Source of the DNA: Aurantiacibacter zhengii
GTDB taxonomy: Bacteria; Pseudomonadota; Alphaproteobacteria; Sphingomonadales; Sphingomonadaceae
NCBI RefSeq assembly: GCF_003584125.1
Contig: NZ_QXFL01000001.1
Span: forward strand, 124,001-188,000
DNA length: 64,000 bases
Reading direction: 5' to 3'
How positions within the stretch are numbered: the stretch's first letter is position 1; each line of letters opens with the position of its first letter. Below the pieces are notes generated by a model. That model worked only from the letters and a program-made list of their open reading frames with translations. It ran no database searches and was not told the origin of the DNA. This document shows, piece after piece, positions 1 through 64,000 of the stretch. Both the position numbers and the translations under genes were made by a program.

Positions 1-729
1 GGCGCGTCACCCCTTTCCGACGCCTGGGGCGCGGTCGTCACCTATGAAGCGACCGGCTTCGTGTCGGACGAAGATGCCGCCGATGCCGACTACAACGAAC
101 TGATGGATGCCATGCGCGAAGGCTCGGTCGAACTGAACGAGGAGCGCCGCGCGCAGGGGTATCCTGGCGTCGATATTCTGGGCTGGGCGCAGTCTCCCGC
201 ATACGATGCAGGCACCCATTCGGTGATCTGGGCGCGTGAACTCGATTTCGACGATACCGACGTGAATACGCTCAACTATGACCTGCGCACGCTGGGGCGC
301 AGCGGTGTGCTGAGTATCAACCTGATTTCGAGCATGCCGAACCTGGCGGAGATCCAGACCGCGGCGAATGACTTCGCCAGCCACGCCGCTTTCAATCCGG
401 GTGCGCGGTATTCCGACTATCAGGAAGGCGATCCGCGCGCGGGATATGGCATTGCCGGCCTTGTGGCTGGCGGTGCCGGCCTCGCCGTGGCGAAGAAGGC
501 CGGCGTGCTGGCGGTGCTGCTGAAGTTCATCAAGCCGATCCTCCTCGGAGCGGTCGTGCTGTTCGGAGCCTTCGCCGGGCGCATCAAGCGGTTCTTCGTG
601 GGAGAAGAACCACACGAAGAGTACTACGAGGAAGACTACGCTGCGGACGGCTATGCGGAGCAGCCGATGGCATACGAAGGCGCGGTACCCGCTGGCATCG
701 AGCAGGAGCCTGAACCGCCAAGAGCCTGA
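1..729 (+). CDS. DUF2167 family membrane protein, 5'-truncated by the window edge
   Basis: The frame is open from the first base, so the N-terminus lies outside the window and 242 residues are visible. The visible start, WGAVVTYEATGFVSDEDA, matches the conserved core of DUF2167 proteins, inner-membrane proteins of about 300 residues with no established function. Two hydrophobic segments lie at about visible residues 147-193 (a Gly/Ala-rich stretch, then a Leu/Val-rich one separated by KK), followed by a basic GRIKRFF segment and an acidic, Tyr-rich tail. The gene ends 20 bases before a strong bidirectional terminator that it shares with the convergent ychF. Family assignment is by recognition only; the start codon cannot be judged. 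Confidence 0.8.
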   Translation, partial: GASPLSDAWGAVVTYEATGFVSDEDAADADYNELMDAMREGSVELNEERRAQGYPGVDILGWAQSPAYDAGTHSVIWARELDFDDTDVNTLNYDLRTLGRSGVLSINLISSMPNLAEIQTAANDFASHAAFNPGARYSDYQEGDPRAGYGIAGLVAGGAGLAVAKKAGVLAVLLKFIKPILLGAVVLFGAFAGRIKRFFVGEEPHEEYYEEDYAADGYAEQPMAYEGAVPAGIEQEPEPPRA

Positions 730-749
730 CGGGCATCGCCGCGATCAGG

Positions 750-787
750 AAAAAGGGGAGGATAGCAGGGCTGTCCTCCCCTTTTTT
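750..787. terminator. Bidirectional intrinsic terminator between DUF2167 gene and ychF
   Basis: A 13-bp perfect inverted repeat (left arm 750-762, right arm 774-786) has a G/C-rich core flanked by an A-tract on one side and a T-tract on the other. It therefore reads as a Rho-independent terminator on both strands. It sits in the 61-base gap between two convergent genes. Confidence 0.85.
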
Positions 788-790
788 GTG

Positions 791-1891
791 TCAGACGTTG
801 AACTTGAACAGCAGGACGTCGCCATCCTTCACCAGGTATTCCTTGCCTTCCTGGCGCAGCTTGCCGGCCTCGCGCGCCGGCCCTTCGCCGCCCAGCGAAA
901 CGTAATCATCGAAGGCGATGGTTTCGGCGCGGATGAAGCCCTTTTCGAAATCGGTGTGGATTTCACCGGCGGCCTGCGGTGCCTTGGCGGTGCCGGGCGT
1001 GGTCCACGCGCGCGCTTCCTTCGGGCCGGCGGTGAAGAAGGTCTTCAGGTCGAGTAACTGGTAGCCTGCGCGGATCACGCGGGCGAGGCCGCTCTCTTCC
1101 AGACCCAGTTCGGCGAGGAATTCCTTGCGCTCTTCAGGCTCCATGCCGACCAGTTCGGATTCGATGGCTGCGGAAACGACAACGGCCTGGGCCCCTTCGG
1201 CCTTGGCTTTTGCGAACACCTTTTCGGACAGCGCGTTGCCGCTCGCCGCGTCTTCCTCCGCGACATTGCAGACGTAGAGCACGGGCTTCGCCGTCAGCAG
1301 CTGCGCCTGGCGGAACAGGCGCGCCTCTTCGTCGTCGTTCGGCTCTACCAGGCGTGCGGGCTTGCCGTCGCGCAACAGTTGCAGCGCCTGGCCCAGCACG
1401 CTGGCCAGCGCCTTTGCTTCCTTGTCTCCCGCAGTGGCTCGCTTGGCGGCGTTGTCGACGCGCTTTTCCAGGCTTTCGAGGTCGGACAGCATCAGTTCGG
1501 TCTCTACCACCTCGGCATCGGCAATGGGATCGACCTTGTTGGCGACGTGCTGGATGTCGTCATCCTCGAAGCAGCGCAGCACGTGAACAATGGCGTCGAC
1601 TTCGCGAATGTTGCCCAGGAACTGGTTGCCGAGCCCTTCGCCCGAACTGGCGCCTTTCACCAATCCTGCGATATCCACGAACGAGAGCTGCGTGTGGATG
1701 ATCTTCGCGCTCCCGGCGATCTTGGCGATCTTGTCCAACCGGTCGTCCGGCACGGCGACCTGGCCGACATTGGGCTCGATAGTGCAGAACGGATAGTTCG
1801 CGGCCTGTGCGGCCTGCGTTTCGGTAAGGGCGTTGAAAAGGGTAGACTTGCCGACATTGGGCAGACCCACGATCCCACAGCGGAATCCCAT
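791..1891 (-). CDS. ychF: Redox-regulated ATPase YchF (Obg-like)
   Basis: 366 residues, the usual length for YchF/OLA1, a ribosome-associated P-loop NTPase of the Obg group. The P-loop [14 protein letters not shown] lies at about residues 8-21 and the switch region [19 protein letters not shown] at about 73. The G4 position reads CNVAEED (N-x-x-E) in place of NKxD, which is the family signature linked to ATP rather than GTP preference. A C-terminal TGS domain follows ([20 protein letters not shown], about residues 318-337). The start is an ATG that leaves only six residues before the P-loop segment. It stands alone, convergent with the DUF2167 gene and divergent from the TPR lipoprotein gene. 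Confidence 0.97.
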
Positions 1892-2026
1892 AATTTGCGT
1901 GCCTTCTAGCGAATGAAACTGGTGTTGCGCCGCGCCTTAGACGGGTGTGATGCGGAAAGCCAGCGCGGGCAGGGGCCCCCATAGCCGGTAAACCGCTTCT
2001 AAACTCTGGTTCGCTAATGGCACGCC

Positions 2027-3544
2027 ATGAAAAAGAAGCTCAGGTTCGTCACGGTTGGTGCGATGGCGCTGGCGCTGGCCGCGTGCGGCATCTCGCCAGA
2101 AGAGCGCATGGACCGCGCCGCGCAGTCTTTCGAAGAGCACAGGTTCAGCGAAGCAAGGCTCGACCTCGGCACTCTGCTGCAAGACGATGCCGACAATCCG
2201 CAGGCGCTGGACCTGCTTGCCCGCACGCAGCTTGCCCTGGGGGACGGTATCGGTGCGGAAGCTACGCTCAGGCGGCTGCGCGAGATCGGCAATTCGCCAC
2301 CCGATCACCAGCAGTTGTTGGCCGAAGCGATTATCCTTCAAGCCGATTTCGAACGCGCCCTCGTCGTGGCGCAGGCACTGGGAACGGCGGAGGGCATGCG
2401 TATCGCGGCCCTCGCGCATATCGGCCTGGGCAACAACGAAGATGCTCTCGAAGCTTTCGAGCAGGGCATGACGGCTAAGGGCGAGCGCTCTCGCCTCTAT
2501 GCCGATTTTGCCCGGTTCGCGCAGGGCGCAGGAGACGGGCAGAAGGCGCGCGAACTTGCAGAGATGGCGCGGAATGCCGATCCGGACGGGCTCGATCCCC
2601 TATTGGTCAGCGCATCGATAGAACAACAATCGGGCGAGCTTTCTCGTGCACTAACCTATTTTACGGAGGCGCTTACCCACTGGCCGGAATCGCGCTCGGC
2701 CTTGCTCGGCAAGATCGGGGGCATGGACGACATGGGCCAGATCGACCAGGCGAGCGAATTGATTGCGCAGGCCGCGCGCCGGATGCCGGGCGACGTCGAC
2801 GTCATCTACCTGCAGGCCCGTTTGGCCGCCGAAGAAGGGGACTGGAACGCCGTTCGCGACCTGTTGCAGCCTATCGAGGACAACGACAGCGCGCGCCAGC
2901 AACTGCTTTACGCGCGGTCGCTGGCGGAAATAGGACTGGCCGAGCAGGCGCTGCCGCGGCTGACCGGCCTGGTTCGGCAAATGCCGCAGGCAGCAGAGCC
3001 CCGGCGGGTCCTTGCCCGTGTGCAGCTGGACCTAGGAGATGCCGCTGCGGCATTCGATACGATCAGGCCGCTTGCCACCAGTCCCGAAGGCATGCCGACC
3101 GACCTCGCGATCTATGCACAGGCAGCGCGGCAATCGGGCCGAACGGATGAGGTGGGGCAAGCTTTGGCACAGACGCCGCCCGCCGAACGCGTGGCGAACC
3201 TGCTGGCGCAAGCCGACGCGCACCTGCGGGCAGAGCGCTGGTCAGCAGCGATCAACGCCTACGAACAACTGCGCATATGGACCGGCGATTCCAATGCCAT
3301 GGTGCTGAACAACCTGGCCTATGCCAAAAGCCGCACGGGCCGCACGGCGGAAGCGATGGAACATGCGGAGGCAGCAATGGCGCTCGCGCCGGACCATCCC
3401 AATGTGCTCGATACGGCGGGCTGGCTGATGGTGCAGGGCGGCGGGAACCGGGCGCGGGGTATCGAATTGCTCGAACGCGCGGCCCGTCTGGCGCCGGAAA
3501 ATGCCACCATCGCCGAGCATCTCGAACAGGCGAAGCGCGGATAA
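2027..3544 (+). CDS. TPR-repeat lipoprotein (PrsT-like)
   Basis: 505 residues. A lipoprotein signal with positive charges (MKKKLR), a hydrophobic stretch and lipobox ALAAC puts the lipidated Cys at residue 20. The rest is a run of helical tetratricopeptide-like repeats rich in Ala and Leu, with the clearest units at the C-terminus (NNLAYAKSRTGRTAEAMEHA, about residues 428-447). Such proteins resemble PrsT, the TPR lipoprotein of exosortase A/PEP-CTERM polysaccharide systems, but this one is much shorter than the PrsT proteins I know. A paralogue lies at 4500-5519 and a PEP-CTERM substrate between the two. A role in surface-protein sorting or polysaccharide assembly is inference. The ATG start follows the MKKK charge pattern. 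Confidence 0.75.
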   Translation: MKKKLRFVTVGAMALALAACGISPEERMDRAAQSFEEHRFSEARLDLGTLLQDDADNPQALDLLARTQLALGDGIGAEATLRRLREIGNSPPDHQQLLAEAIILQADFERALVVAQALGTAEGMRIAALAHIGLGNNEDALEAFEQGMTAKGERSRLYADFARFAQGAGDGQKARELAEMARNADPDGLDPLLVSASIEQQSGELSRALTYFTEALTHWPESRSALLGKIGGMDDMGQIDQASELIAQAARRMPGDVDVIYLQARLAAEEGDWNAVRDLLQPIEDNDSARQQLLYARSLAEIGLAEQALPRLTGLVRQMPQAAEPRRVLARVQLDLGDAAAAFDTIRPLATSPEGMPTDLAIYAQAARQSGRTDEVGQALAQTPPAERVANLLAQADAHLRAERWSAAINAYEQLRIWTGDSNAMVLNNLAYAKSRTGRTAEAMEHAEAAMALAPDHPNVLDTAGWLMVQGGGNRARGIELLERAARLAPENATIAEHLEQAKRG

Positions 3545-3546
3545 AG

Positions 3547-3586
3547 ACAAAGGCGCCGCTTCCCGCGAAGGAAGCGACGCCCTTGT
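3547..3586. terminator. Hairpin terminator between TPR lipoprotein and PEP-CTERM genes
   Basis: Arms of 17 bases (3547-3563 and 3570-3586) pair with two mismatches around a 6-base loop. The structure sits in the 63-base gap between convergent genes. There is no long T-tract, so efficiency is uncertain. Confidence 0.6.
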
Positions 3587-3607
3587 CGCTAGATCCGGTT
3601 TTCGAAC

Positions 3608-4339
3608 CTATGCGTAGGCAGGCTGCCCCATCGCGGGTTCGCCATCGCGGCGGCGGCGACGCGTCAGGCCGACGCCAACCAGTCCAAGTGCGAGCAGTCC
3701 GATCATGCCCGGTGCCGGAACCGGCGTGCCGCCAGAAGTGGAACCGGTGGAGCTGATCGACTGGCCACTTGCCGAGGTGACCCCGCCTGCGCCGGTGATG
3801 CCCTGATAGCGGACGAAGAAATCGCTCAGCGTGATCTCGGCAGCATCGGGATCGAAAAACAGCGACAGCGTGCCCGTGCCGGTCGAACCCTCCGACACGC
3901 CGCCGCCGTTCGAGCAGGAGCCGCTATTGGCGGCCTTGAAGCAGACATCGACCGCGCCGATCTGATTGGGATACCGAGGATCGCTTGCCCGGCCATCGGT
4001 GACGAAAGAATAACTGTACGCCCCATCCACCGCAGCGCCCGAGATATCCGGGTCGACGTTGAATGCGAAACTGGAAATGTTCGACGTCAAGTCGCCGCTC
4101 GTGGTGTTGTTCACGGCATAGCCGAAGGTGTAGCTGCTGCCGGTCACATCCACGAGCGTGAACGTGATCGAACTGGTGAGATCATCGACGGTATTCGTCG
4201 AATCACCGGCAAACCCGTCGAAATCGATCGTGAAAGAAGTCCCGACATCGGTGCTGTCCAGAGTGATCGGATCAGCCAGAGCCGGAGTGGCCAGCGCAAG
4301 CGCGGCGGTGGCCGCAAGACCAGATACAAGCTTCTTCAT
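3608..4339 (-). CDS. PEP-CTERM sorting-domain surface protein
   Basis: 243 residues: an N-terminal signal peptide (residues 1-22, ending ATPALA), a Ser/Thr/Gly-rich beta-type body with two close Cys residues (CFKAANSGSC), and a C-terminal sorting domain. The sorting domain is VPAPG at 207-211, a hydrophobic helix at about 212-226 and five arginines at 227-231. In the exosortase (EpsH/XrtA) system such domains are cut and the protein is released or anchored at the cell surface. Two oddities: the motif is PAP rather than PEP, and 12 residues follow the Arg cluster, where most family members stop. No exosortase is in the window. A sigma-54-like promoter lies 40-57 bases upstream of the start. 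The body matches nothing I recognise. Confidence 0.88.
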   Translation of the reverse strand: MKKLVSGLAATAALALATPALADPITLDSTDVGTSFTIDFDGFAGDSTNTVDDLTSSITFTLVDVTGSSYTFGYAVNNTTSGDLTSNISSFAFNVDPDISGAAVDGAYSYSFVTDGRASDPRYPNQIGAVDVCFKAANSGSCSNGGGVSEGSTGTGTLSLFFDPDAAEITLSDFFVRYQGITGAGGVTSASGQSISSTGSTSGGTPVPAPGMIGLLALGLVGVGLTRRRRRDGEPAMGQPAYA

Positions 4340-4377
4340 CGCAGATTACCCCGAACAAGTGTGGTTGCCGAGATGCA

Positions 4378-4395
4378 TTGCAATCGGCATGCCAA
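4378..4395 (-). promoter_or_regulatory. Sigma-54 (RpoN)-type promoter for the PEP-CTERM gene
   Basis: Read on the minus strand the bases are TTGGCATGCCGATTGCAA, which fits TGGCACG-N4-TTGCW with one change (T for C in the first block). The invariant GG and GC are in the right places. A transcript would begin about 12 bases after the GC block, leaving a leader of roughly 25-30 bases before the ATG at 4339. PEP-CTERM genes in exosortase A bacteria are known to be driven by RpoN with the activator PrsR, so the placement makes biological sense. An activator site has not been identified. Confidence 0.68.
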
Positions 4396-4499
4396 GCTAC
4401 GTTTTCTGCGCATCCTGATGGTTAACGGGCCGATTGCCGGCCTTAAGATGTCAAAAATCCCGACGTTTCACGGAAAATTTGTGCTTTGCGGATAGAGCG

Positions 4500-5519
4500 A
4501 TGCCCATGCTCGGTTATCGCGCCATCTTCGCCATGTCTCTTGCGGCCAGCCTTGCCGCGTGTTCGCTGCTGCCCAGCGATCCGACGGACGAGGCGCAGGC
4601 CGCGTTCGACGCGCAGGACTACCTGACAGCGCGAGACCATGTGCAAACCGCCTTGGCGCACGATGCCGCTGACACCCGCGCGCTGGAACTGCTGGCGCGC
4701 ACCCTGCTGGCAATGGGGCAGGGCGGAGATGCCCTCGTTACCCTTGATCGGCTTGGGCAGAGCGGCACGCCACCTGCCGATGCCAACCTGCTCGCCGCGG
4801 AAGGGAAACTACAGACCGGCGACCCCGTTGCCGCGATGGAACTGATCGGTGACGATCCCACTGCCGAGGCCTGGCGCCTGCGCGCGCTGGTGGCCATTGC
4901 TCAGGGCGAGGCGGAGCGTGCGGAGCAGGCCTATGCCCGCGGTCGCCGCGCCGAGGGGCCGAGGGGCAAGCTGTTCGCATCGGAAGCGACGTTCCACCTG
5001 GGTCGCGGCGACCTTGGTGCAGCAGAGCAGGCCGTCGCACTGGCGCAGGACGTGGCGCCCGACCGTGTGGAAACGCTGTTTGTATCTGCGCGCCTGGCAG
5101 AGGCGCAGGGCAACCCGGTCCTGGCGCTGTCGAACTACCTCCGGATTGTCGAAATCGTGCCGATGGACCGGCCGGCGCTGCTCGCTGCCATTGCGACCTC
5201 GGAACAGGCCGAACTGCCGCGCATCACCCGCCACCTGATCGCCTACGGGGCGGCGACGCGCCCCCTCGATACGGAATTTGTCTACCAGCAGGCGAGGGTC
5301 GACGCGTGGGACGGCAATTGGCAAACGGTGCGCGAACGCCTGCAGGCGCATGAAACGGAACTCGCCGAACACGATCCGGCCCGCCTGCTTTATGCAGAGG
5401 CACTCCTGCAACTGGGTCAGGTTGAGACTGCGCGGGCGATTGCCGCACCCATCGTGGCGCGGCGCGCGGACGATCCGGCCGCCGTTCGGTTGCAGGCTGC
5501 CATCGAGGCTGCCAGCTAG
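4500..5519 (+). CDS. Second TPR-repeat lipoprotein, paralogue of the one at 2027-3544
   Basis: 339 residues from the ATG at 4500; an in-frame ATG two codons later is also possible. The signal peptide ends in lipobox SLAAC with Cys at residue 21. The segment after it (DEAQAAFDAQDYLTARDHV) parallels the matching part of the other TPR lipoprotein (RMDRAAQSFEEHRFSEARLD), and both continue with ALxLLARTxLAxGxG, so the two are paralogues. This copy is about 165 residues shorter and lacks the extra C-terminal repeats. The frame remains open upstream, but no signal peptide would form from a start before 4500. It overlaps the convergent pth gene by 4 bases at its stop. Confidence 0.75.
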   Translation: MPMLGYRAIFAMSLAASLAACSLLPSDPTDEAQAAFDAQDYLTARDHVQTALAHDAADTRALELLARTLLAMGQGGDALVTLDRLGQSGTPPADANLLAAEGKLQTGDPVAAMELIGDDPTAEAWRLRALVAIAQGEAERAEQAYARGRRAEGPRGKLFASEATFHLGRGDLGAAEQAVALAQDVAPDRVETLFVSARLAEAQGNPVLALSNYLRIVEIVPMDRPALLAAIATSEQAELPRITRHLIAYGAATRPLDTEFVYQQARVDAWDGNWQTVRERLQAHETELAEHDPARLLYAEALLQLGQVETARAIAAPIVARRADDPAAVRLQAAIEAAS

Positions 5520-6085
5520 TCCTGCATTCTCAGCGCGTATTCGCTCATAAAGCGCGGGTCGTCGCCCGCGGCGAGCCAGTCCGCGCAGCCACCGATGGCG
5601 CCCAGCATCTGCACGAGGTCATCCATTTCCGCCTTGGCGAAATTGCCCAGCACATGGCCATGCACCCGGTCCTTGTGACCGGGATGGCCGATGCCGATCC
5701 GCACTCTGCGAAAATCGGGGCCAAGGTGCTGGTCGATGGATCGCAGCCCGTTGTGCCCGGCATGGCCGCCGCCCTGCTTCACCTTCACCTTGAACGGTGC
5801 GAGGTCCAGCTCGTCATGGAACACCGTTAGGGCTTCGACAGGCAGCTTGTAGAAGCGCATGGCTTCGCCCACGCTGCGGCCGCTTTCGTTCATGTAGGTT
5901 GCGGGTTTCAGGAGCAGAACCTTCTCGGTCCCGATCCGGCCTTCCTGCAGCCAGCCCTGGAACTTCTTCTGTATCGGACCGAAGTCGTACATGTCGGCCA
6001 GCACATCGCAGGCCATGAAGCCGACATTATGCCGCTGAAGCGCGTGTTTGGGGCCGGGATTGCCCAGGCCTACCCACAGTTGCAT
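5516..6085 (-). CDS. pth: Peptidyl-tRNA hydrolase
   Basis: 189 residues, normal for bacterial Pth, which frees tRNA from peptidyl-tRNAs that drop off the ribosome. The N-terminus MQLWVGLGNPGPKHALQRHN carries the GLGNPG motif and the catalytic His (RHNVG, about residue 20). The second signature VFHDELDLAPF with the catalytic Asp lies near residue 93, followed by KQGGGHAGHNGLRSI. It lies downstream of rplY and a small exported protein on the same strand; the rplY-pth pairing is common in bacteria and fits an operon of translation genes. Confidence 0.97.
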   Translation of the reverse strand: MQLWVGLGNPGPKHALQRHNVGFMACDVLADMYDFGPIQKKFQGWLQEGRIGTEKVLLLKPATYMNESGRSVGEAMRFYKLPVEALTVFHDELDLAPFKVKVKQGGGHAGHNGLRSIDQHLGPDFRRVRIGIGHPGHKDRVHGHVLGNFAKAEMDDLVQMLGAIGGCADWLAAGDDPRFMSEYALRMQD

Positions 6086-6100
6086 GGGGTCTTTCTCCCC

Positions 6101-6562
6101 TTAACGCTGGCCCTGTTGCGGCACGCCAAGCTGCGGCGTCTGCTGCGTGGCATTGGCCTGCACATTGGTATTGCCCAGCACTTCCATCACCGAGAGGTAG
6201 AAATTCGCGCAGGTGTTGGCGAAGTTATCCAGCTGCTGCCGGTTGGAATTGGCGATCAGGGTGGAAGCCTCGCGGAACTGGCCCACTGCCTCGGCCGAGG
6301 AATAGTGGCTCAATCGGCCGGCGTAGAAGGCCGAGATGATGGTGAGGTTGTTCAGGATGTCCACCCGCTGTTCGGGCGGCATCGAGGCCGTGTTCAGCAA
6401 TTGCGTACGCCGCTGCTGCATCAGCACGAAGCACTGGAAATCCTGCGGATTGGCAGGAAGGGTGCCTTGCTGCGCCAGGGCGGGGGTAGGAGCGGGGACT
6501 GGCGAAAGCGCCAGTCCCACACCCAGTGCAAGGGTAGTAGCGAGTGCGCGTAAGCGCATCAT
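6101..6562 (-). CDS. Small exported protein of unknown function
   Basis: 153 residues. The first 30 residues form a signal peptide ([19 protein letters not shown], then a Pro-rich stretch ending PALAQQ). The mature part is helical and carries two Cys residues (FQCFVLMQ and NTCANFY) that could pair in the periplasm; the C-terminus is Gln/Pro-rich. The ATG overlaps the rplY stop (ATGA), so translation is probably coupled to L25. The second in-frame Met is equally possible. I do not recognise the family. Its place between rplY and pth gives no functional hint. Confidence 0.75.
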
Positions 6563-7248
6563 TCGCTCTTTTCTTCCTGCTCTTCTTCAGCGTCCGCATC
6601 CGGACCCTGCTCGGTGGCGGCAACGCCATCTGCAGGCACGTCTTCTTCCTCTTCACCCTCTTCGCCTTCGGAGCGCTTGAGAGCCGAGGGAGCCACGACA
6701 GTGGCAATGGTGAAGTCGCGGTCGGTGATCGCGCTTTCCGAACCTTCGGGCAGCGTCAGTGCAGAAATGTGCACGGAATCGCCGACTTCGAGGCCGGCCA
6801 CGTCGATTTCGATCTCGCTGGGGATCTTGTCCGCTTCGCAGACCAGTTCCAGTTCATGACGAACCACGTTCAGAACGCCGCCCTTCTTGAGGCCGGGGCT
6901 GGCTTCTTCGTTGGTGAAGACGACCGGTACGTTCACGTCGATCTTGGCACCCTTGGCAAGGCGCAGGAAATCGACATGGATCGGGCGATCGGTAACGGGG
7001 TGCAAGGCCACATCCTTGGGCAGGGTGTTGGTCTTCTTGCCGTCAACGGTGACTTCGACGATGGAGTTCATGAAGTGACCGGTCATCAACAGCTTGACCA
7101 GCACCTTTTCTTCCACGTGGATAGTCGTGGGTTCTTCCTTGCCGCCATAAATAACGGCGGGTACGCGGCCATCGCGACGCAGCGCACGGGAGGCTCCCTT
7201 GCCAGCCCGTTCACGCATCTCGGCCGGCAGAGTCAGAGCGTCGCTCAT
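6559..7248 (-). CDS. rplY: 50S ribosomal protein L25 / general stress protein Ctc
   Basis: 229 residues, the long CTC form: an N-terminal L25 5S-rRNA-binding domain (about 1-95, with [20 protein letters not shown]) and a C-terminal Ctc beta domain (about 100-190), then an acidic low-complexity tail rich in Glu ([12 protein letters not shown] ... EEEQEEKSE). The protein binds 5S rRNA in the large subunit. It heads the rplY-exported protein-pth group on the minus strand. An imperfectly understood 8-bp inverted repeat lies in its leader. Confidence 0.96.
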
Positions 7249-7276
7249 AAGTATTGCCTTTCGATTGCATATATAT

Positions 7277-7312
7277 CTGCTGCCACGCCTCCAGGGATGA
7301 CATCGGCAGCAG
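7277..7312 (-). promoter_or_regulatory. Hairpin in the rplY upstream region
   Basis: Arms ctgctgcc (7277-7284) and ggcagcag (7305-7312) form a perfect 8-bp stem with a 20-base loop. The element lies 29-64 bases upstream of the rplY start and 35-70 bases after the end of the preceding TraB gene. On the minus strand it is followed by an AT-rich stretch, not a clean T-tract. It could be the terminator of the TraB operon or a leader element of rplY. Confidence 0.4.
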
Positions 7313-7346
7313 GCCGCGCGTCTAGCAGGAAACGCTGCGAAAGCAA

Positions 7347-8219
7347 CTACTGGATACGGCGCGTTGCATATCCGCGCTGCTCCAGCAGGGCCACGACGCC
7401 TGCATCGCCGATCACGTGACCGGCACCCACCGCGACGAACGGCTTTCGCCCGGTATCGATCAACTCGGCGATGCGCGGAACCCAGCGACCGTTTCTTTCG
7501 GTCAGCAAAACGCGCCTGAGTTCGGGCGAGAATTCGAGCGAATTGTTCACGTGATCCGCCAGCGCATCCTCATCGCCGGTCAACCAGGCGAGCAGCATTT
7601 CCTGGTCCGAATTTGCCTGGTGCGAACGTGCGACACCGTAAAGCAGATCGCTTTGGGCAGCGACCGAAAGCTTGTCGAACATGCCAAGCTGGAAGCCAAA
7701 GCTTTCTAGGCCGATCACGTCCTTGGCATTGTGGATCAGCACCCGGTCGACCCCGTTGGCCGGATCACCGGTCCGCACCTCTCCGGAGAGCATCATCGCT
7801 GCGGCCCAGCTTTCCACCCGTCCGAAATCCGTGCCTGTCATGTCTGCTTCCTCCAAGAGGTTACGCAGGGCAGGGCGCTGCGACGGCTCGACCCGCTCAA
7901 GCAAGGGCGGCAGACCGGGCGTTTCCGAAAGGTCGGCAAACAGGCCCATGCCGGCGGGATCGTCGAGATTGGCGACCTCCACCACCAGCACGCCGGACCG
8001 TTCGAACGTCTCGTCGATCAGCGGCGTGCCCCAGTACAGGTCGTCGGGCAGCGCGTGGACCGTGCCGAAAACCCAGCCAACGTCTCCTGCAGGGGAAGTC
8101 ACTTCCCAAAGCGGCGGAGAAGCCTCGGGCCAGTCGCTTTCCGGCACGAAAGGTTCGCCGCAGCCCGAAAGCCACAGCGACCCCGCGATCACGAAGGACT
8201 TGAGCAGGCTTGCGATCAA
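7347..8219 (-). CDS. TraB/GumN family lipoprotein (copy 1)
   Basis: 290 residues from a TTG start. TraB/GumN proteins share the TIKI fold and are putative membrane-associated metalloproteases; their bacterial role is mostly unknown. The two family signatures are present: [10 protein letters not shown] (about residue 52) and [14 protein letters not shown] near the C-terminus. I chose TTG at 8219 because it gives a lipoprotein signal ([19 protein letters not shown], Cys at residue 20) and overlaps the stop of the upstream TraB gene by two bases, implying coupled translation. The upstream part of the frame has no coding character. A GTG nine codons inside would leave an uncharged, shortened signal. 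Confidence 0.88.
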
Positions 8220-9103
8220 TTGCCGATACGCTCCACCGTCAGGCCGCGCTCTGCCAGCAGGCTCTGCACGCTGCCTTCGCCGGCAAGGTGCCCGGCACCC
8301 ACGGCGACGAAGACCGTGCCCGGTGTATCGAGGCGGGTTTCGAGCCAGTCGACCCAGTTGCGATTGCGGTTCACCAGCAGGCGCTCGCGCAGTTCGGGAT
8401 CGTCCATCTCGGCGTTCATGATCTCGCCCAGCGCGTCGGCATCGCCTTCCAGCCATTCGGCCTTCATCAGGTCAAGCGAAGACACCACGCGATCAAGGTT
8501 CTCTACCGTGGCATCGAGCAATTCGAGCTGGGCGTCCATCGGCAGGGTGTCGAACAGGGCGACCTGCTCTTCCATCGTTTCCAGCGCGCCGCGCTGCTTG
8601 TTCTCGCCGCGCTGGCGCAGCACCATTTCGACACCGGAGTTCGGCTGCCAGCCTGCTTGCAGCAAAGGCAGCATCGAAAGGTTGAGCGTCGCGGCCCAGG
8701 GCTCGACCGGGTCGAGCGCGCCGGCGGGCAGGCCAAGGCCTTCCATCGCAGCCTCGTATTCGGCGCGGTTTTCGTCGGTCATCAGGCTGCGCAGCGTCTG
8801 GCCTTCGGGAAGCATGGCGAGGCCGGCCATGGCCTGTGCGGCGCCTTCCATATCGTCCATCGCGATTTCGAAAACGAGTTCTTCTGAGGAATCGAAGGCG
8901 CTGGCGATACGCTCGTCATACCAGGTCTCGCCTTCGGGCAGCACGTGGATGGTGCCGAACAGGTAAATCGTCGTGTCCTCGTCGGACAGGCTCCACAGGG
9001 CAGGGCCGCTGGTTTCGGCGTGATCGTCTGCCATTGCGGGCGATGCGAATGCGCCAAGCGAGAGGGCAATGGCAGAGGCGGTGAGAGTCAGTTTGCGAAA
9101 CAT
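8216..9103 (-). CDS. TraB/GumN family secreted protein (copy 2)
   Basis: 295 residues from ATG at 9103, preceded by a good Shine-Dalgarno (aaggagc). The signal peptide ends at about residue 25 (ASPAMA). Family motifs: YLFGTIHVLPEG with His at residue 53 and VGAGHLAGEG at about residues 267-276. The core FEIAMDD contains the conserved acidic residues expected of a TIKI-type metal site. It sits between a small membrane-protein gene (46-base gap) and TraB copy 1 (overlapping). Mature region presumably periplasmic; substrate unknown. Confidence 0.9.
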   Translation of the reverse strand: MFRKLTLTASAIALSLGAFASPAMADDHAETSGPALWSLSDEDTTIYLFGTIHVLPEGETWYDERIASAFDSSEELVFEIAMDDMEGAAQAMAGLAMLPEGQTLRSLMTDENRAEYEAAMEGLGLPAGALDPVEPWAATLNLSMLPLLQAGWQPNSGVEMVLRQRGENKQRGALETMEEQVALFDTLPMDAQLELLDATVENLDRVVSSLDLMKAEWLEGDADALGEIMNAEMDDPELRERLLVNRNRNWVDWLETRLDTPGTVFVAVGAGHLAGEGSVQSLLAERGLTVERIGN

Positions 9104-9149
9104 AATTCGGCTCCTTGGGGGTTGGTCATTGATTGGAAGGAAGGAAAGG

Positions 9150-9575
9150 TCAGCGCAAGCCCAGCTTGCGGGCGATGTAGACGACTGCGCCGATACCCAG
9201 AGTGGCAAGATAGATCGCCACGTGATTGATTTCCGGCGCGAGGCCGAGGTCGTGGAACAGCCACCAGCTGGGGAAGGCAACGATGTAGAAATACAGGCCG
9301 AACAGGCAGCACCAGAGGTTGTCGAGCATGTCCAGTTCGTCGACCCGGCGGAAATATTCCCAGCTAAACCAGGCGAAACTCATGACGGCTACGACCCAGG
9401 TTGCGAACAGAGCCCATGCGGGCAGGGTTCCGTCCGCGTAAAGACCACCTGCATATCCGGCGACCAGGCCCACGCCAGCGGCAATCCCTGTGCCAATCGC
9501 GCAGAAACGCCAGAGACTGTTGCGGCGGGATTTGAGCCGGGCCTCGCCCGAGAAGGTATCAGTCTTGTCCGTCAT
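9150..9575 (-). CDS. Small four-helix membrane protein C, unknown function
   Basis: 141 residues from ATG at 9575, preceded by tcgaggagatcttcg, a convincing ribosome binding site. After a basic cytosolic N-terminus (RLKSRRNSLWRF) there are about four hydrophobic segments. Two short motifs recur in its neighbours: YADGTLPAW after helix 1 (YADGSYPAW in protein B) and RRVDELDML after helix 2 (RDEYAEQL in protein B, KSDEYTLGL in protein A). These suggest it is a divergent paralogue of both. It overlaps the XRE regulator gene by 17 bases. The layout recalls DUF2178-type membrane proteins beside XRE regulators, but I cannot place it in a named family. Confidence 0.75.
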   Translation of the reverse strand: MTDKTDTFSGEARLKSRRNSLWRFCAIGTGIAAGVGLVAGYAGGLYADGTLPAWALFATWVVAVMSFAWFSWEYFRRVDELDMLDNLWCCLFGLYFYIVAFPSWWLFHDLGLAPEINHVAIYLATLGIGAVVYIARKLGLR

Positions 9576-9756
9576 CGAAGATCTCCTCGATAGGCATGTC
9601 AAACAGGCGCGCGATGCGAAATGCGAGCGGCAGCGAGGGGTCGTGCTTGCCGGTCTCGATGGCGTTCACGGCCTGGCGCGATACCTCGAGCCTCCCTGCC
9701 AGTTCCGCCTGGCTCCAGTCGCGTTCGGCGCGCAAGACCTTGAGGCGGTTGTTCAT
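9559..9756 (-). CDS. Short XRE-family helix-turn-helix regulator
   Basis: 65 residues, essentially one HTH domain: MNNRLKVLRAERDWSQAELA, followed by the recognition helix region VSRQAVNAIETGKHDPSL and a C-terminal RIARLFDMPIEEIFDD. This is the single-domain Cro/CI-type regulator commonly encoded next to small membrane proteins. The ATG overlaps the stop of membrane protein B (ATGA), and its 3' end overlaps membrane protein C by 17 bases, so all are co-translated. It probably represses its own operon; no operator for it was identified with certainty. Confidence 0.93.
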   Translation of the reverse strand: MNNRLKVLRAERDWSQAELAGRLEVSRQAVNAIETGKHDPSLPLAFRIARLFDMPIEEIFDDGQD

Positions 9757-10229
9757 CGACTGTCCTTCCAGCGCAGGAACTGGAAAATGAAGACGAACAG
9801 GAGGCAGAAGTACTCGTATGCCTCCCACATCGCTTTCCACACGGTAATTTCTTCCATGAAAAGGTTGAAGGGGTAGGGCGCTTCCGGTGCCGAGGTTATC
9901 GCGTAAACCACGACCGCTGCGGCAAAGATCACAAACGGTACGGCCACCGCAACGTAGATCATCACGTCCGTAGTGCGATGGAACAACTGCTCGGCATATT
10001 CGTCGCGCATGAAACGCGCCACAACCAGGACCGGAGCGACGAAGGACGCCAGGAATATCCCGATATAGCCGAGGGCAAGGTACCAAGCGGGATAGCTCCC
10101 GTCGGCATAGACAAGGGGGGCAACGCTCAGCGCGGCATCGGCTATGAGGACGACACCTGCCAGCAGGCAAAGGTTCATCAGCCGGTAGTACCAGCGATAC
10201 AATCCGCGATCGGTCTTGGTCGCTTGCAT
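9753..10229 (-). CDS. Small four-helix membrane protein B, unknown function
   Basis: 158 residues from ATG at 10229 (a GTG one codon earlier is possible). Four hydrophobic segments: about residues 18-37, 49-69, 88-111 and 135-152. Motifs YADGSYPAW (loop 1) and RDEYAEQLFHR (after helix 2) are shared in spirit with proteins A and C. The start overlaps the stop of protein A by one base, and its stop overlaps the XRE start, so the gene is in a tightly coupled operon. Function unknown; DUF2178- or DUF2975-like by architecture only. Confidence 0.78.
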   Translation of the reverse strand: MQATKTDRGLYRWYYRLMNLCLLAGVVLIADAALSVAPLVYADGSYPAWYLALGYIGIFLASFVAPVLVVARFMRDEYAEQLFHRTTDVMIYVAVAVPFVIFAAAVVVYAITSAPEAPYPFNLFMEEITVWKAMWEAYEYFCLLFVFIFQFLRWKDSR

Positions 10230-10627
10230 CACAGGGCTCCTGTCAGGCGTTTTGTGTTGAATACCAGGTAGAAGGCCAGGATGGCAGCGATGCTGCCCCC
10301 CTCCGCCGGAAAGTTCATTCCGGCCTCGTTGCCTGTCAGTCCGTCATAGAACCCCTCGAAGAAAGGCGCGATCAGCATCCATGCCACGATCACTGCAAAC
10401 GCGGCGTTCGCGCCAGCGCCCCACAGCCCCAGCGTATATTCGTCGCTCTTGCGGGTCGCAAACATCACCGACAGGCTGACGATCAGTGCCAGCACGAACG
10501 GGGCGGCCGTGTAGGGCGGCGCGTCCATTATCCGTGCCGGAACGACAGCCATTATCGCCAACAGGCCGATAATGCCCATTAACAGGTTGAGCGGCGCACG
10601 GTTTTTGCGTGGCTTTGCTGACGTCAT
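10229..10627 (-). CDS. Small four-helix membrane protein A, unknown function
   Basis: 132 residues from ATG at 10627, with aggacc upstream as a possible ribosome binding site. The protein opens with a basic stretch (SAKPRKNRAP) and has about four hydrophobic segments. The motif RKSDEYTLGL after helix 2 aligns with RDEYAEQL of protein B and RRVDELDML of protein C. It is the first gene of the A-B-XRE-C group. A strong hairpin separates it from the urcA-like gene upstream. Confidence 0.75.
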   Translation of the reverse strand: MTSAKPRKNRAPLNLLMGIIGLLAIMAVVPARIMDAPPYTAAPFVLALIVSLSVMFATRKSDEYTLGLWGAGANAAFAVIVAWMLIAPFFEGFYDGLTGNEAGMNFPAEGGSIAAILAFYLVFNTKRLTGAL

Positions 10628-10660
10628 GTTTGAGCAGGTCCTGTGCAGAGAGGAATATAT

Positions 10661-10688
10661 CGGGGTCGGCGGGCTGGTGCCGACCCCG
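10661..10688 (-). terminator. Hairpin between urcA-like gene and the membrane-protein operon
   Basis: A perfect 10-bp stem (arms 10661-10670 and 10679-10688, 8-base loop) lies in the 74-base gap. On the minus strand it is followed by atatattcc, a weak U-containing stretch. It probably ends the urcA transcript, or attenuates read-through into the A-B-XRE-C genes. Confidence 0.55.
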
Positions 10689-10701
10689 AACCCGGTTGGC
10701 T

Positions 10702-11037
10702 TCACGCGCCGGGATTGGCTTCGATAGCGGCAAGGGAGGGGCCGCGCGCTTCGGCGATGGCGAGTTCGACCTGCGGGGCCAGCAGATCGGTCATGCTTTC
10801 CTGGCAGGCGCGCTGGGTCTTGCGCGAATGGGAGTCCATCCCGTTGACGCGGCAGGCGCGGCGGATGGCGTATTCGACACGGTCGTCCAGACGATCCCGG
10901 TCTTCCGCACGGGTAAGGTCGAGTCCGTCGAGACGGATTTCGACGGTAACATCGTTCTGCTCCGGCTGCGCAGCCGCAGGAACGGCGAGGGTGATAGCGG
11001 AAAGGGCGAACAGGGTGGTGGTGGCGATCTTGAACAT
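10702..11037 (-). CDS. UrcA family secreted protein
   Basis: 111 residues. Signal peptide of about 23 residues ending VPAAAQ. The mature part follows the UrcA pattern: VEIRLDGLDLTRAEDRDRLD, then ARRAC-like (YAIRRACRVNG) and a second Cys (QRACQESM), which probably form a disulfide. UrcA proteins are small exported proteins frequent in Sphingomonadales and Caulobacterales; function unknown. ATG start with a readable promoter about 70-100 bases upstream and two identical-pattern operator-like sites over it. Confidence 0.85.
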   Translation of the reverse strand: MFKIATTTLFALSAITLAVPAAAQPEQNDVTVEIRLDGLDLTRAEDRDRLDDRVEYAIRRACRVNGMDSHSRKTQRACQESMTDLLAPQVELAIAEARGPSLAAIEANPGA

Positions 11038-11091
11038 CTCAGGTCTCCAGCTTGGATATTGGGTCCAGTGGTTAGGTCAACCTTCCGTTAT

Positions 11092-11107
11092 GTCAGGTTG
11101 TCCTGAC
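11092..11107. promoter_or_regulatory. Operator-like palindrome 1 (GTCA-N8-TGAC) at the urcA promoter
   Basis: The bases gtcaggttgtcctgac form a perfect 6-bp inverted repeat around ttgt. The site adjoins the proposed -10 box (11108-11113) and covers the expected transcription start of the urcA-like gene, where a bound repressor would block initiation. Confidence 0.5.
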
Positions 11108-11136
11108 TTTATGTCGCGATTCGCTGACTATGTCAA
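11108..11136 (-). promoter_or_regulatory. Sigma-70-type promoter for the urcA-like gene
   Basis: On the minus strand TTGACA (11136-11131) is followed by a 17-base spacer and CATAAA (11113-11108). The -35 is a full consensus match and the -10 matches at four of six positions. The predicted start leaves a leader of about 65 bases before the ATG at 11037. Confidence 0.6.
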
Positions 11137-11147
11137 CAAGACCTGAC
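11132..11147. promoter_or_regulatory. Operator-like site 2 (GTCA-N8-TGAC) overlapping the -35 box
   Basis: The bases gtcaacaagacctgac share the GTCA-N8-TGAC frame of site 1 and begin exactly 40 bases from it, close to four helical turns. The site overlaps the TTGACA box. Two such half-site pairs bracketing a promoter look like a regulator binding region; the regulator is unknown. Confidence 0.45.
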
Positions 11148-11215
11148 AAAAAGACACGCAGGCATGACCATAGGTTCAGCAAACTGCTGATATGCAAGCA
11201 TAACCATCCCAGAGA

Positions 11216-12181
11216 TCAGTTGATGCGACGGGCCCGCAAACCACGGCCCTCGAGGTATGCGAGGACCGACTCGGGTCCCTCGAAGTGTCCTGCGCCCACC
11301 GCCAGCAGTACCGTACCAGGTTGCTCCAGCCGGTTTTCCAGCCAAGCGGCCCACTGGGCGTTGCGCCGGTCGAGCAAAACCTCGTTGAAGGCATCGCCGA
11401 TCTTGCCACCGCCAAAGCCCAAGTCGAATTCCTCGGCAACCTCGCCGCGCGCCCAGGCGTGCTCCATCGCCCAGTAGTCGTTGCCGACCAGAGCCTGCGT
11501 TTCGGCGCTGTAGAGCCCGTCCAGCGTCTTGCCGCCCCATTGCCGAAGCTGCACGTCCAGCTCGCTCACCACGGCCTCGTCATCGGTGCGGAAAAGCGAG
11601 TACATCACGCGTCCGAAATCCTCGATCGACTCGATCGGCTTGCCACGCTCGGTAAACTCCCGCTGAAGCACGGTTTCCACTCCATGATCGTAGCTTGACG
11701 GATCACCCGCCAGCCCGGCCTGCCCGAAACCCAAAAGCGCCACCATGACCGGAACGTTGTCGACATACTCGAACGGAAGCCCGCTCATCGCGACGAGCTG
11801 GCGCCAGCGGGGGCGCGACTGGGGGGATAGCTGGGCGGAGGTGGGTTGCCGGTTCGCCAGCACCCGCACGATCTTGGGGCTGATCGATTCCACCGCCCCT
11901 TCGCTGTCGGCATCGCTGGTCTCCACCACCAGCACGTCCGCCTCCTCGATGATGGTGTCGAGCTGCGGATTGCGCCAGCGAAACCCCTCGGGCAGCAGGT
12001 GGATCGTGCCCAGCATGTAGATTGTCGTATCCTCGTCCGACAGTTCCCACATGGCGGGCGCGGGATCGTAATCCTGGGTGAAGGCATAGCGGCCATCCTC
12101 CTGCGCCAGCAGCGGTAGGGGGAGGGTGGCGGCCAGCGTGGCAGCCACAGCGCCCAAGGCCTTGAGAACACGGCTCGTCAT
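11216..12181 (-). CDS. TraB/GumN family secreted protein (copy 3)
   Basis: 321 residues from ATG at 12181. Signal peptide of about 27 residues ending PLLAQ. Family motifs: [13 protein letters not shown] (His at about residue 61) and [15 protein letters not shown] near the C-terminus. The phrase [20 protein letters not shown] is nearly the same as [20 protein letters not shown] in copy 2, so these two are close paralogues, with copy 1 more divergent. It is divergent from glyQ and lies upstream of the urcA-like gene on the same strand. An alternative Met seven codons upstream would give a poorer signal peptide. Confidence 0.9.
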
Positions 12182-12276
12182 GGCGGCAACACACACCTGC
12201 ATCACCCCTCGTGTCAAGCACGCTTCGCGCCTGCGGCATTGACGGCTTGCAGGGCTTGAGCCATTGCGCCGCACCT

Positions 12277-13188
12277 ATGGACAACAATCCGGCAAGAGAC
12301 CCCAAGGCCAGCTTCCAGGACATGATCCTGGCCCTGCACGATTTCTGGAGCGCGCAGGGCTGCCTGATCCTGCAACCCTACGACATGCGCATGGGCGCAG
12401 GCACCTTCCACACCGCCACCACGCTGCGCGCGCTGGGGCCGGAGCCGTGGAACGCCGCCTTCGTGCAGCCGTGCCGCCGCCCGACCGATGGTCGCTATGG
12501 CGAGAACCCGAACCGGTTGCAGCACTACTACCAGTACCAGGTCATCCTGAAGCCGAGCCCGGCAAACATTCAGGACCTGTACCTCGAAAGCCTGCGCGTC
12601 ATCGGCATCGACCCGCTGAAGCATGATATCCGCTTCGTGGAGGACGACTGGGAAAGCCCGACGCTGGGTGCATGGGGCCTTGGCTGGGAAGTGTGGTGCG
12701 ACGGGATGGAAGTCACCCAGTTCACCTATTTCCAGCAGATGGGCGGTTTCGACTGCAAGCCGGTTGCGGGTGAATTGACCTACGGCCTCGAGCGCCTCGC
12801 CATGTACATCCAAGGCGTGGACAACGTGTACGATCTCGACTTCAACGGTCGCGGAGTTTCGTATGGCGAAGTCTTCCTCGAGAACGAGAAGCAGATGTCG
12901 AAGTGGAACTTCGAGGTTGCCGAGACCGATCCCCTGTTCGACCTGTTCAACAAGGCGGAGGCGGAGTGCAGGAACGCGCTCGACGCCGACGTTCCCATCG
13001 CCGCCTACGAACAGGCGGTGGAGGCCAGCCACCTGTTCAACCTGCTGCAAGCGCGCGGCGTGATCAGCGTGCAGGAACGCGCCAGCTACATGGCCCGCGT
13101 GCGCGACCTGGCGCGCGGTTCCTGTGAGAAATACGCGGAGAAAATGGCGCCTGCCTGGAAAGAGAAATATCCGGAGTGGTCGCTATGA
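12277..13188 (+). CDS. glyQ: Glycyl-tRNA synthetase alpha subunit
   Basis: 303 residues, the standard length of the catalytic alpha chain of the alpha2/beta2 glycyl-tRNA synthetase. Recognisable class II core: [60 protein letters not shown] and [20 protein letters not shown]. The ATG at 12277 gives the usual short N-terminus; the frame stays open upstream without similarity. Its stop overlaps the glyS start (ATGA). Confidence 0.98.
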
Positions 13189-15344
13189 GTGATTTCCTCC
13201 TCGAACTGCGCTCCGAGGAAATTCCTGCCCGGATGCAGGCTGGCGCGCGCGCGGAACTGGAAAAGCTGTTCCGCCGCGAGATGGAGGCCGCTGGCGTCGA
13301 CTTCGGCGATATCACCATCTGGTCCACCCCGCGCCGCCTTGCCCTGATCACACGCGGCCTTCCCGATGCGACGCAGCCGGTCAGCAGCGAAGAGAAGGGC
13401 CCGCCCGTTGGCGCGCCCGATCAGGCTGTCGACGGGTTCTGCCGCAAGCAGGGCGTTTCACGCGACGACCTCGAAGTGCGCGATGTGAAGGGCCGCGAAA
13501 CCTATTTCGCAGTGAAGAACATTCCCGGACGCGCCACGAAGGACCTGCTGGCCGAGGCGATCCCCGCAATCATCCGCGATTTCTCCTGGCCCAAGTCCAT
13601 GCGCTGGGGCGAGGCATCGCTTTCGACCGAATCCTTGCGCTGGGTGCGCCCGCTGTCGGGCATCGTTGCGCTGCTGGGCGAGGAACTGGTCGAATGCGAA
13701 GTGCACGGCGTCACCTCAGGGTGGGTCACGCTGGGCCACCGCTTCCACCACTCTGGTGACATCACCATCGGCAGCGCCGACGACTACGCCGAGAAACTGC
13801 GCGCCTGCCACGTGATCGTGGACCACGAAGAGCGGCAGGACATCGTGCGTTCTGCCGCGGCCAAGGTTGCCGCCGATGCTGGCCTCAAGCTTGTCGAGGA
13901 CGAGGGGCTGGTGATCGAGAACGCTGGCCTGACCGAATGGCCGGTGCCGCTGCTGGGCCGCTTCGACGAAGACTTCCTCGACGTGCCGCCCGAGGTCATC
14001 CAGCTCACCGCGCGGGTGAACCAAAAATATTTCGTATGCGAGGATAGCGCGGGCAAGCTGGCCAACGCCTTCGTCTGCACCGCCAATATCGAAGCGGCAG
14101 ACGGCGGCGCGGCCATCGTCGACGGCAACCGCAAAGTGCTGGCTGCAAGGCTGAGCGACGCCCGCTTCTTCTGGGAGCTGGACCAGAAAACCCCGCTTCG
14201 CGAACATGCGAAGAAGCTGGAACGGATTACCTTCCACGAGAAGCTGGGCACCGTCGCCGACAAGGTGGACCGGGTGGCGAAGCTGGCCGCATGGCTCACT
14301 TCAGACGCTCGCGCTCCGAACGGCGATCACAATATGGCGCGGCAGGCGGCTGAACTGTCTAAATCCGATCTCGTCACGGAAATGGTCGGCGAATTCCCGG
14401 AATTGCAGGGCCTGATGGGCGGCTATTATGCCGAGAAGGAAGGGCTGCCGCAGGAAGTGGCCGATGCCATCCGAGACCATTACAAGCCTGTGGGGCAGGA
14501 CGACGAAGTGCCGACGGCACCCCTGACCGTCGCCGTCAGCCTTGCCGACAAGCTGGATAACCTTTTCAGTTTCTTCAACATCGATATCCTGCCCACCGGA
14601 TCGAAAGATCCCTTTGCCCTGCGCCGTGCGGCATTGGGCTATCTTCGACTGGTGCAGGCGAACGGATTGGAACTATCGCTGGAACAAGCGGCACAGGCGT
14701 GGGGCGGTTTGGGGCAGGCCAAACTCGGCACGCGGGTTGCCGAATTCCTGTCTGACCGTCTTGCCGTGCAGATGCGCGAGGAAGGTGTCCGCCACGACTA
14801 CATCGCCGCATCAAGAGAGTGGCAGGGGCATACCGATGCGAGGACCGACAGGATCGAAGCGCGCGCTCGAGCTCTTGCCGAATTTTTGAGTACGGACAAC
14901 GGCACCAACCTGCTCGCCGGATACAAGCGCGCCGCCAACATCCTCAAAAAGGAAGACTGGCGCGGCATCGAGGGCGAGATTGCCCGCACCGGTGAGGAAG
15001 ACCCGCTGGCCTTGGTCGACGATCCCGACATGAAGGCCGTGATCGACGCCAAGATGAGCGAGCGTCACGCGCGCGAACTGTCCTACACGCCCGAACCTGC
15101 CGAGAAGGCCCTGATCGAGGCGCTGGATGCGGCGGAACCGCGGGCGAGCCAAGCCATTGAAAAGGAAGATTTCGCAACAGCGATGTCTGCGCTTGCCAGC
15201 CTTCGCGCACCGATCGACGCCTTTTTTGAAGAGGTTACGGTGAATGACCCCGACGAGGACAAGCGTGCATCGCGTCTCGACTTGCTTGCACGTTTCCGTG
15301 CTGCAGTGCACAACGTCGCCGATTTCTCGAAGATCGAGGGGTAG
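13185..15344 (+). CDS. glyS: Glycyl-tRNA synthetase beta subunit
   Basis: 719 residues. The beta chain helps bind tRNA-Gly and is required for activity. Start motif [18 protein letters not shown] is typical; internal hallmarks include [11 protein letters not shown], an HD-like segment ([15 protein letters not shown]) and a C-terminal anticodon-binding domain rich in Arg and Ala. The ATG at 13185 overlaps the glyQ stop by four bases; a GTG three codons earlier is less likely because homologues begin at MSDFLLE. Confidence 0.98.
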
Positions 15345-15463
15345 GGCAAAGGTCACATGTCCTGCGCCGGATTTGAGGGAATAACGCGTAATAACAGATG
15401 TTTGGGGCGAAAGCGGGCTTTTGCAAATGCACCGTTTCACCGTTCCAGGTCAAAGGTGAGGTA

Positions 15464-18136
15464 ATGACGCAAACGGTCTACACATTCGGCGGCGATGCTC
15501 CGCACAACGATCCCCGCCAGCGCGACAAGACCGTTACCGGCGGCAAGGGCGCCAACCTTGCCGAGATGGCCAGCATCGGGCTGCCGGTCCCTCCCGGCTT
15601 CACCATCACCACCGAGGAATCGGTGCGCTATCTGGAACACGGCGCCGCGTTCTCCGACGAACTGCGCGCCCACGTTGCCGATGCCCTGGCGCATATCGAA
15701 CGCGCCGTGGGCAAGTCGTTCGGCGATGCGGCGGATCCCATGCTGGTGTCGGTCCGCTCGGGCGCGGCGGTATCCATGCCCGGCATGATGGACACCGTGC
15801 TGAACCTGGGCCTGAATGACGAGACGGTAGAGGGGCTGGCCAGGGTCAGCGGCGACGATCGCTTCGCCTGGGACAGCTATCGCCGCTTCGTGCAGATGTA
15901 CTCCGACGTCGTCCTCGGCTTGGATCATGGCCTGTTCGAGGAAGCGGTGGAGATCGCCAAGGAAGACAACGGCTATTTCACCGACACCGAGATAACGGCC
16001 GAGAACTGGCGCGCCATCGTCGACGAATTCAAGCAGATCGTGAAGGCGGAGCGGGGCGGCGAACCCTTCCCGCAGGATGTTCACGAGCAGCTATGGGGCG
16101 CGATCGGCGCCGTATTCGCCAGCTGGGACACCGAGCGCGCGAAAATCTACCGCCGCCTCAATTCCATCCCGCACGACATGGGCACTGCGGTGAACGTGCA
16201 GGCCATGGTGTTCGGCAACATGGGCGATACCAGCGCCACCGGCGTTGCCTTCACCCGCGATCCGTCCACCGGCGAACGATCCTACTACGGCGAATGGCTG
16301 GTCAACGCCCAGGGTGAGGACGTGGTGGCGGGCATTCGCACGCCGCAATACTTGACGAAGGCGCGGCGCGAAGCGGCAGGGGCGGAAAAGCCGAGCATGG
16401 AAGAAGCCATGCCCGCTGCCTACGAGGAACTGGCGCGCGTCTTCGACCTGCTGGAAAAGCATTACAAGGACATGCAGGACATCGAGTTCACCGTGCAGGA
16501 GGGCAAGCTGTGGATGCTGCAGACCCGCACCGGCAAGCGTACCGCCAAGGCGGCGCTGAAGATGGCGGTGGACATGGTAGACGAGGGCCTGATCGACGAG
16601 AAGACCGCGATCCTGCGCGTCGACCCCATGGCGCTCGACCAGCTTTTGCACCCCACGCTAGACCCCGACGCCCCGCGTGACGAACTCGCTAGCGGACTCC
16701 CGGCATCGCCCGGCGCTGCATCGGGCAAGATCGTCCTGGACGCCGATACCGCCGAACTGTGGGCGAACCGCGAGGAAGATGTCGTCCTTGTGCGGGTGGA
16801 AACCTCGCCCGAGGACATCCACGGCATGCACGCTGCCCGCGGCATCCTGACCGCGCGCGGCGGCATGACGAGCCACGCAGCCGTGGTGGCGCGCGGCATG
16901 GGCCGCCCCTGCGTCTCCGGCGCTTCGGCCGTGTCGATCAACCTGAAAGAGCGCACGCTGCGCATCGGCAAGCGCGAGTTGAAGGAAGGCGACGTCATCA
17001 CGCTGGACGGCGCAACAGGACAGATCATGGCGGGCCGCGTGCCCACGATAGAGCCCGAACTGGCGGGCGATTTCGGGGTCCTGATGGAATGGGCGGACAA
17101 ACATCGCCGCATGGGCGTGCGCACCAACGCCGAGACACCGGAGGACTGCAAGACCGCGCGCGGCTTTGGCGCGGAAGGTATCGGCCTGTGCCGCACGGAG
17201 CACATGTTCTTCGATGCGGGCCGTATTCTGGCCGTGCGCCAGATGATCCTGGCCGATGACGAGGCGGGCCGACGCAAGGCGCTGGAAAAGCTGCTGCCGG
17301 AACAACGCAGCGACTTTGCGGAGATCTTCCGCACGATGCACGGTCTTCCCTGCACGATCCGCCTGCTCGATCCGCCGTTGCACGAATTCATGCCCTCGCG
17401 CGACGAGGAGTTCGAGGAGCTTTCGGCCAGCCTCGATGTGGATGTCGAGCACCTAAAGCGGCGTGCCGGGGAACTGCACGAGTTCAACCCCATGCTGGGC
17501 CACCGTGGCTGCCGCCTGGGGATCACGTTCCCCGAAATCTACGAGATGCAGGCCCGCGCCATCTTCGAGGCAGCCTGCGAAGTCACGGCGGAAGGTGGCG
17601 ACCCCGTCGTACCAGAAGTCATGATTCCTCTGGTCGCGACGCGCAAGGAACTGCAGATCCTGCGCAAACTGGTGAACGATACGGCTGCGCAGGTCTTTGC
17701 CGAGAAGGGCGCCGAAGTCGAATACCTGGTCGGCACCATGATCGAACTGCCGCGCGCCGCTCTGATGGCAGGCGAGATTGCCGAGGAAGCGCTGTTCTTC
17801 AGCTTCGGCACCAACGACCTTACGCAGACTGCGCTGGGTGTGTCCCGCGACGATGCCGGGCGGTTCCTGTCACCCTATGTCGACAAGGGCATCTATGCCC
17901 GCGATCCCTTTGTGACGCTGGATGTCGACGGGGTAGGCCAGTTAGTGGAAATCGCCGCCGAACGGGGCAGGGCGACGCGTGCCGATCTGAAGCTGGGTAT
18001 CTGCGGCGAACACGGCGGCGATCCGGAGAGCATCGCATTTTGCGAGAAAGTCGGTCTCGATTACGTATCCGCCTCCCCCTACCGTGTACCGATTGCGAGG
18101 CTTGCGGCGGCGCAGGCGGCGCTACGTTCCCGCTAG
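15464..18136 (+). CDS. ppdK: Pyruvate, phosphate dikinase
   Basis: 890 residues, full length. Interconverts pyruvate + ATP + Pi with phosphoenolpyruvate + AMP + PPi. N-terminal ATP-grasp domain (TVTGGKGANLAEMASIGLPV, then SVRSGAAVSMPGMMDTVLNL), central phosphohistidine domain with the catalytic His in ARGGMTSHAAVVARGMGRPC (about residue 465), and C-terminal PEP-binding TIM barrel with FGTNDLTQTALGVSRDDA and catalytic Cys in GICGEHGGDP. The ATG at 15464 follows aaaggtgaggta, a good ribosome binding site. The gene begins 119 bases after glyS and overlaps the convergent methyltransferase gene by 15 bases. Confidence 0.98.
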   Translation: MTQTVYTFGGDAPHNDPRQRDKTVTGGKGANLAEMASIGLPVPPGFTITTEESVRYLEHGAAFSDELRAHVADALAHIERAVGKSFGDAADPMLVSVRSGAAVSMPGMMDTVLNLGLNDETVEGLARVSGDDRFAWDSYRRFVQMYSDVVLGLDHGLFEEAVEIAKEDNGYFTDTEITAENWRAIVDEFKQIVKAERGGEPFPQDVHEQLWGAIGAVFASWDTERAKIYRRLNSIPHDMGTAVNVQAMVFGNMGDTSATGVAFTRDPSTGERSYYGEWLVNAQGEDVVAGIRTPQYLTKARREAAGAEKPSMEEAMPAAYEELARVFDLLEKHYKDMQDIEFTVQEGKLWMLQTRTGKRTAKAALKMAVDMVDEGLIDEKTAILRVDPMALDQLLHPTLDPDAPRDELASGLPASPGAASGKIVLDADTAELWANREEDVVLVRVETSPEDIHGMHAARGILTARGGMTSHAAVVARGMGRPCVSGASAVSINLKERTLRIGKRELKEGDVITLDGATGQIMAGRVPTIEPELAGDFGVLMEWADKHRRMGVRTNAETPEDCKTARGFGAEGIGLCRTEHMFFDAGRILAVRQMILADDEAGRRKALEKLLPEQRSDFAEIFRTMHGLPCTIRLLDPPLHEFMPSRDEEFEELSASLDVDVEHLKRRAGELHEFNPMLGHRGCRLGITFPEIYEMQARAIFEAACEVTAEGGDPVVPEVMIPLVATRKELQILRKLVNDTAAQVFAEKGAEVEYLVGTMIELPRAALMAGEIAEEALFFSFGTNDLTQTALGVSRDDAGRFLSPYVDKGIYARDPFVTLDVDGVGQLVEIAAERGRATRADLKLGICGEHGGDPESIAFCEKVGLDYVSASPYRVPIARLAAAQAALRSR

Positions 18137-18901
18137 GGAGCGCCTGCCCGACAGCGTGAGGATGGCGAAGGTCTCGGTCACGCGGCCATCCTCGTCCGCC
18201 TGTTGCATGAACACCTGCCGCGCTCGTTCGTACCCCGTGCGGGTCAGCGGCGGGACGGCAGAGGCCAGGCTCCTGCCCAGGCCCTGCTGGCGCAAGTCCG
18301 CAACCAGTCGGTCGAGCGAGCGATAGCGGACCTTGAGATTGTGCGAATCGACGACCGGGTCTTTCCAGCCTGCGCGCTGCAACAGTTCGGCGCCAGCCCG
18401 CGTGTCGACGAGGGGGTGCATGCGAGCCGCTGGCCTGTCCGGCTCGGCCGCATAGATCGCCTGTCGCAACCGCGGCAGAGAACCCGCCCCCGGAAACATC
18501 GCGATAACCAGGCCACCGGGTGCCAGGGCCTGTCTTAAGTGGATCAGCGCGCCCGGCAGGTCGTTCACGGTGTCCAGCAGGCCGAGAACGGCAATGAAAT
18601 CGAATCCCGAACGCGGAAAGGGCCGGGCAAGATCGATGGCGTGATCGCCTACGATGTCGGCCTGGTGGATATCGGGTGTTGCGGTCAGCACCTGTGAGGC
18701 CAGGCGATCTGTGTAATCCCCGACCACCAGCGCTTTTGCCGATTCGTGCCGCACGAAAGCGAGCCGTTCGGCGATATCATCCACCATGTCGTCCAGGATG
18801 AAGCGGGCAGGGTCCGCTTCACGGGTTTGCAGGGCCAGCATGCGTGAACGGACCGCGGCGCGGCGCGCTTCGGAGAATATCAGCGGAGGAGTTGAATTCA
18901 T
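18122..18901 (-). CDS. SAM-dependent methyltransferase-like protein (NDUFAF5/BioC type)
   Basis: 259 residues. The N-terminus (LIFSEARRAAVRSRMLALQT, with RFILDDMVDDIAERLAFV) and the motif FDFIAVLGLLDTVNDLPGAL resemble the BioC/NDUFAF5 branch of methyltransferases; the canonical glycine-rich SAM loop is weak here (ALVVGDYTDRLA), so activity is not certain. Mitochondrial NDUFAF5 modifies a complex I subunit; the bacterial role is unproved. The ATG at 18901 lies back to back with comF, a frequent alphaproteobacterial arrangement. Longer starts are rejected because the extension is antisense to comF. Confidence 0.82.
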   Translation of the reverse strand: MNSTPPLIFSEARRAAVRSRMLALQTREADPARFILDDMVDDIAERLAFVRHESAKALVVGDYTDRLASQVLTATPDIHQADIVGDHAIDLARPFPRSGFDFIAVLGLLDTVNDLPGALIHLRQALAPGGLVIAMFPGAGSLPRLRQAIYAAEPDRPAARMHPLVDTRAGAELLQRAGWKDPVVDSHNLKVRYRSLDRLVADLRQQGLGRSLASAVPPLTRTGYERARQVFMQQADEDGRVTETFAILTLSGRRSLAGT

Positions 18902-18943
18902 GTGCGCTTGCTTACCGGTCACGGCGCGGGCAGCATAGCCCGC

Positions 18944-19591
18944 ATGTCCGTGAAAGACGCATTCGCCCCGATTGTAGACCTGATCTACCCGCCGCGATGC
19001 CCGCTTTGCGGGGAGGCAATCGCCTCGCAGAAAGGGCTCTGCGCCGCATGCTGGGCGACGCTGGAAATCCCCGATGTCGCCGGAGAGGACGGGGTCACGG
19101 CCGCCACGCTCTACAACGATACCGCCCGCCAGCTGGTGCTCAATTTCAAGCACGGCCGCAAGATCGCGCTCGCCGGAATGATGGCGCGGCAGATTGCAAC
19201 GCGGCTTCCCGAACTGGGCGGGCCGTGGCTTGTCGTGCCGGTTCCGCTTCACCGGATCCGCTTGTGGCAGCGCGGGTACAACCAGTCTGCCCTTATCGCC
19301 CGGGAATTGTGCAAGCTGCGCGACGTGGACCTGCTGGTCGACGGGCTGGTCCGCCGCAAGCGCACGCCGAGCCTTGGCGGGCTTGGCCGGCAGGAGCGGG
19401 CGAAGGTGCTGACAGGAGCCATCGCGGCAAATCCCGCGCGAATCGAGCGACTCGGCGGCGCGCAGGTGCTCTTGGTAGACGACGTGCTGACGAGCGGCGC
19501 GACGAGCAATGCCTGTATCGCTGCGCTTCGGGCAGCGGGTGTGCGGCGGGTCCACGTGGCGTGTTTTTCCCGCGTAATCGAAGGGCGATAG
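18944..19591 (+). CDS. comF: ComF family phosphoribosyltransferase-like protein
   Basis: 215 residues. N-terminal zinc-ribbon-like cluster CPLCGE ... CAACW (about residues 17-38) followed by a PRPP-binding phosphoribosyltransferase domain with VLLVDDVLTSGATSNACIAA near the C-terminus. Proteins of this family take part in DNA uptake/competence in some bacteria; in others the role is undefined. The start at the ATG MSVKDAFAPIVDLIYPPRC is preferred; a GTG at 18902 would add 14 residues not seen in the family. A strong hairpin follows. Confidence 0.93.
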   Translation: MSVKDAFAPIVDLIYPPRCPLCGEAIASQKGLCAACWATLEIPDVAGEDGVTAATLYNDTARQLVLNFKHGRKIALAGMMARQIATRLPELGGPWLVVPVPLHRIRLWQRGYNQSALIARELCKLRDVDLLVDGLVRRKRTPSLGGLGRQERAKVLTGAIAANPARIERLGGAQVLLVDDVLTSGATSNACIAALRAAGVRRVHVACFSRVIEGR

Positions 19592-19925
19592 GGCAGTGCC
19601 AAGGGGAGAAACGCAAAACGCCCGGGTACAGGTACCCGGGCGTTCGCGTGACGATATCGCTGAAACAGTCGCGCATACCCCCCAGCAAGCGCGCCAGTTT
19701 CAAACCCTCATGAACCCGGTGCCCCTGTTCGTTCAGTGTAGCGCCGAGACCCCCCATTCCCTGGCCGGAATGGCAGGCGGCCCGTCAAGCCGCGCAGCAT
19801 TCATCTCAAAGAAAGGTTCCCGAGCAAACAGCGATGTCAGCACTTGTTAGTTTTTACCGAGGGCCTGTGTTTATCTTGCAACAAATGAGTACAGAGAGTG
19901 CAACCTACTGTGCGATTGCGAAAGG
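19592..19925. other. Intergenic region between comF and hisI (334 bases)
   Basis: No gene could be supported here. The region holds the comF terminator hairpin (19617-19644) and a smaller perfect 7-bp hairpin (arms 19754-19760 and 19767-19773). Towards hisI the sequence becomes AT-richer (from about 19845), as expected for a promoter; TTGTTA (19842-19847) could be a -35 but no clear -10 follows at good spacing. No tRNA or protein-coding signal was found. Confidence 0.6.
19617..19644 (+). terminator. comF: Perfect 13-bp hairpin after comF
   Basis: Arms aacgcccgggtac (19617-19629) and gtacccgggcgtt (19632-19644) pair perfectly around a 2-base gap. The stem lies 26 bases after the comF stop. 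It is preceded by an A-run and not followed by a T-run, so it would look more like a terminator on the opposite strand; a transcript-end role for comF is still most likely. Confidence 0.65.
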
Positions 19926-20315
19926 ATGAGAGCGATTTCCGATAACGATACAGAGCGGGAGACAGGCCGTTCGTTCATGCCCAAGTTCGATGCGGCCGGA
20001 CTGCTGAGCGCGGTTGTCCAGCATGTCGATACCGGCGAAATCCTGATGCTGGCTTTCATGGACAGCGAAGCCTTGGCAGCAACGCGGAAAACCGGCATCG
20101 CCCATTTCTACTCGCGCAGCAGGGGCAAGCTCTGGATGAAGGGCGAAACCTCCGGCAACACCTTGCAGGTCGAAACAATCCTGGTCGACTGCGATCAGGA
20201 TGCGGTCATATTGAAGGCGCGCCCTGCCGGCCCCGCGTGCCATACGGGGGCGCGCAGTTGTTTCTACCGCAAGCTGACGGGAGACCGGCTCGAACGCATA
20301 GACGGCGAGGATTGA
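19926..20315 (+). CDS. hisI: Phosphoribosyl-AMP cyclohydrolase (histidine biosynthesis)
   Basis: 129 residues. Opens the adenine ring of phosphoribosyl-AMP in histidine synthesis. Hallmarks: [52 protein letters not shown] and the metal-binding [13 protein letters not shown]. It is the stand-alone HisI form; no HisE domain is fused. The ATG at 19926 matches the usual family N-terminal length, although aaagg lies very close to it; the Met at 19977 is an alternative. Other his genes are not nearby. Confidence 0.96.
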
Positions 20316-20412
20316 GGCTACGCGCCCTACGGGCCTCGCTCCGCCACAAAGGGGTCGCGGCCGCTACGAATATCGAAGGCTAACACCATGCGGTGCGCTA
20401 TTTTGCGCGAAC

Positions 20413-21333
20413 CTATTCGTCCGGCCAGAAGCCAGACACGGAGAAGTACCGCTCACCAGTGTCGTAGTTAAACCCAAGCACGCGGGTTCCGGCATCGAGT
20501 TCGGCAAGCTTGCTGTCTATGGCGGCGAGCGTCGCGCCCGAGCTAATGCCCACCAGCAGGCCTTCTTCACGGGCGCAGCGGCGCGCCATTTCCTTCGCCT
20601 TTTCCGCATCCACCTTGATCGCGCCGTCGATCGCGTTGGTGTGCAGGTTGCCGGGAATGAACCCCGCGCCGATCCCCTGGATCGGATGCGGGCCGGGCTG
20701 GCCGCCCGAAATTACCGGAGACTGTTCGGGCTCCACCGCATAGGCCTTTAGCGACGGCCATTCTTTCTTCAGCGCTTCCGCGCAGCCGGTAAGATGGCCG
20801 CCGGTCCCTACGCCCGTGATCATGTAGTCGGGCGGGGCATCCCTGAAATCGGCAAGGATTTCGGCAGCGGTGGTGCGGGCATGAACCTCGACATTGGCGG
20901 GGTTTTCGAACTGCTGCGGCATCCAGGCATTGTCGGTCTGGCCGACGAGTTCGGCAGCGCGTTCCAGCGCGCCCTTCATGCCCTTTTCCTTGGGCGTCAG
21001 GTCAAAGCTGGCACCATAGGCGAGCATCAGACGGCGGCGCTCGATGCTCATGCTCTCGGGCATGACCAGCACAAGCTTGTAGCCCTTGACCGCTGCCACC
21101 ATGGCCAGACCGACCCCGGTGTTGCCGCTGGTGGGCTCTATGATCGTGCCGCCCGGTTTCAGTGCGCCGCTTTTCTCGGCATCTTCCACCATGGCGAGCG
21201 CGATGCGATCCTTGATCGAGCCGCCGGGGTTGGCGCGCTCGCTCTTCACCCAGACCTCGTGATCGGGAAACAGGCGCGAAAGGCGAATGTGCGGCGTGTT
21301 GCCGATGGATTGCAGGACGTTGTCGAATTTCAT
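20413..21333 (-). CDS. cysK: Cysteine synthase A (O-acetylserine sulfhydrylase)
   Basis: 306 residues. PLP enzyme making cysteine from O-acetylserine and sulfide. PLP-binding Lys in [20 protein letters not shown] (about residue 44), substrate loop [23 protein letters not shown] phosphate loop [16 protein letters not shown] and C-terminal [10 protein letters not shown]. It follows the MFS gene by only 3 bases, so the two are probably one transcript. ATG start. Confidence 0.96.
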
Positions 21334-21336
21334 GGG

Positions 21337-22647
21337 TCAAGCTCCCTTCCTGGCCGGATCGGACGCAGTATTGCCGTCCGAATCCTCATCTGTCTCTAAC
21401 AATTCCTCAGGCGGCTCGAAGGTCCGGGTCGTTCGCAAAACCGGGAACAGCACCGCCCACAGTCCCACCGTCACGATGGCGCCTACGCCGCCAAGGGCCA
21501 CAGCCGCTACCGGCCCGATCAGGAACGCGAGACTGCCGGAAAAGAAGTCGCCGAATTCGTTGGAGGCGCTGATCGTCAGCTGCGAAACGGCGGACACCCG
21601 GCCGCGCTTCTCATCCGGCGTGTGCAACTGGATTAGCGACTGCCGGATGTAGACGCTGAACATGTCGGCGCTGCCGACGATGAACAGCATCGCCAGGCTC
21701 AGCACCATCGAGGTGGAGAAGGCAAACACGATTGTCGCCGCCCCGAAAGCGGCAACGGAAAGCAGCATAAGCGGGCCGACATGGTTTTTCAGCGGACGGA
21801 AGGAGAACCACAGCGCGGTGAGCGCAGCCCCGATCGCCGGGGCCATGGCGAGCTGCGAGAGACCCGTCGCACCCACTTGCAGGATGTCGCGCGCGTAAAC
21901 CGGGAACAGCGCGGTCGCGCCTGCAAGGAATACTGCGAAAAGGTCCAGTGTAATCGAACCCAGCACCATCTTGTTGCGCCAGACATAGACCATGCCCTCG
22001 CGGATTTGCTGGATGGGGTGCGCCGGCGCACGCGGCTTTTGCCTGGGCAGGTCACGAATGAAAGCGAGGCACACCGCTGCGACCAGAAAGAGGACCCCGC
22101 CCACCGCATAGGGCAGGGCAGGCACAATTTCGTAAAGCACACCGCCCACCGCCGGGCCGACGATCATGCCCACCTGCCACGAGATGGACGAGAGCGCGAT
22201 GGCGCTGGGCAGGATTTCCTTCGGCACGAGGTTGGGGGCAAGCGCGGAAAGAGCCGGTCCTGCAAAGGCGCGCACCACGCCCAGTACCACGGCGACCACG
22301 TAAAGCACCCAAAGGCTTATCGTGTCCTGCCAGGTGAACGCCGCCAGCACTCCTGCGCAGACCAGTTGCAACAGCGCAGTCAGCTGGCCCAGCAGGCGCC
22401 TGTCGAACCGGTCAGCGGCGAGACCCGTGAACGGCGTCAGCAGGAACAGCGGCACGAACTGAAGCAGCCCGATCAGCGCCAACTGGCCCGAAGCCTCGCC
22501 CACGCTCATCCCGCCATCGCGAGCGAGGTTGTAGGTCTGCCAACCGATGATCAGCATCATCGCGTATTGCGCCAGCGTGGTCGCCAGACGGGCGAACCAG
22601 AACGCGCGGAAGTTGGCTATGCGAAAGGGTGAAGTCTGCGTGCTCAC
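21337..22647 (-). CDS. MFS transporter, EntS/MFS_3-like exporter
   Basis: 436 residues with about 12 transmembrane segments. N-terminal half includes FWFARLATTLAQYAMMLIIG and the MFS loop GLAADRFDRRLLGQLTALLQ; this pattern fits the EntS-like (MFS_3) group of drug or siderophore exporters. The protein ends in an acidic tail. GTG start at 22647; no earlier or close in-frame ATG is available. It lies just ahead of cysK in the same orientation; a role in cysteine or thiol export would be speculation. Confidence 0.88.
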   Translation of the reverse strand: MSTQTSPFRIANFRAFWFARLATTLAQYAMMLIIGWQTYNLARDGGMSVGEASGQLALIGLLQFVPLFLLTPFTGLAADRFDRRLLGQLTALLQLVCAGVLAAFTWQDTISLWVLYVVAVVLGVVRAFAGPALSALAPNLVPKEILPSAIALSSISWQVGMIVGPAVGGVLYEIVPALPYAVGGVLFLVAAVCLAFIRDLPRQKPRAPAHPIQQIREGMVYVWRNKMVLGSITLDLFAVFLAGATALFPVYARDILQVGATGLSQLAMAPAIGAALTALWFSFRPLKNHVGPLMLLSVAAFGAATIVFAFSTSMVLSLAMLFIVGSADMFSVYIRQSLIQLHTPDEKRGRVSAVSQLTISASNEFGDFFSGSLAFLIGPVAAVALGGVGAIVTVGLWAVLFPVLRTTRTFEPPEELLETDEDSDGNTASDPARKGA

Positions 22648-22723
22648 CCGCGCGCCATGGCAGCGGGAAACCGGCTTGCCAAGCTAATCGAAATTGGGCC
22701 GGTAAAAGCTCCTGCTTGCCGTG

Positions 22724-23062
22724 CTAGCTGCGGCGGCGAAGCGCCGGGTTCGGCTGCATTTCCGCGATCATCGCCTCGAAAGCATCGAAACGGATGATAC
22801 GCTCGAACTGGAAACCGGCGCGGTCGTCGGTCACCCAGATGCAATAGGCCTCGATCCTGCCAACGCCGGGAAGGCGAATGATCATCCGATCGCCGCGCTG
22901 GATACCATCGACCTTGTCGATCATGAAGCCGTGGGCGGATATGTTGGAGATGTGCAGGGTCAGATCGCCGTGCTGCAAGTGCTCGGCGATGACCGAATAG
23001 TCGACCGGATGCCGCGTCGAGCGCCGCATATCGGTAACGGAAAGCTGTGCTCCGCCTGCCAT
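22724..23062 (-). CDS. PilZ domain protein
   Basis: 112 residues, one PilZ domain. The c-di-GMP-binding signature is visible: RRSTRHPV (RxxxR type, about residues 13-20) and ISNISAHGFMID (D/NxSxxG type). A basic tail (RRRS) ends it. PilZ proteins bind cyclic di-GMP and control motility, polysaccharide or secretion. Single-gene unit between the MFS transporter and tyrS, same strand. Target unknown. Confidence 0.9.
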   Translation of the reverse strand: MAGGAQLSVTDMRRSTRHPVDYSVIAEHLQHGDLTLHISNISAHGFMIDKVDGIQRGDRMIIRLPGVGRIEAYCIWVTDDRAGFQFERIIRFDAFEAMIAEMQPNPALRRRS

Positions 23063-23134
23063 TTCGCCTTGTTTCCTTTCTAGCGTGTAGACCCGCGAAA
23101 GGTAATGTCAGGAAATGATGGACGTTTGGTAAAG

Positions 23135-24367
23135 CTAGGAGCCTCTCAGGATCGCGTGGCGCTTTTTGCCAAGGCTGAGACGAGCCTCGGTACCTTCAGC
23201 CAATTCAATCAGATAGCCCGGATCGGAAACCGTCTCCTCCTCCAGCTTGACCGCTCCTTCGGCGATCTTGCGCTTGGCTTCCTTGTTGGATTGGGTGAAC
23301 CCCAGTTCCGTCAGTGCGGCACCGATGCGGATACCTTCCGGAGGGACGGGAAGGGTAGGCAGGTCCTCTCCCTTGCCGCCACCGGCAAAGGTCTGCTCTG
23401 CCGTCGCGCGGGCCGATGCGGCAGCCTCTTCACCGCGCACCAGCTTCGTCACTTCGTCTGCCAGCACGACTTTGGCGGCGTTGATCTCGCTGCCTTCCAG
23501 CGCTTCCAGGCGGGCGATCTCGTCCAGCGGCAGGTCCGTGAACAGTTTCAGGAAACGGCCCACGTCGCGGTCGTCGGTATTGCGCCAGTATTGCCAGAAA
23601 TCGTAGGCGGGCAGTTGCTCCTCGTTCAGCCATACGGCGCCGGAGGCGGTCTTGCCCATCTTGCCGCCATCGGCGGTGGTTAGCAGCGGCGTAGTGAGGC
23701 CGAACAGTTCGGTCCCGTCCATCCGGCGGCCCAGTTCCATGCCGTTCACGATGTTGCCCCACTGGTCGCTGCCGCCCATTTGCAGGCGCACGCCCATCTC
23801 CTGCGCCAGGTGGCGGAAATCATAACCCTGCAGGATCATGTAGTTGAATTCGAGGAAGGTCATTGGCTGTTCGCGATCGAGCCGCAGCTTGACCGAATCG
23901 AATGCCAGCATCCGGTTGATGGTGAAATGCGTGCCGACCTTGCGCAGCATCTCGATGTAACCGATGTCGCCCAGCCAATCGAAATTGTCGACCATCACCG
24001 CATCGGTCCGACCGTCGCCGAACGTCAGCAGCCGCTCGAACACCGTACGGATCGATGCGATGTTGCGACTGATGTCCTCTTCCGACAGCATCTTGCGGCT
24101 TTCGTCGCGGCCCGTCGGGTCGCCGATGCGCGTGGTGGCCCCGCCCATGACCACGATGGGCTTGTGCCCGGTCTGCTGGAGTCGGCGCAGCATCATGATC
24201 TGCACCAGCGATCCCACGTGTAGCGATGGCGCAGTCGCATCGAAACCGATATAACCGGGAACGGCCTGCCGCACAGCTAGGGCATCCAGTCCCACAGCGT
24301 CGGTAACCTGATGGACATAGCCCCGCTCTGAAAGCAGTTGCAGCAATTCGGAGTTGTAAGTCGTCAT
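23135..24367 (-). CDS. tyrS: Tyrosyl-tRNA synthetase
   Basis: 410 residues, class I synthetase. Nucleotide-binding HIGH equivalent in PSLHVGSLVQIMMLRRLQ, KMSKS equivalent in GGKMGKTASG, tyrosine pocket GYDFRHLAQEMGVRLQMGGS, and a C-terminal S4 RNA-binding domain (RIGAALTELGFTQSNKEAKR). ATG at 24367 gives the usual N-terminus (MTTYNSELLQLLSERGYVHQ); the longer frame is not conserved. Divergent from the DOMON-like gene. Confidence 0.97.
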   Translation of the reverse strand: MTTYNSELLQLLSERGYVHQVTDAVGLDALAVRQAVPGYIGFDATAPSLHVGSLVQIMMLRRLQQTGHKPIVVMGGATTRIGDPTGRDESRKMLSEEDISRNIASIRTVFERLLTFGDGRTDAVMVDNFDWLGDIGYIEMLRKVGTHFTINRMLAFDSVKLRLDREQPMTFLEFNYMILQGYDFRHLAQEMGVRLQMGGSDQWGNIVNGMELGRRMDGTELFGLTTPLLTTADGGKMGKTASGAVWLNEEQLPAYDFWQYWRNTDDRDVGRFLKLFTDLPLDEIARLEALEGSEINAAKVVLADEVTKLVRGEEAAASARATAEQTFAGGGKGEDLPTLPVPPEGIRIGAALTELGFTQSNKEAKRKIAEGAVKLEEETVSDPGYLIELAEGTEARLSLGKKRHAILRGS

Positions 24368-24430
24368 TTCGGGGGATCTGGCGCCTTGCTGGTATGGTTT
24401 GAAGGGGGCGCCTAGCACGAGGAATCTTAG

Positions 24431-24976
24431 TTGCAAACGCATGAACTGGTCGCACATGCCGCGCATCCGCCACTCGCAGTCCGGCGGGTGGAGGCGCGTG
24501 TTCTATCTCTTACCGATAACTGGGTGCGGGTTCGCTGGCGCATCGACGGGCCGAGCAAGCTGGTGCTGCCGGCCTTTGCAGGGCGCGGCAGGGCTGACGG
24601 GCTCTGGAAAACAACGTGTTTCGAGCTGTTCATGATGGAGAAGGACGGAACGAATTCCTATTCGGAGTTCAACCTGTCTCCATCCGAGCGCTGGGCCGCC
24701 TACGACTTCACCGAGTACCGCGAGGGCATGAGCGAGCGCCCGTTCCCGCGCGAGCCTGACTGCACCATGCGCACGGGCACCGCGATGGCGATCTTCGACG
24801 CCTCCCTGCCTCGCTCCCAGATGCCCGAGCCCCCTGCCTCCATCGGTCTTTCTGCCGTGATCGAGGAAGAGGGCGGGGTGAAGAGTTACTGGGCGATTTC
24901 GCACCACAAGGAACAGCCGGATTTTCACGATCCTGCTTGCTTCCGGGGCTCACTTGCGCGAACCCGCGCTGCATGA
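24431..24976 (+). CDS. DOMON-like domain protein
   Basis: 181 residues. Segments LWKTTCFELFMMEKDG, SYSEFNLSPSERWAAYDFTE and the late KSYWAISHHKEQPDFHDP are typical of the DOMON-like family found in Proteobacteria, related to ligand-binding domains of carbohydrate/haem type. No signal peptide is seen, so it is probably cytosolic. The start must be TTG at 24431: an in-frame TAG lies directly before it and no ATG/GTG occurs before the conserved core. The stop overlaps the next start (ATGA). Confidence 0.85.
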   Translation: MQTHELVAHAAHPPLAVRRVEARVLSLTDNWVRVRWRIDGPSKLVLPAFAGRGRADGLWKTTCFELFMMEKDGTNSYSEFNLSPSERWAAYDFTEYREGMSERPFPREPDCTMRTGTAMAIFDASLPRSQMPEPPASIGLSAVIEEEGGVKSYWAISHHKEQPDFHDPACFRGSLARTRAA

Positions 24977-26175
24977 AATTCGGAATAGACCGGCTGCTTG
25001 CCGAACCTGACCTGCGCAAACCGCTCGAAGGAAAGCGGGTGGCACTGGTTGCGCACCCTGCCTCCGTCACGGCGGATCTGACGCACAGCCTCGATGCGCT
25101 GATCGCCGCTGGTGTGAACGTTACGAGCGCCTTCGGCCCGCAGCACGGGCTGAAGGGCGACAAGCAGGATAACATGGTGGAGACGGCGGACGAGACCGAT
25201 CCGGTCTACGGCATCCCCGTGTTCTCTCTCTATGGCGAGGTTCGCCGCCCCACCGGCCAGATGATGTCGAGCGCGGACGTGTTCCTGTTCGACCTGCAGG
25301 ATCTGGGCTGCCGCATCTACACCTTCGTCACGACCTTGCTCTACCTGCTGGAAGAGGCCGCAAGGCACGGCAAGACGGTGTGGGTGCTGGACCGGCCCAA
25401 TCCCGCCGGTCGCCCGGTGGAGGGCACGAAACTGCAGGAAGGCTACGAAAGCTTTGTCGGCGCCGCGGCCATGCCGATGCGCCACGGGCTGACGATGGGC
25501 GAAATGGGCCACTGGTTCATCCGCCACTTCAACCTGGATGTCGATTACCGCGTCATTACCATGCACCACTGGCTGCCGGAGGGGCCGGGTCTTGGCTGGC
25601 CCACCGATCGTATCTGGATCAATCCCAGTCCCAATGCCGCCAGCCTCAACATGGCGCGGGCCTATGCCGGCACGGTCATGATCGAGGGCGCGACGCTCAG
25701 TGAAGGTCGCGGCACCACACGGCCGCTGGAAGTGCTGTTCGGCGCGCCCGATGTGGACGCCAAGGCCGTCCTTACCGAAATGGAACGCGTCGCTCCGGAG
25801 TGGCTATCGGGTTGCGCCCTGCGCGAATGCTGGTTCGAACCAACCTTTCACAAGCATGCGGGCGAACTGTGCAACGCGCTGATGATCCATGCCGAGGGCG
25901 GGTTCTACGATCACGCCGCGTTCCGCCCGTGGCGGTTGCAAGCCCTTGCTTTCAAGGCGATTCGCATTCTCTACCCGGAATATCCGATCTGGCGGGGCAC
26001 CGACTTCAAGTATGAGTATACCGAAGGCCACCTCGCCATAGATGTCATCAATGGCGGGCCCGGTCTGCGGGAGTGGGTCGACGACCGCTCGTCAAGCCCC
26101 GGCGATCTGGACGACGCGGCATCTGCGGACGAAGCGGCATGGCGCGAAGACGTGGCGGACCTGCTGCTCTACTGA
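24973..26175 (+). CDS. DUF1343 / NamZ-type exo-beta-N-acetylmuramidase homologue
   Basis: 400 residues. DUF1343 proteins include NamZ (YbbC) of Bacillus subtilis, an exo-N-acetylmuramidase used in cell-wall recycling. Conserved blocks: GKRVALVAHPASVTADLTHS, FGPQHGLKGDKQDNM, FDLQDLGCRIYTFVTTLLYL, LDRPNPAGRPVEG and EGATLSEGRGTTRPLEV. B. subtilis NamZ is exported, but here no signal peptide is visible, so the protein appears cytosolic. Translationally coupled to the DOMON-like gene. Function by family only. Confidence 0.88.
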   Translation: MKFGIDRLLAEPDLRKPLEGKRVALVAHPASVTADLTHSLDALIAAGVNVTSAFGPQHGLKGDKQDNMVETADETDPVYGIPVFSLYGEVRRPTGQMMSSADVFLFDLQDLGCRIYTFVTTLLYLLEEAARHGKTVWVLDRPNPAGRPVEGTKLQEGYESFVGAAAMPMRHGLTMGEMGHWFIRHFNLDVDYRVITMHHWLPEGPGLGWPTDRIWINPSPNAASLNMARAYAGTVMIEGATLSEGRGTTRPLEVLFGAPDVDAKAVLTEMERVAPEWLSGCALRECWFEPTFHKHAGELCNALMIHAEGGFYDHAAFRPWRLQALAFKAIRILYPEYPIWRGTDFKYEYTEGHLAIDVINGGPGLREWVDDRSSSPGDLDDAASADEAAWREDVADLLLY

Positions 26176-26510
26176 GCGGGGAGTACCTGCACCGGCCCTT
26201 CGTCGTTCTGGGGTAGGGAAAGGGTGCCGTCGGTCATCACCAGCAGTTCGCAACCGTTCACTTCGTAGCCCACGGCGTGCATCGGCTCCACGGCGTTGGG
26301 GCTGGCGGGATCGCGAAAAAGCTGCGCATCGCCTTCCGCGCCTCGTACGAGCGCGGGGTCGTTCTCACATCTTGCGGCCTGCTCTTCCTCGCCGAATGAC
26401 AGGCTTGCATCGTCCTGTGCGGAAGACTGCTGGGTCGAGCGTACGATATCCTCGCTTGCCGCCGGATTGGCGCCGGCAAGCAGAAGGGTTGGCAGGGCAA
26501 ATTTCAACAC
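26169..26510 (-). CDS. Small exported protein of unknown function
   Basis: 113 residues from a GTG at 26510, preceded by aaaggatagagcc, a good ribosome binding site. The first 19 residues (LKFALPTLLLAGANPAAS) form a signal peptide. The mature part contains two Cys residues (AARCEND and EVNGCELL) that could pair. The upstream frame lacks an ATG with a signal. It overlaps the NamZ-like gene at the 3' ends by 7 bases (convergent). Family not recognised. Confidence 0.65.
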   Translation of the reverse strand: MLKFALPTLLLAGANPAASEDIVRSTQQSSAQDDASLSFGEEEQAARCENDPALVRGAEGDAQLFRDPASPNAVEPMHAVGYEVNGCELLVMTDGTLSLPQNDEGPVQVLPAQ

Positions 26511-26584
26511 GGCTCTATCCTTTCTGCCCCGAAAGGTATCACAGGTCGCTGCGTTGCTCAAAATCGCCACCATTCATGCGGCGG

Positions 26585-27766
26585 TCAGCCGTGCTTGCGG
26601 CTGAGTTCCCGCATGGCATCGTCGAGACCGTCCAGTGTCAGGGGGAACATTCGGTCATTCATGATCTGGCGGATCATGTGTGTCGACTGGGTGTATTCCC
26701 ACGAACGCTGCGAATTGGGATTGAGCCAGGCGACCGCCGGATAGGTGTCCACCACACGCTTCAGCCAAGTCTCGCCGGGCTCTTCGTTCATGTGCTCCAC
26801 GCTGCCGCCGGGCCAGGCGATCTCGTAGGGGCTCATCGCGGCGTCGCCCACGAACACGATCTTGTAGTCGTGCCCGAACTTGTGGAGGATATCCCAGGTC
26901 GGAATACGCTCGCTCCAGCGCCGCGAATTGTCCTTCCATACGCTTTCGTACAGGCAGTTGTGAAAGTAGAAGAACTCCATGTTCTTGAATTCGCTGGTGG
27001 CGGCGCTGAACAATTCCTCCGTCGCCTTCACGTGATCGTCCATCGAACCGCCGACATCCAGGAATAGCAGCAGCTTCACCGCGTTGTGCCGCTCCGGCCG
27101 CATGCGAATATCGAGCCAGCCCTGCTTGGCCGTGCCGCGGATCGTCGCATCGAGGTCCAGCTCGTCCGCCGCGCCTTCGCGGGCGAAACGACGCAGGCGA
27201 CGAAGCGCCACCTTGATATTGCGTGTGCCCAAGTCCTTGCTCGAATCGAGGTTCGCGAACTCGCGCTTTTCCCAGACCTTGATGGCTCGGCGATTCTTGC
27301 TCTTGCCACCAATGCGCACGCCGGCGGGATTGTAGCCCGAATGACCGAATGGGCTGGTGCCACCGGTGCCGATCCACTTGTTACCGCCGTGGTGTTCCTC
27401 GTCCTGCTCCTCCAGACGCTTCTTCAGCGTCTCCATGATCTCGTCCCAATCGCCCAGTTGCTCGATCGCGGCGCGTTCTTCTTCGGTGAGAAATTTCTCG
27501 GTGACGGCACGCAGCCATTCTTCGGGGATCGAATATTCCTGCTCGCCGGACTCCGAAAAAACACCGTGGAAGACCTTGTGAAACACCTGGTCGAACCGGT
27601 CGAGCAGCCCCTCGTCCTTCACGTAAGTAGCGCGGGCGAGGTAGTAGAATTCCTCCGGACGACGCTCGATCACGTCGGAATCCAGCGCTTCCAGCAGAGT
27701 CAGGTGCTCTTTCAGGCTGGCACGAATGCCAGCACCGCGAAGTTCCTCGAGAAAGTTTAGCAGCAC
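26585..27766 (-). CDS. VWA domain-containing protein (CoxE-like)
   Basis: 393 residues. The N-terminal half (NFLEELRGAGIRASLKEH, then FDQVFHKVFHGVF) and the C-terminal von Willebrand A domain with a modified MIDAS motif (LLLFLDVGGSMDDH, DxGGS instead of DxSxS) match CoxE-like partners of MoxR ATPases. They act in pairs in metal-cofactor insertion or protein-complex remodelling. GTG at 27766 is chosen because homologues begin with this LLNFFxEL pattern. It lies 13 bases after the MoxR-type ATPase gene in the same operon. Confidence 0.88.
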   Translation of the reverse strand: MLLNFLEELRGAGIRASLKEHLTLLEALDSDVIERRPEEFYYLARATYVKDEGLLDRFDQVFHKVFHGVFSESGEQEYSIPEEWLRAVTEKFLTEEERAAIEQLGDWDEIMETLKKRLEEQDEEHHGGNKWIGTGGTSPFGHSGYNPAGVRIGGKSKNRRAIKVWEKREFANLDSSKDLGTRNIKVALRRLRRFAREGAADELDLDATIRGTAKQGWLDIRMRPERHNAVKLLLFLDVGGSMDDHVKATEELFSAATSEFKNMEFFYFHNCLYESVWKDNSRRWSERIPTWDILHKFGHDYKIVFVGDAAMSPYEIAWPGGSVEHMNEEPGETWLKRVVDTYPAVAWLNPNSQRSWEYTQSTHMIRQIMNDRMFPLTLDGLDDAMRELSRKHG

Positions 27767-27779
27767 GTACCGAGGTCGC

Positions 27780-28631
27780 TCAGCGGTTCTCGCGGCGGGC
27801 CATGAAGGCAAGGCGTTCCAGCAGCATGACGTCAGCCTCGTTCTTGAGCAGAGCGCCGTGGAGCGGCGGGATCGCCTTGGTGGGGTCGCGGTTCTGCAGC
27901 ACGTCCACCGGCATGTCCTCGACCAGCAGCAGCTTGAGCCAGTCGAGCAATTCGGAGGTGGAAGGCTTCTTCTTCAGGCCGGGCACTTCGCGCAGTTCGT
28001 AGAACACCTCCAGCGCCTGGGTGACGAGCCGCTTCTGGATGTCGGGGAAATGCACGTCGATAATCTCGCGCATCGTCTGGTCATCCGGAAACTTGATGTA
28101 GTGGAAGAAACAGCGACGCAGGAAGGCGTCGGGCAGTTCCTTCTCGTTGTTGGAGGTGATGACGACAATCGGGCGTTCTTTCGCCGCGATGCGTTCGCCC
28201 GTCTCGTAAACGTCGAACTCCATCCGGTCGAGTTCCTGCAACAGGTCATTGGGGAACTCGATATCGGCCTTGTCGATCTCGTCGATCAGCAGCACGGGCA
28301 ACTCGGGGCTGGTGAAAGCTTCCCACAGCTTGCCCTTGCGAATGTAATTGGAAATGTCGTGAACGCGCTCGTCACCAAGCTGACCGTCGCGCAGACGCGC
28401 GACGGCGTCGTATTCGTACAAGCCCTGTTGCGCCTTGGTGGTGCTTTTCACACCCCATTCGATAAGCGGTGCGCCGATGGCCTTGGCAATCTCGTGCGCC
28501 AGCACCGTCTTGCCCGTACCGGGCTCACCTTTGACCAGCAGGGGGCGTCGCAGGGTGACTGCGGCGTTCACCGCTACTTTCAGATCGTCGGTCGCGACGT
28601 AGTTCTCGGTGCCGGTGAAGCGCTGGGTCAT
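27780..28631 (-). CDS. MoxR-family AAA+ ATPase
   Basis: 283 residues. Walker A VKGEPGTGKTVLAHEIAKAI (about residue 34), Walker B VLLIDEIDKADIEFPNDLLQ, sensor VVITSNNEKELPDAFLRRC. MoxR ATPases act as chaperone-like remodellers with VWA proteins, and the partner is the next gene. Start ATG at 28631 (MTQRFTGTENYVATDDL); upstream frame is not coding in character. Confidence 0.93.
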   Translation of the reverse strand: MTQRFTGTENYVATDDLKVAVNAAVTLRRPLLVKGEPGTGKTVLAHEIAKAIGAPLIEWGVKSTTKAQQGLYEYDAVARLRDGQLGDERVHDISNYIRKGKLWEAFTSPELPVLLIDEIDKADIEFPNDLLQELDRMEFDVYETGERIAAKERPIVVITSNNEKELPDAFLRRCFFHYIKFPDDQTMREIIDVHFPDIQKRLVTQALEVFYELREVPGLKKKPSTSELLDWLKLLLVEDMPVDVLQNRDPTKAIPPLHGALLKNEADVMLLERLAFMARRENR

Positions 28632-28698
28632 GTGTTTGCCTGAATTGCCTTGGTGTGCCTCCAAGCTAGATATTGCGTCGCAACATGACAAGGTGAAC

Positions 28699-29976
28699 CT
28701 AGTTTTCGCGTGCCAGGGCGACCGCGCGCATTGCCAGCATCTCCAGCGTCGACTGGTCGACTTCTTCCTCCGGATTGTTCCAGCTGAAGGTGGCCACCGT
28801 CCAGTCGCCCGCCTCATCGCGCAGCAGCCAGCTGAGGTTGAGAACGCCCGGTTCCGAACCGCCCTTGTATCCCACGTAGTCCCATTCATCCTGCATGGCA
28901 GGGGTAAGCGCGGTGTTCACTCCCATGATCTGGAATGCGGTTTCGTCGCCCAGCGCAACCAACCGCTGAAGCAGGCTGGCAAGATCGTCGGGAGACGCCA
29001 GCCATTCGACCTCGATCATGTTCGGACCGCCCGTGAAGGCCGCGAGCACGGCGTCCATGTCGCGCTCCACACCGCGCAAGGAAGCCAGCGCCTGTCGCCG
29101 CGAGGCGATGTCGGAGCCGAGGTACTGGCCAGCATCAACCTCGTCCCCCGATTTCAGCACGAACATTTCGCGGGTCGTCATGAACGGGAATGTCGCTTCG
29201 GGATTGGCATGACCCGACGCCACCACCTCGGCTTCCACCACGTCGCGACCCAGTTCTAAGATAAGCTGGTCGGTCGCGGTGTTGTCACTGTTGGAAATCA
29301 TCAATGTGGCCAGGGTCTGCAGGGTGATGGGCGCGCCTTGCGGCCAGCGCTGCAACTCGCCGCTGGGAAAGCTGCGCTCGGTCAGTGTCACTACGTCGCT
29401 CCAGCCCCGCTCACCATTTGCGATGGAGTGGGCGAGGGCAGAGAGCACGTAGAGCTTGAAGGTGGATCCGATCGCGTATTGCTGGTCGGCATTGCGCGCT
29501 GCCAGCGGGTTCGTTTCGCCAAGGCGCGACACCAGCAGGCCGACTTCGCCGGGCAAGGCGTCTACATCTTCGAGGAACTGCGCCACCGTGTCGCCGATGG
29601 GGGTCATTTCGCTGAGCCGGAACCCGGTCACCTCGTACGGGGCGTCTGCCTCCAGCGCGAAGGAACCGCTGGCCCTGCCGCGCTCGAACCGGATCGCGAT
29701 ACGCGCACCGGCAGGAGCGACAGCTTCCACGGTCTCCACCCCGATCAGCGGGCCGAACTGCGCCTCGATCTGACCCTGGATGGCCTCGAACTGGGCCTCC
29801 GGCACTGCGGAGGCGAAATTGTCCGCGAAGACCTCGTCGTAAACCGCTTCGCCGCGCATGGCGGCCACGATGTCTTCCGCGCGCTGCTCCAGTCGCGCCG
29901 TTTCCTCGGCATCCTGCGCCAGGGCAGCGGCCGGCGAAGCGACGATGAGAACGGCGAGTATTGCGTTACGGATCAT
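28699..29976 (-). CDS. Secreted serine hydrolase, class A beta-lactamase-like
   Basis: 425 residues: signal peptide (residues 1-20, ASPAAALA), an N-terminal domain of about 110 residues resembling DUF3887-type domains (VFADNFASAVPEAQFEAIQG), and a beta-lactamase/transpeptidase-like domain. Catalytic motifs: STFK (Ser171, Lys174), SDN (230-232) and KGG (371-373). The three motifs are complete, so it should be an active serine acyl enzyme, but whether it hydrolyses beta-lactams is unknown. The extra N-terminal domain points to a role in peptidoglycan or other esters. Monocistronic by position. Confidence 0.85.
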   Translation of the reverse strand: MIRNAILAVLIVASPAAALAQDAEETARLEQRAEDIVAAMRGEAVYDEVFADNFASAVPEAQFEAIQGQIEAQFGPLIGVETVEAVAPAGARIAIRFERGRASGSFALEADAPYEVTGFRLSEMTPIGDTVAQFLEDVDALPGEVGLLVSRLGETNPLAARNADQQYAIGSTFKLYVLSALAHSIANGERGWSDVVTLTERSFPSGELQRWPQGAPITLQTLATLMISNSDNTATDQLILELGRDVVEAEVVASGHANPEATFPFMTTREMFVLKSGDEVDAGQYLGSDIASRRQALASLRGVERDMDAVLAAFTGGPNMIEVEWLASPDDLASLLQRLVALGDETAFQIMGVNTALTPAMQDEWDYVGYKGGSEPGVLNLSWLLRDEAGDWTVATFSWNNPEEEVDQSTLEMLAMRAVALAREN

Positions 29977-30096
29977 GACTTAACTCTCCACACAGGTACG
30001 CTTGATGAGTGCGCCAGCTGGATTGCTATACGCCTCGCGAACGTGAGGATAGTCTGCGTGTGATCCGGCTTCTTACGCGACAGCCCAAAAAAATCC

Positions 30097-32088
30097 TCAG
30101 GCGTCGATCAAATCCCGATCCAGTTCGCCCGCGCGGTTCTGGATGAAATTGAAGCGATGTTCCGGATTGCGGCCCATTAACTGGTCGACCAGTTCCTTTA
30201 CGGCAAAGCGTTGCTCGTGCTGCTCGGGCAGGGTGATGCGGATAAGTGAGCGGGTTTCCGGGTCCATCGTGGTCTCGCGAAGCTGGCCGGGGTTCATTTC
30301 GCCAAGCCCCTTGAACCGGCCGACATCGACCTTCTTGCCTTTGAACACGGTCGCCTCCAGCTCGGCGCGATGTTCGTCATCGCGGGCGTAGCGGCTCTCC
30401 TTGCCGGCAGTGAGTCGATAGAGCGGCGGCTGGGCGAGATAGAGGTGCCCCTTGCGAACAAGGTCCGGCATTTCCTGGAAAAAGAACGTCATCAGCAGCG
30501 TGGCGATATGCGCACCGTCGACATCGGCATCGGTCATGATGACGATACGGTCGTAACGCAGGTTTTCCGCATCGCAATCCTTGCGCATTCCGCAGCCCAG
30601 CGCGAGGGCGAGATCGGCGATTTCGCTGTTGGCGCGGATCTTGTCGGGGCTGGCGCTGGCGACGTTTAGGATCTTGCCGCGGATAGGAAGGATCGCCTGC
30701 GTCTTGCGATTGCGCGCCTGCTTGGCGCTGCCGCCTGCGGAATCGCCCTCGACGATGAACAGTTCGGTCTCGCCATCGGTCTCCCCGCTGCAATCGGTCA
30801 GCTTGCCCGGCAGGCGCAGCTTCTTTGCATTGGTGGCCGTCTTGCGCTTGATCTCGCGTTCCTGCTTGCGCTTGAGGCGTTCCTCCATCCTTTCCATGAC
30901 GGAGCCGAGCAGCGCCTTGCCGCGTTCCATGTTGTCGGACAGGAAATGGTCGAAATGGTCGCGCACCGCGTTCTCGACCAGGCGCGCCGCTTCGGGGGAA
31001 GTCAGGCGATCCTTGGTCTGGCTCTGGAACTGCGGATCGCGGATGAAGACCGACAGCATGATCTCGGATCCGGTCATCACGTCATCCGCGGTGATGTCCT
31101 TCGCCTTTTTCGTACCGGTCAGGTCGCCAAAGGCGCGCAGCCCTTTCGTCAGCGCGGCGCGCAGGCCCGCCTCGTGCGTTCCGCCATCGGGCGTGGGCAC
31201 GGTGTTGCAATACCAGCTGGTCGATCCGTCGGACCATAGCGGCCAGGCAATCGCCCATTCCACGCTGCCTTGCTGGACGTCATCATCGTTGACGGGGAAA
31301 TCCTGCTTGCCGGTGAAGAAATCTGCGGTGACGCACTCACGCTCGCCCACCTGCTCCTTCAGGTGGTCGGCCAGGCCGCCGGGAAACTGGAAAGTCGCCT
31401 CGGCCGGCACATCTTCGCTGGCGAGGGAGGGGACGCATTTCCAACGAATTTCGACCCCTGCGAACAGGTAGGCTTTCGAGCGGGCCAGCTTGAACAGGCG
31501 CTTCGGATTGAACTTGCGGTCCCCGAAGATTTCCGTGTCGGGCACGAAAGTGACGCTCGTGCCGCGCCGGTTGGGGGTATCGCCGATCTTCGCGATCTTG
31601 CCTTGCGGCAGACCTTGCGAGAACTCCTGCGCGTACACCTGCTTGTTGCGCGCCACTTCCACGCGGGTGAAGCTGGACAATGCGTTCACCACCGAAACGC
31701 CGACCCCGTGCAGGCCGCCGCTGGTGGCATAGGCTTTGCCGGAGAACTTACCGCCCGAGTGCAGCGTGGTCATGATGACTTCGAGCGTCGACTTGCCGGG
31801 AAACTTCGGGTGCTCATCCACCGGCATGCCGCGACCGTTGTCGGTAATGGTCAGCCGGTTGCCTTCTTCCAGCACCATCTCGATGCGGTTGGCATGGCCC
31901 GCCACCGCCTCGTCCATCGAGTTGTCGAGGACTTCGGCGGCGAGGTGGTGCAACGCGCGGTCGTCGGTGCCGCCGATGTACATGCCGGGCCGGCGCCGAA
32001 CAGGCTCCAGCCCCTCCAGCACCTCGATGGAGGAGGAATCATAATCTCCGCTGCCCTGCGGCGCGTTTTCGAACAGGTCATCACTCAT
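30097..32088 (-). CDS. parE: DNA topoisomerase IV subunit B
   Basis: 663 residues. ATPase domain with EVLDNSMDEAVAGHANRIEM and DNGRGMPVDEHPKF, transducer domain, TOPRIM domain with ELFIVEGDSAGGSAKQARNR and MTDADVDGAHIATLL. ParE with ParC unlinks sister chromosomes. The ParE-type early motif RRRPGMYIGGTDDRALHHLA and chromosome-type length separate it from GyrB, which is usually longer in this group. ATG at 32088 preferred over a GTG two codons earlier. Confidence 0.94.
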   Translation of the reverse strand: MSDDLFENAPQGSGDYDSSSIEVLEGLEPVRRRPGMYIGGTDDRALHHLAAEVLDNSMDEAVAGHANRIEMVLEEGNRLTITDNGRGMPVDEHPKFPGKSTLEVIMTTLHSGGKFSGKAYATSGGLHGVGVSVVNALSSFTRVEVARNKQVYAQEFSQGLPQGKIAKIGDTPNRRGTSVTFVPDTEIFGDRKFNPKRLFKLARSKAYLFAGVEIRWKCVPSLASEDVPAEATFQFPGGLADHLKEQVGERECVTADFFTGKQDFPVNDDDVQQGSVEWAIAWPLWSDGSTSWYCNTVPTPDGGTHEAGLRAALTKGLRAFGDLTGTKKAKDITADDVMTGSEIMLSVFIRDPQFQSQTKDRLTSPEAARLVENAVRDHFDHFLSDNMERGKALLGSVMERMEERLKRKQEREIKRKTATNAKKLRLPGKLTDCSGETDGETELFIVEGDSAGGSAKQARNRKTQAILPIRGKILNVASASPDKIRANSEIADLALALGCGMRKDCDAENLRYDRIVIMTDADVDGAHIATLLMTFFFQEMPDLVRKGHLYLAQPPLYRLTAGKESRYARDDEHRAELEATVFKGKKVDVGRFKGLGEMNPGQLRETTMDPETRSLIRITLPEQHEQRFAVKELVDQLMGRNPEHRFNFIQNRAGELDRDLIDA

Positions 32089-32150
32089 GCGCACGATATA
32101 GGCATGGGGATTCCACGCCTACAAGCGGGCAGGGGGGACTTATCCGTCGG

Positions 32151-33314
32151 TTAGAAGCCGGAAGGTGCCGGATCGACGACGGTAAAGGCACCGTTGCCGA
32201 TCTGGCGGACCTCCATGGCACGCTCGCCAACGCCGTTGGTCTGGAACCGGATCGGGCCGTCGAGACCGAGGAAGCCGCCGTCCGTGGTCAGCAGCCCGGC
32301 AGGGAGATCGGTGCCGGGGCGCCAGTCGCGCGTCAGCCTTAGGGTCAGCAGTACGGCATCATAGCCCAGCGTTGCGATCCGGTACGGCTGCTCCCCGAAC
32401 CGGGATTCGTAGCTGTTGGCAAACTGGCGGTAGCGATCATCCGGCACGGCGGAGAACCACGCGCCGCGCATTGCACCGGCACTCAGAAGGGTGTCCTGAC
32501 GGCTCCACAGTTCGGTGCCGATGATCGAGGGCAGGGAGTCGCCTGCATTCTTCAGGCGCGGCGCCGCCATGGCTGCGAGGCGGGCATTGTCGGCAATCAG
32601 CACCGTGTCGAAGCCGCCCGCGGTGGAAAGCCGGTCGGCCGCGCTGATGATGGAGGTATTGCCACGGTCGTAGCGCTGAACATCCACCACGGTGCCTCCG
32701 CGCGCCATGATAACCTGCTCCGCAGCGGCAGTGGTCCGGTTGCCATAGTCACCGCGCGGGGCGAGGATGGCGAACCGGCTGGCCCCTTGATCGATAGCGA
32801 AATTGATCGTGCGCACCACGGACTGTTCGGGAATGTGACCCATCACGAACACGTCGGACCGTGCAACCGTCGTATCGTTGGAGAATGTGATCAGCGGCAC
32901 ATCGTCGGGCCGCGCCTGGGCGAGAACGGGGCCCACATTGTCGCGCTGTAGCGGGCCGAGGATCAGGCGGTTGCCGTCGTTGATCGCGCGGCTGGCAGCA
33001 GCACCTGCCCCGGCGCTGGTGTCATACGTGGTGATGCGCAGATTTTCGGCGCCGGTATCCAGCAGCGCCATTGTCGTGGCATTGGCGATGGACTGGCCGA
33101 CGTCGGCATTGCTTCCGCTCATCGGCACCAGCAGGGCGACGCGGTGCCGCCCCTCGTCATCGGGAAGCACGGCCTGGTCGGGTACCCGTGGCTGTTCCAC
33201 CACCGGTCCGCCTGCGTCGGGGCGAGGAGCCTCCGCACCCGGAATTACCTGACAGGCCGCCAGCAACAGGCTGCCCGTGGCCATGGCCAGAATGCGTTTG
33301 AAATTACCCAACAT
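32151..33314 (-). CDS. Penicillin-binding protein activator (LpoA-like) lipoprotein
   Basis: 387 residues. Lipoprotein signal with lipobox LLAAC (Cys at about residue 21). The mature part has a type I periplasmic-binding fold: HRVALLVPMSGSNADVGQSI, LILGPLQRDNVGPVLAQARP, PLITFSNDTTVA and GYDAVLLTLRLTRDW. LpoA of E. coli activates PBP1A from the outer membrane. It is divergent from rsmI, the same position as lpoA in E. coli, which supports the call. ATG start. Confidence 0.85.
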   Translation of the reverse strand: MLGNFKRILAMATGSLLLAACQVIPGAEAPRPDAGGPVVEQPRVPDQAVLPDDEGRHRVALLVPMSGSNADVGQSIANATTMALLDTGAENLRITTYDTSAGAGAAASRAINDGNRLILGPLQRDNVGPVLAQARPDDVPLITFSNDTTVARSDVFVMGHIPEQSVVRTINFAIDQGASRFAILAPRGDYGNRTTAAAEQVIMARGGTVVDVQRYDRGNTSIISAADRLSTAGGFDTVLIADNARLAAMAAPRLKNAGDSLPSIIGTELWSRQDTLLSAGAMRGAWFSAVPDDRYRQFANSYESRFGEQPYRIATLGYDAVLLTLRLTRDWRPGTDLPAGLLTTDGGFLGLDGPIRFQTNGVGERAMEVRQIGNGAFTVVDPAPSGF

Positions 33315-33341
33315 GCTTGCTTGCTCCGCTGAACTTGGTCC

Positions 33342-34190
33342 ATGGCCGCATCCGTGAGCGAACCATCCTTATCTCCCGGCCTCTATATAGTCGCGACGCC
33401 GATTGGCAATCTTGGCGACATCACCATGCGGGCAGCAGACATCCTGGCGCGCTGTGATGGTATCGCGTGCGAGGACACGCGCGTTACGCAGAAGCTTATC
33501 AGACACTTGGGCGTTTCCAAGCCGCTTTGGCGGTATGACGATCATTCCGCGCCGAACGACCGGGCGCGGCTTATCCAGTCCATGCGCGACCGCGCCGTGG
33601 CACTGGTAAGCGATGCCGGCATGCCTTTGATCTCCGACCCCGGGTTTCGTCTGGTGAGAGAAGCGAGGGAAGCCGGAATTCCGATTACCGCGTTGCCCGG
33701 CGCCAATGCCCCGCTGACAGCACTTGCCCTGTCCGGGTTGCCCAACGACCGCTTCCTTTTTGCCGGTTTTCTCCCTCCGAAGGAGAAGGCCCGGGCCGAC
33801 GTGCTGGAGGAGCTGGGCCGCGTCCGTTCCACTCTGATCTTCTTCGAAACCGCGCCGCGCCTTGCCAAAAGCCTTGCTGCCATCGCCACCGTCCTGCCGG
33901 GGCGGGAGGTGGCCGTGGCCCGCGAACTGACCAAGATGTTCGAGGAATGCCGCAGCGGAACGCCCGAGGACGTGCTGGCGCACTATGAAGCGCATCCGCC
34001 GAAGGGTGAAATCGTGCTGCTGGTCGGTCCCGCGCCTGAGCAGGAACACGACAGCGACGATGCCGACGCCATGCTGCGCGAATTGCTGGAGACGGAGAAA
34101 CCCTCCCAAGCAGCCGCGCAGGTTGCCAAAGCCACCGGCCTCGATCGCAAGATGCTGTATGCCCGTGCAATGGAACTGAAAGCGCAATGA
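33342..34190 (+). CDS. rsmI: 16S rRNA (cytidine-1402-2'-O)-methyltransferase
   Basis: 282 residues. N-terminal GLYIVATPIGNLGDITMRA and AMRADILARCDGIACEDTR-type core, SDAGMPLISDPGFRLVRE and the tetrapyrrole-methylase fold are characteristic of RsmI, which methylates C1402 of 16S rRNA. ATG at 33342. Overlaps yraN (ATGA), as in E. coli neighbourhoods where rsmI faces lpoA-yraN. Confidence 0.96.
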   Translation: MAASVSEPSLSPGLYIVATPIGNLGDITMRAADILARCDGIACEDTRVTQKLIRHLGVSKPLWRYDDHSAPNDRARLIQSMRDRAVALVSDAGMPLISDPGFRLVREAREAGIPITALPGANAPLTALALSGLPNDRFLFAGFLPPKEKARADVLEELGRVRSTLIFFETAPRLAKSLAAIATVLPGREVAVARELTKMFEECRSGTPEDVLAHYEAHPPKGEIVLLVGPAPEQEHDSDDADAMLRELLETEKPSQAAAQVAKATGLDRKMLYARAMELKAQ

Positions 34191-34537
34191 AGCGCCAGCT
34201 TGCCGAACAGCGCGGCCGCAAGGCGGAGGACGAAGCCGCCTGCTGGCTGGAGGGGCAGGGCTGGGAGATCATTGCACGGCGGCGCAAGACCAAGGTTGGC
34301 GAGATAGATCTCGTGGCCAGGCGCGCTGGCCTGATCGCTTTCGTGGAAGTGAAATGGCGCCAGCGTCTCAGCGATCTGGACCTTGCGATAGACGAACACC
34401 GCCTTGCGCGCGTTGCCGCTGCCGCGACAAGCGTGGCTCATGAATATGCCATGCAGGGCGAGGATATGCGGATCGACGTGATCCTGCTTGCACCCGGCAC
34501 GCCGCCTCGCCACATCGAGAACGCCTGGATGCCCTGA
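34187..34537 (+). CDS. YraN/UPF0102 family nuclease-fold protein
   Basis: 116 residues. Restriction-endonuclease-like fold: QRGRKAEDEAACWLEGQGW, then GEIDLVARRAGLIAFVEVKW carries the conserved E/D and VEVK (E-x-K) catalytic pattern. Biochemical role not established. ATG overlaps the rsmI stop; 26 bases to the gshB start. Confidence 0.92.
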   Translation: MKRQLAEQRGRKAEDEAACWLEGQGWEIIARRRKTKVGEIDLVARRAGLIAFVEVKWRQRLSDLDLAIDEHRLARVAAAATSVAHEYAMQGEDMRIDVILLAPGTPPRHIENAWMP

Positions 34538-34563
34538 GCAACCGGAAGATGAGGAAAAACACC

Positions 34564-35517
34564 ATGAGCCTTCGTGTCGCCGTCCAGATGGATCCGATGG
34601 AATCGATCAAGATCGCCGGCGATTCCAGTTTCGCCCTGATGCTGGAAGCACAGGCTCGCGGCCATGCCCTCTGGCACTATGATGTCACCACGCTTTCATG
34701 GGAAGAAGGCAGGATATCGGCCTGGGCAAGGCCGGTGACGGTCCAGCGTGTGGAGGGTGACCATTACACGGCGGGGACCTTGCGCAAGATCGACCTGGCA
34801 GAAGATATCGATGTCGTCCTGATGCGGCAGGACCCGCCGTTCCACCTCGGCTATATCAGCGCGGCCCTGCTGCTAGACCGGCTGAAGGGCAGGACGCTGG
34901 TCAGCAACGATCCGCGCGAAGTCATCAACGCCCCTGAAAAGATGTTCGTGCTGGATTATGCGCGTTTCATGCCGCCCACGCTGATCGCACGAAAGCTGGA
35001 GGACGTGCTCGAATTCCAGAAGAAGCACGGTGCCGTGGTGGTGAAGCCCCTTCACGGCAATGGCGGCAAGGCCATCTTCAAGATCGATGCCGAGGGGACC
35101 AACACCTCCGCCCTGTTCGAGGTGTTCAACCAGACCTGGCCCGAACCGCATATGGTGCAGCCCTTCCTTCCCAGCGTATCCCAGGGCGACAAGCGCATCG
35201 TGCTAGTGGACGGCGAGGTTGCAGGTGCCATCAACCGCAAGCCGGGGCAGGGCGAATTCCGCTCCAACCTGGCGCAGGGCGGCTCCGCAGAGGCCAGTCA
35301 GCTTACCGCGCGCGAAGAAGAGATTTGCGCCGCCATGGGTCCGGAACTGAAGCGCCGGGGGCTGACATTTGTCGGCATCGACGTGATCGGCGGCGAATGG
35401 CTGACCGAGATCAACGTCACCAGCCCGACTGGGATTGTCGCGATCGACAGGTACAACGGGACCAACACCGCCGGCATGATCTGGGATGCACTGGAGCGGC
35501 GCCACTCTTCCATGTGA
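34564..35517 (+). CDS. gshB: Glutathione synthetase
   Basis: 317 residues, bacterial GshB. N-domain (MSLRVAVQMDPMESIKIAGD), DVVLMRQDPPFHLGYISAAL, and ATP-grasp core with KPLHGNGGKAIFKIDAEG and FVGIDVIGGEWLTEINVTSP. Ligates glycine to gamma-glutamylcysteine. ATG at 34564 is preceded by gaggaaaaacacc; an ATG five codons earlier lies at the ribosome binding site and is rejected. gshA is not in the window. Confidence 0.97.
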   Translation: MSLRVAVQMDPMESIKIAGDSSFALMLEAQARGHALWHYDVTTLSWEEGRISAWARPVTVQRVEGDHYTAGTLRKIDLAEDIDVVLMRQDPPFHLGYISAALLLDRLKGRTLVSNDPREVINAPEKMFVLDYARFMPPTLIARKLEDVLEFQKKHGAVVVKPLHGNGGKAIFKIDAEGTNTSALFEVFNQTWPEPHMVQPFLPSVSQGDKRIVLVDGEVAGAINRKPGQGEFRSNLAQGGSAEASQLTAREEEICAAMGPELKRRGLTFVGIDVIGGEWLTEINVTSPTGIVAIDRYNGTNTAGMIWDALERRHSSM

Positions 35518-35564
35518 GCAGCAATGTGACAGGACCGATCCGCGCCGCTGCGGGTTATTGAGCC

Positions 35565-36179
35565 ATGGAAACCCTCATCATCGACCTGATCGAGCGCGGC
35601 GGATATCTCGGCATCTTCATGCTGATGGCGCTGGAAAACATCATTCCGCCGGTGCCCAGTGAAGTCATCATGGGCGTGGGCGGACTGCTGGTGCAGCGCG
35701 GTTCGATGGAGTTCTGGCCACTGCTGCTGATCGGGACGCTCGGCACCGTTGCAGGCAACTATTGCTGGTACTGGCTTGGCGACACCTACGGCTACAAAAG
35801 GCTGGAACCGCTGGTCGATCGCTGGGGCCGCTGGCTGACGATCGACTGGGAGCATATTGCCGAAGCGCAGCTGTTCTTCACCCGGCGCGGGCACTGGGTA
35901 GTGTTCTTCCTGCGCTTCTCTCCCTTCTTGCGCACGATCATCTCCCTGCCTGCCGGTCTGGCGCACATGCCTAAGATGAAATTCCTGCTCTTCACCTTTG
36001 CAGGGTCGCTGATCTGGAATGCGCTGCTGATCAAGGGCGGCCAGTGGATCGGTCACTGGCTGGAGGATTCGCAGCACATCCTCGCATATATCATCCTCGG
36101 CCTGATCGCGCTGACAGTGATCGGTTACGTCTGGCGCCTGTTCACCTGGACGCCGCGGGCCGAGCGCGAGGAGGACTAG
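35565..36179 (+). CDS. DedA family membrane protein
   Basis: 204 residues, about five hydrophobic segments. Family motifs: ENIIPPVPSEVIMGVGGLLV, GNYCWYWLGDTYGYKRLEP and FFLRFSPFLRTIISLPAGLA. DedA proteins are required for membrane homeostasis, lipid carrier recycling and division. ATG at 35565; the tag stop overlaps the convergent xerC stop by 4 bases. Confidence 0.95.
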   Translation: METLIIDLIERGGYLGIFMLMALENIIPPVPSEVIMGVGGLLVQRGSMEFWPLLLIGTLGTVAGNYCWYWLGDTYGYKRLEPLVDRWGRWLTIDWEHIAEAQLFFTRRGHWVVFFLRFSPFLRTIISLPAGLAHMPKMKFLLFTFAGSLIWNALLIKGGQWIGHWLEDSQHILAYIILGLIALTVIGYVWRLFTWTPRAEREED

Positions 36180-37072
36180 TCGCTCTCGCGCGGATGAGCC
36201 GAGCGGTATGCTTCGAGCATCCTGGCTGCATCCACTTTCGTATAGATTTGCGTCGAACCGAGGCTGGCATGGCCGAGCAGTTCCTGCAGGCTGCGCAGAT
36301 CCGCCCCCGAACCGAGCAGGTGCGTCGCGAAGCTGTGGCGCAGGGCGTGGGGGGTTGCTGTTGCGGGCAAACCCAGGCCTTTCCGCGCCCGCGCCATCGC
36401 CTTCTGGACCGTACCCTGTGACAGGGGCCCGCCGCGCGCCCCCTTAAACAGGGCATCTGCGCTGTCGAACGGATGCGGACAGATTTCGACGTAGGCTTGC
36501 ACCGCTTCGCGCACGACCGGGATCAGGGGAACAACGCGCTGCTTGTTGCCCTTGCCGGTCACCACCAGTGTCTCGCTCAATGGCAGGTCACCCGCTTTCA
36601 GCGAAAGCGCTTCCGCAATGCGCAGCCCTGCGCCGTACATCAGCAAGAGGACTGCAGCATCGCGTTTCCCGGTCCAGTCGGCGCTGGAGGTTTGCTCGAC
36701 CATGTCGGTAAGGCCCACCGCCTCGTCCGGCGTGACGGGGCGGGGCAGCCCCTTCTTGATACGCGGCCCGCGAAGGCGCGGCGCGGTGCCGGGTTCGGCG
36801 CCCACCTGCTCTCGCGCGTGTGCCACGAACCCCTTGAGCGCGGACAGCTCGCGCGCGGCAGAGACATTGCCGATTCCCTCTCCGCGGCGCGTGGCGAGAT
36901 GGGAGCGCAAGTCGCGGGTAGAAACATTGGCCACCGCCTGCCAATCCGACAGCCCCAGCGCCAGCATCAGGCGTTCGGCTGTCGCCACATAGGCGCGAAC
37001 GGTATGGGGACTGCGGCGCCTTCCGGTAGCCAGATGGTCGCGCCACTGATCGAGAAGCGCGGATACGCTCAT
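36176..37072 (-). CDS. xerC: Tyrosine recombinase, XerC-type
   Basis: 298 residues. N-terminal SAM-like DNA-binding domain (residues 1-95) and a catalytic domain with GAGLRIAEALSLKAGD (Arg), VTGKGNKQRVVPL (Lys), TPHALRHSFATHLLGSGADL (His-x-x-Arg), LGHASLGSTQIYTKVDAARM (His, catalytic Tyr). XerC with XerD resolves chromosome dimers at dif. XerC rather than XerD is judged from context beside hemW, rdgB and rph, and is not certain. ATG overlaps the hemW stop (ATGA). Confidence 0.9.
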   Translation of the reverse strand: MSVSALLDQWRDHLATGRRRSPHTVRAYVATAERLMLALGLSDWQAVANVSTRDLRSHLATRRGEGIGNVSAARELSALKGFVAHAREQVGAEPGTAPRLRGPRIKKGLPRPVTPDEAVGLTDMVEQTSSADWTGKRDAAVLLLMYGAGLRIAEALSLKAGDLPLSETLVVTGKGNKQRVVPLIPVVREAVQAYVEICPHPFDSADALFKGARGGPLSQGTVQKAMARARKGLGLPATATPHALRHSFATHLLGSGADLRSLQELLGHASLGSTQIYTKVDAARMLEAYRSAHPRESD

Positions 37073-38220
37073 GCCAGCGCCAGCTCGTCTGTCACCAGCT
37101 CTGCGAGAAGGGCGTCCAATAAGGGCATGCCCTCAGAAGTGACGCCCACCCGTGAACCTTCCTCCCAGGCAAGACCGAGCCGCGCATAATGTATCAGCTT
37201 GTCCGGCTGGATCAGGCTGGCCGGGGCAAGTGCCAACCTTTTACCCAGCGCTTCGAGATCGACGCCCTCTGCAAGGCGCAGTCCCATCAGCAGCGCTTCA
37301 GACGCCTGTTCGGCGACACCAAGTGCCCGCTCTTCTTTCAGGCCGTGGCCGTTTCGCGATACGGCGTCGATCCAGTTCTCCGGCTTTTTGTGACGCATGG
37401 TGGCTAGCCCACCGCGACGCCCGTGCGCGCCGGGGCCGATGCCTGCGTAGTCGTCGTAGCGCCAATAGGTTAGGTTGTGCCGGCTCTCTTCGCCGGGGCG
37501 GGCGTGATTGCTGATCTCGTAAGGCGGCAGGCCCGCGTCCGTCGTCAATTCGCGGGTGATGGCGAAAAGGTCCGCTGCCCGGTCATCATCGAGAGGCATG
37601 AAACCTCCGCGACGGACATCCGTGGCAAAACGCGTGCCCGGCTCGATGGTAAGCTGGTACAGCGACAGGTGGCCGGTGCCAAAACCAAGGGCGCGGGAAA
37701 GCTGCTCGCGCCAATGGTCTTCCGTCTGGTCGGGCAGAGCATAGATCAGGTCGAACGAAACCCGCGCGAACACCGATTGCGCGGTCTCCAGCGCTGTCAG
37801 ACCCTCGGAGGCATCGTGCAAGCGGCCCAGGAACCGCAGAGCGCTGTCGTCCAGCGACTGCAGGCCCAGCGACACCCGATTGACGCCTGCCGATGACAGG
37901 GCAGCGAAATTGGCAGCCTCGACCGAGGAGGGATTGGCTTCCAGCGTTATTTCGACATCCGGTGCAAAGCCCCAGAGTTTCTCGGCCTCGGCCAACAATG
38001 CCTCGACCAAGGCAGGGGGCATCAGCGAAGGCGTGCCGCCTCCGAAGAAAATGGAATGCAGCGGCTCACCGCCCGCGATCTCGGCTTCATGGCGCAAGTC
38101 TGCCAGCAACGCCGCCTGCCACGCGGCCACGTCAACGCTGTCTCGCACGTGCGAGTTGAAGTCGCAGTACGGGCATTTCGCCAGGCAAAAGGGCCAGTGG
38201 ATGTAGAGGGCGCGGGCCAT
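37069..38220 (-). CDS. hemW: Radical SAM heme chaperone HemW
   Basis: 383 residues. Radical-SAM CxxxCxxC motif in IHWPFCLAKCPYCDFNSHV near residue 10, followed by SIFFGGGTPSLMP and VSLGLQSLDDSALRFLGRLH. HemW handles heme, in contrast to the coproporphyrinogen dehydrogenase HemN. The start at 38220 is the conserved MARALYIHWPF. It lies between xerC (overlapping) and rdgB (577 bases upstream on the same strand, with a CAP protein gene on the other strand between). Confidence 0.95.
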   Translation of the reverse strand: MARALYIHWPFCLAKCPYCDFNSHVRDSVDVAAWQAALLADLRHEAEIAGGEPLHSIFFGGGTPSLMPPALVEALLAEAEKLWGFAPDVEITLEANPSSVEAANFAALSSAGVNRVSLGLQSLDDSALRFLGRLHDASEGLTALETAQSVFARVSFDLIYALPDQTEDHWREQLSRALGFGTGHLSLYQLTIEPGTRFATDVRRGGFMPLDDDRAADLFAITRELTTDAGLPPYEISNHARPGEESRHNLTYWRYDDYAGIGPGAHGRRGGLATMRHKKPENWIDAVSRNGHGLKEERALGVAEQASEALLMGLRLAEGVDLEALGKRLALAPASLIQPDKLIHYARLGLAWEEGSRVGVTSEGMPLLDALLAELVTDELALA

Positions 38221-38267
38221 GTGGTTGTTTTCAGTCTCCGTTAACCCGCAATAGCCAAGGTGGGCGG

Positions 38268-38801
38268 ATGGGAAAAGGACGGGTCTTTCTTGCCGCACTG
38301 GCGGCTGTCGCTTCGCTTGGCACGGTTTCCGCTCCGCTTTCGGCGCAGGACAAGGGCCGTATCAACCCCTTTGCCATCAGCCTGCTGGAAGAACACAACC
38401 GCGCCCGGGCCGAGGTGGGTGTGCCGCGCCTGGAATGGAGCAATCGCCTGGCGCGCGAGGCTCATGACTGGGCGCAGCACATAGCTCGGCAAGGCAGGAT
38501 GATCCACGCCAATCGCGAGCAGCGGAACGGATCGGGCGAGAATCTGTGGATGGGTTATGCAGGATACTACGGGCCTGATGTGATGGTGGGCGGTTTCCTG
38601 GCGGAGCGGCAGCACTTTCGCAACGGCACCTTTCCGCAGGTCTCCTCCACTGGCAACTGGCGCGATGTTGGGCACTACACCCAGGTTATCTGGCGCGGCA
38701 CCCGCGAAGTCGGTTGTGCCGTGGCCCGCGGCGGCACGAACGATTTCCTCGTCTGCCGCTACTACCCCGCCGGAAACGTTTACAACCAGCGCGTTTTCTA
38801 G
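38268..38801 (+). CDS. Secreted CAP/SCP domain protein
   Basis: 177 residues. Signal peptide residues 1-26 (ending APLSAQ). CAP fold: [20 protein letters not shown], then [10 protein letters not shown] and [20 protein letters not shown], with C-terminal [16 protein letters not shown] (PR-1-like) proteins are secreted and of varied function, often calcium- or lipid-binding. ATG at 38268. Convergent with rdgB (4-base stop overlap) and divergent from hemW. Confidence 0.93.
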
Positions 38802-39427
38802 GCGGCGAACTGGTCTGCCTTCAGTTTCGCGAAGGCATCCGCGCGGTGGCTGATCGCGTGCTTTTCTTCCGGTTCCAGCTCGGCAAAAGTCTGCTGCCGC
38901 CCTTGCGGTACAAACACCGGATCGTAACCGAACCCCATGGTGCCGCGCGGAGGCCAGGTCAGCGTGCCATCGGCCCGGCCTTCGTAAACCACATGCTCCC
39001 CATCGGGCCAGGAAATTGCGAGCACGCATGAAAACCAGCAGTCGCGCGGTGTATCCGGGCCCTTGGCCTGCAACAGACCCTCCACCTTGCCCATGGCCAT
39101 GTACCAGTCGCGGCCCGGTTCACCTTCGAAGAACTGCCGCTCCGCCCAGTCTGCGGTATAGACGCCGGGGCGACCGTCCAGCGCCGCAACCGACAGGCCG
39201 CTGTCGTCGGCGAGGGCGGGAAGGCCCGAAGCCTCCGCCGCCGCGCGCGCCTTGATCAGGGCATTCTCGACGAAGGTGGTGCCGGTTTCGGGAGGTTCCG
39301 GCAGGCCAAGCGAACCCGCCGAGATGCAGTCGAGACCATGAGGCTCCAGCAACTTGGCGATCTCCTTCAGCTTGCCCGCGTTATGCGTGGCAATCACCAG
39401 CTTTCCCGGCCCCAGCTTCCGGCTCAT
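38798..39427 (-). CDS. rdgB: RdgB/HAM1 non-canonical purine NTP pyrophosphatase
   Basis: 209 residues. Removes dITP/XTP from the nucleotide pool. N-terminal [44 protein letters not shown]-type core ([20 protein letters not shown]), and C-terminal [17 protein letters not shown]. Start at the [18 protein letters not shown] overlaps rph (ATGA). Longer frames are antisense artefacts. Confidence 0.96.
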
Positions 39428-40137
39428 TTCGTAGCCGCGTCCTGTGCCTTGAAGATTTCCGCGCAGCCCATCTGGGCAAGACGCAGCAGGCGCAGCAGGC
39501 CTTCCTCGTCGTAGGTTGCGCCTTCGGCAGTGGCCTGCACTTCGGCAATCTGGCCGCCTTCGATCAGTACAAAGTTGGCGTCGGCATCGGCGTTGGAATC
39601 CTCGACATAGTCCAGGTCCAGCACCGGGGTGCCCTGATGGATGCCGCAGGAAATGGCGGCGATCTTGGCGGTAAGGGGGTCTTCCTTGATCGCGCCTGCT
39701 TCCATCAGCTTGTTTACCGCCATGCGCAGGGCCACCCATGCGCCACTGATCGAGGCAGTGCGGGTGCCGCCGTCGGCCTGGATTACGTCGCAATCGAGCG
39801 TGATCTGCCGCTCACCCAGCTTCTCCATATCGCAGACTGCGCGCAAGGAACGACCGATAAGCCGCTGAATTTCCTGCGTACGACCGCTCTGCTTGCCCTT
39901 GGCCGCCTCGCGCGAGCCGCGGGTGTGCGTGGCGCGGGGCAGCATCGAATACTCGCCGGTGACCCAGCCCTGGCCCTTGCCGCGCAGCCACGGCGGGATG
40001 CGTTCTTCGACAGATGCGGTGCACAGCACGCGGGTGTCGCCAAAGCTGATGAGGCACGAACCCTCGGCATGCTTGGTAAAGCCGGTTTCGATGGTGATGG
40101 CGCGCATTTCGTCAGGCGCACGGCCGGAAGGTCGCAT
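39424..40137 (-). CDS. rph: Ribonuclease PH
   Basis: 237 residues, 3'-5' phosphorolytic exonuclease that trims tRNA 3' ends. Hallmarks: [54 protein letters not shown] and [20 protein letters not shown]. Divergent from hrcA across a 59-base gap. Confidence 0.97.
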
Positions 40138-40166
40138 TGATTTCTCCGATTGAAGCGTTTGCGAGA

Positions 40167-40193
40167 AGCGCCCTAGCGGTTAGATAGGGCGCT
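40167..40193 (+). promoter_or_regulatory. hrcA: Inverted repeat overlapping the hrcA ribosome binding site
   Basis: Arms agcgccct (40167-40174) and agggcgct (40186-40193) pair perfectly around an 11-base loop. The 3' arm contains the only Shine-Dalgarno-like bases (aggg) before the hrcA ATG at 40197. The structure could hide the start from ribosomes. It does not resemble CIRCE. Confidence 0.5.
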
Positions 40194-40196
40194 GTC

Positions 40197-41240
40197 ATGG
40201 CTTCTCCACCGATCACCGAACTGACAGCACGCGCAAAGGAGATCTTCCGCCTGGTGGTAGAAGATTACCTCGCCAGTGGCCAGCCTGTCGGCTCCAAGAC
40301 GCTGGCGCAGCGCGGGGAAGTGAACCTGTCGCCAGCCTCGATCCGTTCGGTGCTGAGCGAACTGGAGGGGTTCGGCCTGCTGGCGGCGCCGCACACCAGC
40401 GCGGGGCGGATGCCGACAGACCTTGGCCTGCGGCTGTTTGTCGACGGCATCATGCAGGTTGCCGAACCTACCCGGGCCGAACGCGCGGCTATCGAGCAGC
40501 AGCTTGCCACGCCCGGCCCGATTGAGGAGGCGCTGGAGACCACCAGTGCGCTGCTCTCCAACCTGTCGGGCGCGGCGGGCATGGTGATGGTGCCGCAAAG
40601 GGAAGCGCGTCTGTCGCAGTTGAACCTCGTGCCGCTGGACCAGAAGCGCGCTCTCGCCGTGCTGGTCGGGGAAGACGGGCACGTGGAAAACCGACTGGTG
40701 GAACTGGACGGCCCCGTCTCCCCCTCCGCCCTTCAGGAAGCCAGCAATTACATTTCCACCCGGCTGCGCGGGCGCACGCTTGCCGAGGCCGCCAGGGCCA
40801 TGCAGACAGAGCTCGCCTCGGGCAGAAGCGCGCTTGACGAAGCCAGCCAGCGCCTGGTGGAGGCGGGTATCGCCACGTGGAGCGAGGATGCGGCGAAACG
40901 TCCTGTCCTGATCGTGCGCGGTGCCTCCAATCTGATCGACGAAAACGCGGCCACCGATCTCGAACGTGTGCGGCAATTGCTGGACGACCTTGAAAACAAG
41001 CAATCGGTGGCACAATTGCTCGATAGCGCGCGGCAGGCAGAATCGACCCGGATTTTCATCGGGGCCGAGAATCGCCTGTTCGCATTGTCCGGCTCGTCCG
41101 TCATCGCCGCCCCCTATCGCGACCGCGAGGGCAAGGTGGTTGGCGTGCTGGGTGTCATCGGTCCGACGCGGTTGAATTACGCCCGCGTCGTACCCATGGT
41201 GGACTTCACCGCCCATTCCCTGGGCAAGAGATTTGGTTAG
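40197..41240 (+). CDS. hrcA: Heat-inducible transcriptional repressor HrcA
   Basis: 347 residues. N-terminal winged-helix domain (ELTARAKEIFRLVVEDYLAS, VNLSPASIRSVLSELEGFGL, PHTSAGRMPTDLGLRLFVDG) and C-terminal GAF-like HrcA domain (GVLGVIGPTRLNYARVVPMV). HrcA binds CIRCE (TTAGCACTC-N9-GAGTGCTAA) and represses groESL and sometimes dnaK; no CIRCE is visible in this window. ATG at 40197. Eight bases to grpE. Confidence 0.97.
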   Translation: MASPPITELTARAKEIFRLVVEDYLASGQPVGSKTLAQRGEVNLSPASIRSVLSELEGFGLLAAPHTSAGRMPTDLGLRLFVDGIMQVAEPTRAERAAIEQQLATPGPIEEALETTSALLSNLSGAAGMVMVPQREARLSQLNLVPLDQKRALAVLVGEDGHVENRLVELDGPVSPSALQEASNYISTRLRGRTLAEAARAMQTELASGRSALDEASQRLVEAGIATWSEDAAKRPVLIVRGASNLIDENAATDLERVRQLLDDLENKQSVAQLLDSARQAESTRIFIGAENRLFALSGSSVIAAPYRDREGKVVGVLGVIGPTRLNYARVVPMVDFTAHSLGKRFG

Positions 41241-41248
41241 CGAGACAG

Positions 41249-41827
41249 ATGAGCGAGAATGACAAGAACCGCGACGAAGCGGTTGAAAAGGAACTGGAAG
41301 GCGTGCCGGAGGAATTCCTTTCGGACGAACCGGCGGAGGACGAGCAGGGCAGTTTCGAAGAGGAACTGGCGCAGCTTCGTTCGGATCTGGAGGCTGCCAA
41401 GCAGGAAACGCTCTACGCCAAGGCCGAGGCCCAGAACCAGCGACGCCGCCTGGAAAAGGAAGTGCAGGATGCGCGCGCCTATGCCGCGACCGGTTTCGCC
41501 CGCGATATCCTCAGCGTGGCCGACAACCTTGCCCGCGCCATCGATGCCATTCCGGAAGACTTGCGCGAAGACAGCAAGTTCAAGGGCCTCGTCGCCGGTA
41601 TCCAGGCCACCCAGCGCGAACTGGACAAGGTGTTCACCAACAACGGCATCACACGCATTGCCGCCGTGGGCCTGCCGCTGGACCCGAACCAGCACCAGGC
41701 GATGATGGAAATCCCCACCGACGATGCCGAGCCCGGTACCGTGGTGCAGGAAATGCAGGCAGGTTACATGATCAAGGACCGGCTGCTGCGGGCCAGCATG
41801 GTGGGCGTCGCAAAAAAGCCCGAATAG
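41249..41827 (+). CDS. grpE: Nucleotide exchange factor GrpE
   Basis: 192 residues. Acidic N-terminus, long coiled-coil helix (ELAQLRSDLEAAKQETLYAK, about 45-95) and C-terminal beta domain ending AGYMIKDRLLRASMVGVAKK. Releases ADP from DnaK. ATG at 41249, in an operon with hrcA. dnaK lies 2.3 kb downstream, interrupted by other genes. Confidence 0.97.
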   Translation: MSENDKNRDEAVEKELEGVPEEFLSDEPAEDEQGSFEEELAQLRSDLEAAKQETLYAKAEAQNQRRRLEKEVQDARAYAATGFARDILSVADNLARAIDAIPEDLREDSKFKGLVAGIQATQRELDKVFTNNGITRIAAVGLPLDPNQHQAMMEIPTDDAEPGTVVQEMQAGYMIKDRLLRASMVGVAKKPE

Positions 41828-41898
41828 GGCGATTTTCGGAACCTGAGGGCAGGGTCGACCGTAATCTCTCCGATACGGGGGATATACGGAGATTTGCC

Positions 41899-42189
41899 AT
41901 GAATACGAAACTGTTGCTCGCCCCCGCGCTGGTTGCATCCACCATGGGCCTGGGTGCCTGTGCGGATAACTACGCGGTAGAGGGCGGACTGGCCGGTGCG
42001 GCTGCCGGCGCTGCTGGTGCTGCTCTCCTGGGCGGTGATATCGAGACCTATGCCCTGGCGGGTGCCGCCATCGGCGGCGTCATCGGCTATGCGTCCGACA
42101 AGAACGATGAGTGCGATGGCTACTACGGCGATGGTCGCTACGTCGACGACGATTGCCGCGGATATGACGGTTACCAGCGCTACTGGTGA
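41899..42189 (+). CDS. Glycine-zipper lipoprotein/exported protein
   Basis: 96 residues. A signal sequence with a possible lipobox (STMGLGAC, Cys at residue 21). Two Gly/Ala-rich zipper helices follow: GGLAGAAAGAAGAALLGGDI and YALAGAAIGGVIGYASDKND. The C-terminus is Tyr/Asp/Gly-rich with a repeated ECDGYYGDG/DCRGYDGY pattern containing Cys. Glycine-zipper proteins are small envelope proteins; function unknown. A good terminator follows 24 bases after the stop. Confidence 0.78.
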   Translation: MNTKLLLAPALVASTMGLGACADNYAVEGGLAGAAAGAAGAALLGGDIETYALAGAAIGGVIGYASDKNDECDGYYGDGRYVDDDCRGYDGYQRYW

Positions 42190-42212
42190 TCGCTGACACA
42201 TCGCGAATTAAG

Positions 42213-42242
42213 AGGGCCGCTGCGCGACGCAGTGGCCCTTTC
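42213..42242 (+). terminator. Intrinsic terminator after the glycine-zipper gene
   Basis: A 12-bp stem (42213-42224 with 42228-42239, one G-T wobble, 3-base loop) is followed by ttcttgtt. It closes the unit that ends at 42189. Confidence 0.8.
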
Positions 42243-42298
42243 TTGTTATGGGGCCGCACGTCGCGCCACAGCCTGCTCGCAGAACTCGCCGGGAAGCC

Positions 42299-42880
42299 TC
42301 AAATGAACAGGTACAACACGAGATATCTCGTGATCAGGGCGACCAGCAATATCGCCTGTACACGACGATCGCGAAAGATCATCGCTGCGACCATCAGACC
42401 CACGAAGAGCACCGTCAGACCAACGGAAACAGGGGTCAAGAGGCTGGAGCGAATTGCCTCGATCGACAACAAGTAGGCCCATTGCGCGGCGACCAGCGCG
42501 ATCAGGATGCCGAATATCGTGCGCGAGACGCGAAAGTAATGCGTGTCCAGATCGCGAAAGCGGTCCGGGTCGCCTGGAAATACCAACCGCGCTGCCAGGT
42601 AATAGGAACTGGCAAAGGTCATCACACCCAGCAGCATCGGTGCCGTCACCGTAATGAGCGGGCGGACCGTCCAGGCGAACATCCAGAAACTCATCAGGTC
42701 TACCATGACGAAAATCGCCATCAGCGGCGTCAGCCAGCCAATGGCAAACTTCGCCTCCTGCCCCTTGGCATCGTATGCGAATTCGAGTTCGAGCGCCCGT
42801 CCGAGCCCTGACAGCAACTCGACCAGCGAAAGACCAAGCAGCAGGGCATAAAGAACAAAGATGAATTCGAAATCGGTCAC
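42299..42880 (-). CDS. Integral membrane protein of unknown function
   Basis: 193 residues with about six hydrophobic helices (e.g. FEFIFVLYALLLGLSLVELL at the start, then FAIGWLTPLMAIFVMVDLMS). No catalytic motif is apparent. It overlaps the zincin-like gene upstream by 4 bases and is the last gene of the PCu(A)C-zincin-membrane protein operon. Family not recognised. Confidence 0.78.
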   Translation of the reverse strand: MTDFEFIFVLYALLLGLSLVELLSGLGRALELEFAYDAKGQEAKFAIGWLTPLMAIFVMVDLMSFWMFAWTVRPLITVTAPMLLGVMTFASSYYLAARLVFPGDPDRFRDLDTHYFRVSRTIFGILIALVAAQWAYLLSIEAIRSSLLTPVSVGLTVLFVGLMVAAMIFRDRRVQAILLVALITRYLVLYLFI

Positions 42881-43380
42881 TTACCGGCTCCCGGAAAGTT
42901 CACCAACACGTCGTAGGCCGCAGGGTCTGCGACCCCCGCCAGCTTGTATCCGTTGCGGAGCAGGAACGCGTGCTCCACGATGCGGGCCTGTTGCTCTATG
43001 CCGTATTTCGTCAGTGCGCATCCGGGCTTCAGTGTGTAGTCGTAGCTCGCCCACGGCATCCGGTTCAGTACCAAGTACCAGTCGCCGCGTGTCTGGGTTT
43101 GCCAGACATGGGTCATTTCGTGAATGAACAGGGCCTGCCGCCTGACGGGCGCGCTCGCGAAATCGTCGCAATAGGTATCGCCCAGAGGGTGGAAGTGAAT
43201 GTGCCCGCGCGGGGCCATCGTGATACGTTTGGGCTGGAAAAAAGCCCATTTCCTGCGCCTTATGCGCACCTTCGCATAATCGATGGCGCTACCGAACATG
43301 GTGCGGGCAAGCGCGACTTCCCCTTCGCTCAGCGGCCTTTCGCCGCCGATCGGACAGGATGCCGCGCTGCCTGCATCCAT
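42877..43380 (-). CDS. Putative zinc-dependent protease-like protein with HEMTH motif (vgr-related)
   Basis: 167 residues. The motif IHEMTHVWQTQTRGDWYL carries HExxH (about residues 87-91), the zinc-binding helix seen in DUF4157-like/'vgr-related' proteins, with PLGDTYCDDF before it. The third zinc ligand cannot be assigned with confidence. There is no signal peptide and several Cys residues, so the location is uncertain. The start overlaps the PCu(A)C stop by one base (TAATG) and its stop overlaps the membrane protein gene by 4 bases, so this is an operon. Confidence 0.75.
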   Translation of the reverse strand: MDAGSAASCPIGGERPLSEGEVALARTMFGSAIDYAKVRIRRRKWAFFQPKRITMAPRGHIHFHPLGDTYCDDFASAPVRRQALFIHEMTHVWQTQTRGDWYLVLNRMPWASYDYTLKPGCALTKYGIEQQARIVEHAFLLRNGYKLAGVADPAAYDVLVNFPGAGK

Positions 43381-43898
43381 TATTCCGTGTCGCTATCCGA
43401 AGCGTCGCCACCCGGCGCGTCACCCGCTGCGCGGATTTCAACCGGGAAGCTGACCTTGTCGCCGCCCACGAATGTCAGCGTGACTTCGGTCTCGCCGCCG
43501 GCCTGCAGCGTGTCGGCCACGTCCATGGCCATGACGTGATAACTCTCCGGCTCGAAAGCGATGCTTTCGCCTGCCGGAAGGTCCAGTTGCATCAGTTCGT
43601 CCATCGACGGCTCGAGGTTCCATTCGCCCATCTGGTGCAGCACCGCGCTGCCCGCGCCCTCGACATAGGCGGAACGGATCATGCGATTGCGCTCGCCCGA
43701 ATTCTCGATATTGAAATAGACCGCGGCAGGGTTTCCGGCCACTGCCGGCAGAGCCATCCAGCCATCGGTAACGGTAATTCCTGCGGGCGCATCGGGCGCA
43801 CCCTCGGCCACGGGCTCTTCGGTCTCGCCACCGCAGGCTGCCGTACCCATGACCAGGCCAAGTGCGGCCGCCGATGCCAGAATGCTCTTCATATTCAT
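43380..43898 (-). CDS. Periplasmic copper chaperone PCu(A)C family protein
   Basis: 172 residues from the ATG at 43898, preceded by gagaggggaattt (ribosome binding site); a TTG one codon earlier is less likely. Signal peptide with lipobox-like GTAAC (Cys at residue 22). The Cu(I) site pattern of the family is visible: VLHQMGEWN (His/Met) and SYHVMAMD (His-x-x-Met). PCu(A)C proteins deliver copper to cytochrome oxidase. The extra acidic linker after the Cys is common in lipoproteins. No cox genes are nearby. Confidence 0.88.
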   Translation of the reverse strand: MNMKSILASAAALGLVMGTAACGGETEEPVAEGAPDAPAGITVTDGWMALPAVAGNPAAVYFNIENSGERNRMIRSAYVEGAGSAVLHQMGEWNLEPSMDELMQLDLPAGESIAFEPESYHVMAMDVADTLQAGGETEVTLTFVGGDKVSFPVEIRAAGDAPGGDASDSDTE

Positions 43899-43945
43899 CA
43901 AATTCCCCTCTCAGAAGATGCGCCGATTTCTAGTCGCCACGTTCC

Positions 43946-43973
43946 CTTGTGCCAAGCAAAACCGCTCCTATAT
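43946..43973 (+). promoter_or_regulatory. dnaK: Sigma-32 (RpoH) heat-shock-type promoter for dnaK
   Basis: CTTG at 43946-43949, a 17-base spacer, and CCTATAT at 43967-43973. This matches the alphaproteobacterial RpoH consensus (CTTG-N17/18-CYTATNT). It lies 113 bases before the dnaK ATG, leaving a leader of about 100 bases. Confidence 0.7.
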
Positions 43974-44085
43974 CCGGCTTCGATACACAGCTTTTATCGA
44001 GCTGCCGAGTGGCCTTGCCAACAGCATCCCTGCGGGATCGGGGGGCCGAGCGCGCAGCGTCCAACACTGAAAGAGATGGGAAATT

Positions 44086-46026
<1,941 letters not shown>

Positions 46027-46043
46027 TCGGTATTAATGATGAC

Positions 46044-46089
46044 AAACCAACCGCCACCGACGCAGCCCGCGCCGGTGGCGGTGCGGTTT
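46044..46089 (+). promoter_or_regulatory. Long hairpin between dnaK and dnaJ
   Basis: Inner arms accgccaccg (46050-46059) and cggtggcggt (46073-46082) pair perfectly; outer aaacc (46044-46048) pairs with ggttt (46085-46089). No T-tract follows. The 75-base gap is therefore largely one RNA structure, likely to hold back transcription into dnaJ or to protect the dnaK mRNA 3' end. Confidence 0.55.
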
Positions 46090-46101
46090 GGGGGTTCTTG
46101 A

Positions 46102-47229
46102 ATGTCTGCGACTGAAGTCGATTTCTACGAGCTGCTGGGCGTCTCGCGCGATGCGGACGGCGCCACGGTGAAAAGCGCCTATCGCAAGATGGCTATGAAG
46201 TATCACCCGGATCGCAATCCAGGCGATGCCGAGGCCGAGGCCCGGTTCAAGGCGTGCAGCGCTGCCTACGAAGTATTGAAAGACCCGCAAAAGCGTGCGG
46301 CCTATGATCGGTACGGCCACGAAGCCTTCCAGCAGGGCATGGGCGGTGGCGGCGGCCATCCCGGCGCTGACTTTGGCGACATCGGCGATATCTTCGAAAC
46401 GATTTTCGGCAGTGCCTTCGGCGGCGGCGCATCAGGCCGCGCTCGCCCGCGTCGCGGCGCGGACCTGCGCTATGACATGCAGGTTTCACTGGAGGAAGCT
46501 TTCCACGGTAAAAGCACCGAGATCACCGTGGAAGTCGCAGCAACCTGCGATACCTGTGAGGGTTCTGGGGCCGAGCCCGGCACTGGCAAGCGCCGCTGCG
46601 AACTGTGCCACGGCCATGGCAAGGTGCGCGCGCAGCAGGGTTTGTTCGTGATCGAACGTCCGTGCCCCAACTGCAGCGGTCGCGGGGAAGTGCTGGAACA
46701 GCACTGTCATTCCTGCCGCGGCGAGGGCCGGGTGGACCAGGAACAGGTGCTCGAAGTCGAGGTTCCGCCCGGTGTCGATAACGGCACCCGCATCCGCCTG
46801 TCGGGCAGAGGCGAGGCAGGACCGATGGGTGCACCGGCGGGCGACCTCTATATCTTTGTTCACATCAAGGAACACGCCGTCTTTGCCCGCGAGGGCACGT
46901 CGCTGTTCACCCGCGTTCCGGTGAGTTTCACAGTGGCCGCATTGGGCGATACCATTGAAATCCCGGGTCTCGACGGCGAGACGCACAGCATCGAGATCCC
47001 GGCGGGAATCCAGTCTGGCAAGCAGTTGCGCAAGAGAGGCGCGGGCATGCCTGTTCTGCAAGGGCGCGGGCGGGGCGACATGGTCGTGGAGGTGATGGTA
47101 GAAACACCCACCAAACTTTCCAGTCGCCAGAAGGAATTGCTGCGCGAATTCCGTGAGACCGAGACTGGCGACGAATGCCCGGAAAGCCGCGGCTTCTTCA
47201 ACAAGCTGAAAGATGCTCTCGGTGGGTGA
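46102..47229 (+). CDS. dnaJ: Molecular chaperone DnaJ (Hsp40)
   Basis: 375 residues. J domain (DFYELLGVSRDADGATVKSA, HPD at about 33-35), a Gly/Phe region with GGGGHPGADF, and four CxxCxGxG zinc repeats: CDTCEGSG, CELCHGHG, CPNCSGRG, CHSCRGEG, then the C-terminal client-binding domains. ATG at 46102. The lipoprotein gene downstream overlaps its end by 17 bases. Confidence 0.98.
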   Translation: MSATEVDFYELLGVSRDADGATVKSAYRKMAMKYHPDRNPGDAEAEARFKACSAAYEVLKDPQKRAAYDRYGHEAFQQGMGGGGGHPGADFGDIGDIFETIFGSAFGGGASGRARPRRGADLRYDMQVSLEEAFHGKSTEITVEVAATCDTCEGSGAEPGTGKRRCELCHGHGKVRAQQGLFVIERPCPNCSGRGEVLEQHCHSCRGEGRVDQEQVLEVEVPPGVDNGTRIRLSGRGEAGPMGAPAGDLYIFVHIKEHAVFAREGTSLFTRVPVSFTVAALGDTIEIPGLDGETHSIEIPAGIQSGKQLRKRGAGMPVLQGRGRGDMVVEVMVETPTKLSSRQKELLREFRETETGDECPESRGFFNKLKDALGG

Positions 47230-47854
47230 AAGGGCAGGGCGCGTCGCTGCGGCGGCGGGCCTGCTGGCCATCCTGCAGGGATGCGCCACTTCTCCTAAGG
47301 CCGACCAGAACGGCTGCGAATTCGATTACGCCGCTATCCAGGCGCAAGAACTCACTCTGATCGAACAGGGCGAGCGTATCGCGGCCACCGTTCCGGATAG
47401 CGATCGTACGCAGGCAGATCTCGCCCTGCTGCAAGAAAGCTCTGCAATGCTCGACAGCCGTGATCGCGTGGTCGACCCGCTCGATGTTTCGATCATCGAA
47501 AGCGCGCGTGCCATGCTGGTCTCCGAAGATATGTGGAACCGGCAGGACGATCGGAACTGCGACCGTGCCCAGCCGCGCATCAGCCTGTTTTGCGCGCTGC
47601 GTTTTGCGTCAGTCGATGTCACGGGCACTTACAACCATCGGCGGGCGGCCCTGCAGGAGGCAAGGATCGCCGTGCAGGACGCGGTGCATGACCGCGATTA
47701 CGCACACCGCTTGCGCGACTTCAACAACGATCCCAACACGACGATTGCCGATGTGTGGGGGGTGCTGGACACGGCCCACGCGCGGGTCAACTATCGCCTC
47801 TGGCAGCAGCGGGCCTGCATGTTCACCCCTCAGACTGTCCGTACCAATTCCTAA
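47213..47854 (+). CDS. Putative lipoprotein of unknown function
   Basis: 213 residues. Lipobox LAILQGC gives a lipidated Cys at about residue 24, followed by a mostly helical region with several Cys residues (NGCEFDY, RNCDRAQ, LFCALRF, RACMFTP). The start lies inside dnaJ (17-base overlap) and the only ATG there gives a plausible lipoprotein signal. Family not recognised. Convergent with the patatin-like gene by a 4-base stop overlap. Confidence 0.72.
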   Translation: MLSVGERAGRVAAAAGLLAILQGCATSPKADQNGCEFDYAAIQAQELTLIEQGERIAATVPDSDRTQADLALLQESSAMLDSRDRVVDPLDVSIIESARAMLVSEDMWNRQDDRNCDRAQPRISLFCALRFASVDVTGTYNHRRAALQEARIAVQDAVHDRDYAHRLRDFNNDPNTTIADVWGVLDTAHARVNYRLWQQRACMFTPQTVRTNS

Positions 47855-50163
47855 CCCAGCTTTGCGGCAATCTCCTGCCGCAACGCAGCCAGCAACGCCG
47901 CGCTACAGTTGTCGCGGGCTTCTTCCTCGTCGCAGATGGCGAGGAAGGCTTCCCGCTTGACGGCAAGGCATTCGGCCTGGTCATACCCGCCAGGAACCGT
48001 GGAACAGACCAGGTCGATCATCCGCTCGGCTCCGTGCAGGCGGCCCCAGAGGTAATCGTTTTCCCGATAGGTCCGGCTGAAAAATGCACCGAAGTTGAAG
48101 AACTCGGTGCCGCGCAGCGTGGCCGCCGTGCCCCCTTCGCGAATTGCCGTCGCATCTTCCGGGCTGATGCGATCCACTTTCACCGGATCGAATTCGGTCA
48201 GCCCCTCGTTGCGCAGCAGGGGCAGGGTGGCGACGTCGTAAAACGGGAAACCGAGGTAAGCGAGAAGGACCCGCCGCCGCAGGTCCCTGGGCATTGCGTC
48301 CAGCGCCTCGCACAGCGCCTCCTCCGCCGCCTCGTCCGCCGAACGCAGGGCGCGCCTCTCGGCCAATTCGCTGAGGAAAAGGCCGGGGTTTTCCATCACG
48401 TCGGCGGCAATGCCCTCGAAATCGGGGCCGAGGTTGCCGTGATCTTCCTTGGCGAAATAGAGCGTCAGTGCGGAATAGACCGCGCTCCTTGCGTCCTCCA
48501 GCCCTTCGTCGGCGATGTCCGGATCGAGCTCCCAGTCGCGTGACAGGCGCCGCGCCAGCAAGCGCAGGCGGCGGATGCGAAAGGCAAGGTCATGGTCGCG
48601 AAAGAATGCGATCGCAGCCGAGCTGGCACCGATGCCCGTTTCCGCGCTGAGACTGCCGAGTTCGTGCGCGTCGATCTCCTGCCGCAAGCGCTCGGCAATT
48701 TCCGGCACGCTCGGCATGTCGGGGGTGTTGGCCGCACGCCGCGCAAGGTCGGCGAGGCGATCGAGGATGCCGCCCAGTTTGGCCTGGGCGTAGGAATGGA
48801 ATGCGTAGCCTGCCTTCTCGGCGGCGGCCTGCTGCGCGCGGCTGCGCCAGTTCGCCAGGCGCTTGCGGTTGGGCCGGTCGAGAAACAGCGTGCGCCCGAA
48901 CAGCTTGTCTACCGCCGCTTCCACCTCGGGGCGAAGCGCGGCCACCATCCTGCGCAATTTCTCCGCCTCGCGCGTCTGCTTCTCAAGCACCTCCAGGTTG
49001 TCACGGATGGGCTGCTCGCGCGGGATTGCGGACAGCGAACCCGCTATGGCGGCAAAGAACCCCACGGGTTTCACGGCATCGCCCGCTTCGACACGCGCAT
49101 GCTTGGGCGACGGATCGATATATACGAAGCGCCGATCAACCTCGCGTTGGGCGGGCCGCACGGTGAGGGCGGCGATAGCCCCTTCGAACGGAGCGTTGTT
49201 GAGAACCGATCCATCCACCAGCGAGACATGGTCGACAGTGCCGCGATCCACATGCGTGGGCATCACGCGGCGCAGGAAAAGGTCGCGGCCCTCCCAGTCG
49301 TCTCCGCATACCTCGTCGATCTCCGCAAGACGCAGCGGAGGGAAAGCGCCCGGAAAGCTGGCCGTCGCGCGCGCTGCCAGTGTCAACTCGCACAGCTGCG
49401 CCAGGTTTTCCCCGCCGACAGTCGGCGTGTTTGCGCGAAAGCGGATGGGCATGCGGTGCTCAGCCTCTTCCACCCTTGGCGGACTATTGAGCCGAAGGGT
49501 TTCCAGCCTGCCGCGAAAATCGGTCGCAGTAACCAGCAGGTCCAACGGATGGCGCGTCGGCAGCAGTGGTGCCTCTGCCGGAGTATCGCCCATGGCCTGC
49601 AAGGCGTTGTGCAACAGGTGCGAGAAACCCTCGCCGGAAAAGGGCGGCTCGAACCAACGCCCGCGCACCAGGCTGGAGATCTTCTGCCGCACCTCGTTGC
49701 GGGTTTCCGCCGCCACGGTTTCGGTCACCGTGTTCCCAGGTGCGCGGGTAAGGTACCAGACTATGGGCCGCATGTAGACGCGCGCCGCCGGCGACCACGG
49801 TCTCGCCTCCGGTTCGACCAGCCTTTCGACATCGGCATTCTTCAGCCAGAGTTCGGTAAGGGGCTCCAGGCTGTGGCCGGAATGAATGGCCTGTGCGAGA
49901 AACACGGCATTGATGCCGCCGGCGCTGGCGCCCGTGATGATATCGGGCAGCACACGCAGGCGAAGAGTGCGCTCTTTCTGGATCTGGCGCAGCAGCGAGA
50001 GATAGACCGCCTCTACGCCCGAGGCCTGCTCCTCCTCCGCTGCATGAAAGGCACGGCTGGCACGCGCCAGTTTCCACACTTCCTTGGTGACGCCGTGCAT
50101 GTAAACCGCCAGGCTGACACCCCCGTAACAAACCAGCGCAATCCTGAGTTCTTTCTGCCGCAT
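47851..50163 (-). CDS. Patatin-like phospholipase (patatin-related protein, large form)
   Basis: 770 residues. Patatin core: RIALVCYGGVSLAVYMHGVT (oxyanion-loop-like Gly block at the N-terminus), DIITGASAGGINAVFLAQAI (GxSxG nucleophile), and SLVDGSVLNNAPF (DG(A/S) catalytic Asp). The remaining ~400 residues are Arg-rich helical, matching the DUF3376-type C-terminal extension of this family (TIGR03607). No signal peptide. Divergent from radA. Probably acts on membrane lipids; substrate unknown. Confidence 0.88.
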   Translation of the reverse strand: MRQKELRIALVCYGGVSLAVYMHGVTKEVWKLARASRAFHAAEEEQASGVEAVYLSLLRQIQKERTLRLRVLPDIITGASAGGINAVFLAQAIHSGHSLEPLTELWLKNADVERLVEPEARPWSPAARVYMRPIVWYLTRAPGNTVTETVAAETRNEVRQKISSLVRGRWFEPPFSGEGFSHLLHNALQAMGDTPAEAPLLPTRHPLDLLVTATDFRGRLETLRLNSPPRVEEAEHRMPIRFRANTPTVGGENLAQLCELTLAARATASFPGAFPPLRLAEIDEVCGDDWEGRDLFLRRVMPTHVDRGTVDHVSLVDGSVLNNAPFEGAIAALTVRPAQREVDRRFVYIDPSPKHARVEAGDAVKPVGFFAAIAGSLSAIPREQPIRDNLEVLEKQTREAEKLRRMVAALRPEVEAAVDKLFGRTLFLDRPNRKRLANWRSRAQQAAAEKAGYAFHSYAQAKLGGILDRLADLARRAANTPDMPSVPEIAERLRQEIDAHELGSLSAETGIGASSAAIAFFRDHDLAFRIRRLRLLARRLSRDWELDPDIADEGLEDARSAVYSALTLYFAKEDHGNLGPDFEGIAADVMENPGLFLSELAERRALRSADEAAEEALCEALDAMPRDLRRRVLLAYLGFPFYDVATLPLLRNEGLTEFDPVKVDRISPEDATAIREGGTAATLRGTEFFNFGAFFSRTYRENDYLWGRLHGAERMIDLVCSTVPGGYDQAECLAVKREAFLAICDEEEARDNCSAALLAALRQEIAAKLG

Positions 50164-50221
50164 TGGCCCCTAGATGGCAGAAGCGAAAGCCGGTTACCAG
50201 ATCGGTGTTCTGCGCGCTTGC

Positions 50222-50236
50222 GTTCCGCTTTCGTTC
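50222..50236 (+). promoter_or_regulatory. radA: GTTC-N7-GTTC repeat (LexA-type SOS box) before radA
   Basis: The bases GTTCCGCTTTCGTTC form the direct repeat GTTC-N7-GTTC, the LexA motif known from alphaproteobacteria, placed 18-32 bases before the radA ATG. The motif has eight fixed positions, so one or two chance hits are expected in a window this size; its place before a recombination gene raises interest. Confidence 0.4.
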
Positions 50237-50253
50237 CGGTTAGCTACCATCCC

Positions 50254-51621
50254 ATGGCAAAGCCCAAGAAGCGTTACGTCTGCACGGAATGTGGCAGCTT
50301 GTCCCATCGCTGGCAGGGGCAGTGCCCCGACTGCTCGCAGTGGAATTCGCTGGTAGAAGAGGCGCCTGACACGAAGTTTACCGCAAAGCACGATCTTTCG
50401 AGCGGGGGCAGGGCGATCGTCTTCGAAGCGCTGGATGAGCCGACTAAGCCGCTGACCCGTCAATCCACCGGCATCGCCGAATTCGACCGTGCTTTGGGTG
50501 GCGGGCTGGTACCGGGGGGCGCCATCCTGATGGGCGGTGAACCGGGGATCGGCAAGTCCACCCTATTGCTACAGGCAGCGGCGAAAATTGCGCAGAAGGG
50601 CGGGAGCGTCGTCTATGTGAGCGGGGAAGAGGCGACCGGCCAGGTGCGAATGCGGGCGGCACGATTGGGGTTGTCGCAGGCGCCGTTGAAGCTGGCGGCT
50701 GCAACGTCGGTACGCGATATCCTCACCACGCTTGGCCAGGACGAGCCACCGGAGCTTCTCGTGGTCGATTCGATCCAGACCATGCATTCCGACATGATCG
50801 AGGGTGCGCCCGGCACGGTCAGCCAGGTGCGCGCCAGCGCGTTCGAGCTGATTCGCTTTGCCAAGGAACGCGGCACCGCCCTGGTTCTGGTCGGCCACGT
50901 GACCAAGGACGGCAACATCGCCGGGCCGCGTGTGCTGGAACACATGGTGGATACGGTGATGAGCTTCGAGGGGGAGCGCAGTCACCAGTACCGGATCCTG
51001 CGCTGTCTGAAGAATCGCTTCGGTGCAGTCGACGAGATCGGCGTATTTGCGATGGAAGGGCACGGGCTGGACGAGGTGGGCAATCCCTCTTCCCTGTTCC
51101 TGTCCGGCAGGGACGAACCGATTGCTGGCGCGGCGGTTTTCCCCGCGCTGGAAGGGACGCGCCCCGTGCTGGTGGAAATCCAGGCGCTGATCGTGCGGTT
51201 GCAATCGGGTGCTACGCCCCGGCGCGCGGTCGTGGGGTGGGACAGCGGACGGCTGGCCATGCTGCTGGCAGTGCTGGAATCGCGGTGCGGGCTCAGTTTC
51301 TCCACCGCCGAGGTCTACCTGAACGTGGCAGGAGGATACCGCCTTACGGACCCGGCTGCCGATGTTGCTGTTGCCGCGGCACTGGTTAGCGCGCTGGCAG
51401 ACAAGCCTCTGCCCGCCGATGCAGTGTGGTTCGGCGAACTCGCTCTTTCGGGCGAGGTCCGGCCGGTTGCGCACGGCAGCGTGCGGCAGAAGGAAGCGGC
51501 GAAGCTCGGCTTCAAGACTGCTTTCGGTCCGGGAGACGGCGGGCAGAACGTGGCAGGTTTGCGATATACGGATGTTCGCGCCGCAGCCTCTCTCGTTGAC
51601 CGGATTATGGCATCGGCATAA
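50254..51621 (+). CDS. radA: DNA repair protein RadA (Sms)
   Basis: 455 residues. N-terminal zinc finger (YVCTECGSLSHRWQGQCPDC), RecA-like ATPase with Walker A LMGGEPGIGKSTLLLQAAAK, the RadA signature KNRFGAVDEIGVFAMEG (KNRFG), and a C-terminal Lon-protease-like domain (no catalytic Ser expected). RadA helps branch migration in recombination. ATG at 50254; the much longer upstream frame is antisense to the patatin gene and rejected. Three genes follow closely: cvpA 12 bases downstream. Confidence 0.97.
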   Translation: MAKPKKRYVCTECGSLSHRWQGQCPDCSQWNSLVEEAPDTKFTAKHDLSSGGRAIVFEALDEPTKPLTRQSTGIAEFDRALGGGLVPGGAILMGGEPGIGKSTLLLQAAAKIAQKGGSVVYVSGEEATGQVRMRAARLGLSQAPLKLAAATSVRDILTTLGQDEPPELLVVDSIQTMHSDMIEGAPGTVSQVRASAFELIRFAKERGTALVLVGHVTKDGNIAGPRVLEHMVDTVMSFEGERSHQYRILRCLKNRFGAVDEIGVFAMEGHGLDEVGNPSSLFLSGRDEPIAGAAVFPALEGTRPVLVEIQALIVRLQSGATPRRAVVGWDSGRLAMLLAVLESRCGLSFSTAEVYLNVAGGYRLTDPAADVAVAAALVSALADKPLPADAVWFGELALSGEVRPVAHGSVRQKEAAKLGFKTAFGPGDGGQNVAGLRYTDVRAAASLVDRIMASA

Positions 51622-51633
51622 GTCGTTCAGCGG

Positions 51634-52149
51634 ATGACGGGATTTGATCTTATCGTGCTGCTGATCGTCGGGGTCGGCGCCATCGGAGGGTTCCTGCGCG
51701 GTTTCGTGCAGGAAGTCCTGTCCATTGCTGCCTGGATTCTGGCGATCCTCGCGATTCATTTCATGCACACCGACCTGACGGCGGCGATCCTTGAATTCAT
51801 GGGTTCGCCGATCACCGCCTCCATCCTGGCGTTCGCGCTGCTGCTGCTGATCCCCTACGCCGGGATGAAACTGATCGCCCGCATCGCCGGGCGCTCGACC
51901 CGCAAATCGGTGCTCGGCCCGATTGACCGCGTTCTGGGTTTCGGCTTCGGCGCGCTGAAGGGGGTGATCATCGTTGTGATCGGGTTCTCCCTGCTGGTGC
52001 TGGGATACGATACCGTCTGGGGCAGCAAAGGCAGGCCGCTCTGGATTGCGGAGGCCCGCACCTACCAGCTCGTGGATGCCGGATCGCGGGCCATGGTCCA
52101 GATCATCGCCGAACGCCGTGCACGCCTGCAGGTTGATGATACGGAATGA
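51634..52149 (+). CDS. cvpA: CvpA family membrane protein
   Basis: 171 residues with four hydrophobic helices. GFLRGFVQEVLSIAAWILAI at the N-terminus and the RSTRKSVLGPIDRVLGFGFG block are typical of CvpA, a membrane protein connected with colicin V secretion and envelope homeostasis. Overlaps the scaffold gene start by 4 bases. Confidence 0.92.
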   Translation: MTGFDLIVLLIVGVGAIGGFLRGFVQEVLSIAAWILAILAIHFMHTDLTAAILEFMGSPITASILAFALLLLIPYAGMKLIARIAGRSTRKSVLGPIDRVLGFGFGALKGVIIVVIGFSLLVLGYDTVWGSKGRPLWIAEARTYQLVDAGSRAMVQIIAERRARLQVDDTE

Positions 52150-52577
52150 GTGCCGAACGGCTTTACACTCCGCAAATGCTGGCCGCCGCTGTAGAACTTG
52201 CCGGGTTTCCCCCGCTCGAAGACGCGCAGTTCGTCGGCTCCGCACGCTCGGCCGCCTGTGGATCGACACTCGAGATGGACCTTTCGCTCGATGATACCGG
52301 ACATATCACCAGACTTGGCATGAAAGTGCGCGCGTGCGCCGTTGGCCAGGCCGCGGCCGCGATTTTCGCGCGCCACGCCGTGGGCAAAGGGCGCGACGAG
52401 ATGACGGCCGCGCTGGAAGCCCTCACTGCCTGGCTTGAAAACGACGGATCGCAGCCAGACTGGCCAGACGTGACCCTGATCGCCCCCGCGAAGGACTATG
52501 CCGGTCGTCATGGGGCAATGCTGCTGCCGTGGAAGGCGGCCGTGGCGGCCCTTTCCACCGCTGCCGAGGCGGGCTAA
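52146..52577 (+). CDS. NifU/IscU-like iron-sulfur scaffold protein
   Basis: 143 residues. The N-terminal NifU-type domain shows RSAACGSTLEMDLSLDD (Cys38) and VRACAVGQAAAAIFA (Cys64), as in IscU (Cys37 and Cys63). The third scaffold Cys of IscU is not present: the equivalent block reads RHGAMLLPWKAA, where IscU has His-Cys-Ser. It may therefore act as a degenerate scaffold or in another role. ATG overlaps cvpA (ATGA). Confidence 0.85.
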   Translation: MSAERLYTPQMLAAAVELAGFPPLEDAQFVGSARSAACGSTLEMDLSLDDTGHITRLGMKVRACAVGQAAAAIFARHAVGKGRDEMTAALEALTAWLENDGSQPDWPDVTLIAPAKDYAGRHGAMLLPWKAAVAALSTAAEAG

Positions 52578-52607
52578 CGCTCGCATCGACGGATTACGGG
52601 GGACAAC

Positions 52608-54230
52608 ATGGCGACGGCAGCTGCAACCACCCATCACGAACCCAGCGCCAAGGAAATCCGACTGGTCATCGCCGCGAGTTCGGCGGGCACGGTTTTCGAG
52701 TGGTACGATTTCTTCATCTACGGCACGCTCGCCGCGCTGATCGGTGCAGCCTTCTTTCCCAGCGATAACGAGACGCTGCAGATACTGCTGGTTTGGGCAG
52801 GCTTTGCCGTCGGTTTCGGGTTTCGCCCGCTGGGTGCGATCCTGTTCGGGTTCCTGGGGGACAAGCTGGGCCGGAAATACACATTCCTCGTAACGGTAAC
52901 GCTGATGGGCGTTGCGACAGCGGGTGTCGGCCTGATCCCGACAGCGGCCACCATCGGCATCGCCGCACCCATCATCGTCATCCTGTTCCGCATCCTGCAG
53001 GGACTGGCCCTTGGCGGCGAATACGGCGGCGCCGCGATCTACGTGGCCGAACATGCTCCGCCTGAGAAGCGCGGCTTCTACACCAGTTTCATCCAGGCCA
53101 GCGTCGTGGGCGGGTTCGTTCTCTCGATCATCGTCGTGCTCGCCTGCCGGGCGCTGATACCACCGGACGAGTTCGTGGAGTGGGGATGGCGCGTGCCCTT
53201 CCTGCTTTCCCTGATCCTGCTCGCCATTTCGCTGTGGATGCGCTTCAAACTGTCGGAAAGCCCGGTTTTCCAGGCAATGAAGGAAGCGGGCGAGACGGCG
53301 GGGAATCCGTTCATCGAAAGCTTCACTTACCCCGGCAACAAGAAGCGCATTTTCGTTGCCCTGTTCGGCATCACGGGCGTCCTGACTACCATCTGGTACA
53401 CCGCCTTCTTCTCCAGCCTGTCTTTCCTGCGCGGGCCGATGCGCATGGAAGAGGGGCTCGTCGAACTGGTCATGCTGATATCGGGCGGAATCGCGATGAG
53501 CTTTTACATCGTAGTTGGCCGCTGGTCCGACAGGGTTGGCCGCAAGAAGCCGATCATTGTCGGCGCACTGCTGACGCTGGTGCTGATCTTTCCGCTGTTC
53601 TGGGGGATGGGCCAACTGGCAAACCCCGGCCTTCATCGCATGGCGCAGAACGCGCCTGTGCTGGTAAACGGCGCGGATTGCAGCTTCGACCCGTTCGCGG
53701 AAGTGCAGGCGACCGGCTGTGGCCGCGTGTTGCAGGATCTTACCGCACTGGGCGTTCCCTACGATCTGCGCGGCGAATGGGACGAACAGACCATCGACAT
53801 CGGTGAATCCAGCATCGAATACGGCAACCTGTCAGACGAAAACCGCCGGAGCGAGATCCAGTCGGCGCTCGAAAACCAGGGATACGATTTCTCTGTCCAG
53901 ACGCCGCCGCTGCCCAATGTCCTTGGCATTATCGCACTGCTGCTCTGCTTCGGCGTGCTGTCCGCGCTCACCTACGGCTCGGTCGCAGCATTGCTGGCCG
54001 AGATGTTTCCACCGCAAATCCGCTATTCCTCGCTCTCCATTCCCTACCACATCGGCGCGGGCTATCTTGGCGGCTTCCTGCCCCTGATTGCCGGTTACAT
54101 CCAGGCGCGCAGCGGCGATGTCTACGCCGGGCTCTGGTACACCTGGGCCGTGGTCGCTTTCGGCGCCGTCGTCGCCTGGTGGGGTATCAAGGGCGGCCCT
54201 CCGCGCGAATTTTCCGATGAACATTCCTGA
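52608..54230 (+). CDS. MHS-type MFS transporter with a periplasmic-sized insert
   Basis: 540 residues, about 100 longer than ProP-type MHS transporters. N-terminal half carries the family motif FEWYDFFIYGTLAALIGAAF and LGDKLGRKYTFLVTVTLMGV (MFS loop). Between the late helices near residues 350-430 there is an insert with a Cys pair (NGADCSFDPFAEVQATGCGR) and acidic sequence (EWDEQTIDIGESSIEYGNLS) that should lie outside the membrane. Substrate unknown; MHS members usually carry small organic acids or osmolytes. ATG at 52608; the alr start overlaps its end by 14 bases. Confidence 0.88.
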   Translation: MATAAATTHHEPSAKEIRLVIAASSAGTVFEWYDFFIYGTLAALIGAAFFPSDNETLQILLVWAGFAVGFGFRPLGAILFGFLGDKLGRKYTFLVTVTLMGVATAGVGLIPTAATIGIAAPIIVILFRILQGLALGGEYGGAAIYVAEHAPPEKRGFYTSFIQASVVGGFVLSIIVVLACRALIPPDEFVEWGWRVPFLLSLILLAISLWMRFKLSESPVFQAMKEAGETAGNPFIESFTYPGNKKRIFVALFGITGVLTTIWYTAFFSSLSFLRGPMRMEEGLVELVMLISGGIAMSFYIVVGRWSDRVGRKKPIIVGALLTLVLIFPLFWGMGQLANPGLHRMAQNAPVLVNGADCSFDPFAEVQATGCGRVLQDLTALGVPYDLRGEWDEQTIDIGESSIEYGNLSDENRRSEIQSALENQGYDFSVQTPPLPNVLGIIALLLCFGVLSALTYGSVAALLAEMFPPQIRYSSLSIPYHIGAGYLGGFLPLIAGYIQARSGDVYAGLWYTWAVVAFGAVVAWWGIKGGPPREFSDEHS

Positions 54231-55266
54231 ACCGCCTCCTGCCACTCTCCGCCTGCGGATCGATGCCGACGCGCTGGCCGATAACTGGCGCACTCTCGAC
54301 CGCTTGTCGGGACAGGCGAGGGCCGGGGCGGCGGTGAAGGCCGACGGCTATGGCCTCGGTATCGACACTGTCATGCCGACCCTGCTCGGTGCTGGCGCGA
54401 GGCAGTTCTTCGTCGCCCACTGGAGCGAAGTGCCCGGTGTGCTGGAACACACCAGCGGCGCAAAGATCGCCGTGCTGCACGGTGTGAGCAGCGCGCAGGA
54501 CGCCGCCTTCGCGCGCGCCTGCGGCGTCCTGCCGGTCATCAATTCGCTGCACCAAGCCCGCATCTGGCATGAAAGCGGCGGGGGACCGTGCCACCTGATG
54601 GTGGACAGCGGGATGAACCGGCTGGGGCTGGAGCCGGGCAAGCTGGGCGACCCGGCGATTGGCGCGCTGCAGGTTCACACGCTGCTGTCGCATCTCGCTT
54701 CGGCGGACGAGGACAGCGATCAGAACCCGGCGCAGCTTGCCATCTTCCGGCAGGCAGTATCGCAAGTCTCCGCGCGCGAGCTCAGTCTGGCCAACAGCGC
54801 CGGTATCGCCCTTGGCGCGGATTACCATTTCGACCTGACGCGGCCCGGCCTTGCTCTTTACGGCGGCGTCCCGCGCGAAGAACTGGCAACGTCCATCAGG
54901 CAGGTGGTGTCGGTCGAGGCGGCCGTTCTGCAGGTCAGGGACCTGCAGGCGGGCGACCTGGTCGGCTACAATGCGATCTACCGTGCGCCGCGGCCCATGC
55001 GCGTAGCGACGATTTCAATCGGTTACGCCGATGGTATCCTGCGTTCGTGGGGCGAAGGCGGTGCGTTGCAGCATGGCGAATCGACGCTGCCGATCATTGG
55101 CCGCATCTCGATGGACATGATCATCGTCGACTGCGGCCAATCGGATGTGCGGGAAGGCGATTTCTGCTTACTTTCCTATGATTTGCCGCAGGCGTCGCAG
55201 ATTTCGGGGCTTTCTCAATATGAGTTGCTCACCAACTTGGGGCAGCGCTTCGACCGGTCTGGCTAG
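54217..55266 (+). CDS. alr: Alanine racemase
   Basis: 349 residues. PLP enzyme making D-alanine for peptidoglycan. PLP-binding Lys in AAVKADGYGLGIDTVMPTLL (about residue 39), GMNRLGL, DYHFDLTRPGLALYGGVP and GYADGILRSWGEGG, then GRISMDMIIVDCG. Start ATG at 54217 overlaps the transporter gene; longer starts have no similarity. Confidence 0.96.
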   Translation: MNIPEPPPATLRLRIDADALADNWRTLDRLSGQARAGAAVKADGYGLGIDTVMPTLLGAGARQFFVAHWSEVPGVLEHTSGAKIAVLHGVSSAQDAAFARACGVLPVINSLHQARIWHESGGGPCHLMVDSGMNRLGLEPGKLGDPAIGALQVHTLLSHLASADEDSDQNPAQLAIFRQAVSQVSARELSLANSAGIALGADYHFDLTRPGLALYGGVPREELATSIRQVVSVEAAVLQVRDLQAGDLVGYNAIYRAPRPMRVATISIGYADGILRSWGEGGALQHGESTLPIIGRISMDMIIVDCGQSDVREGDFCLLSYDLPQASQISGLSQYELLTNLGQRFDRSG

Positions 55267-55335
55267 TGGGAAATGATGGTAATTCCATGTTGCAGGTGCT
55301 AAGGCTGCCAAAACAAAAGCGCAGGAATACGCATT

Positions 55336-55893
55336 ATGGCCGCCAAGAACACCGCTGATGGTGATACCATCATCATCAAGAAATACGCCAACCGTCGCCT
55401 CTACAATACCCAGTCCTCCAGCTACATCACGCTTGAGGACCTTGCGCGAATGGTGCGTACCGGTGTCGAATTCCAGGTTCTGGACGCCAAGACGGGCAGT
55501 GACATCACGCACGCGATCCTGACGCAGATCATCATGGAGGAAGAGGCGAACGGCGAACACATGCTGCCGGTAAGCTTCCTGCGCCAGCTGATCTCCATGT
55601 ACGGCAATTCCATGCAGGCGATGATGCCGCCGTATCTGGAAGCGACGATGGCGAATTTCCAGTCGAACCAGAGCAAGCTGCAGGAAGCCTTCAAGACCAG
55701 CATGGGTCCGGATGCCTTCTCCAAGATGGCCGAACAGAACATGGCCATGTTCCAGGCGGCTGCCGGTGCGTTCATGCCCAAGACCGGCGCATCTGCCGCG
55801 CCGACGCCTGCCGCGTCGCAGTCGGACGATATCGGCGCGCTCAAGGCCCAGATGGCCGCGATGCAGCGCAAGCTGGACGAACTGGACAGATAA
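55336..55893 (+). CDS. phaR: Polyhydroxyalkanoate synthesis repressor PhaR
   Basis: 185 residues. N-terminal DNA/PHB-binding domain IIIKKYANRRLYNTQSSSYI and TLEDLARMVRTGVEFQVLDA are diagnostic for PhaR, which senses poly-beta-hydroxybutyrate and represses phasin genes. C-terminus is Ala/Met-rich. ATG at 55336; phaC genes are not in this window. Confidence 0.95.
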   Translation: MAAKNTADGDTIIIKKYANRRLYNTQSSSYITLEDLARMVRTGVEFQVLDAKTGSDITHAILTQIIMEEEANGEHMLPVSFLRQLISMYGNSMQAMMPPYLEATMANFQSNQSKLQEAFKTSMGPDAFSKMAEQNMAMFQAAAGAFMPKTGASAAPTPAASQSDDIGALKAQMAAMQRKLDELDR

Positions 55894-55897
55894 GACA

Positions 55898-55914
55898 GAC
55901 CGCTCAGGGCGGTC
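55898..55914 (+). terminator. Short hairpin after phaR
   Basis: gaccgc (55898-55903) and gcggtc (55909-55914) form a 6-bp stem just after the phaR stop. No T-tract follows. A weak terminator is possible. Confidence 0.35.
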
Positions 55915-55995
55915 CCCGCGCACGCAAACCTCGACAGGGCGTCTGCACAGCGCCATGGGGGCGGACCTGTCCAACTGATAGTTCGAGATTCGCCG

Positions 55996-57540
55996 ATGTC
56001 CGCCATTCGCCACGCCCTCAATACCAAGCGCGACGACGATTTCGCCGCCTGGTACCAGGAAGTCATCGCCGCTGCCGACATGGCAGAGGAATCGGGCGTG
56101 CGCGGCTGCATGATCATCAAGCCGTGGGGCTATGGCATCTGGGAGCGCATGCAGCGCCTGCTCGACGACCGGATCAAGGCGGCAGGCGTGCAGAACGCCT
56201 ACTTCCCCCTCTTCATCCCCCTCAAGAATTTCGAGCGCGAGGCAGAGCATGTAGACGGCTTTGCCAAGGAAATGGCGGTCGTCACCCACCATCGCCTGAT
56301 CGCCGACGGGGAAGGGGGCCTGATCCCCGATCCCGAGGCGAAGCTGGAAGAGCCGCTGGTGGTGCGGCCCACGTCCGAAACGATCATCGGCGACGCGATG
56401 AGCCGCTGGATCCAGTCATGGCGTGACCTGCCGCTGCGCCTGAACCAGTGGGCCAATGTGGTCCGCTGGGAAATGCGCACGCGCATGTTCCTGCGCACCA
56501 GCGAGTTCCTGTGGCAGGAAGGCCATTCCGCCCACGCCACCGCCGAAGAGGCGCAGGAAGAAACCATGATGGCGCTGGAAATGTACCGCGCCTTTGCCGA
56601 GGAAGACGTGGCTCTGCCCGTGATCGCGGGAGAGAAGCCGGAGAACGAGCGTTTCCCCGGCGCGGTGGAGACATGGTCGATCGAGGCCATGATGCAGGAT
56701 GGCAAGGCGCTCCAGGCAGGCACCAGCCATTACCTCGGCACCAATTTCGCCCATGCCGCGAACATCAAGTACCAGAGCGATGCCGGGCGAGAGACGCTGG
56801 CGCATACCGTCAGCTGGGGCGTGTCGACGCGCATGGTGGGTGGCCTCATCATGGTGCACGGCGATGACGACGGCTTGCGCGTTCCCCCCGCGCTGGCGCC
56901 CTTCCAGGTCGTGATTTTGCCCATGCTGCGCGACAAGCCGGAAGACGAGGCGCTGCTCGCCTATTGCGACACCTTGCGTGCTGCAATCTCGGGTCAATCC
57001 GCCCTGGGCGAGCCTGTGCGCGTGCTGCTGGACAATCGCCCTGGCAAGGCAGCGGCCAAGCGCTGGGATTGGGTGCGCAAGGGTGCGCCCGTCATCATCG
57101 AGGTCGGCGGCCGCGACATGGAGAACGGCGTTGTCAGCCTGCTGCGCCGCGATGCGCTGTGGAATACCGAAAGCGGCAAGCCCGCCTTCCAGAATCCCGA
57201 CCGCGACCTTTGCGCGCAAACGATTCCGACGATCCTTGCCGACATGCAGAACGGCCTGCTGGTCGAGGCGCGCGAACGCCGTGAAGCCAACATCCGGCGC
57301 GACGTGTCCGACATAGATACCCTTGCCGAGCACTTCAGCCGTGAGGCCAAGTACCCGGGCTGGGTGGAAGTGCAGTGGGCCAAGCCCACCGGAGAGGCAC
57401 TGGAAAAGGTGGTCGAGCGCCTGAAGGAGCTTCGTCTCACGCTGCGCAACGTGCCGATGCACGCGCCGCCCGCAGACGGCCCCTGCATCTTTACTGGCGA
57501 ACCCGCGGTGGAGCGGGTCTTCGTCGCGCGCGCCTACTAG
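55996..57540 (+). CDS. proS: Prolyl-tRNA synthetase, archaeal/eukaryotic (type 3) form
   Basis: 514 residues. The class II core is of archaeal/eukaryotic type: MIIKPWGYGIWERMQRLLDD, NAYFPLFIPLKNFEREAEHV, VRPTSETIIGDAMSRWIQSW and TSEFLWQEGHSAHATAEEAQ. It lacks the insertion domain of E. coli ProRS. The C-terminal zinc knuckle of type 3 enzymes is degenerate, with a single Cys (GPCIFTGEPAVERVFVARAY) where CxxC would be expected. ATG at 55996. Confidence 0.95.
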   Translation: MSAIRHALNTKRDDDFAAWYQEVIAAADMAEESGVRGCMIIKPWGYGIWERMQRLLDDRIKAAGVQNAYFPLFIPLKNFEREAEHVDGFAKEMAVVTHHRLIADGEGGLIPDPEAKLEEPLVVRPTSETIIGDAMSRWIQSWRDLPLRLNQWANVVRWEMRTRMFLRTSEFLWQEGHSAHATAEEAQEETMMALEMYRAFAEEDVALPVIAGEKPENERFPGAVETWSIEAMMQDGKALQAGTSHYLGTNFAHAANIKYQSDAGRETLAHTVSWGVSTRMVGGLIMVHGDDDGLRVPPALAPFQVVILPMLRDKPEDEALLAYCDTLRAAISGQSALGEPVRVLLDNRPGKAAAKRWDWVRKGAPVIIEVGGRDMENGVVSLLRRDALWNTESGKPAFQNPDRDLCAQTIPTILADMQNGLLVEARERREANIRRDVSDIDTLAEHFSREAKYPGWVEVQWAKPTGEALEKVVERLKELRLTLRNVPMHAPPADGPCIFTGEPAVERVFVARAY

Positions 57541-57554
57541 TTATCGGGAAGGGC

Positions 57555-57570
57555 GAGGCCGGACGGCCTC
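57555..57570. terminator. Short hairpin between convergent proS and M3 peptidase genes
   Basis: gaggcc (57555-57560) and ggcctc (57565-57570) form a 6-bp stem in the 28-base gap, reaching the M3 stop codon. Without a T-tract it is a weak terminator at most. Confidence 0.35.
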
Positions 57571-59569
57571 ACTCTTCCGGCAATCCCCGCTCCAGGTCTT
57601 CGCGGAAAGCGTCGAACGAAATCTCGCGCCCGACGAAATCCTTCACGAGCTCGGCTGCCGGTTTCGTGCCGCCAGGTTCCAGTACCAGCCGCCGATAGTC
57701 GTTCGCCGTCTCGGGATTGGTCAGCCCTTCGGCAAGGAACCGGCTGAACATGTCCGCAGCGATCACGCGAGACCAGCCATAGGTGTAATAGGCCGCGCCA
57801 TAGCCATCGAGGTGGCCGAATGCCGCCTGCATTTCGGAGGTCGGGGAGATCGGCACCAGCGAATAGGCCTGCTGCCATTCGCGGGCCGCCTCGCCCAGGT
57901 CATCGGGAATGGGCTGGGTGTAGAAGTTATACGAAGTCGCGGTCAGCCCGAGCTGGCGCATCTCCATCATGCCCTGGTTGAAATGCCGTACCGCGTTCAT
58001 CCGCTCCACCAGGTCGCGCGGAATAGTCTCACCCTCGGCATTCACGGCGAAGCCCGCCAGCGTGTCGTAGTCGTAGACCCAGTTTTCCAGGATCTGCGAC
58101 GGAGCTTCGATAAAGTCCCACTCCACTGCGGCCATGCTGGCCCCGGCAAGCGCGTTGCGGCTGCCGAAGATGAAGTGCAGCACGTGACCGAATTCGTGCA
58201 GGAAGGTGGTCACCTGCCCGTGCTCCATCAATCCTTCCGGCATGTTCTGCACCAGGGCTGCAACAGGCACCTCTCCGTCCGCCGGAGAGCCCGCGTAGAG
58301 CGGCACGACATTGGCGTGAGTGTACTTGCCGGGTCGCGGGTGGGAATCGAGGTAGAAGCGGCCGATCACCTCGCCATCCTCGACCAGTTCGTAGGCTCCC
58401 ACGCTCTCGTGCCAGACGCGGGTATTCCACGGCCGCACTTCTACGCCGAAAAGCTGCTCGGTCAGGCCGAAGATGCCGTCGCGAACCCGGTCGTGCTCGA
58501 AATACTGGCGCGCTTCCTGCGGATCGTAGTTGTAGTTCGCCTGCTGCACCTTGGGCGAAAGCCAGGATAGCTGGTAGGATTCGATGCGTTCCGCACCGGG
58601 ACGAAGCTGCTGCAACACTGCCAGCGCCTGGTCATAGTCCGCCTGGGCCACGGGGCGGGCCACCACGTTCGTCTGCTCGATCAGGTCTTCCACCTTGTCG
58701 GTGGTGTCGAGCATGCGATTGGCGAATTGCAGGGCGGCGTAATTCTCGAAACCCGTCAGCTTCGCCAGTTCATCGCGAAGGGTGAAGATCTGCTTCAGCA
58801 CTGCGTCGTTTTCCGGCCAGGCGCGCTGGCCATACAGTTCGGAATACCGGCGCCGCAGGTCGTCGCTTTCGGCATAGGTCATCACCGGGAAATAGTCCGG
58901 CGTCGCGGTGGTGAGCGTGATCATGCCGTTTGCGCCGACTTCACGTGCGTCGATATAGTCCTGCGGCAGCCCGGCCAGTTCTTCGGGCGACACCTCGATG
59001 GTGCTCGTATCCTCGGCAATGTTGCGGGCAAATTCGGTGCTGAGCGTGGCCAGCTCGTCATTGATTTCCTGCACCCGGGCGCGCTGTTCATCGTTCAGTG
59101 CTACGCCGGAACGGCGGAAGGCATCCATCGTATTGCCGTAGAAGCGCTGGATCACCGGGTCGGCCTCGCTCACGTCCAGTGTGGCGAGCCGATCGTAGAT
59201 CGGGCGAGACAGGCTGATCTCGCTGGAAAGGCCGGCCAGCCGCGCCGCGCAGGCACCGCCCGCGTTGCGCTGCTCCGGTGTCAGCAGGACCTGCTGGTAG
59301 AGGCCGGCTTCGGACGTTGCGGAAAACAGCAGGGCGGAGATATCGTCGAACCGTTCCAGCGTGTTGGCAACGGTAGCCGCATCGGCATCCCCCAGCATGG
59401 CATCGCGGTAGAGATCGATCTGGCTGGCGTAGAAATCGCAGCGATCCTCGATCTGTTCGACCGAGGGATCGGTCATGACCGGGCCGAGCAGGCGATAGAC
59501 GTCTGCGGCCTGTGCCGGGGTGGCAAGTGCGGTGGTGGCGAAGAGCGCCAGGGCGAACTTGTTCAACAT
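57569..59569 (-). CDS. M3 family oligopeptidase, exported
   Basis: 666 residues. Signal peptide residues 1-21 (MLNKFALALFATTALATPAQ). The zinc motif HEFGH is in TTFLHEFGHVLHFIFG (about residue 487), with the third ligand expected further on (EAPSQILENW) as in Dcp/M3 peptidases. Degrades oligopeptides; the signal peptide makes it periplasmic. ATG at 59569; the longer frame is rejected because it has no signal. Confidence 0.93.
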   Translation of the reverse strand: MLNKFALALFATTALATPAQAADVYRLLGPVMTDPSVEQIEDRCDFYASQIDLYRDAMLGDADAATVANTLERFDDISALLFSATSEAGLYQQVLLTPEQRNAGGACAARLAGLSSEISLSRPIYDRLATLDVSEADPVIQRFYGNTMDAFRRSGVALNDEQRARVQEINDELATLSTEFARNIAEDTSTIEVSPEELAGLPQDYIDAREVGANGMITLTTATPDYFPVMTYAESDDLRRRYSELYGQRAWPENDAVLKQIFTLRDELAKLTGFENYAALQFANRMLDTTDKVEDLIEQTNVVARPVAQADYDQALAVLQQLRPGAERIESYQLSWLSPKVQQANYNYDPQEARQYFEHDRVRDGIFGLTEQLFGVEVRPWNTRVWHESVGAYELVEDGEVIGRFYLDSHPRPGKYTHANVVPLYAGSPADGEVPVAALVQNMPEGLMEHGQVTTFLHEFGHVLHFIFGSRNALAGASMAAVEWDFIEAPSQILENWVYDYDTLAGFAVNAEGETIPRDLVERMNAVRHFNQGMMEMRQLGLTATSYNFYTQPIPDDLGEAAREWQQAYSLVPISPTSEMQAAFGHLDGYGAAYYTYGWSRVIAADMFSRFLAEGLTNPETANDYRRLVLEPGGTKPAAELVKDFVGREISFDAFREDLERGLPEE

Positions 59570-59681
59570 GCGTATTTCCCCTTCTAGCCCGAACGTGCGG
59601 TGGCACATTGCTAGATCGAACTGGTTGCACCTGCAATCGCCCATCTTGCATTACGTTGCCGGATGGGCGACTTCTCGACAA

Positions 59682-61034
59682 ATGCGCTATTTGATCCTGC
59701 CAGCGGCAATCATCGCCGCCTCCGCCCTGCCTGTCCTTGCTAACGATACCGATGGCGATCCTGCCGCGACGGTTTCCGCCGAGCGTTTGCAATCCGATGT
59801 CGAGACCATGGTCTCCTTCGGCACCCGCCATACGCTGTCGAGCCTCGACGATCCGGAACGCGGCATCGGCGCCGCGCTCGACTGGGGCCGGGCAGAGTTC
59901 GAGGAAGCCAGCGCGGCCTGCGGCGGATGTCTGGACGTCCAGTTCGTGGAGCGGGAGATGGAGGGGCGGCGCATTCCCGAGCCCGTGCTGATCCGCAACG
60001 CCGTGGCCATCCAGCGCGGAACCGAGCGTCCGAACGAGGTCGTCATCATCCAGGGACACATCGACAGCCGCGTGTCCGACGTGATGGATGCGACCAGCGA
60101 TGCGCCCGGTGCGAACGATAACGCCAGCGGCAGCGCGCTGGTGCTGGAAGCCGCGCGGGCACTCAGCCAGCGCGAATATCCCACCACCATCGTCTATGCC
60201 CTCCTTATGGGCGAGGAGCAGGGGCTGTATGGGGGCAACTTGCTGGCGGACTACGCGACCGAGCAGGGGTGGACGGTAAAGGCCGTGCTGAACAACGATG
60301 TTGTGGGCGGATCGTGCGGCAGTGACGGCATTTGCGATGCAGAACACGTGCGCGTTTTCTCCGAAGCTGTGCGGGCCGATGCCGACGATGACACCCGCGC
60401 CGCCATGCGCAGCCGGGGCGGGGCGAACGACAGCCCCAGCCGCAACCTCTCGCGCTTCCTCGACCAACTGGCGGAGGCCAACCCCACGGGCCTCGACGTG
60501 CGCCAGACTTGGCGCAGCGACCGCATGGGCCGGGGCGGGGACCACCTGCCCTTCCTCGACCGCGGCTATCCCGCGATCCGCTTCTCCGTCGCCATCGAGG
60601 ATTACGAGCACCAGCACCAGGACCTGCGCGTCGAGGACGGCGTGACCTACGGCGATACCGTGGACGAGATGGACTTCGATTTCCTCGCCGATGTTACGCG
60701 CCTGAACGTGCGCGCGGCAGACCTTCTGGCGCGCACGCCCATGCCGCCGGCGGTCACGGCCGATGGCATTGTGCGACCGGACGTGCTGCTGGAATGGGAG
60801 CCTGCGACCGGCGCAGTGCGTTACAACATCTGGCGCAGGCGGACCGACGAACGGGACTGGACCCTGCGCGAAACGGTGGACGCCGATACCAATTCCATCG
60901 TTCTTGCACCCGATCGCGGCGACGACTGGATCTTCGGCGTCAGCTCCGTCGCGGCGGACGGGGCGGAAAGCCCGGTCTCCAGCGCGGTGCCCGGCGGACA
61001 ATTCTATCCGCTACCCGTCGACAGCGGGGAGTAG
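59682..61034 (+). CDS. Secreted M28 metallopeptidase with C-terminal Fn3-like domain
   Basis: 450 residues. Signal peptide residues 1-20 (MRYLILPAAIIAASALPVLA). Metal-binding pattern of M28: VIIQGHIDSRVSD (His/Asp), PGANDNASGSALVLE (Asp), LLMGEEQGLYGGN (Glu pair), NNDVVGGS (Asp) and RGGDHLPFLDRGYPAIRF (His). Two-zinc aminopeptidase family. A C-terminal beta-type domain (LEWEPATGAVRYNIWRRRTD) resembles fibronectin III. Divergent from the M3 peptidase gene across 112 bases; starts after longer frame is rejected. Confidence 0.93.
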   Translation: MRYLILPAAIIAASALPVLANDTDGDPAATVSAERLQSDVETMVSFGTRHTLSSLDDPERGIGAALDWGRAEFEEASAACGGCLDVQFVEREMEGRRIPEPVLIRNAVAIQRGTERPNEVVIIQGHIDSRVSDVMDATSDAPGANDNASGSALVLEAARALSQREYPTTIVYALLMGEEQGLYGGNLLADYATEQGWTVKAVLNNDVVGGSCGSDGICDAEHVRVFSEAVRADADDDTRAAMRSRGGANDSPSRNLSRFLDQLAEANPTGLDVRQTWRSDRMGRGGDHLPFLDRGYPAIRFSVAIEDYEHQHQDLRVEDGVTYGDTVDEMDFDFLADVTRLNVRAADLLARTPMPPAVTADGIVRPDVLLEWEPATGAVRYNIWRRRTDERDWTLRETVDADTNSIVLAPDRGDDWIFGVSSVAADGAESPVSSAVPGGQFYPLPVDSGE

Positions 61035-61055
61035 CGCCCCCATATGCAGGGGCAT

Positions 61056-63392
61056 ATGAACAAACCGAAAAACACGAAGAAATTTGAAGGCCTGCCCAGC
61101 AAGGACCAGGTCATGGAATTCATCCGCGGTTCCGACACGCGTGTCGGCAAGCGCGAGATCGCCAAGCATTTCCGTCTGAAAGGGCAGGAAAAGATCGCCC
61201 TCAAGTCGCTGTTGAAAGACATGGCCGAGGAAGGCCTGATCGACTCCAGCAAGAGCGCTTTTCACAAGATGGGCGGCGTGCCGCGCGTCACAGTGCTGAA
61301 GATTGTCGAGATCGACGATGGCGAACCCATCGCCGTGCCCGAAAGCTGGAACCCCGACGATGGCAGCGCCCCGCCGCGCCTGCGGGTGATCGAGAAAAAG
61401 AAGCAGGCCGCGCTGCGCACCGGCGATCGCATCCTGGCCCGTACCGAAGAAAAGGGCAGCGGCTGGCTGGCGCATCCGATGAAGAAGCTGGCCGTGGCCG
61501 AAGACCAGATGCTGGGCGTGATCGAGATCGATGGCGGCGGCAAGGCATGGCTCGCTCCGGTCGACAAGCGCATCCGAAATTCGTCCCCTGTCTCCGATCT
61601 TGGCAATGCCGAGAAGGGTCAGCTGGTGGTTGCCGAACCGGTGGGGCGTGGGCGGAATTCCTCGGTAAAGGTCACCGAAGTATTGGGCGACCCGCTGGCG
61701 CCGAAGAGCTTCAGCCTCATTGCCATCCACAAGTACGGCATCCCCAACCGCTTCCCGCAGGAAGTGCTGGACGAGGCTGAGATAGCGGCAAAGCTGCCGC
61801 TCAGCGAAGACCACCGCGAAGACCTTCGCCACCTGCCGATCATTGCCATCGATCCCGCCGATGCGCGCGACCACGATGACGCGATCTGGGCCGAAAGCGA
61901 TGGCGAGGGCGGCTTCCGCGCGCTGGTCGCCATTGCCGACGTGTCGTTCTACGTGCGGCCCGGCTCCAACATCGACAAGGAAGCGCGCAGGCGCGGCAAT
62001 TCGGTATACTTCCCCGACCGCGTGGTTCCCATGCTACCCGAGGTGTTGTCCGCCGATGTCTGCTCACTGGGCGAGGGTAGGGACCGCGCCGCGATGGCCT
62101 GCCACCTGACGATCGACGCCGAGGGCCGCGTAACCGACTGGCGCTTCACCCGCGCCTTGGTCCGCATCGAGCAGGTGATCGCTTACGAGGACGCGCAGGC
62201 ACAAATCGACGAAGGCAATGCCACCGGCCCGATCAACGCGCTGTGGGCTTGCTGGAAAGCGCTCAACTCCGCCCGCGACGACCGCGATCCGCTGGACCTA
62301 GATCTACCCGAACGCCGCGTGGAACTGGGAGAGGATGGCAAGATCAAGGGTATCAAGGTCCGCGAACGGCTGGATGCTCACCGGGTTGTCGAAGACTTCA
62401 TGATCGCGGCCAATGTCGCAGCGGCCAAGGCGCTGGAAAGCAAGGCCAGTCCGGTAGTCTATCGTATCCACGAACCGCCCACGCGCGAAAAGCTGATCGC
62501 GCTGCGCGAATATTTCGAATCCATCGGCAAGAACCTGGCGCTGGGGCAAGTCATCACGCCCGGCCTGTTCAACCGTATGATCAAAGATGTAGGCGACGAT
62601 CCTGGCGAGAAGGCGCTCGTGATGGAAGCCGTGCTGCGCAGCCAGACGCAGGCCTATTATGGCCCGCAGAACGCCGGCCACTTCGGCCTCGCACTCGGCA
62701 GCTATGCCCACTTCACCTCGCCCATCCGTCGCTATGCCGACCTGCTGGTCCACCGCGCGCTGGTGGACAGTTTCAAGCTGGAGCAGCCCAAGCCGAAGGG
62801 GAACACGATCCCCGCACATTCGGGTCTCGCGGAAAAGGATCGGGCGGACCTTGGCAAGATCACCGACGCCATTTCGATCACCGAACGCCGCGCGATGGAA
62901 GCGGAACGCGATACCGTGGACCGCTACGTTGCCGCGTGGCTTTCGGCCCGCGTGGGTGAGGTGTTCCAGACCCGCATCACCGGAGTTCAGAAGTTCGGCT
63001 TCTTCGCGACCATCGTAGGCATGGGCGGGGACGGTCTGGTGCCTGTATCGACGCTGGGCCGCGAATATTTCCACTACGACGAGGGAGCGCACAAGCTGAC
63101 CGGCGAGAACAGCGGCACCACCTACACCGTGGGTGATGTGCTGGATCTGCGGCTGGGCGAGGCTAATCCGCTTACCGGCGCATTGAAGTTCGAGGTTCCC
63201 GATGGCGACGGTGGCCAGAAGGTAGAACCGCGCGGAAGGCGTCCCGAGAAGAAATCGGACAAGGGCGGCCCCCGCAAGGGTGGGTCCCGCCAGAACAAGA
63301 CAGGCAAGGACAAGCAGGGGAAACACGCGGTCGGCAAGCGCGGCAGGCCCGGCAACATCCGTCACCAGGGGCGCGGCAAGAAAAAGAAATAA
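61056..63392 (+). CDS. rnr: Ribonuclease R
   Basis: 778 residues from the ATG at 61056, which has agggg upstream; an ATG at 61044 is the alternative. Winged-helix N-terminus, cold-shock domains, RNB catalytic core (IAIDPADARDHDDAIWAESD), C-terminal S1 domain and a Lys/Arg-rich tail. Degrades structured RNA 3' to 5'. Nine bases or so after the M28 gene, which may place it in the same transcript. Confidence 0.96.
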   Translation: MNKPKNTKKFEGLPSKDQVMEFIRGSDTRVGKREIAKHFRLKGQEKIALKSLLKDMAEEGLIDSSKSAFHKMGGVPRVTVLKIVEIDDGEPIAVPESWNPDDGSAPPRLRVIEKKKQAALRTGDRILARTEEKGSGWLAHPMKKLAVAEDQMLGVIEIDGGGKAWLAPVDKRIRNSSPVSDLGNAEKGQLVVAEPVGRGRNSSVKVTEVLGDPLAPKSFSLIAIHKYGIPNRFPQEVLDEAEIAAKLPLSEDHREDLRHLPIIAIDPADARDHDDAIWAESDGEGGFRALVAIADVSFYVRPGSNIDKEARRRGNSVYFPDRVVPMLPEVLSADVCSLGEGRDRAAMACHLTIDAEGRVTDWRFTRALVRIEQVIAYEDAQAQIDEGNATGPINALWACWKALNSARDDRDPLDLDLPERRVELGEDGKIKGIKVRERLDAHRVVEDFMIAANVAAAKALESKASPVVYRIHEPPTREKLIALREYFESIGKNLALGQVITPGLFNRMIKDVGDDPGEKALVMEAVLRSQTQAYYGPQNAGHFGLALGSYAHFTSPIRRYADLLVHRALVDSFKLEQPKPKGNTIPAHSGLAEKDRADLGKITDAISITERRAMEAERDTVDRYVAAWLSARVGEVFQTRITGVQKFGFFATIVGMGGDGLVPVSTLGREYFHYDEGAHKLTGENSGTTYTVGDVLDLRLGEANPLTGALKFEVPDGDGGQKVEPRGRRPEKKSDKGGPRKGGSRQNKTGKDKQGKHAVGKRGRPGNIRHQGRGKKKK

Positions 63393-63440
63393 CGGAACGA
63401 CGCAGGGGGCGCGGTCATTGATCGGGCAAAGGAGACTTTC

Positions 63441-63956
63441 ATGCTCAAGCCCGGTTCTACCGCCCCCGACATCGACCTACCGCTCACCATCGATGCACGC
63501 TTCGTACTGTCGGACCAGACCCCCGACGCCTACACCATGCTGGTGTTCTATCGCGGGAAGCACTGCCCGATCTGCAAGCGATACCTGGAAGAACTGGGCG
63601 GACGCCTGGAGGATTTCACCAGTCGCGGTATCAACGTCTTCGCCATATCGATGGACAGCGAGGATCGCGCGATGGTGGTCGACAGTGAATGGAAAACCGG
63701 CAACCTGCCGCTTGTCCATTCCATGACCGAAGAACAGGCTCGCGAATGGGGCCTCTACATCAGCGAGAAGCGCGAAGGGAGCGAGGAACCGGACGTGTTC
63801 AGCGAGCCCGGCCTTTTCCTGCTCAAGCCCGACCGTTCGGTCTATCTCGCGATTACGCAGAACATGCCGATCACACGCCCGTCATTGGACGAGCTGGTCG
63901 AGGGCATCGATTTCCTGAGCGACAAGCATTATCCGACGCGCGGAACGAAGTCCTGA
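63441..63956 (+). CDS. Peroxiredoxin-like thioredoxin-fold protein
   Basis: 171 residues. Peroxiredoxin-like core LPLTIDARFVLSDQTPDA, VFYRGKHCPICKRYLEELGG with a CPIC pair at about residues 42-45 and SMDSEDRAMVVDSEWKTGNL. No signal peptide. The CxxC pattern is that of the peroxiredoxin-like/AhpC-TSA group. ATG at 63441, 48 bases after rnr. The last 44 bases of the window hold no feature I can support. Confidence 0.88.
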   Translation: MLKPGSTAPDIDLPLTIDARFVLSDQTPDAYTMLVFYRGKHCPICKRYLEELGGRLEDFTSRGINVFAISMDSEDRAMVVDSEWKTGNLPLVHSMTEEQAREWGLYISEKREGSEEPDVFSEPGLFLLKPDRSVYLAITQNMPITRPSLDELVEGIDFLSDKHYPTRGTKS

Positions 63957-64000
63957 ACCTTTAGGAAGGTTCTCACACATCAGGATAGCGCGTCGATTTC

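Follow-up and report, generated by a model that had tools for sequence, protein, structure and literature searches.

A locus with three genes for exported TraB/GumN proteins in Aurantiacibacter zhengii is read here, with moderate confidence and from sequence comparison, as containing an operon under autorepression, where a repressor that takes its signal from membrane proteins would control the exported Tiki-type hydrolases T2 and T1. A dimer of the repressor, XRE, would bind the 18-bp palindromes arrayed ahead of the module, repressing the genes UrcA–MC–MA–XRE–MB and, by read-through, T2–T1. The membrane proteins MA and MB may act in the manner of CylR1: upon an envelope disturbance, or a peptide or metal signal, they would hold or alter XRE and so lift the repression. 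An envelope substrate would then be hydrolysed at a 2His/2Glu site by T2 in the periplasm and by the lipoprotein T1, and T3, whose own promoter would lie upstream of the array, would supply basal activity. The window, i.e., the whole stretch of DNA analysed, comprises 64,000 nucleotides (NZ_QXFL01000001.1, assembly GCF_003584125.1, positions 124,001 to 188,000, forward strand), and its own numbering is used for the following features.

6559..7248, minus strand: flanking rplY (50S L25/general stress protein, named by eye), downstream of T1
7347..8219, minus strand: T1, exported TraB/GumN lipoprotein, 290 aa (PF01963, 172.9 bits)
8216..9103, minus strand: T2, exported TraB/GumN protein, 295 aa (PF01963, 246.5 bits)
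9150..9575, minus strand: MB, small membrane protein, 141 aa, about four predicted helices (hydropathy; low-confidence model)
9559..9756, minus strand: XRE, 65-aa CylR2-like DNA-binding protein, presumed autorepressor (HTH_3, 8.5e-15)
9753..10229, minus strand: MA, small membrane protein, 158 aa (no Pfam match up to E 0.1)
10229..10627, minus strand: MC, small membrane protein, 132 aa (no Pfam match up to E 0.1)
10702..11037, minus strand: UrcA family exported protein, 111 aa, the module's first gene here (TIGR04433, 68.9 bits)
11091..11108, no strand: putative operator 1, palindrome TGTCA-N8-TGACT, one mismatch
11112..11129, no strand: putative operator 2, palindrome TGTCG-N8-TGACT, two mismatches, 21 bp after operator 1
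11131..11148, no strand: putative operator 3, perfect palindrome TGTCA-N8-TGACA, 40 bp after operator 1
11152..11169, no strand: possible weak operator 4, three mismatches, 61 bp after operator 1 (a spacing that recurs elsewhere)
11216..12181, minus strand: T3, exported non-lipoprotein TraB/GumN protein, 321 aa, upstream of the operator array (PF01963, 152.7 bits)
12277..13188, plus strand: flanking glyQ, divergent from T3

The initial annotation had described three TraB/GumN paralogues in one locus, all exported and on one strand, the first a lipoprotein, with four overlapping small genes and an UrcA gene between T2 and T3. Coordinates, strand and gene content were confirmed, and inspection by eye found an LSGC lipobox in T1 and signal-peptide-like starts in T2 and T3. 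The genes are tightly packed: T1 starts with a TTG within the stop codon of T2 (TTGA), the MC stop overlaps the MA start, MA and XRE share an ATGA, and the end of XRE overlaps the start of MB by 17 nt. A fourth TraB gene lies on another contig of the same genome. A shared envelope function of T1–T3 is plausible; the operator array and the regulatory logic of the middle module are new beyond the earlier reading.

The operator was followed in a survey of 139 loci, of which 62 contain XRE and 77 contain TraB genes without it. The genus contributed 39 loci, with one genome (G001, 69% complete) excluded as it had no T2 match, and outside the genus 100 of 116 genomes were examined. The half-sites had been picked by eye from the window prior to counting, and in the window alone the palindrome count is just modestly above chance. 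When the DNA between the TraB genes and glyQ was searched (or 1.5 kb onwards where glyQ was missing from the data), at least one TGTCA-N8-TGACA with at most one mismatch was found in 59 of the 62 XRE-bearing loci versus none of the 77 XRE-less ones, and outside the genus in 35 of 36 XRE-bearing loci. The dominant spacings between palindromes were 21, 40, 61 and 19 bp (76, 69, 37 and 36 pairs, respectively, at up to two mismatches). The same motif was present at 18 of 20 paralogous XRE modules that have no TraB gene (20 examined of 33 copies outside the TraB locus, 70–82% identical), and at 12 of 15 XREs in other families. These counts point to TGTCA-N8-TGACA as the probable operator of XRE, with neighbouring sites of an array separated by about two turns of DNA. 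Three loci have an XRE and no operator at up to one mismatch: L053, where the XRE start is altered, L059, with sites at two mismatches, and L136, whose XRE is divergent (66% identity).

In the genome that contains the window, perfect sites occur at three places: the TraB locus described here, before an XRE paralogue on contig C8, and between genes named by eye as methyltransferase and bchC-like, the last site also matching the PpsR consensus, TGT-N12-ACA. A further 34 one-mismatch sites (including operator 1) were counted versus 21 for a reversed control pattern, and a genome-wide XRE regulon, which had been considered, is therefore not claimed. The array resembles those of HipB in its 5-bp half-sites 8 bp apart and in having several operators in a row, but its half-site is TGTCA rather than TATCC, and no kinase toxin partner is named here.

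Residues 3–61 of the 65 in XRE align with CylR2 structures (E 9.8e-14), which makes it a CylR2-like protein; structure 9k3w matches at 5e-23. CylR2 acts as the repressor of an operon, and CylR1, a protein of three predicted helices, is presumed to relay a peptide signal from outside (PMC3709268). The likeness to this pair from the Enterococcus faecalis cytolysin system consists of a regulator of 65–66 aa (E 1e-13) beside a small multi-helix membrane protein; the differences are the TraB hydrolases in the operon, the multi-site operator array, and the presence of two or three membrane proteins. MA and MB are likened to CylR1 by their 3–4 predicted helices and gene context, and their role as sensors, together with the signal, is a guess from this analogy; the model of MB is four-helical, at low confidence (pLDDT 60). 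By simple hydropathy on mechanical ORFs, 59 of 63 XRE hits adjoin an ORF with at least two predicted membrane helices. XRE itself is mostly 81–100% identical (exceptions are L136, L046 at 67% and L053 at 74%), and the membrane genes vary in number and sequence. None of the 77 XRE-less loci has a match to MA, MB, MC or UrcA. UrcA and MC, both confined to the XRE loci of the survey, are members of the module, but optional ones; UrcA, matched in 18 of the 139 loci, passes the TIGR04433 cut-off of 25 bits and differs from the family at large in being an optional first module gene here.

XRE shares the strand of T2 in all 63 of its hits, and in each of the 62 loci it lies upstream of T2. The gap between MB and T2 in the genus is 41–49 nt, stop codon counted (12 loci), and in 14 of the 62 loci T2 is separated from the nearest matched module gene by 490–1300 nt, a stretch that may hold other genes or promoters. 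The exact eight-gene order, whose conservation had been proposed as the measure of the grouping, was found in just 4 of 139 loci (one of them in the window; only matched genes were counted), and one of the four (L063) has extra ORFs interspersed. The accompanying caution, that freely varying neighbours would make the grouping a matter of chance, held in part: variation is seen in the membrane genes, MC and UrcA, but it stays within one slot and on one strand, and in the survey none of these genes was matched without XRE. A non-random grouping is favored by the largely fixed TraB slots in genus and family, and by the recurrence of membrane gene–XRE–TraB in another order and in other chromosomal settings, namely as rmuC, membrane gene, XRE, (membrane gene), TraB in genomes G206 and G480, and as membrane gene, XRE, TraB in G556, where the XRE stop and the TraB start overlap in an ATGA. 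In two of these three loci both upstream palindromes are present with two mismatches, 32 bp apart. Because the operators are tied to XRE and the arrangement recurs in another order, the linkage is not chance. Neither partner requires the other, however, since 77 of 139 TraB loci lack XRE and 12 of 15 XRE loci outside the family have no TraB gene within about 1.5 kb.

The transfer of a single cassette from the family into the other order was also considered, and is unsupported by the TraB tree, in which the proteins of G206, G480 and G556 grouped with other Sphingomonadales families (SH-aLRT 97) outside the family's main T2 group. Support was 86 for the three as a group and 94 for the T2 group in this quick, midpoint-rooted tree (116 rows, at most seven per class plus the window's proteins), which has long branches at L279, L282 and L167. 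A literature search with narrow terms and partial subscription coverage returned no paper on such a locus.

Binding and repression by XRE, read-through into T2–T1, a separate T3 promoter and hydrolase activity are what we infer from the sequence data. The module might instead control itself alone, having settled upstream of T2, with T2–T1 keeping their own promoter and the TraB genes being bystanders. This is unlikely, though it has some appeal: TraB-less copies of the module carry the same operator, most TraB loci surveyed do without the module, and scans for promoter-like matches (3 versus 1.1 in shuffles) and terminator-like matches (4 versus 4.8, one of them being operator 1) left the MB–T2 gap undecided. 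Against it stand the strand and upstream position described above and the recurrence in another order, once with an ATGA overlap; furthermore, the best-conserved XRE group in the genus (84–100% identity) is confined to the TraB locus in 24 of 24 cases. A promoter for T2–T1 inside MB is possible.

Bacterial TraB/GumN proteins are widespread and, to our knowledge, their role is largely open, so that a repressor of their own, whose operator can be recognised, would offer a handle on their role, signal and substrate. In a profile search T1, T2 and T3 matched PF01963 (TraB/PrgY/GumN) over their full length and well above its cut-off of 26.8 bits, and none was assigned to TIGR00261 traB, which requires 178.35 bits (T1 16.4, T3 12, T2 without a match). 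Their whole-length identities are 33% (T2/T3), 32% (T1/T2) and 26% (T1/T3). The near-identical opening that had led copies 2 and 3 to be called duplicates is real, but it is a subfamily signature: in T2, T3 and the single-copy genes of relatives, conservation of D41, D43 and T44 (numbered as in T2) is 91% or higher. A recent tandem duplication was ruled out by the 26–33% identity and by the old, separate positional groups. As judged from their sequences, T1, T2 and T3 are old paralogues in largely fixed slots in genus and family; a lipobox was found in 82 of 84 T1-class and 0 of 40 T3-class proteins. T2 was the best match for 42 of 44 single-copy TraB genes of relatives, to which it corresponds. 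Position and class disagreed in a minority of the two-gene loci, where the lower gene was T2-like in 9 of 57 and T3-like in 1 of 57, and the upper gene T3-like in 2 of 57 (2 of 275 TraB proteins, outside 220–345 aa, were excluded from the tree of slots and classes). In locus L046 a third gene, of the T2 type, lies below XRE, and L069 has four TraB genes.

The residues H53, E79, E175 and H272 were 99–100% conserved among 104 T2, 85 T1, 40 T3 and 44 single-copy proteins. The active site of the Tiki superfamily is described as 2His/2Glu (PMC6254334), and the four residues fit this set, a correspondence inferred from conservation. A stricter motif near the end, G.GH, was found in only 34 of 85 T1 proteins because T1 often has GAAH; singly, G269 and H272 are 99–100% conserved in all classes. 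The locus differs from the family at large in having three paralogues, one of them a lipoprotein, tied to a repressor module. That the paralogues are pseudoenzymes or chaperones, binding peptides without cleavage, is an unlikely reading, although nothing found demonstrates catalysis by bacterial GumN proteins and the T2 structure model is weak (pLDDT 64). Pseudoenzymes would be expected to lose catalytic residues, whereas every TraB class keeps the two His, the two Glu, Arg246 and Asn247 at 95% conservation or more. The top Foldseek match of the T2 model is a Tetrahymena complex IV subunit (E 5.7e-3, Z 7.4–7.6), and it matched 2rad (titled BcR135) at E 1.7 and Z 2.8; the models of T2 and MB are too weak to assign a fold. 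The T2 sequence matched only designed proteins and cysteine synthases among solved structures (9 sequences up to E 1).

TraB/PrgY acts in enterococcal pheromone control, and a Gram-negative peptide-surveillance circuit can be imagined, in which TraB/GumN enzymes would shorten or degrade a peptide that is exported or comes from the envelope, the membrane proteins would read its level and the CylR2-like repressor would set TraB through a cooperative array. We know of no peptide pheromone in these bacteria and consider the circuit quite unlikely; if true, one operon would unite homologues of both halves of enterococcal peptide signalling, TraB/PrgY and CylR1/CylR2. It is more doubtful still that the locus serves a metal or envelope-stress response, with T1–T3 as periplasmic metal-linked quality-control enzymes and UrcA as the mark of a metal response. 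The UrcA family responds to uranyl, for which it is named, but the gene was matched in few loci, and none of the neighbours that were named (TPR protein, pth, rplY, glyQS, ppdK) is a metal gene. The core copper-induced genes of Erwinia amylovora include a TraB/GumN gene (log2 2.5 to 3.6; PMC12542790), a comparison at the level of the family.

A toxin-antitoxin-like or defence element of XRE and membrane proteins in a stable chromosomal slot is the least probable reading, suggested by the variable presence of the module and by two matches below threshold (XRE to antitoxin regulators TIGR03070, 34.5 versus 71.65 bits; MB to SLATT, 16.6 versus 41), and countered by the near-constancy of XRE while the membrane genes change and by the TraB linkage in two gene orders. 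Under the preferred reading of a membrane-signalled repressor, the operator would also predict, by sequence alone, where membrane protein–XRE switches act in other Alphaproteobacteria.

The three genes of the TraB/PrgY/GumN family (PF01963), T1, T2 and T3, whose products widely exceed the cut-off of the Pfam profile TraB_PrgY_gumN, share one strand with a module of small membrane proteins (MA, MB, MC), a 65-residue CylR2-like DNA-binding protein (XRE) and an UrcA-family protein (TIGR04433), as the initial annotation had rightly observed. In transcription order the genes are:

11216-12181, minus strand: T3, the first gene, from which glyQ diverges
10702-11037, minus strand: UrcA, the second gene
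10229-10627, minus strand: MC
9753-10229, minus strand: MA
9559-9756, minus strand: XRE
9150-9575, minus strand: MB
8216-9103, minus strand: T2
7347-8219, minus strand: T1, followed by rplY and pth

The gene pairs MC/MA, MA/XRE, XRE/MB and T2/T1 overlap, and MB is separated from T2 by 46 nt. T2 and T3 had been taken for duplicates; the pairwise identities of 33, 32 and 26% among the three TraB copies contradict a recent duplication, and the copies belong to old classes. The loci surveyed came from 39 of 40 genomes of the genus, the window's own among them and G001 left out for want of a match, and from 100 of the 116 other genomes in the family set. In these 139 loci a profile search yielded 275 TraB proteins, each classed by its best match to T1, T2 or T3. 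In triples with XRE the TraB gene above XRE was T3-like in 27/27 cases and the two lowest were T1-like (28/28) and T2-like (28/28), and in the nine triples without XRE the class likewise followed position (9, 9 and 9). Pairs were less strict (lower gene T1-like in 47/57, upper T2-like in 55/57), and 42 of 44 single-copy genes were T2-like. In the smaller, better tree T3 formed one group (support 89), as did T1 (99) with one single-copy gene inside, while 27 of 29 T2 rows joined the genes of other families and most of the single-copy genes (89), the lower genes of two pairs lying outside this T2 group. These positions and groups make T2 the probable ancestral copy, with T1 and T3 as probable old additions. 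A lipobox was present in 82/84 T1, 0/40 T3, 42/103 T2 and 12/44 single-copy proteins, so that the copies probably occupy different places in the envelope. H53, E79, E175, R246, N247 and H272 are kept in all classes in the alignment; the Tiki superfamily active site is given as 2His/2Glu in a published account (PMC6254334), and we infer a hydrolase activity for the TraB proteins.

The usual site of TraB in the family is rplY-TraB-glyQ, with both neighbours matched in 77 of the 100 loci outside the genus, glyQ only in 12, rplY only in 4 and neither in 7, contig ends being counted in. No match to glyQ or rplY was found in the 8-15 kb around TraB in any of 17 genomes from other families of Sphingomonadales. 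XRE was matched in 62/139 loci (26/39 in the genus, 36/100 beyond it), always on the strand of T2 (63/63 hits), and 59 of the 63 hits adjoin an open reading frame with at least two predicted helices. Matches to MA, MB, MC and UrcA were confined to XRE loci (0/77 XRE-less loci), where MB was matched in 35, MC in 22, UrcA in 18 and MA in 11 of 62, the membrane-gene counts missing diverged members. In 40 genomes of the genus all XRE matches of at least 84% (24/24) lie in the TraB locus, and the other matches listed lie outside it except in G037 (73%, partial) and G030 (68%). Conservation of the full eight-gene order, which had been proposed as a check, did not hold, since four loci alone keep it exactly (L035, L036, L054, L063). 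A chance association of XRE and TraB is very unlikely, while UrcA and MC are optional. Five further XRE-TraB loci of the family had no rplY match (L101, L129, L131, L136, L138); L101 (G148, C361), a short contig, carries two XRE matches in its TraB locus, separated by ~0.7 kb and the lower one partial, which suggests a duplicated module. At L064 (G028, C2; 10685-12055) the glyS matches end after residue 377 next to a short inverted glyS piece, and ppdK was not matched in the locus; an inversion, an insertion or an assembly fault would explain this in glyS, which should be essential.

A search of 385 genomes of the class found such an XRE (E 1e-15 or better) in 18, of which 13 lie outside the window's family. 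TraB adjoined on the same strand in 3 of 15 XRE loci outside that family. All three belong to a single family of another order, where two further XRE loci lack TraB. The three arrangements (rmuC named by eye) are:

G206: rmuC, membrane gene, XRE, membrane gene, TraB
G480: rmuC, membrane gene, XRE, TraB
G556: membrane gene, XRE, TraB, with no rmuC match; the TraB start overlaps the XRE stop as ATGA

Their TraB proteins fall outside the main T2 group of the window's family in the tree, and palindromes of the shape described below, with one or two mismatches, lie upstream, spaced by 21 bp in G556 and 32 bp in G206 and G480.

We spotted two palindromes, TGTCA-N8-TGACT/A, by eye in 11080-11170 before any counting. 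The window alone has three sites against a mean of 0.87, a number reached in 4/100 shuffles; this excess over chance is modest, and the evidence for the predicted operator TGTCA-N8-TGACA therefore comes from comparing loci. With at most one mismatch, the TraB-to-glyQ stretches of XRE loci contain 113 sites in 256 kb and their flanks 6 in 674 kb, whereas the same stretches of XRE-less loci contain none in 167 kb and their flanks 3 in 921 kb; at least one site occurs in 59/62 XRE loci versus 0/77 others. The sites lie mostly upstream of the module's first gene, and further support comes from the motif lying upstream in 12/15 XRE loci of other families and in most of the paralogous modules described below. 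Spacings of 21, 19, 40 and 61 bp correspond to about two DNA turns or multiples, so that bound dimers would align on one face of the DNA. In L053 (G037, C1) XRE has an altered start, and the locus shows no operator even when two mismatches are allowed, as if switch and operator had decayed together.

The simplest reading is that the locus would be an autorepressed operon, in which XRE would hold the module and the downstream T2-T1 at a low level, the membrane proteins would lift this repression, and T2-T1 would be transcribed from the module's promoter, as strand, spacing and recurrence in another order suggest. The pairing of membrane protein and repressor resembles that of CylR1/CylR2, in which CylR2 is a repressor and CylR1, a protein of three predicted helices, is presumed to relay an outside signal (PMC3709268); CylR2 aligned over the length of XRE, and 9k3w aligned more closely. 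Against the autorepressed operon stand TraB without XRE in 77/139 loci, XRE without TraB in 12/15 loci outside the family and in the 20 paralogous copies examined, the eight-gene order kept exactly in just four loci, and the weak structure models of T2 and MB. Copper is a lead as a candidate signal, since Erwinia amylovora has a TraB/GumN gene that copper induces (PMC12542790). Placed in one putative operon with TraB/GumN hydrolases, the CylR2-like repressor, its membrane partners and the array of predicted operators would make a testable regulatory system, of which a narrow check of the literature found no account.

Elsewhere in the same genome, an XRE paralogue (75%) follows membrane genes (C8:8097-9554; L178/L207); a perfect operator stands upstream, and TraB was not matched there. 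The motif stands upstream of 18/20 paralogous XRE modules without TraB, and by this pattern the predicted membrane protein-XRE switches form a wider family. A third XRE copy (56%; L179, C12:494277-494462) overlaps the beginning of a gene lying downstream, which encodes a 217-residue protein with about six predicted helices, and no matching operator was found within the 3 kb examined. A perfect TGTCA-N8-TGACA lies between methyltransferase and bchC-like genes, named by eye (L182, C24:20323-20340); it also fits the PpsR consensus, and a photosynthesis gene cluster may therefore be present. A fourth TraB/GumN gene (60 bits; L004, C28:97705-98484) is flanked by an alpha/beta hydrolase-like gene on one side and an amidohydrolase-like gene on the other.
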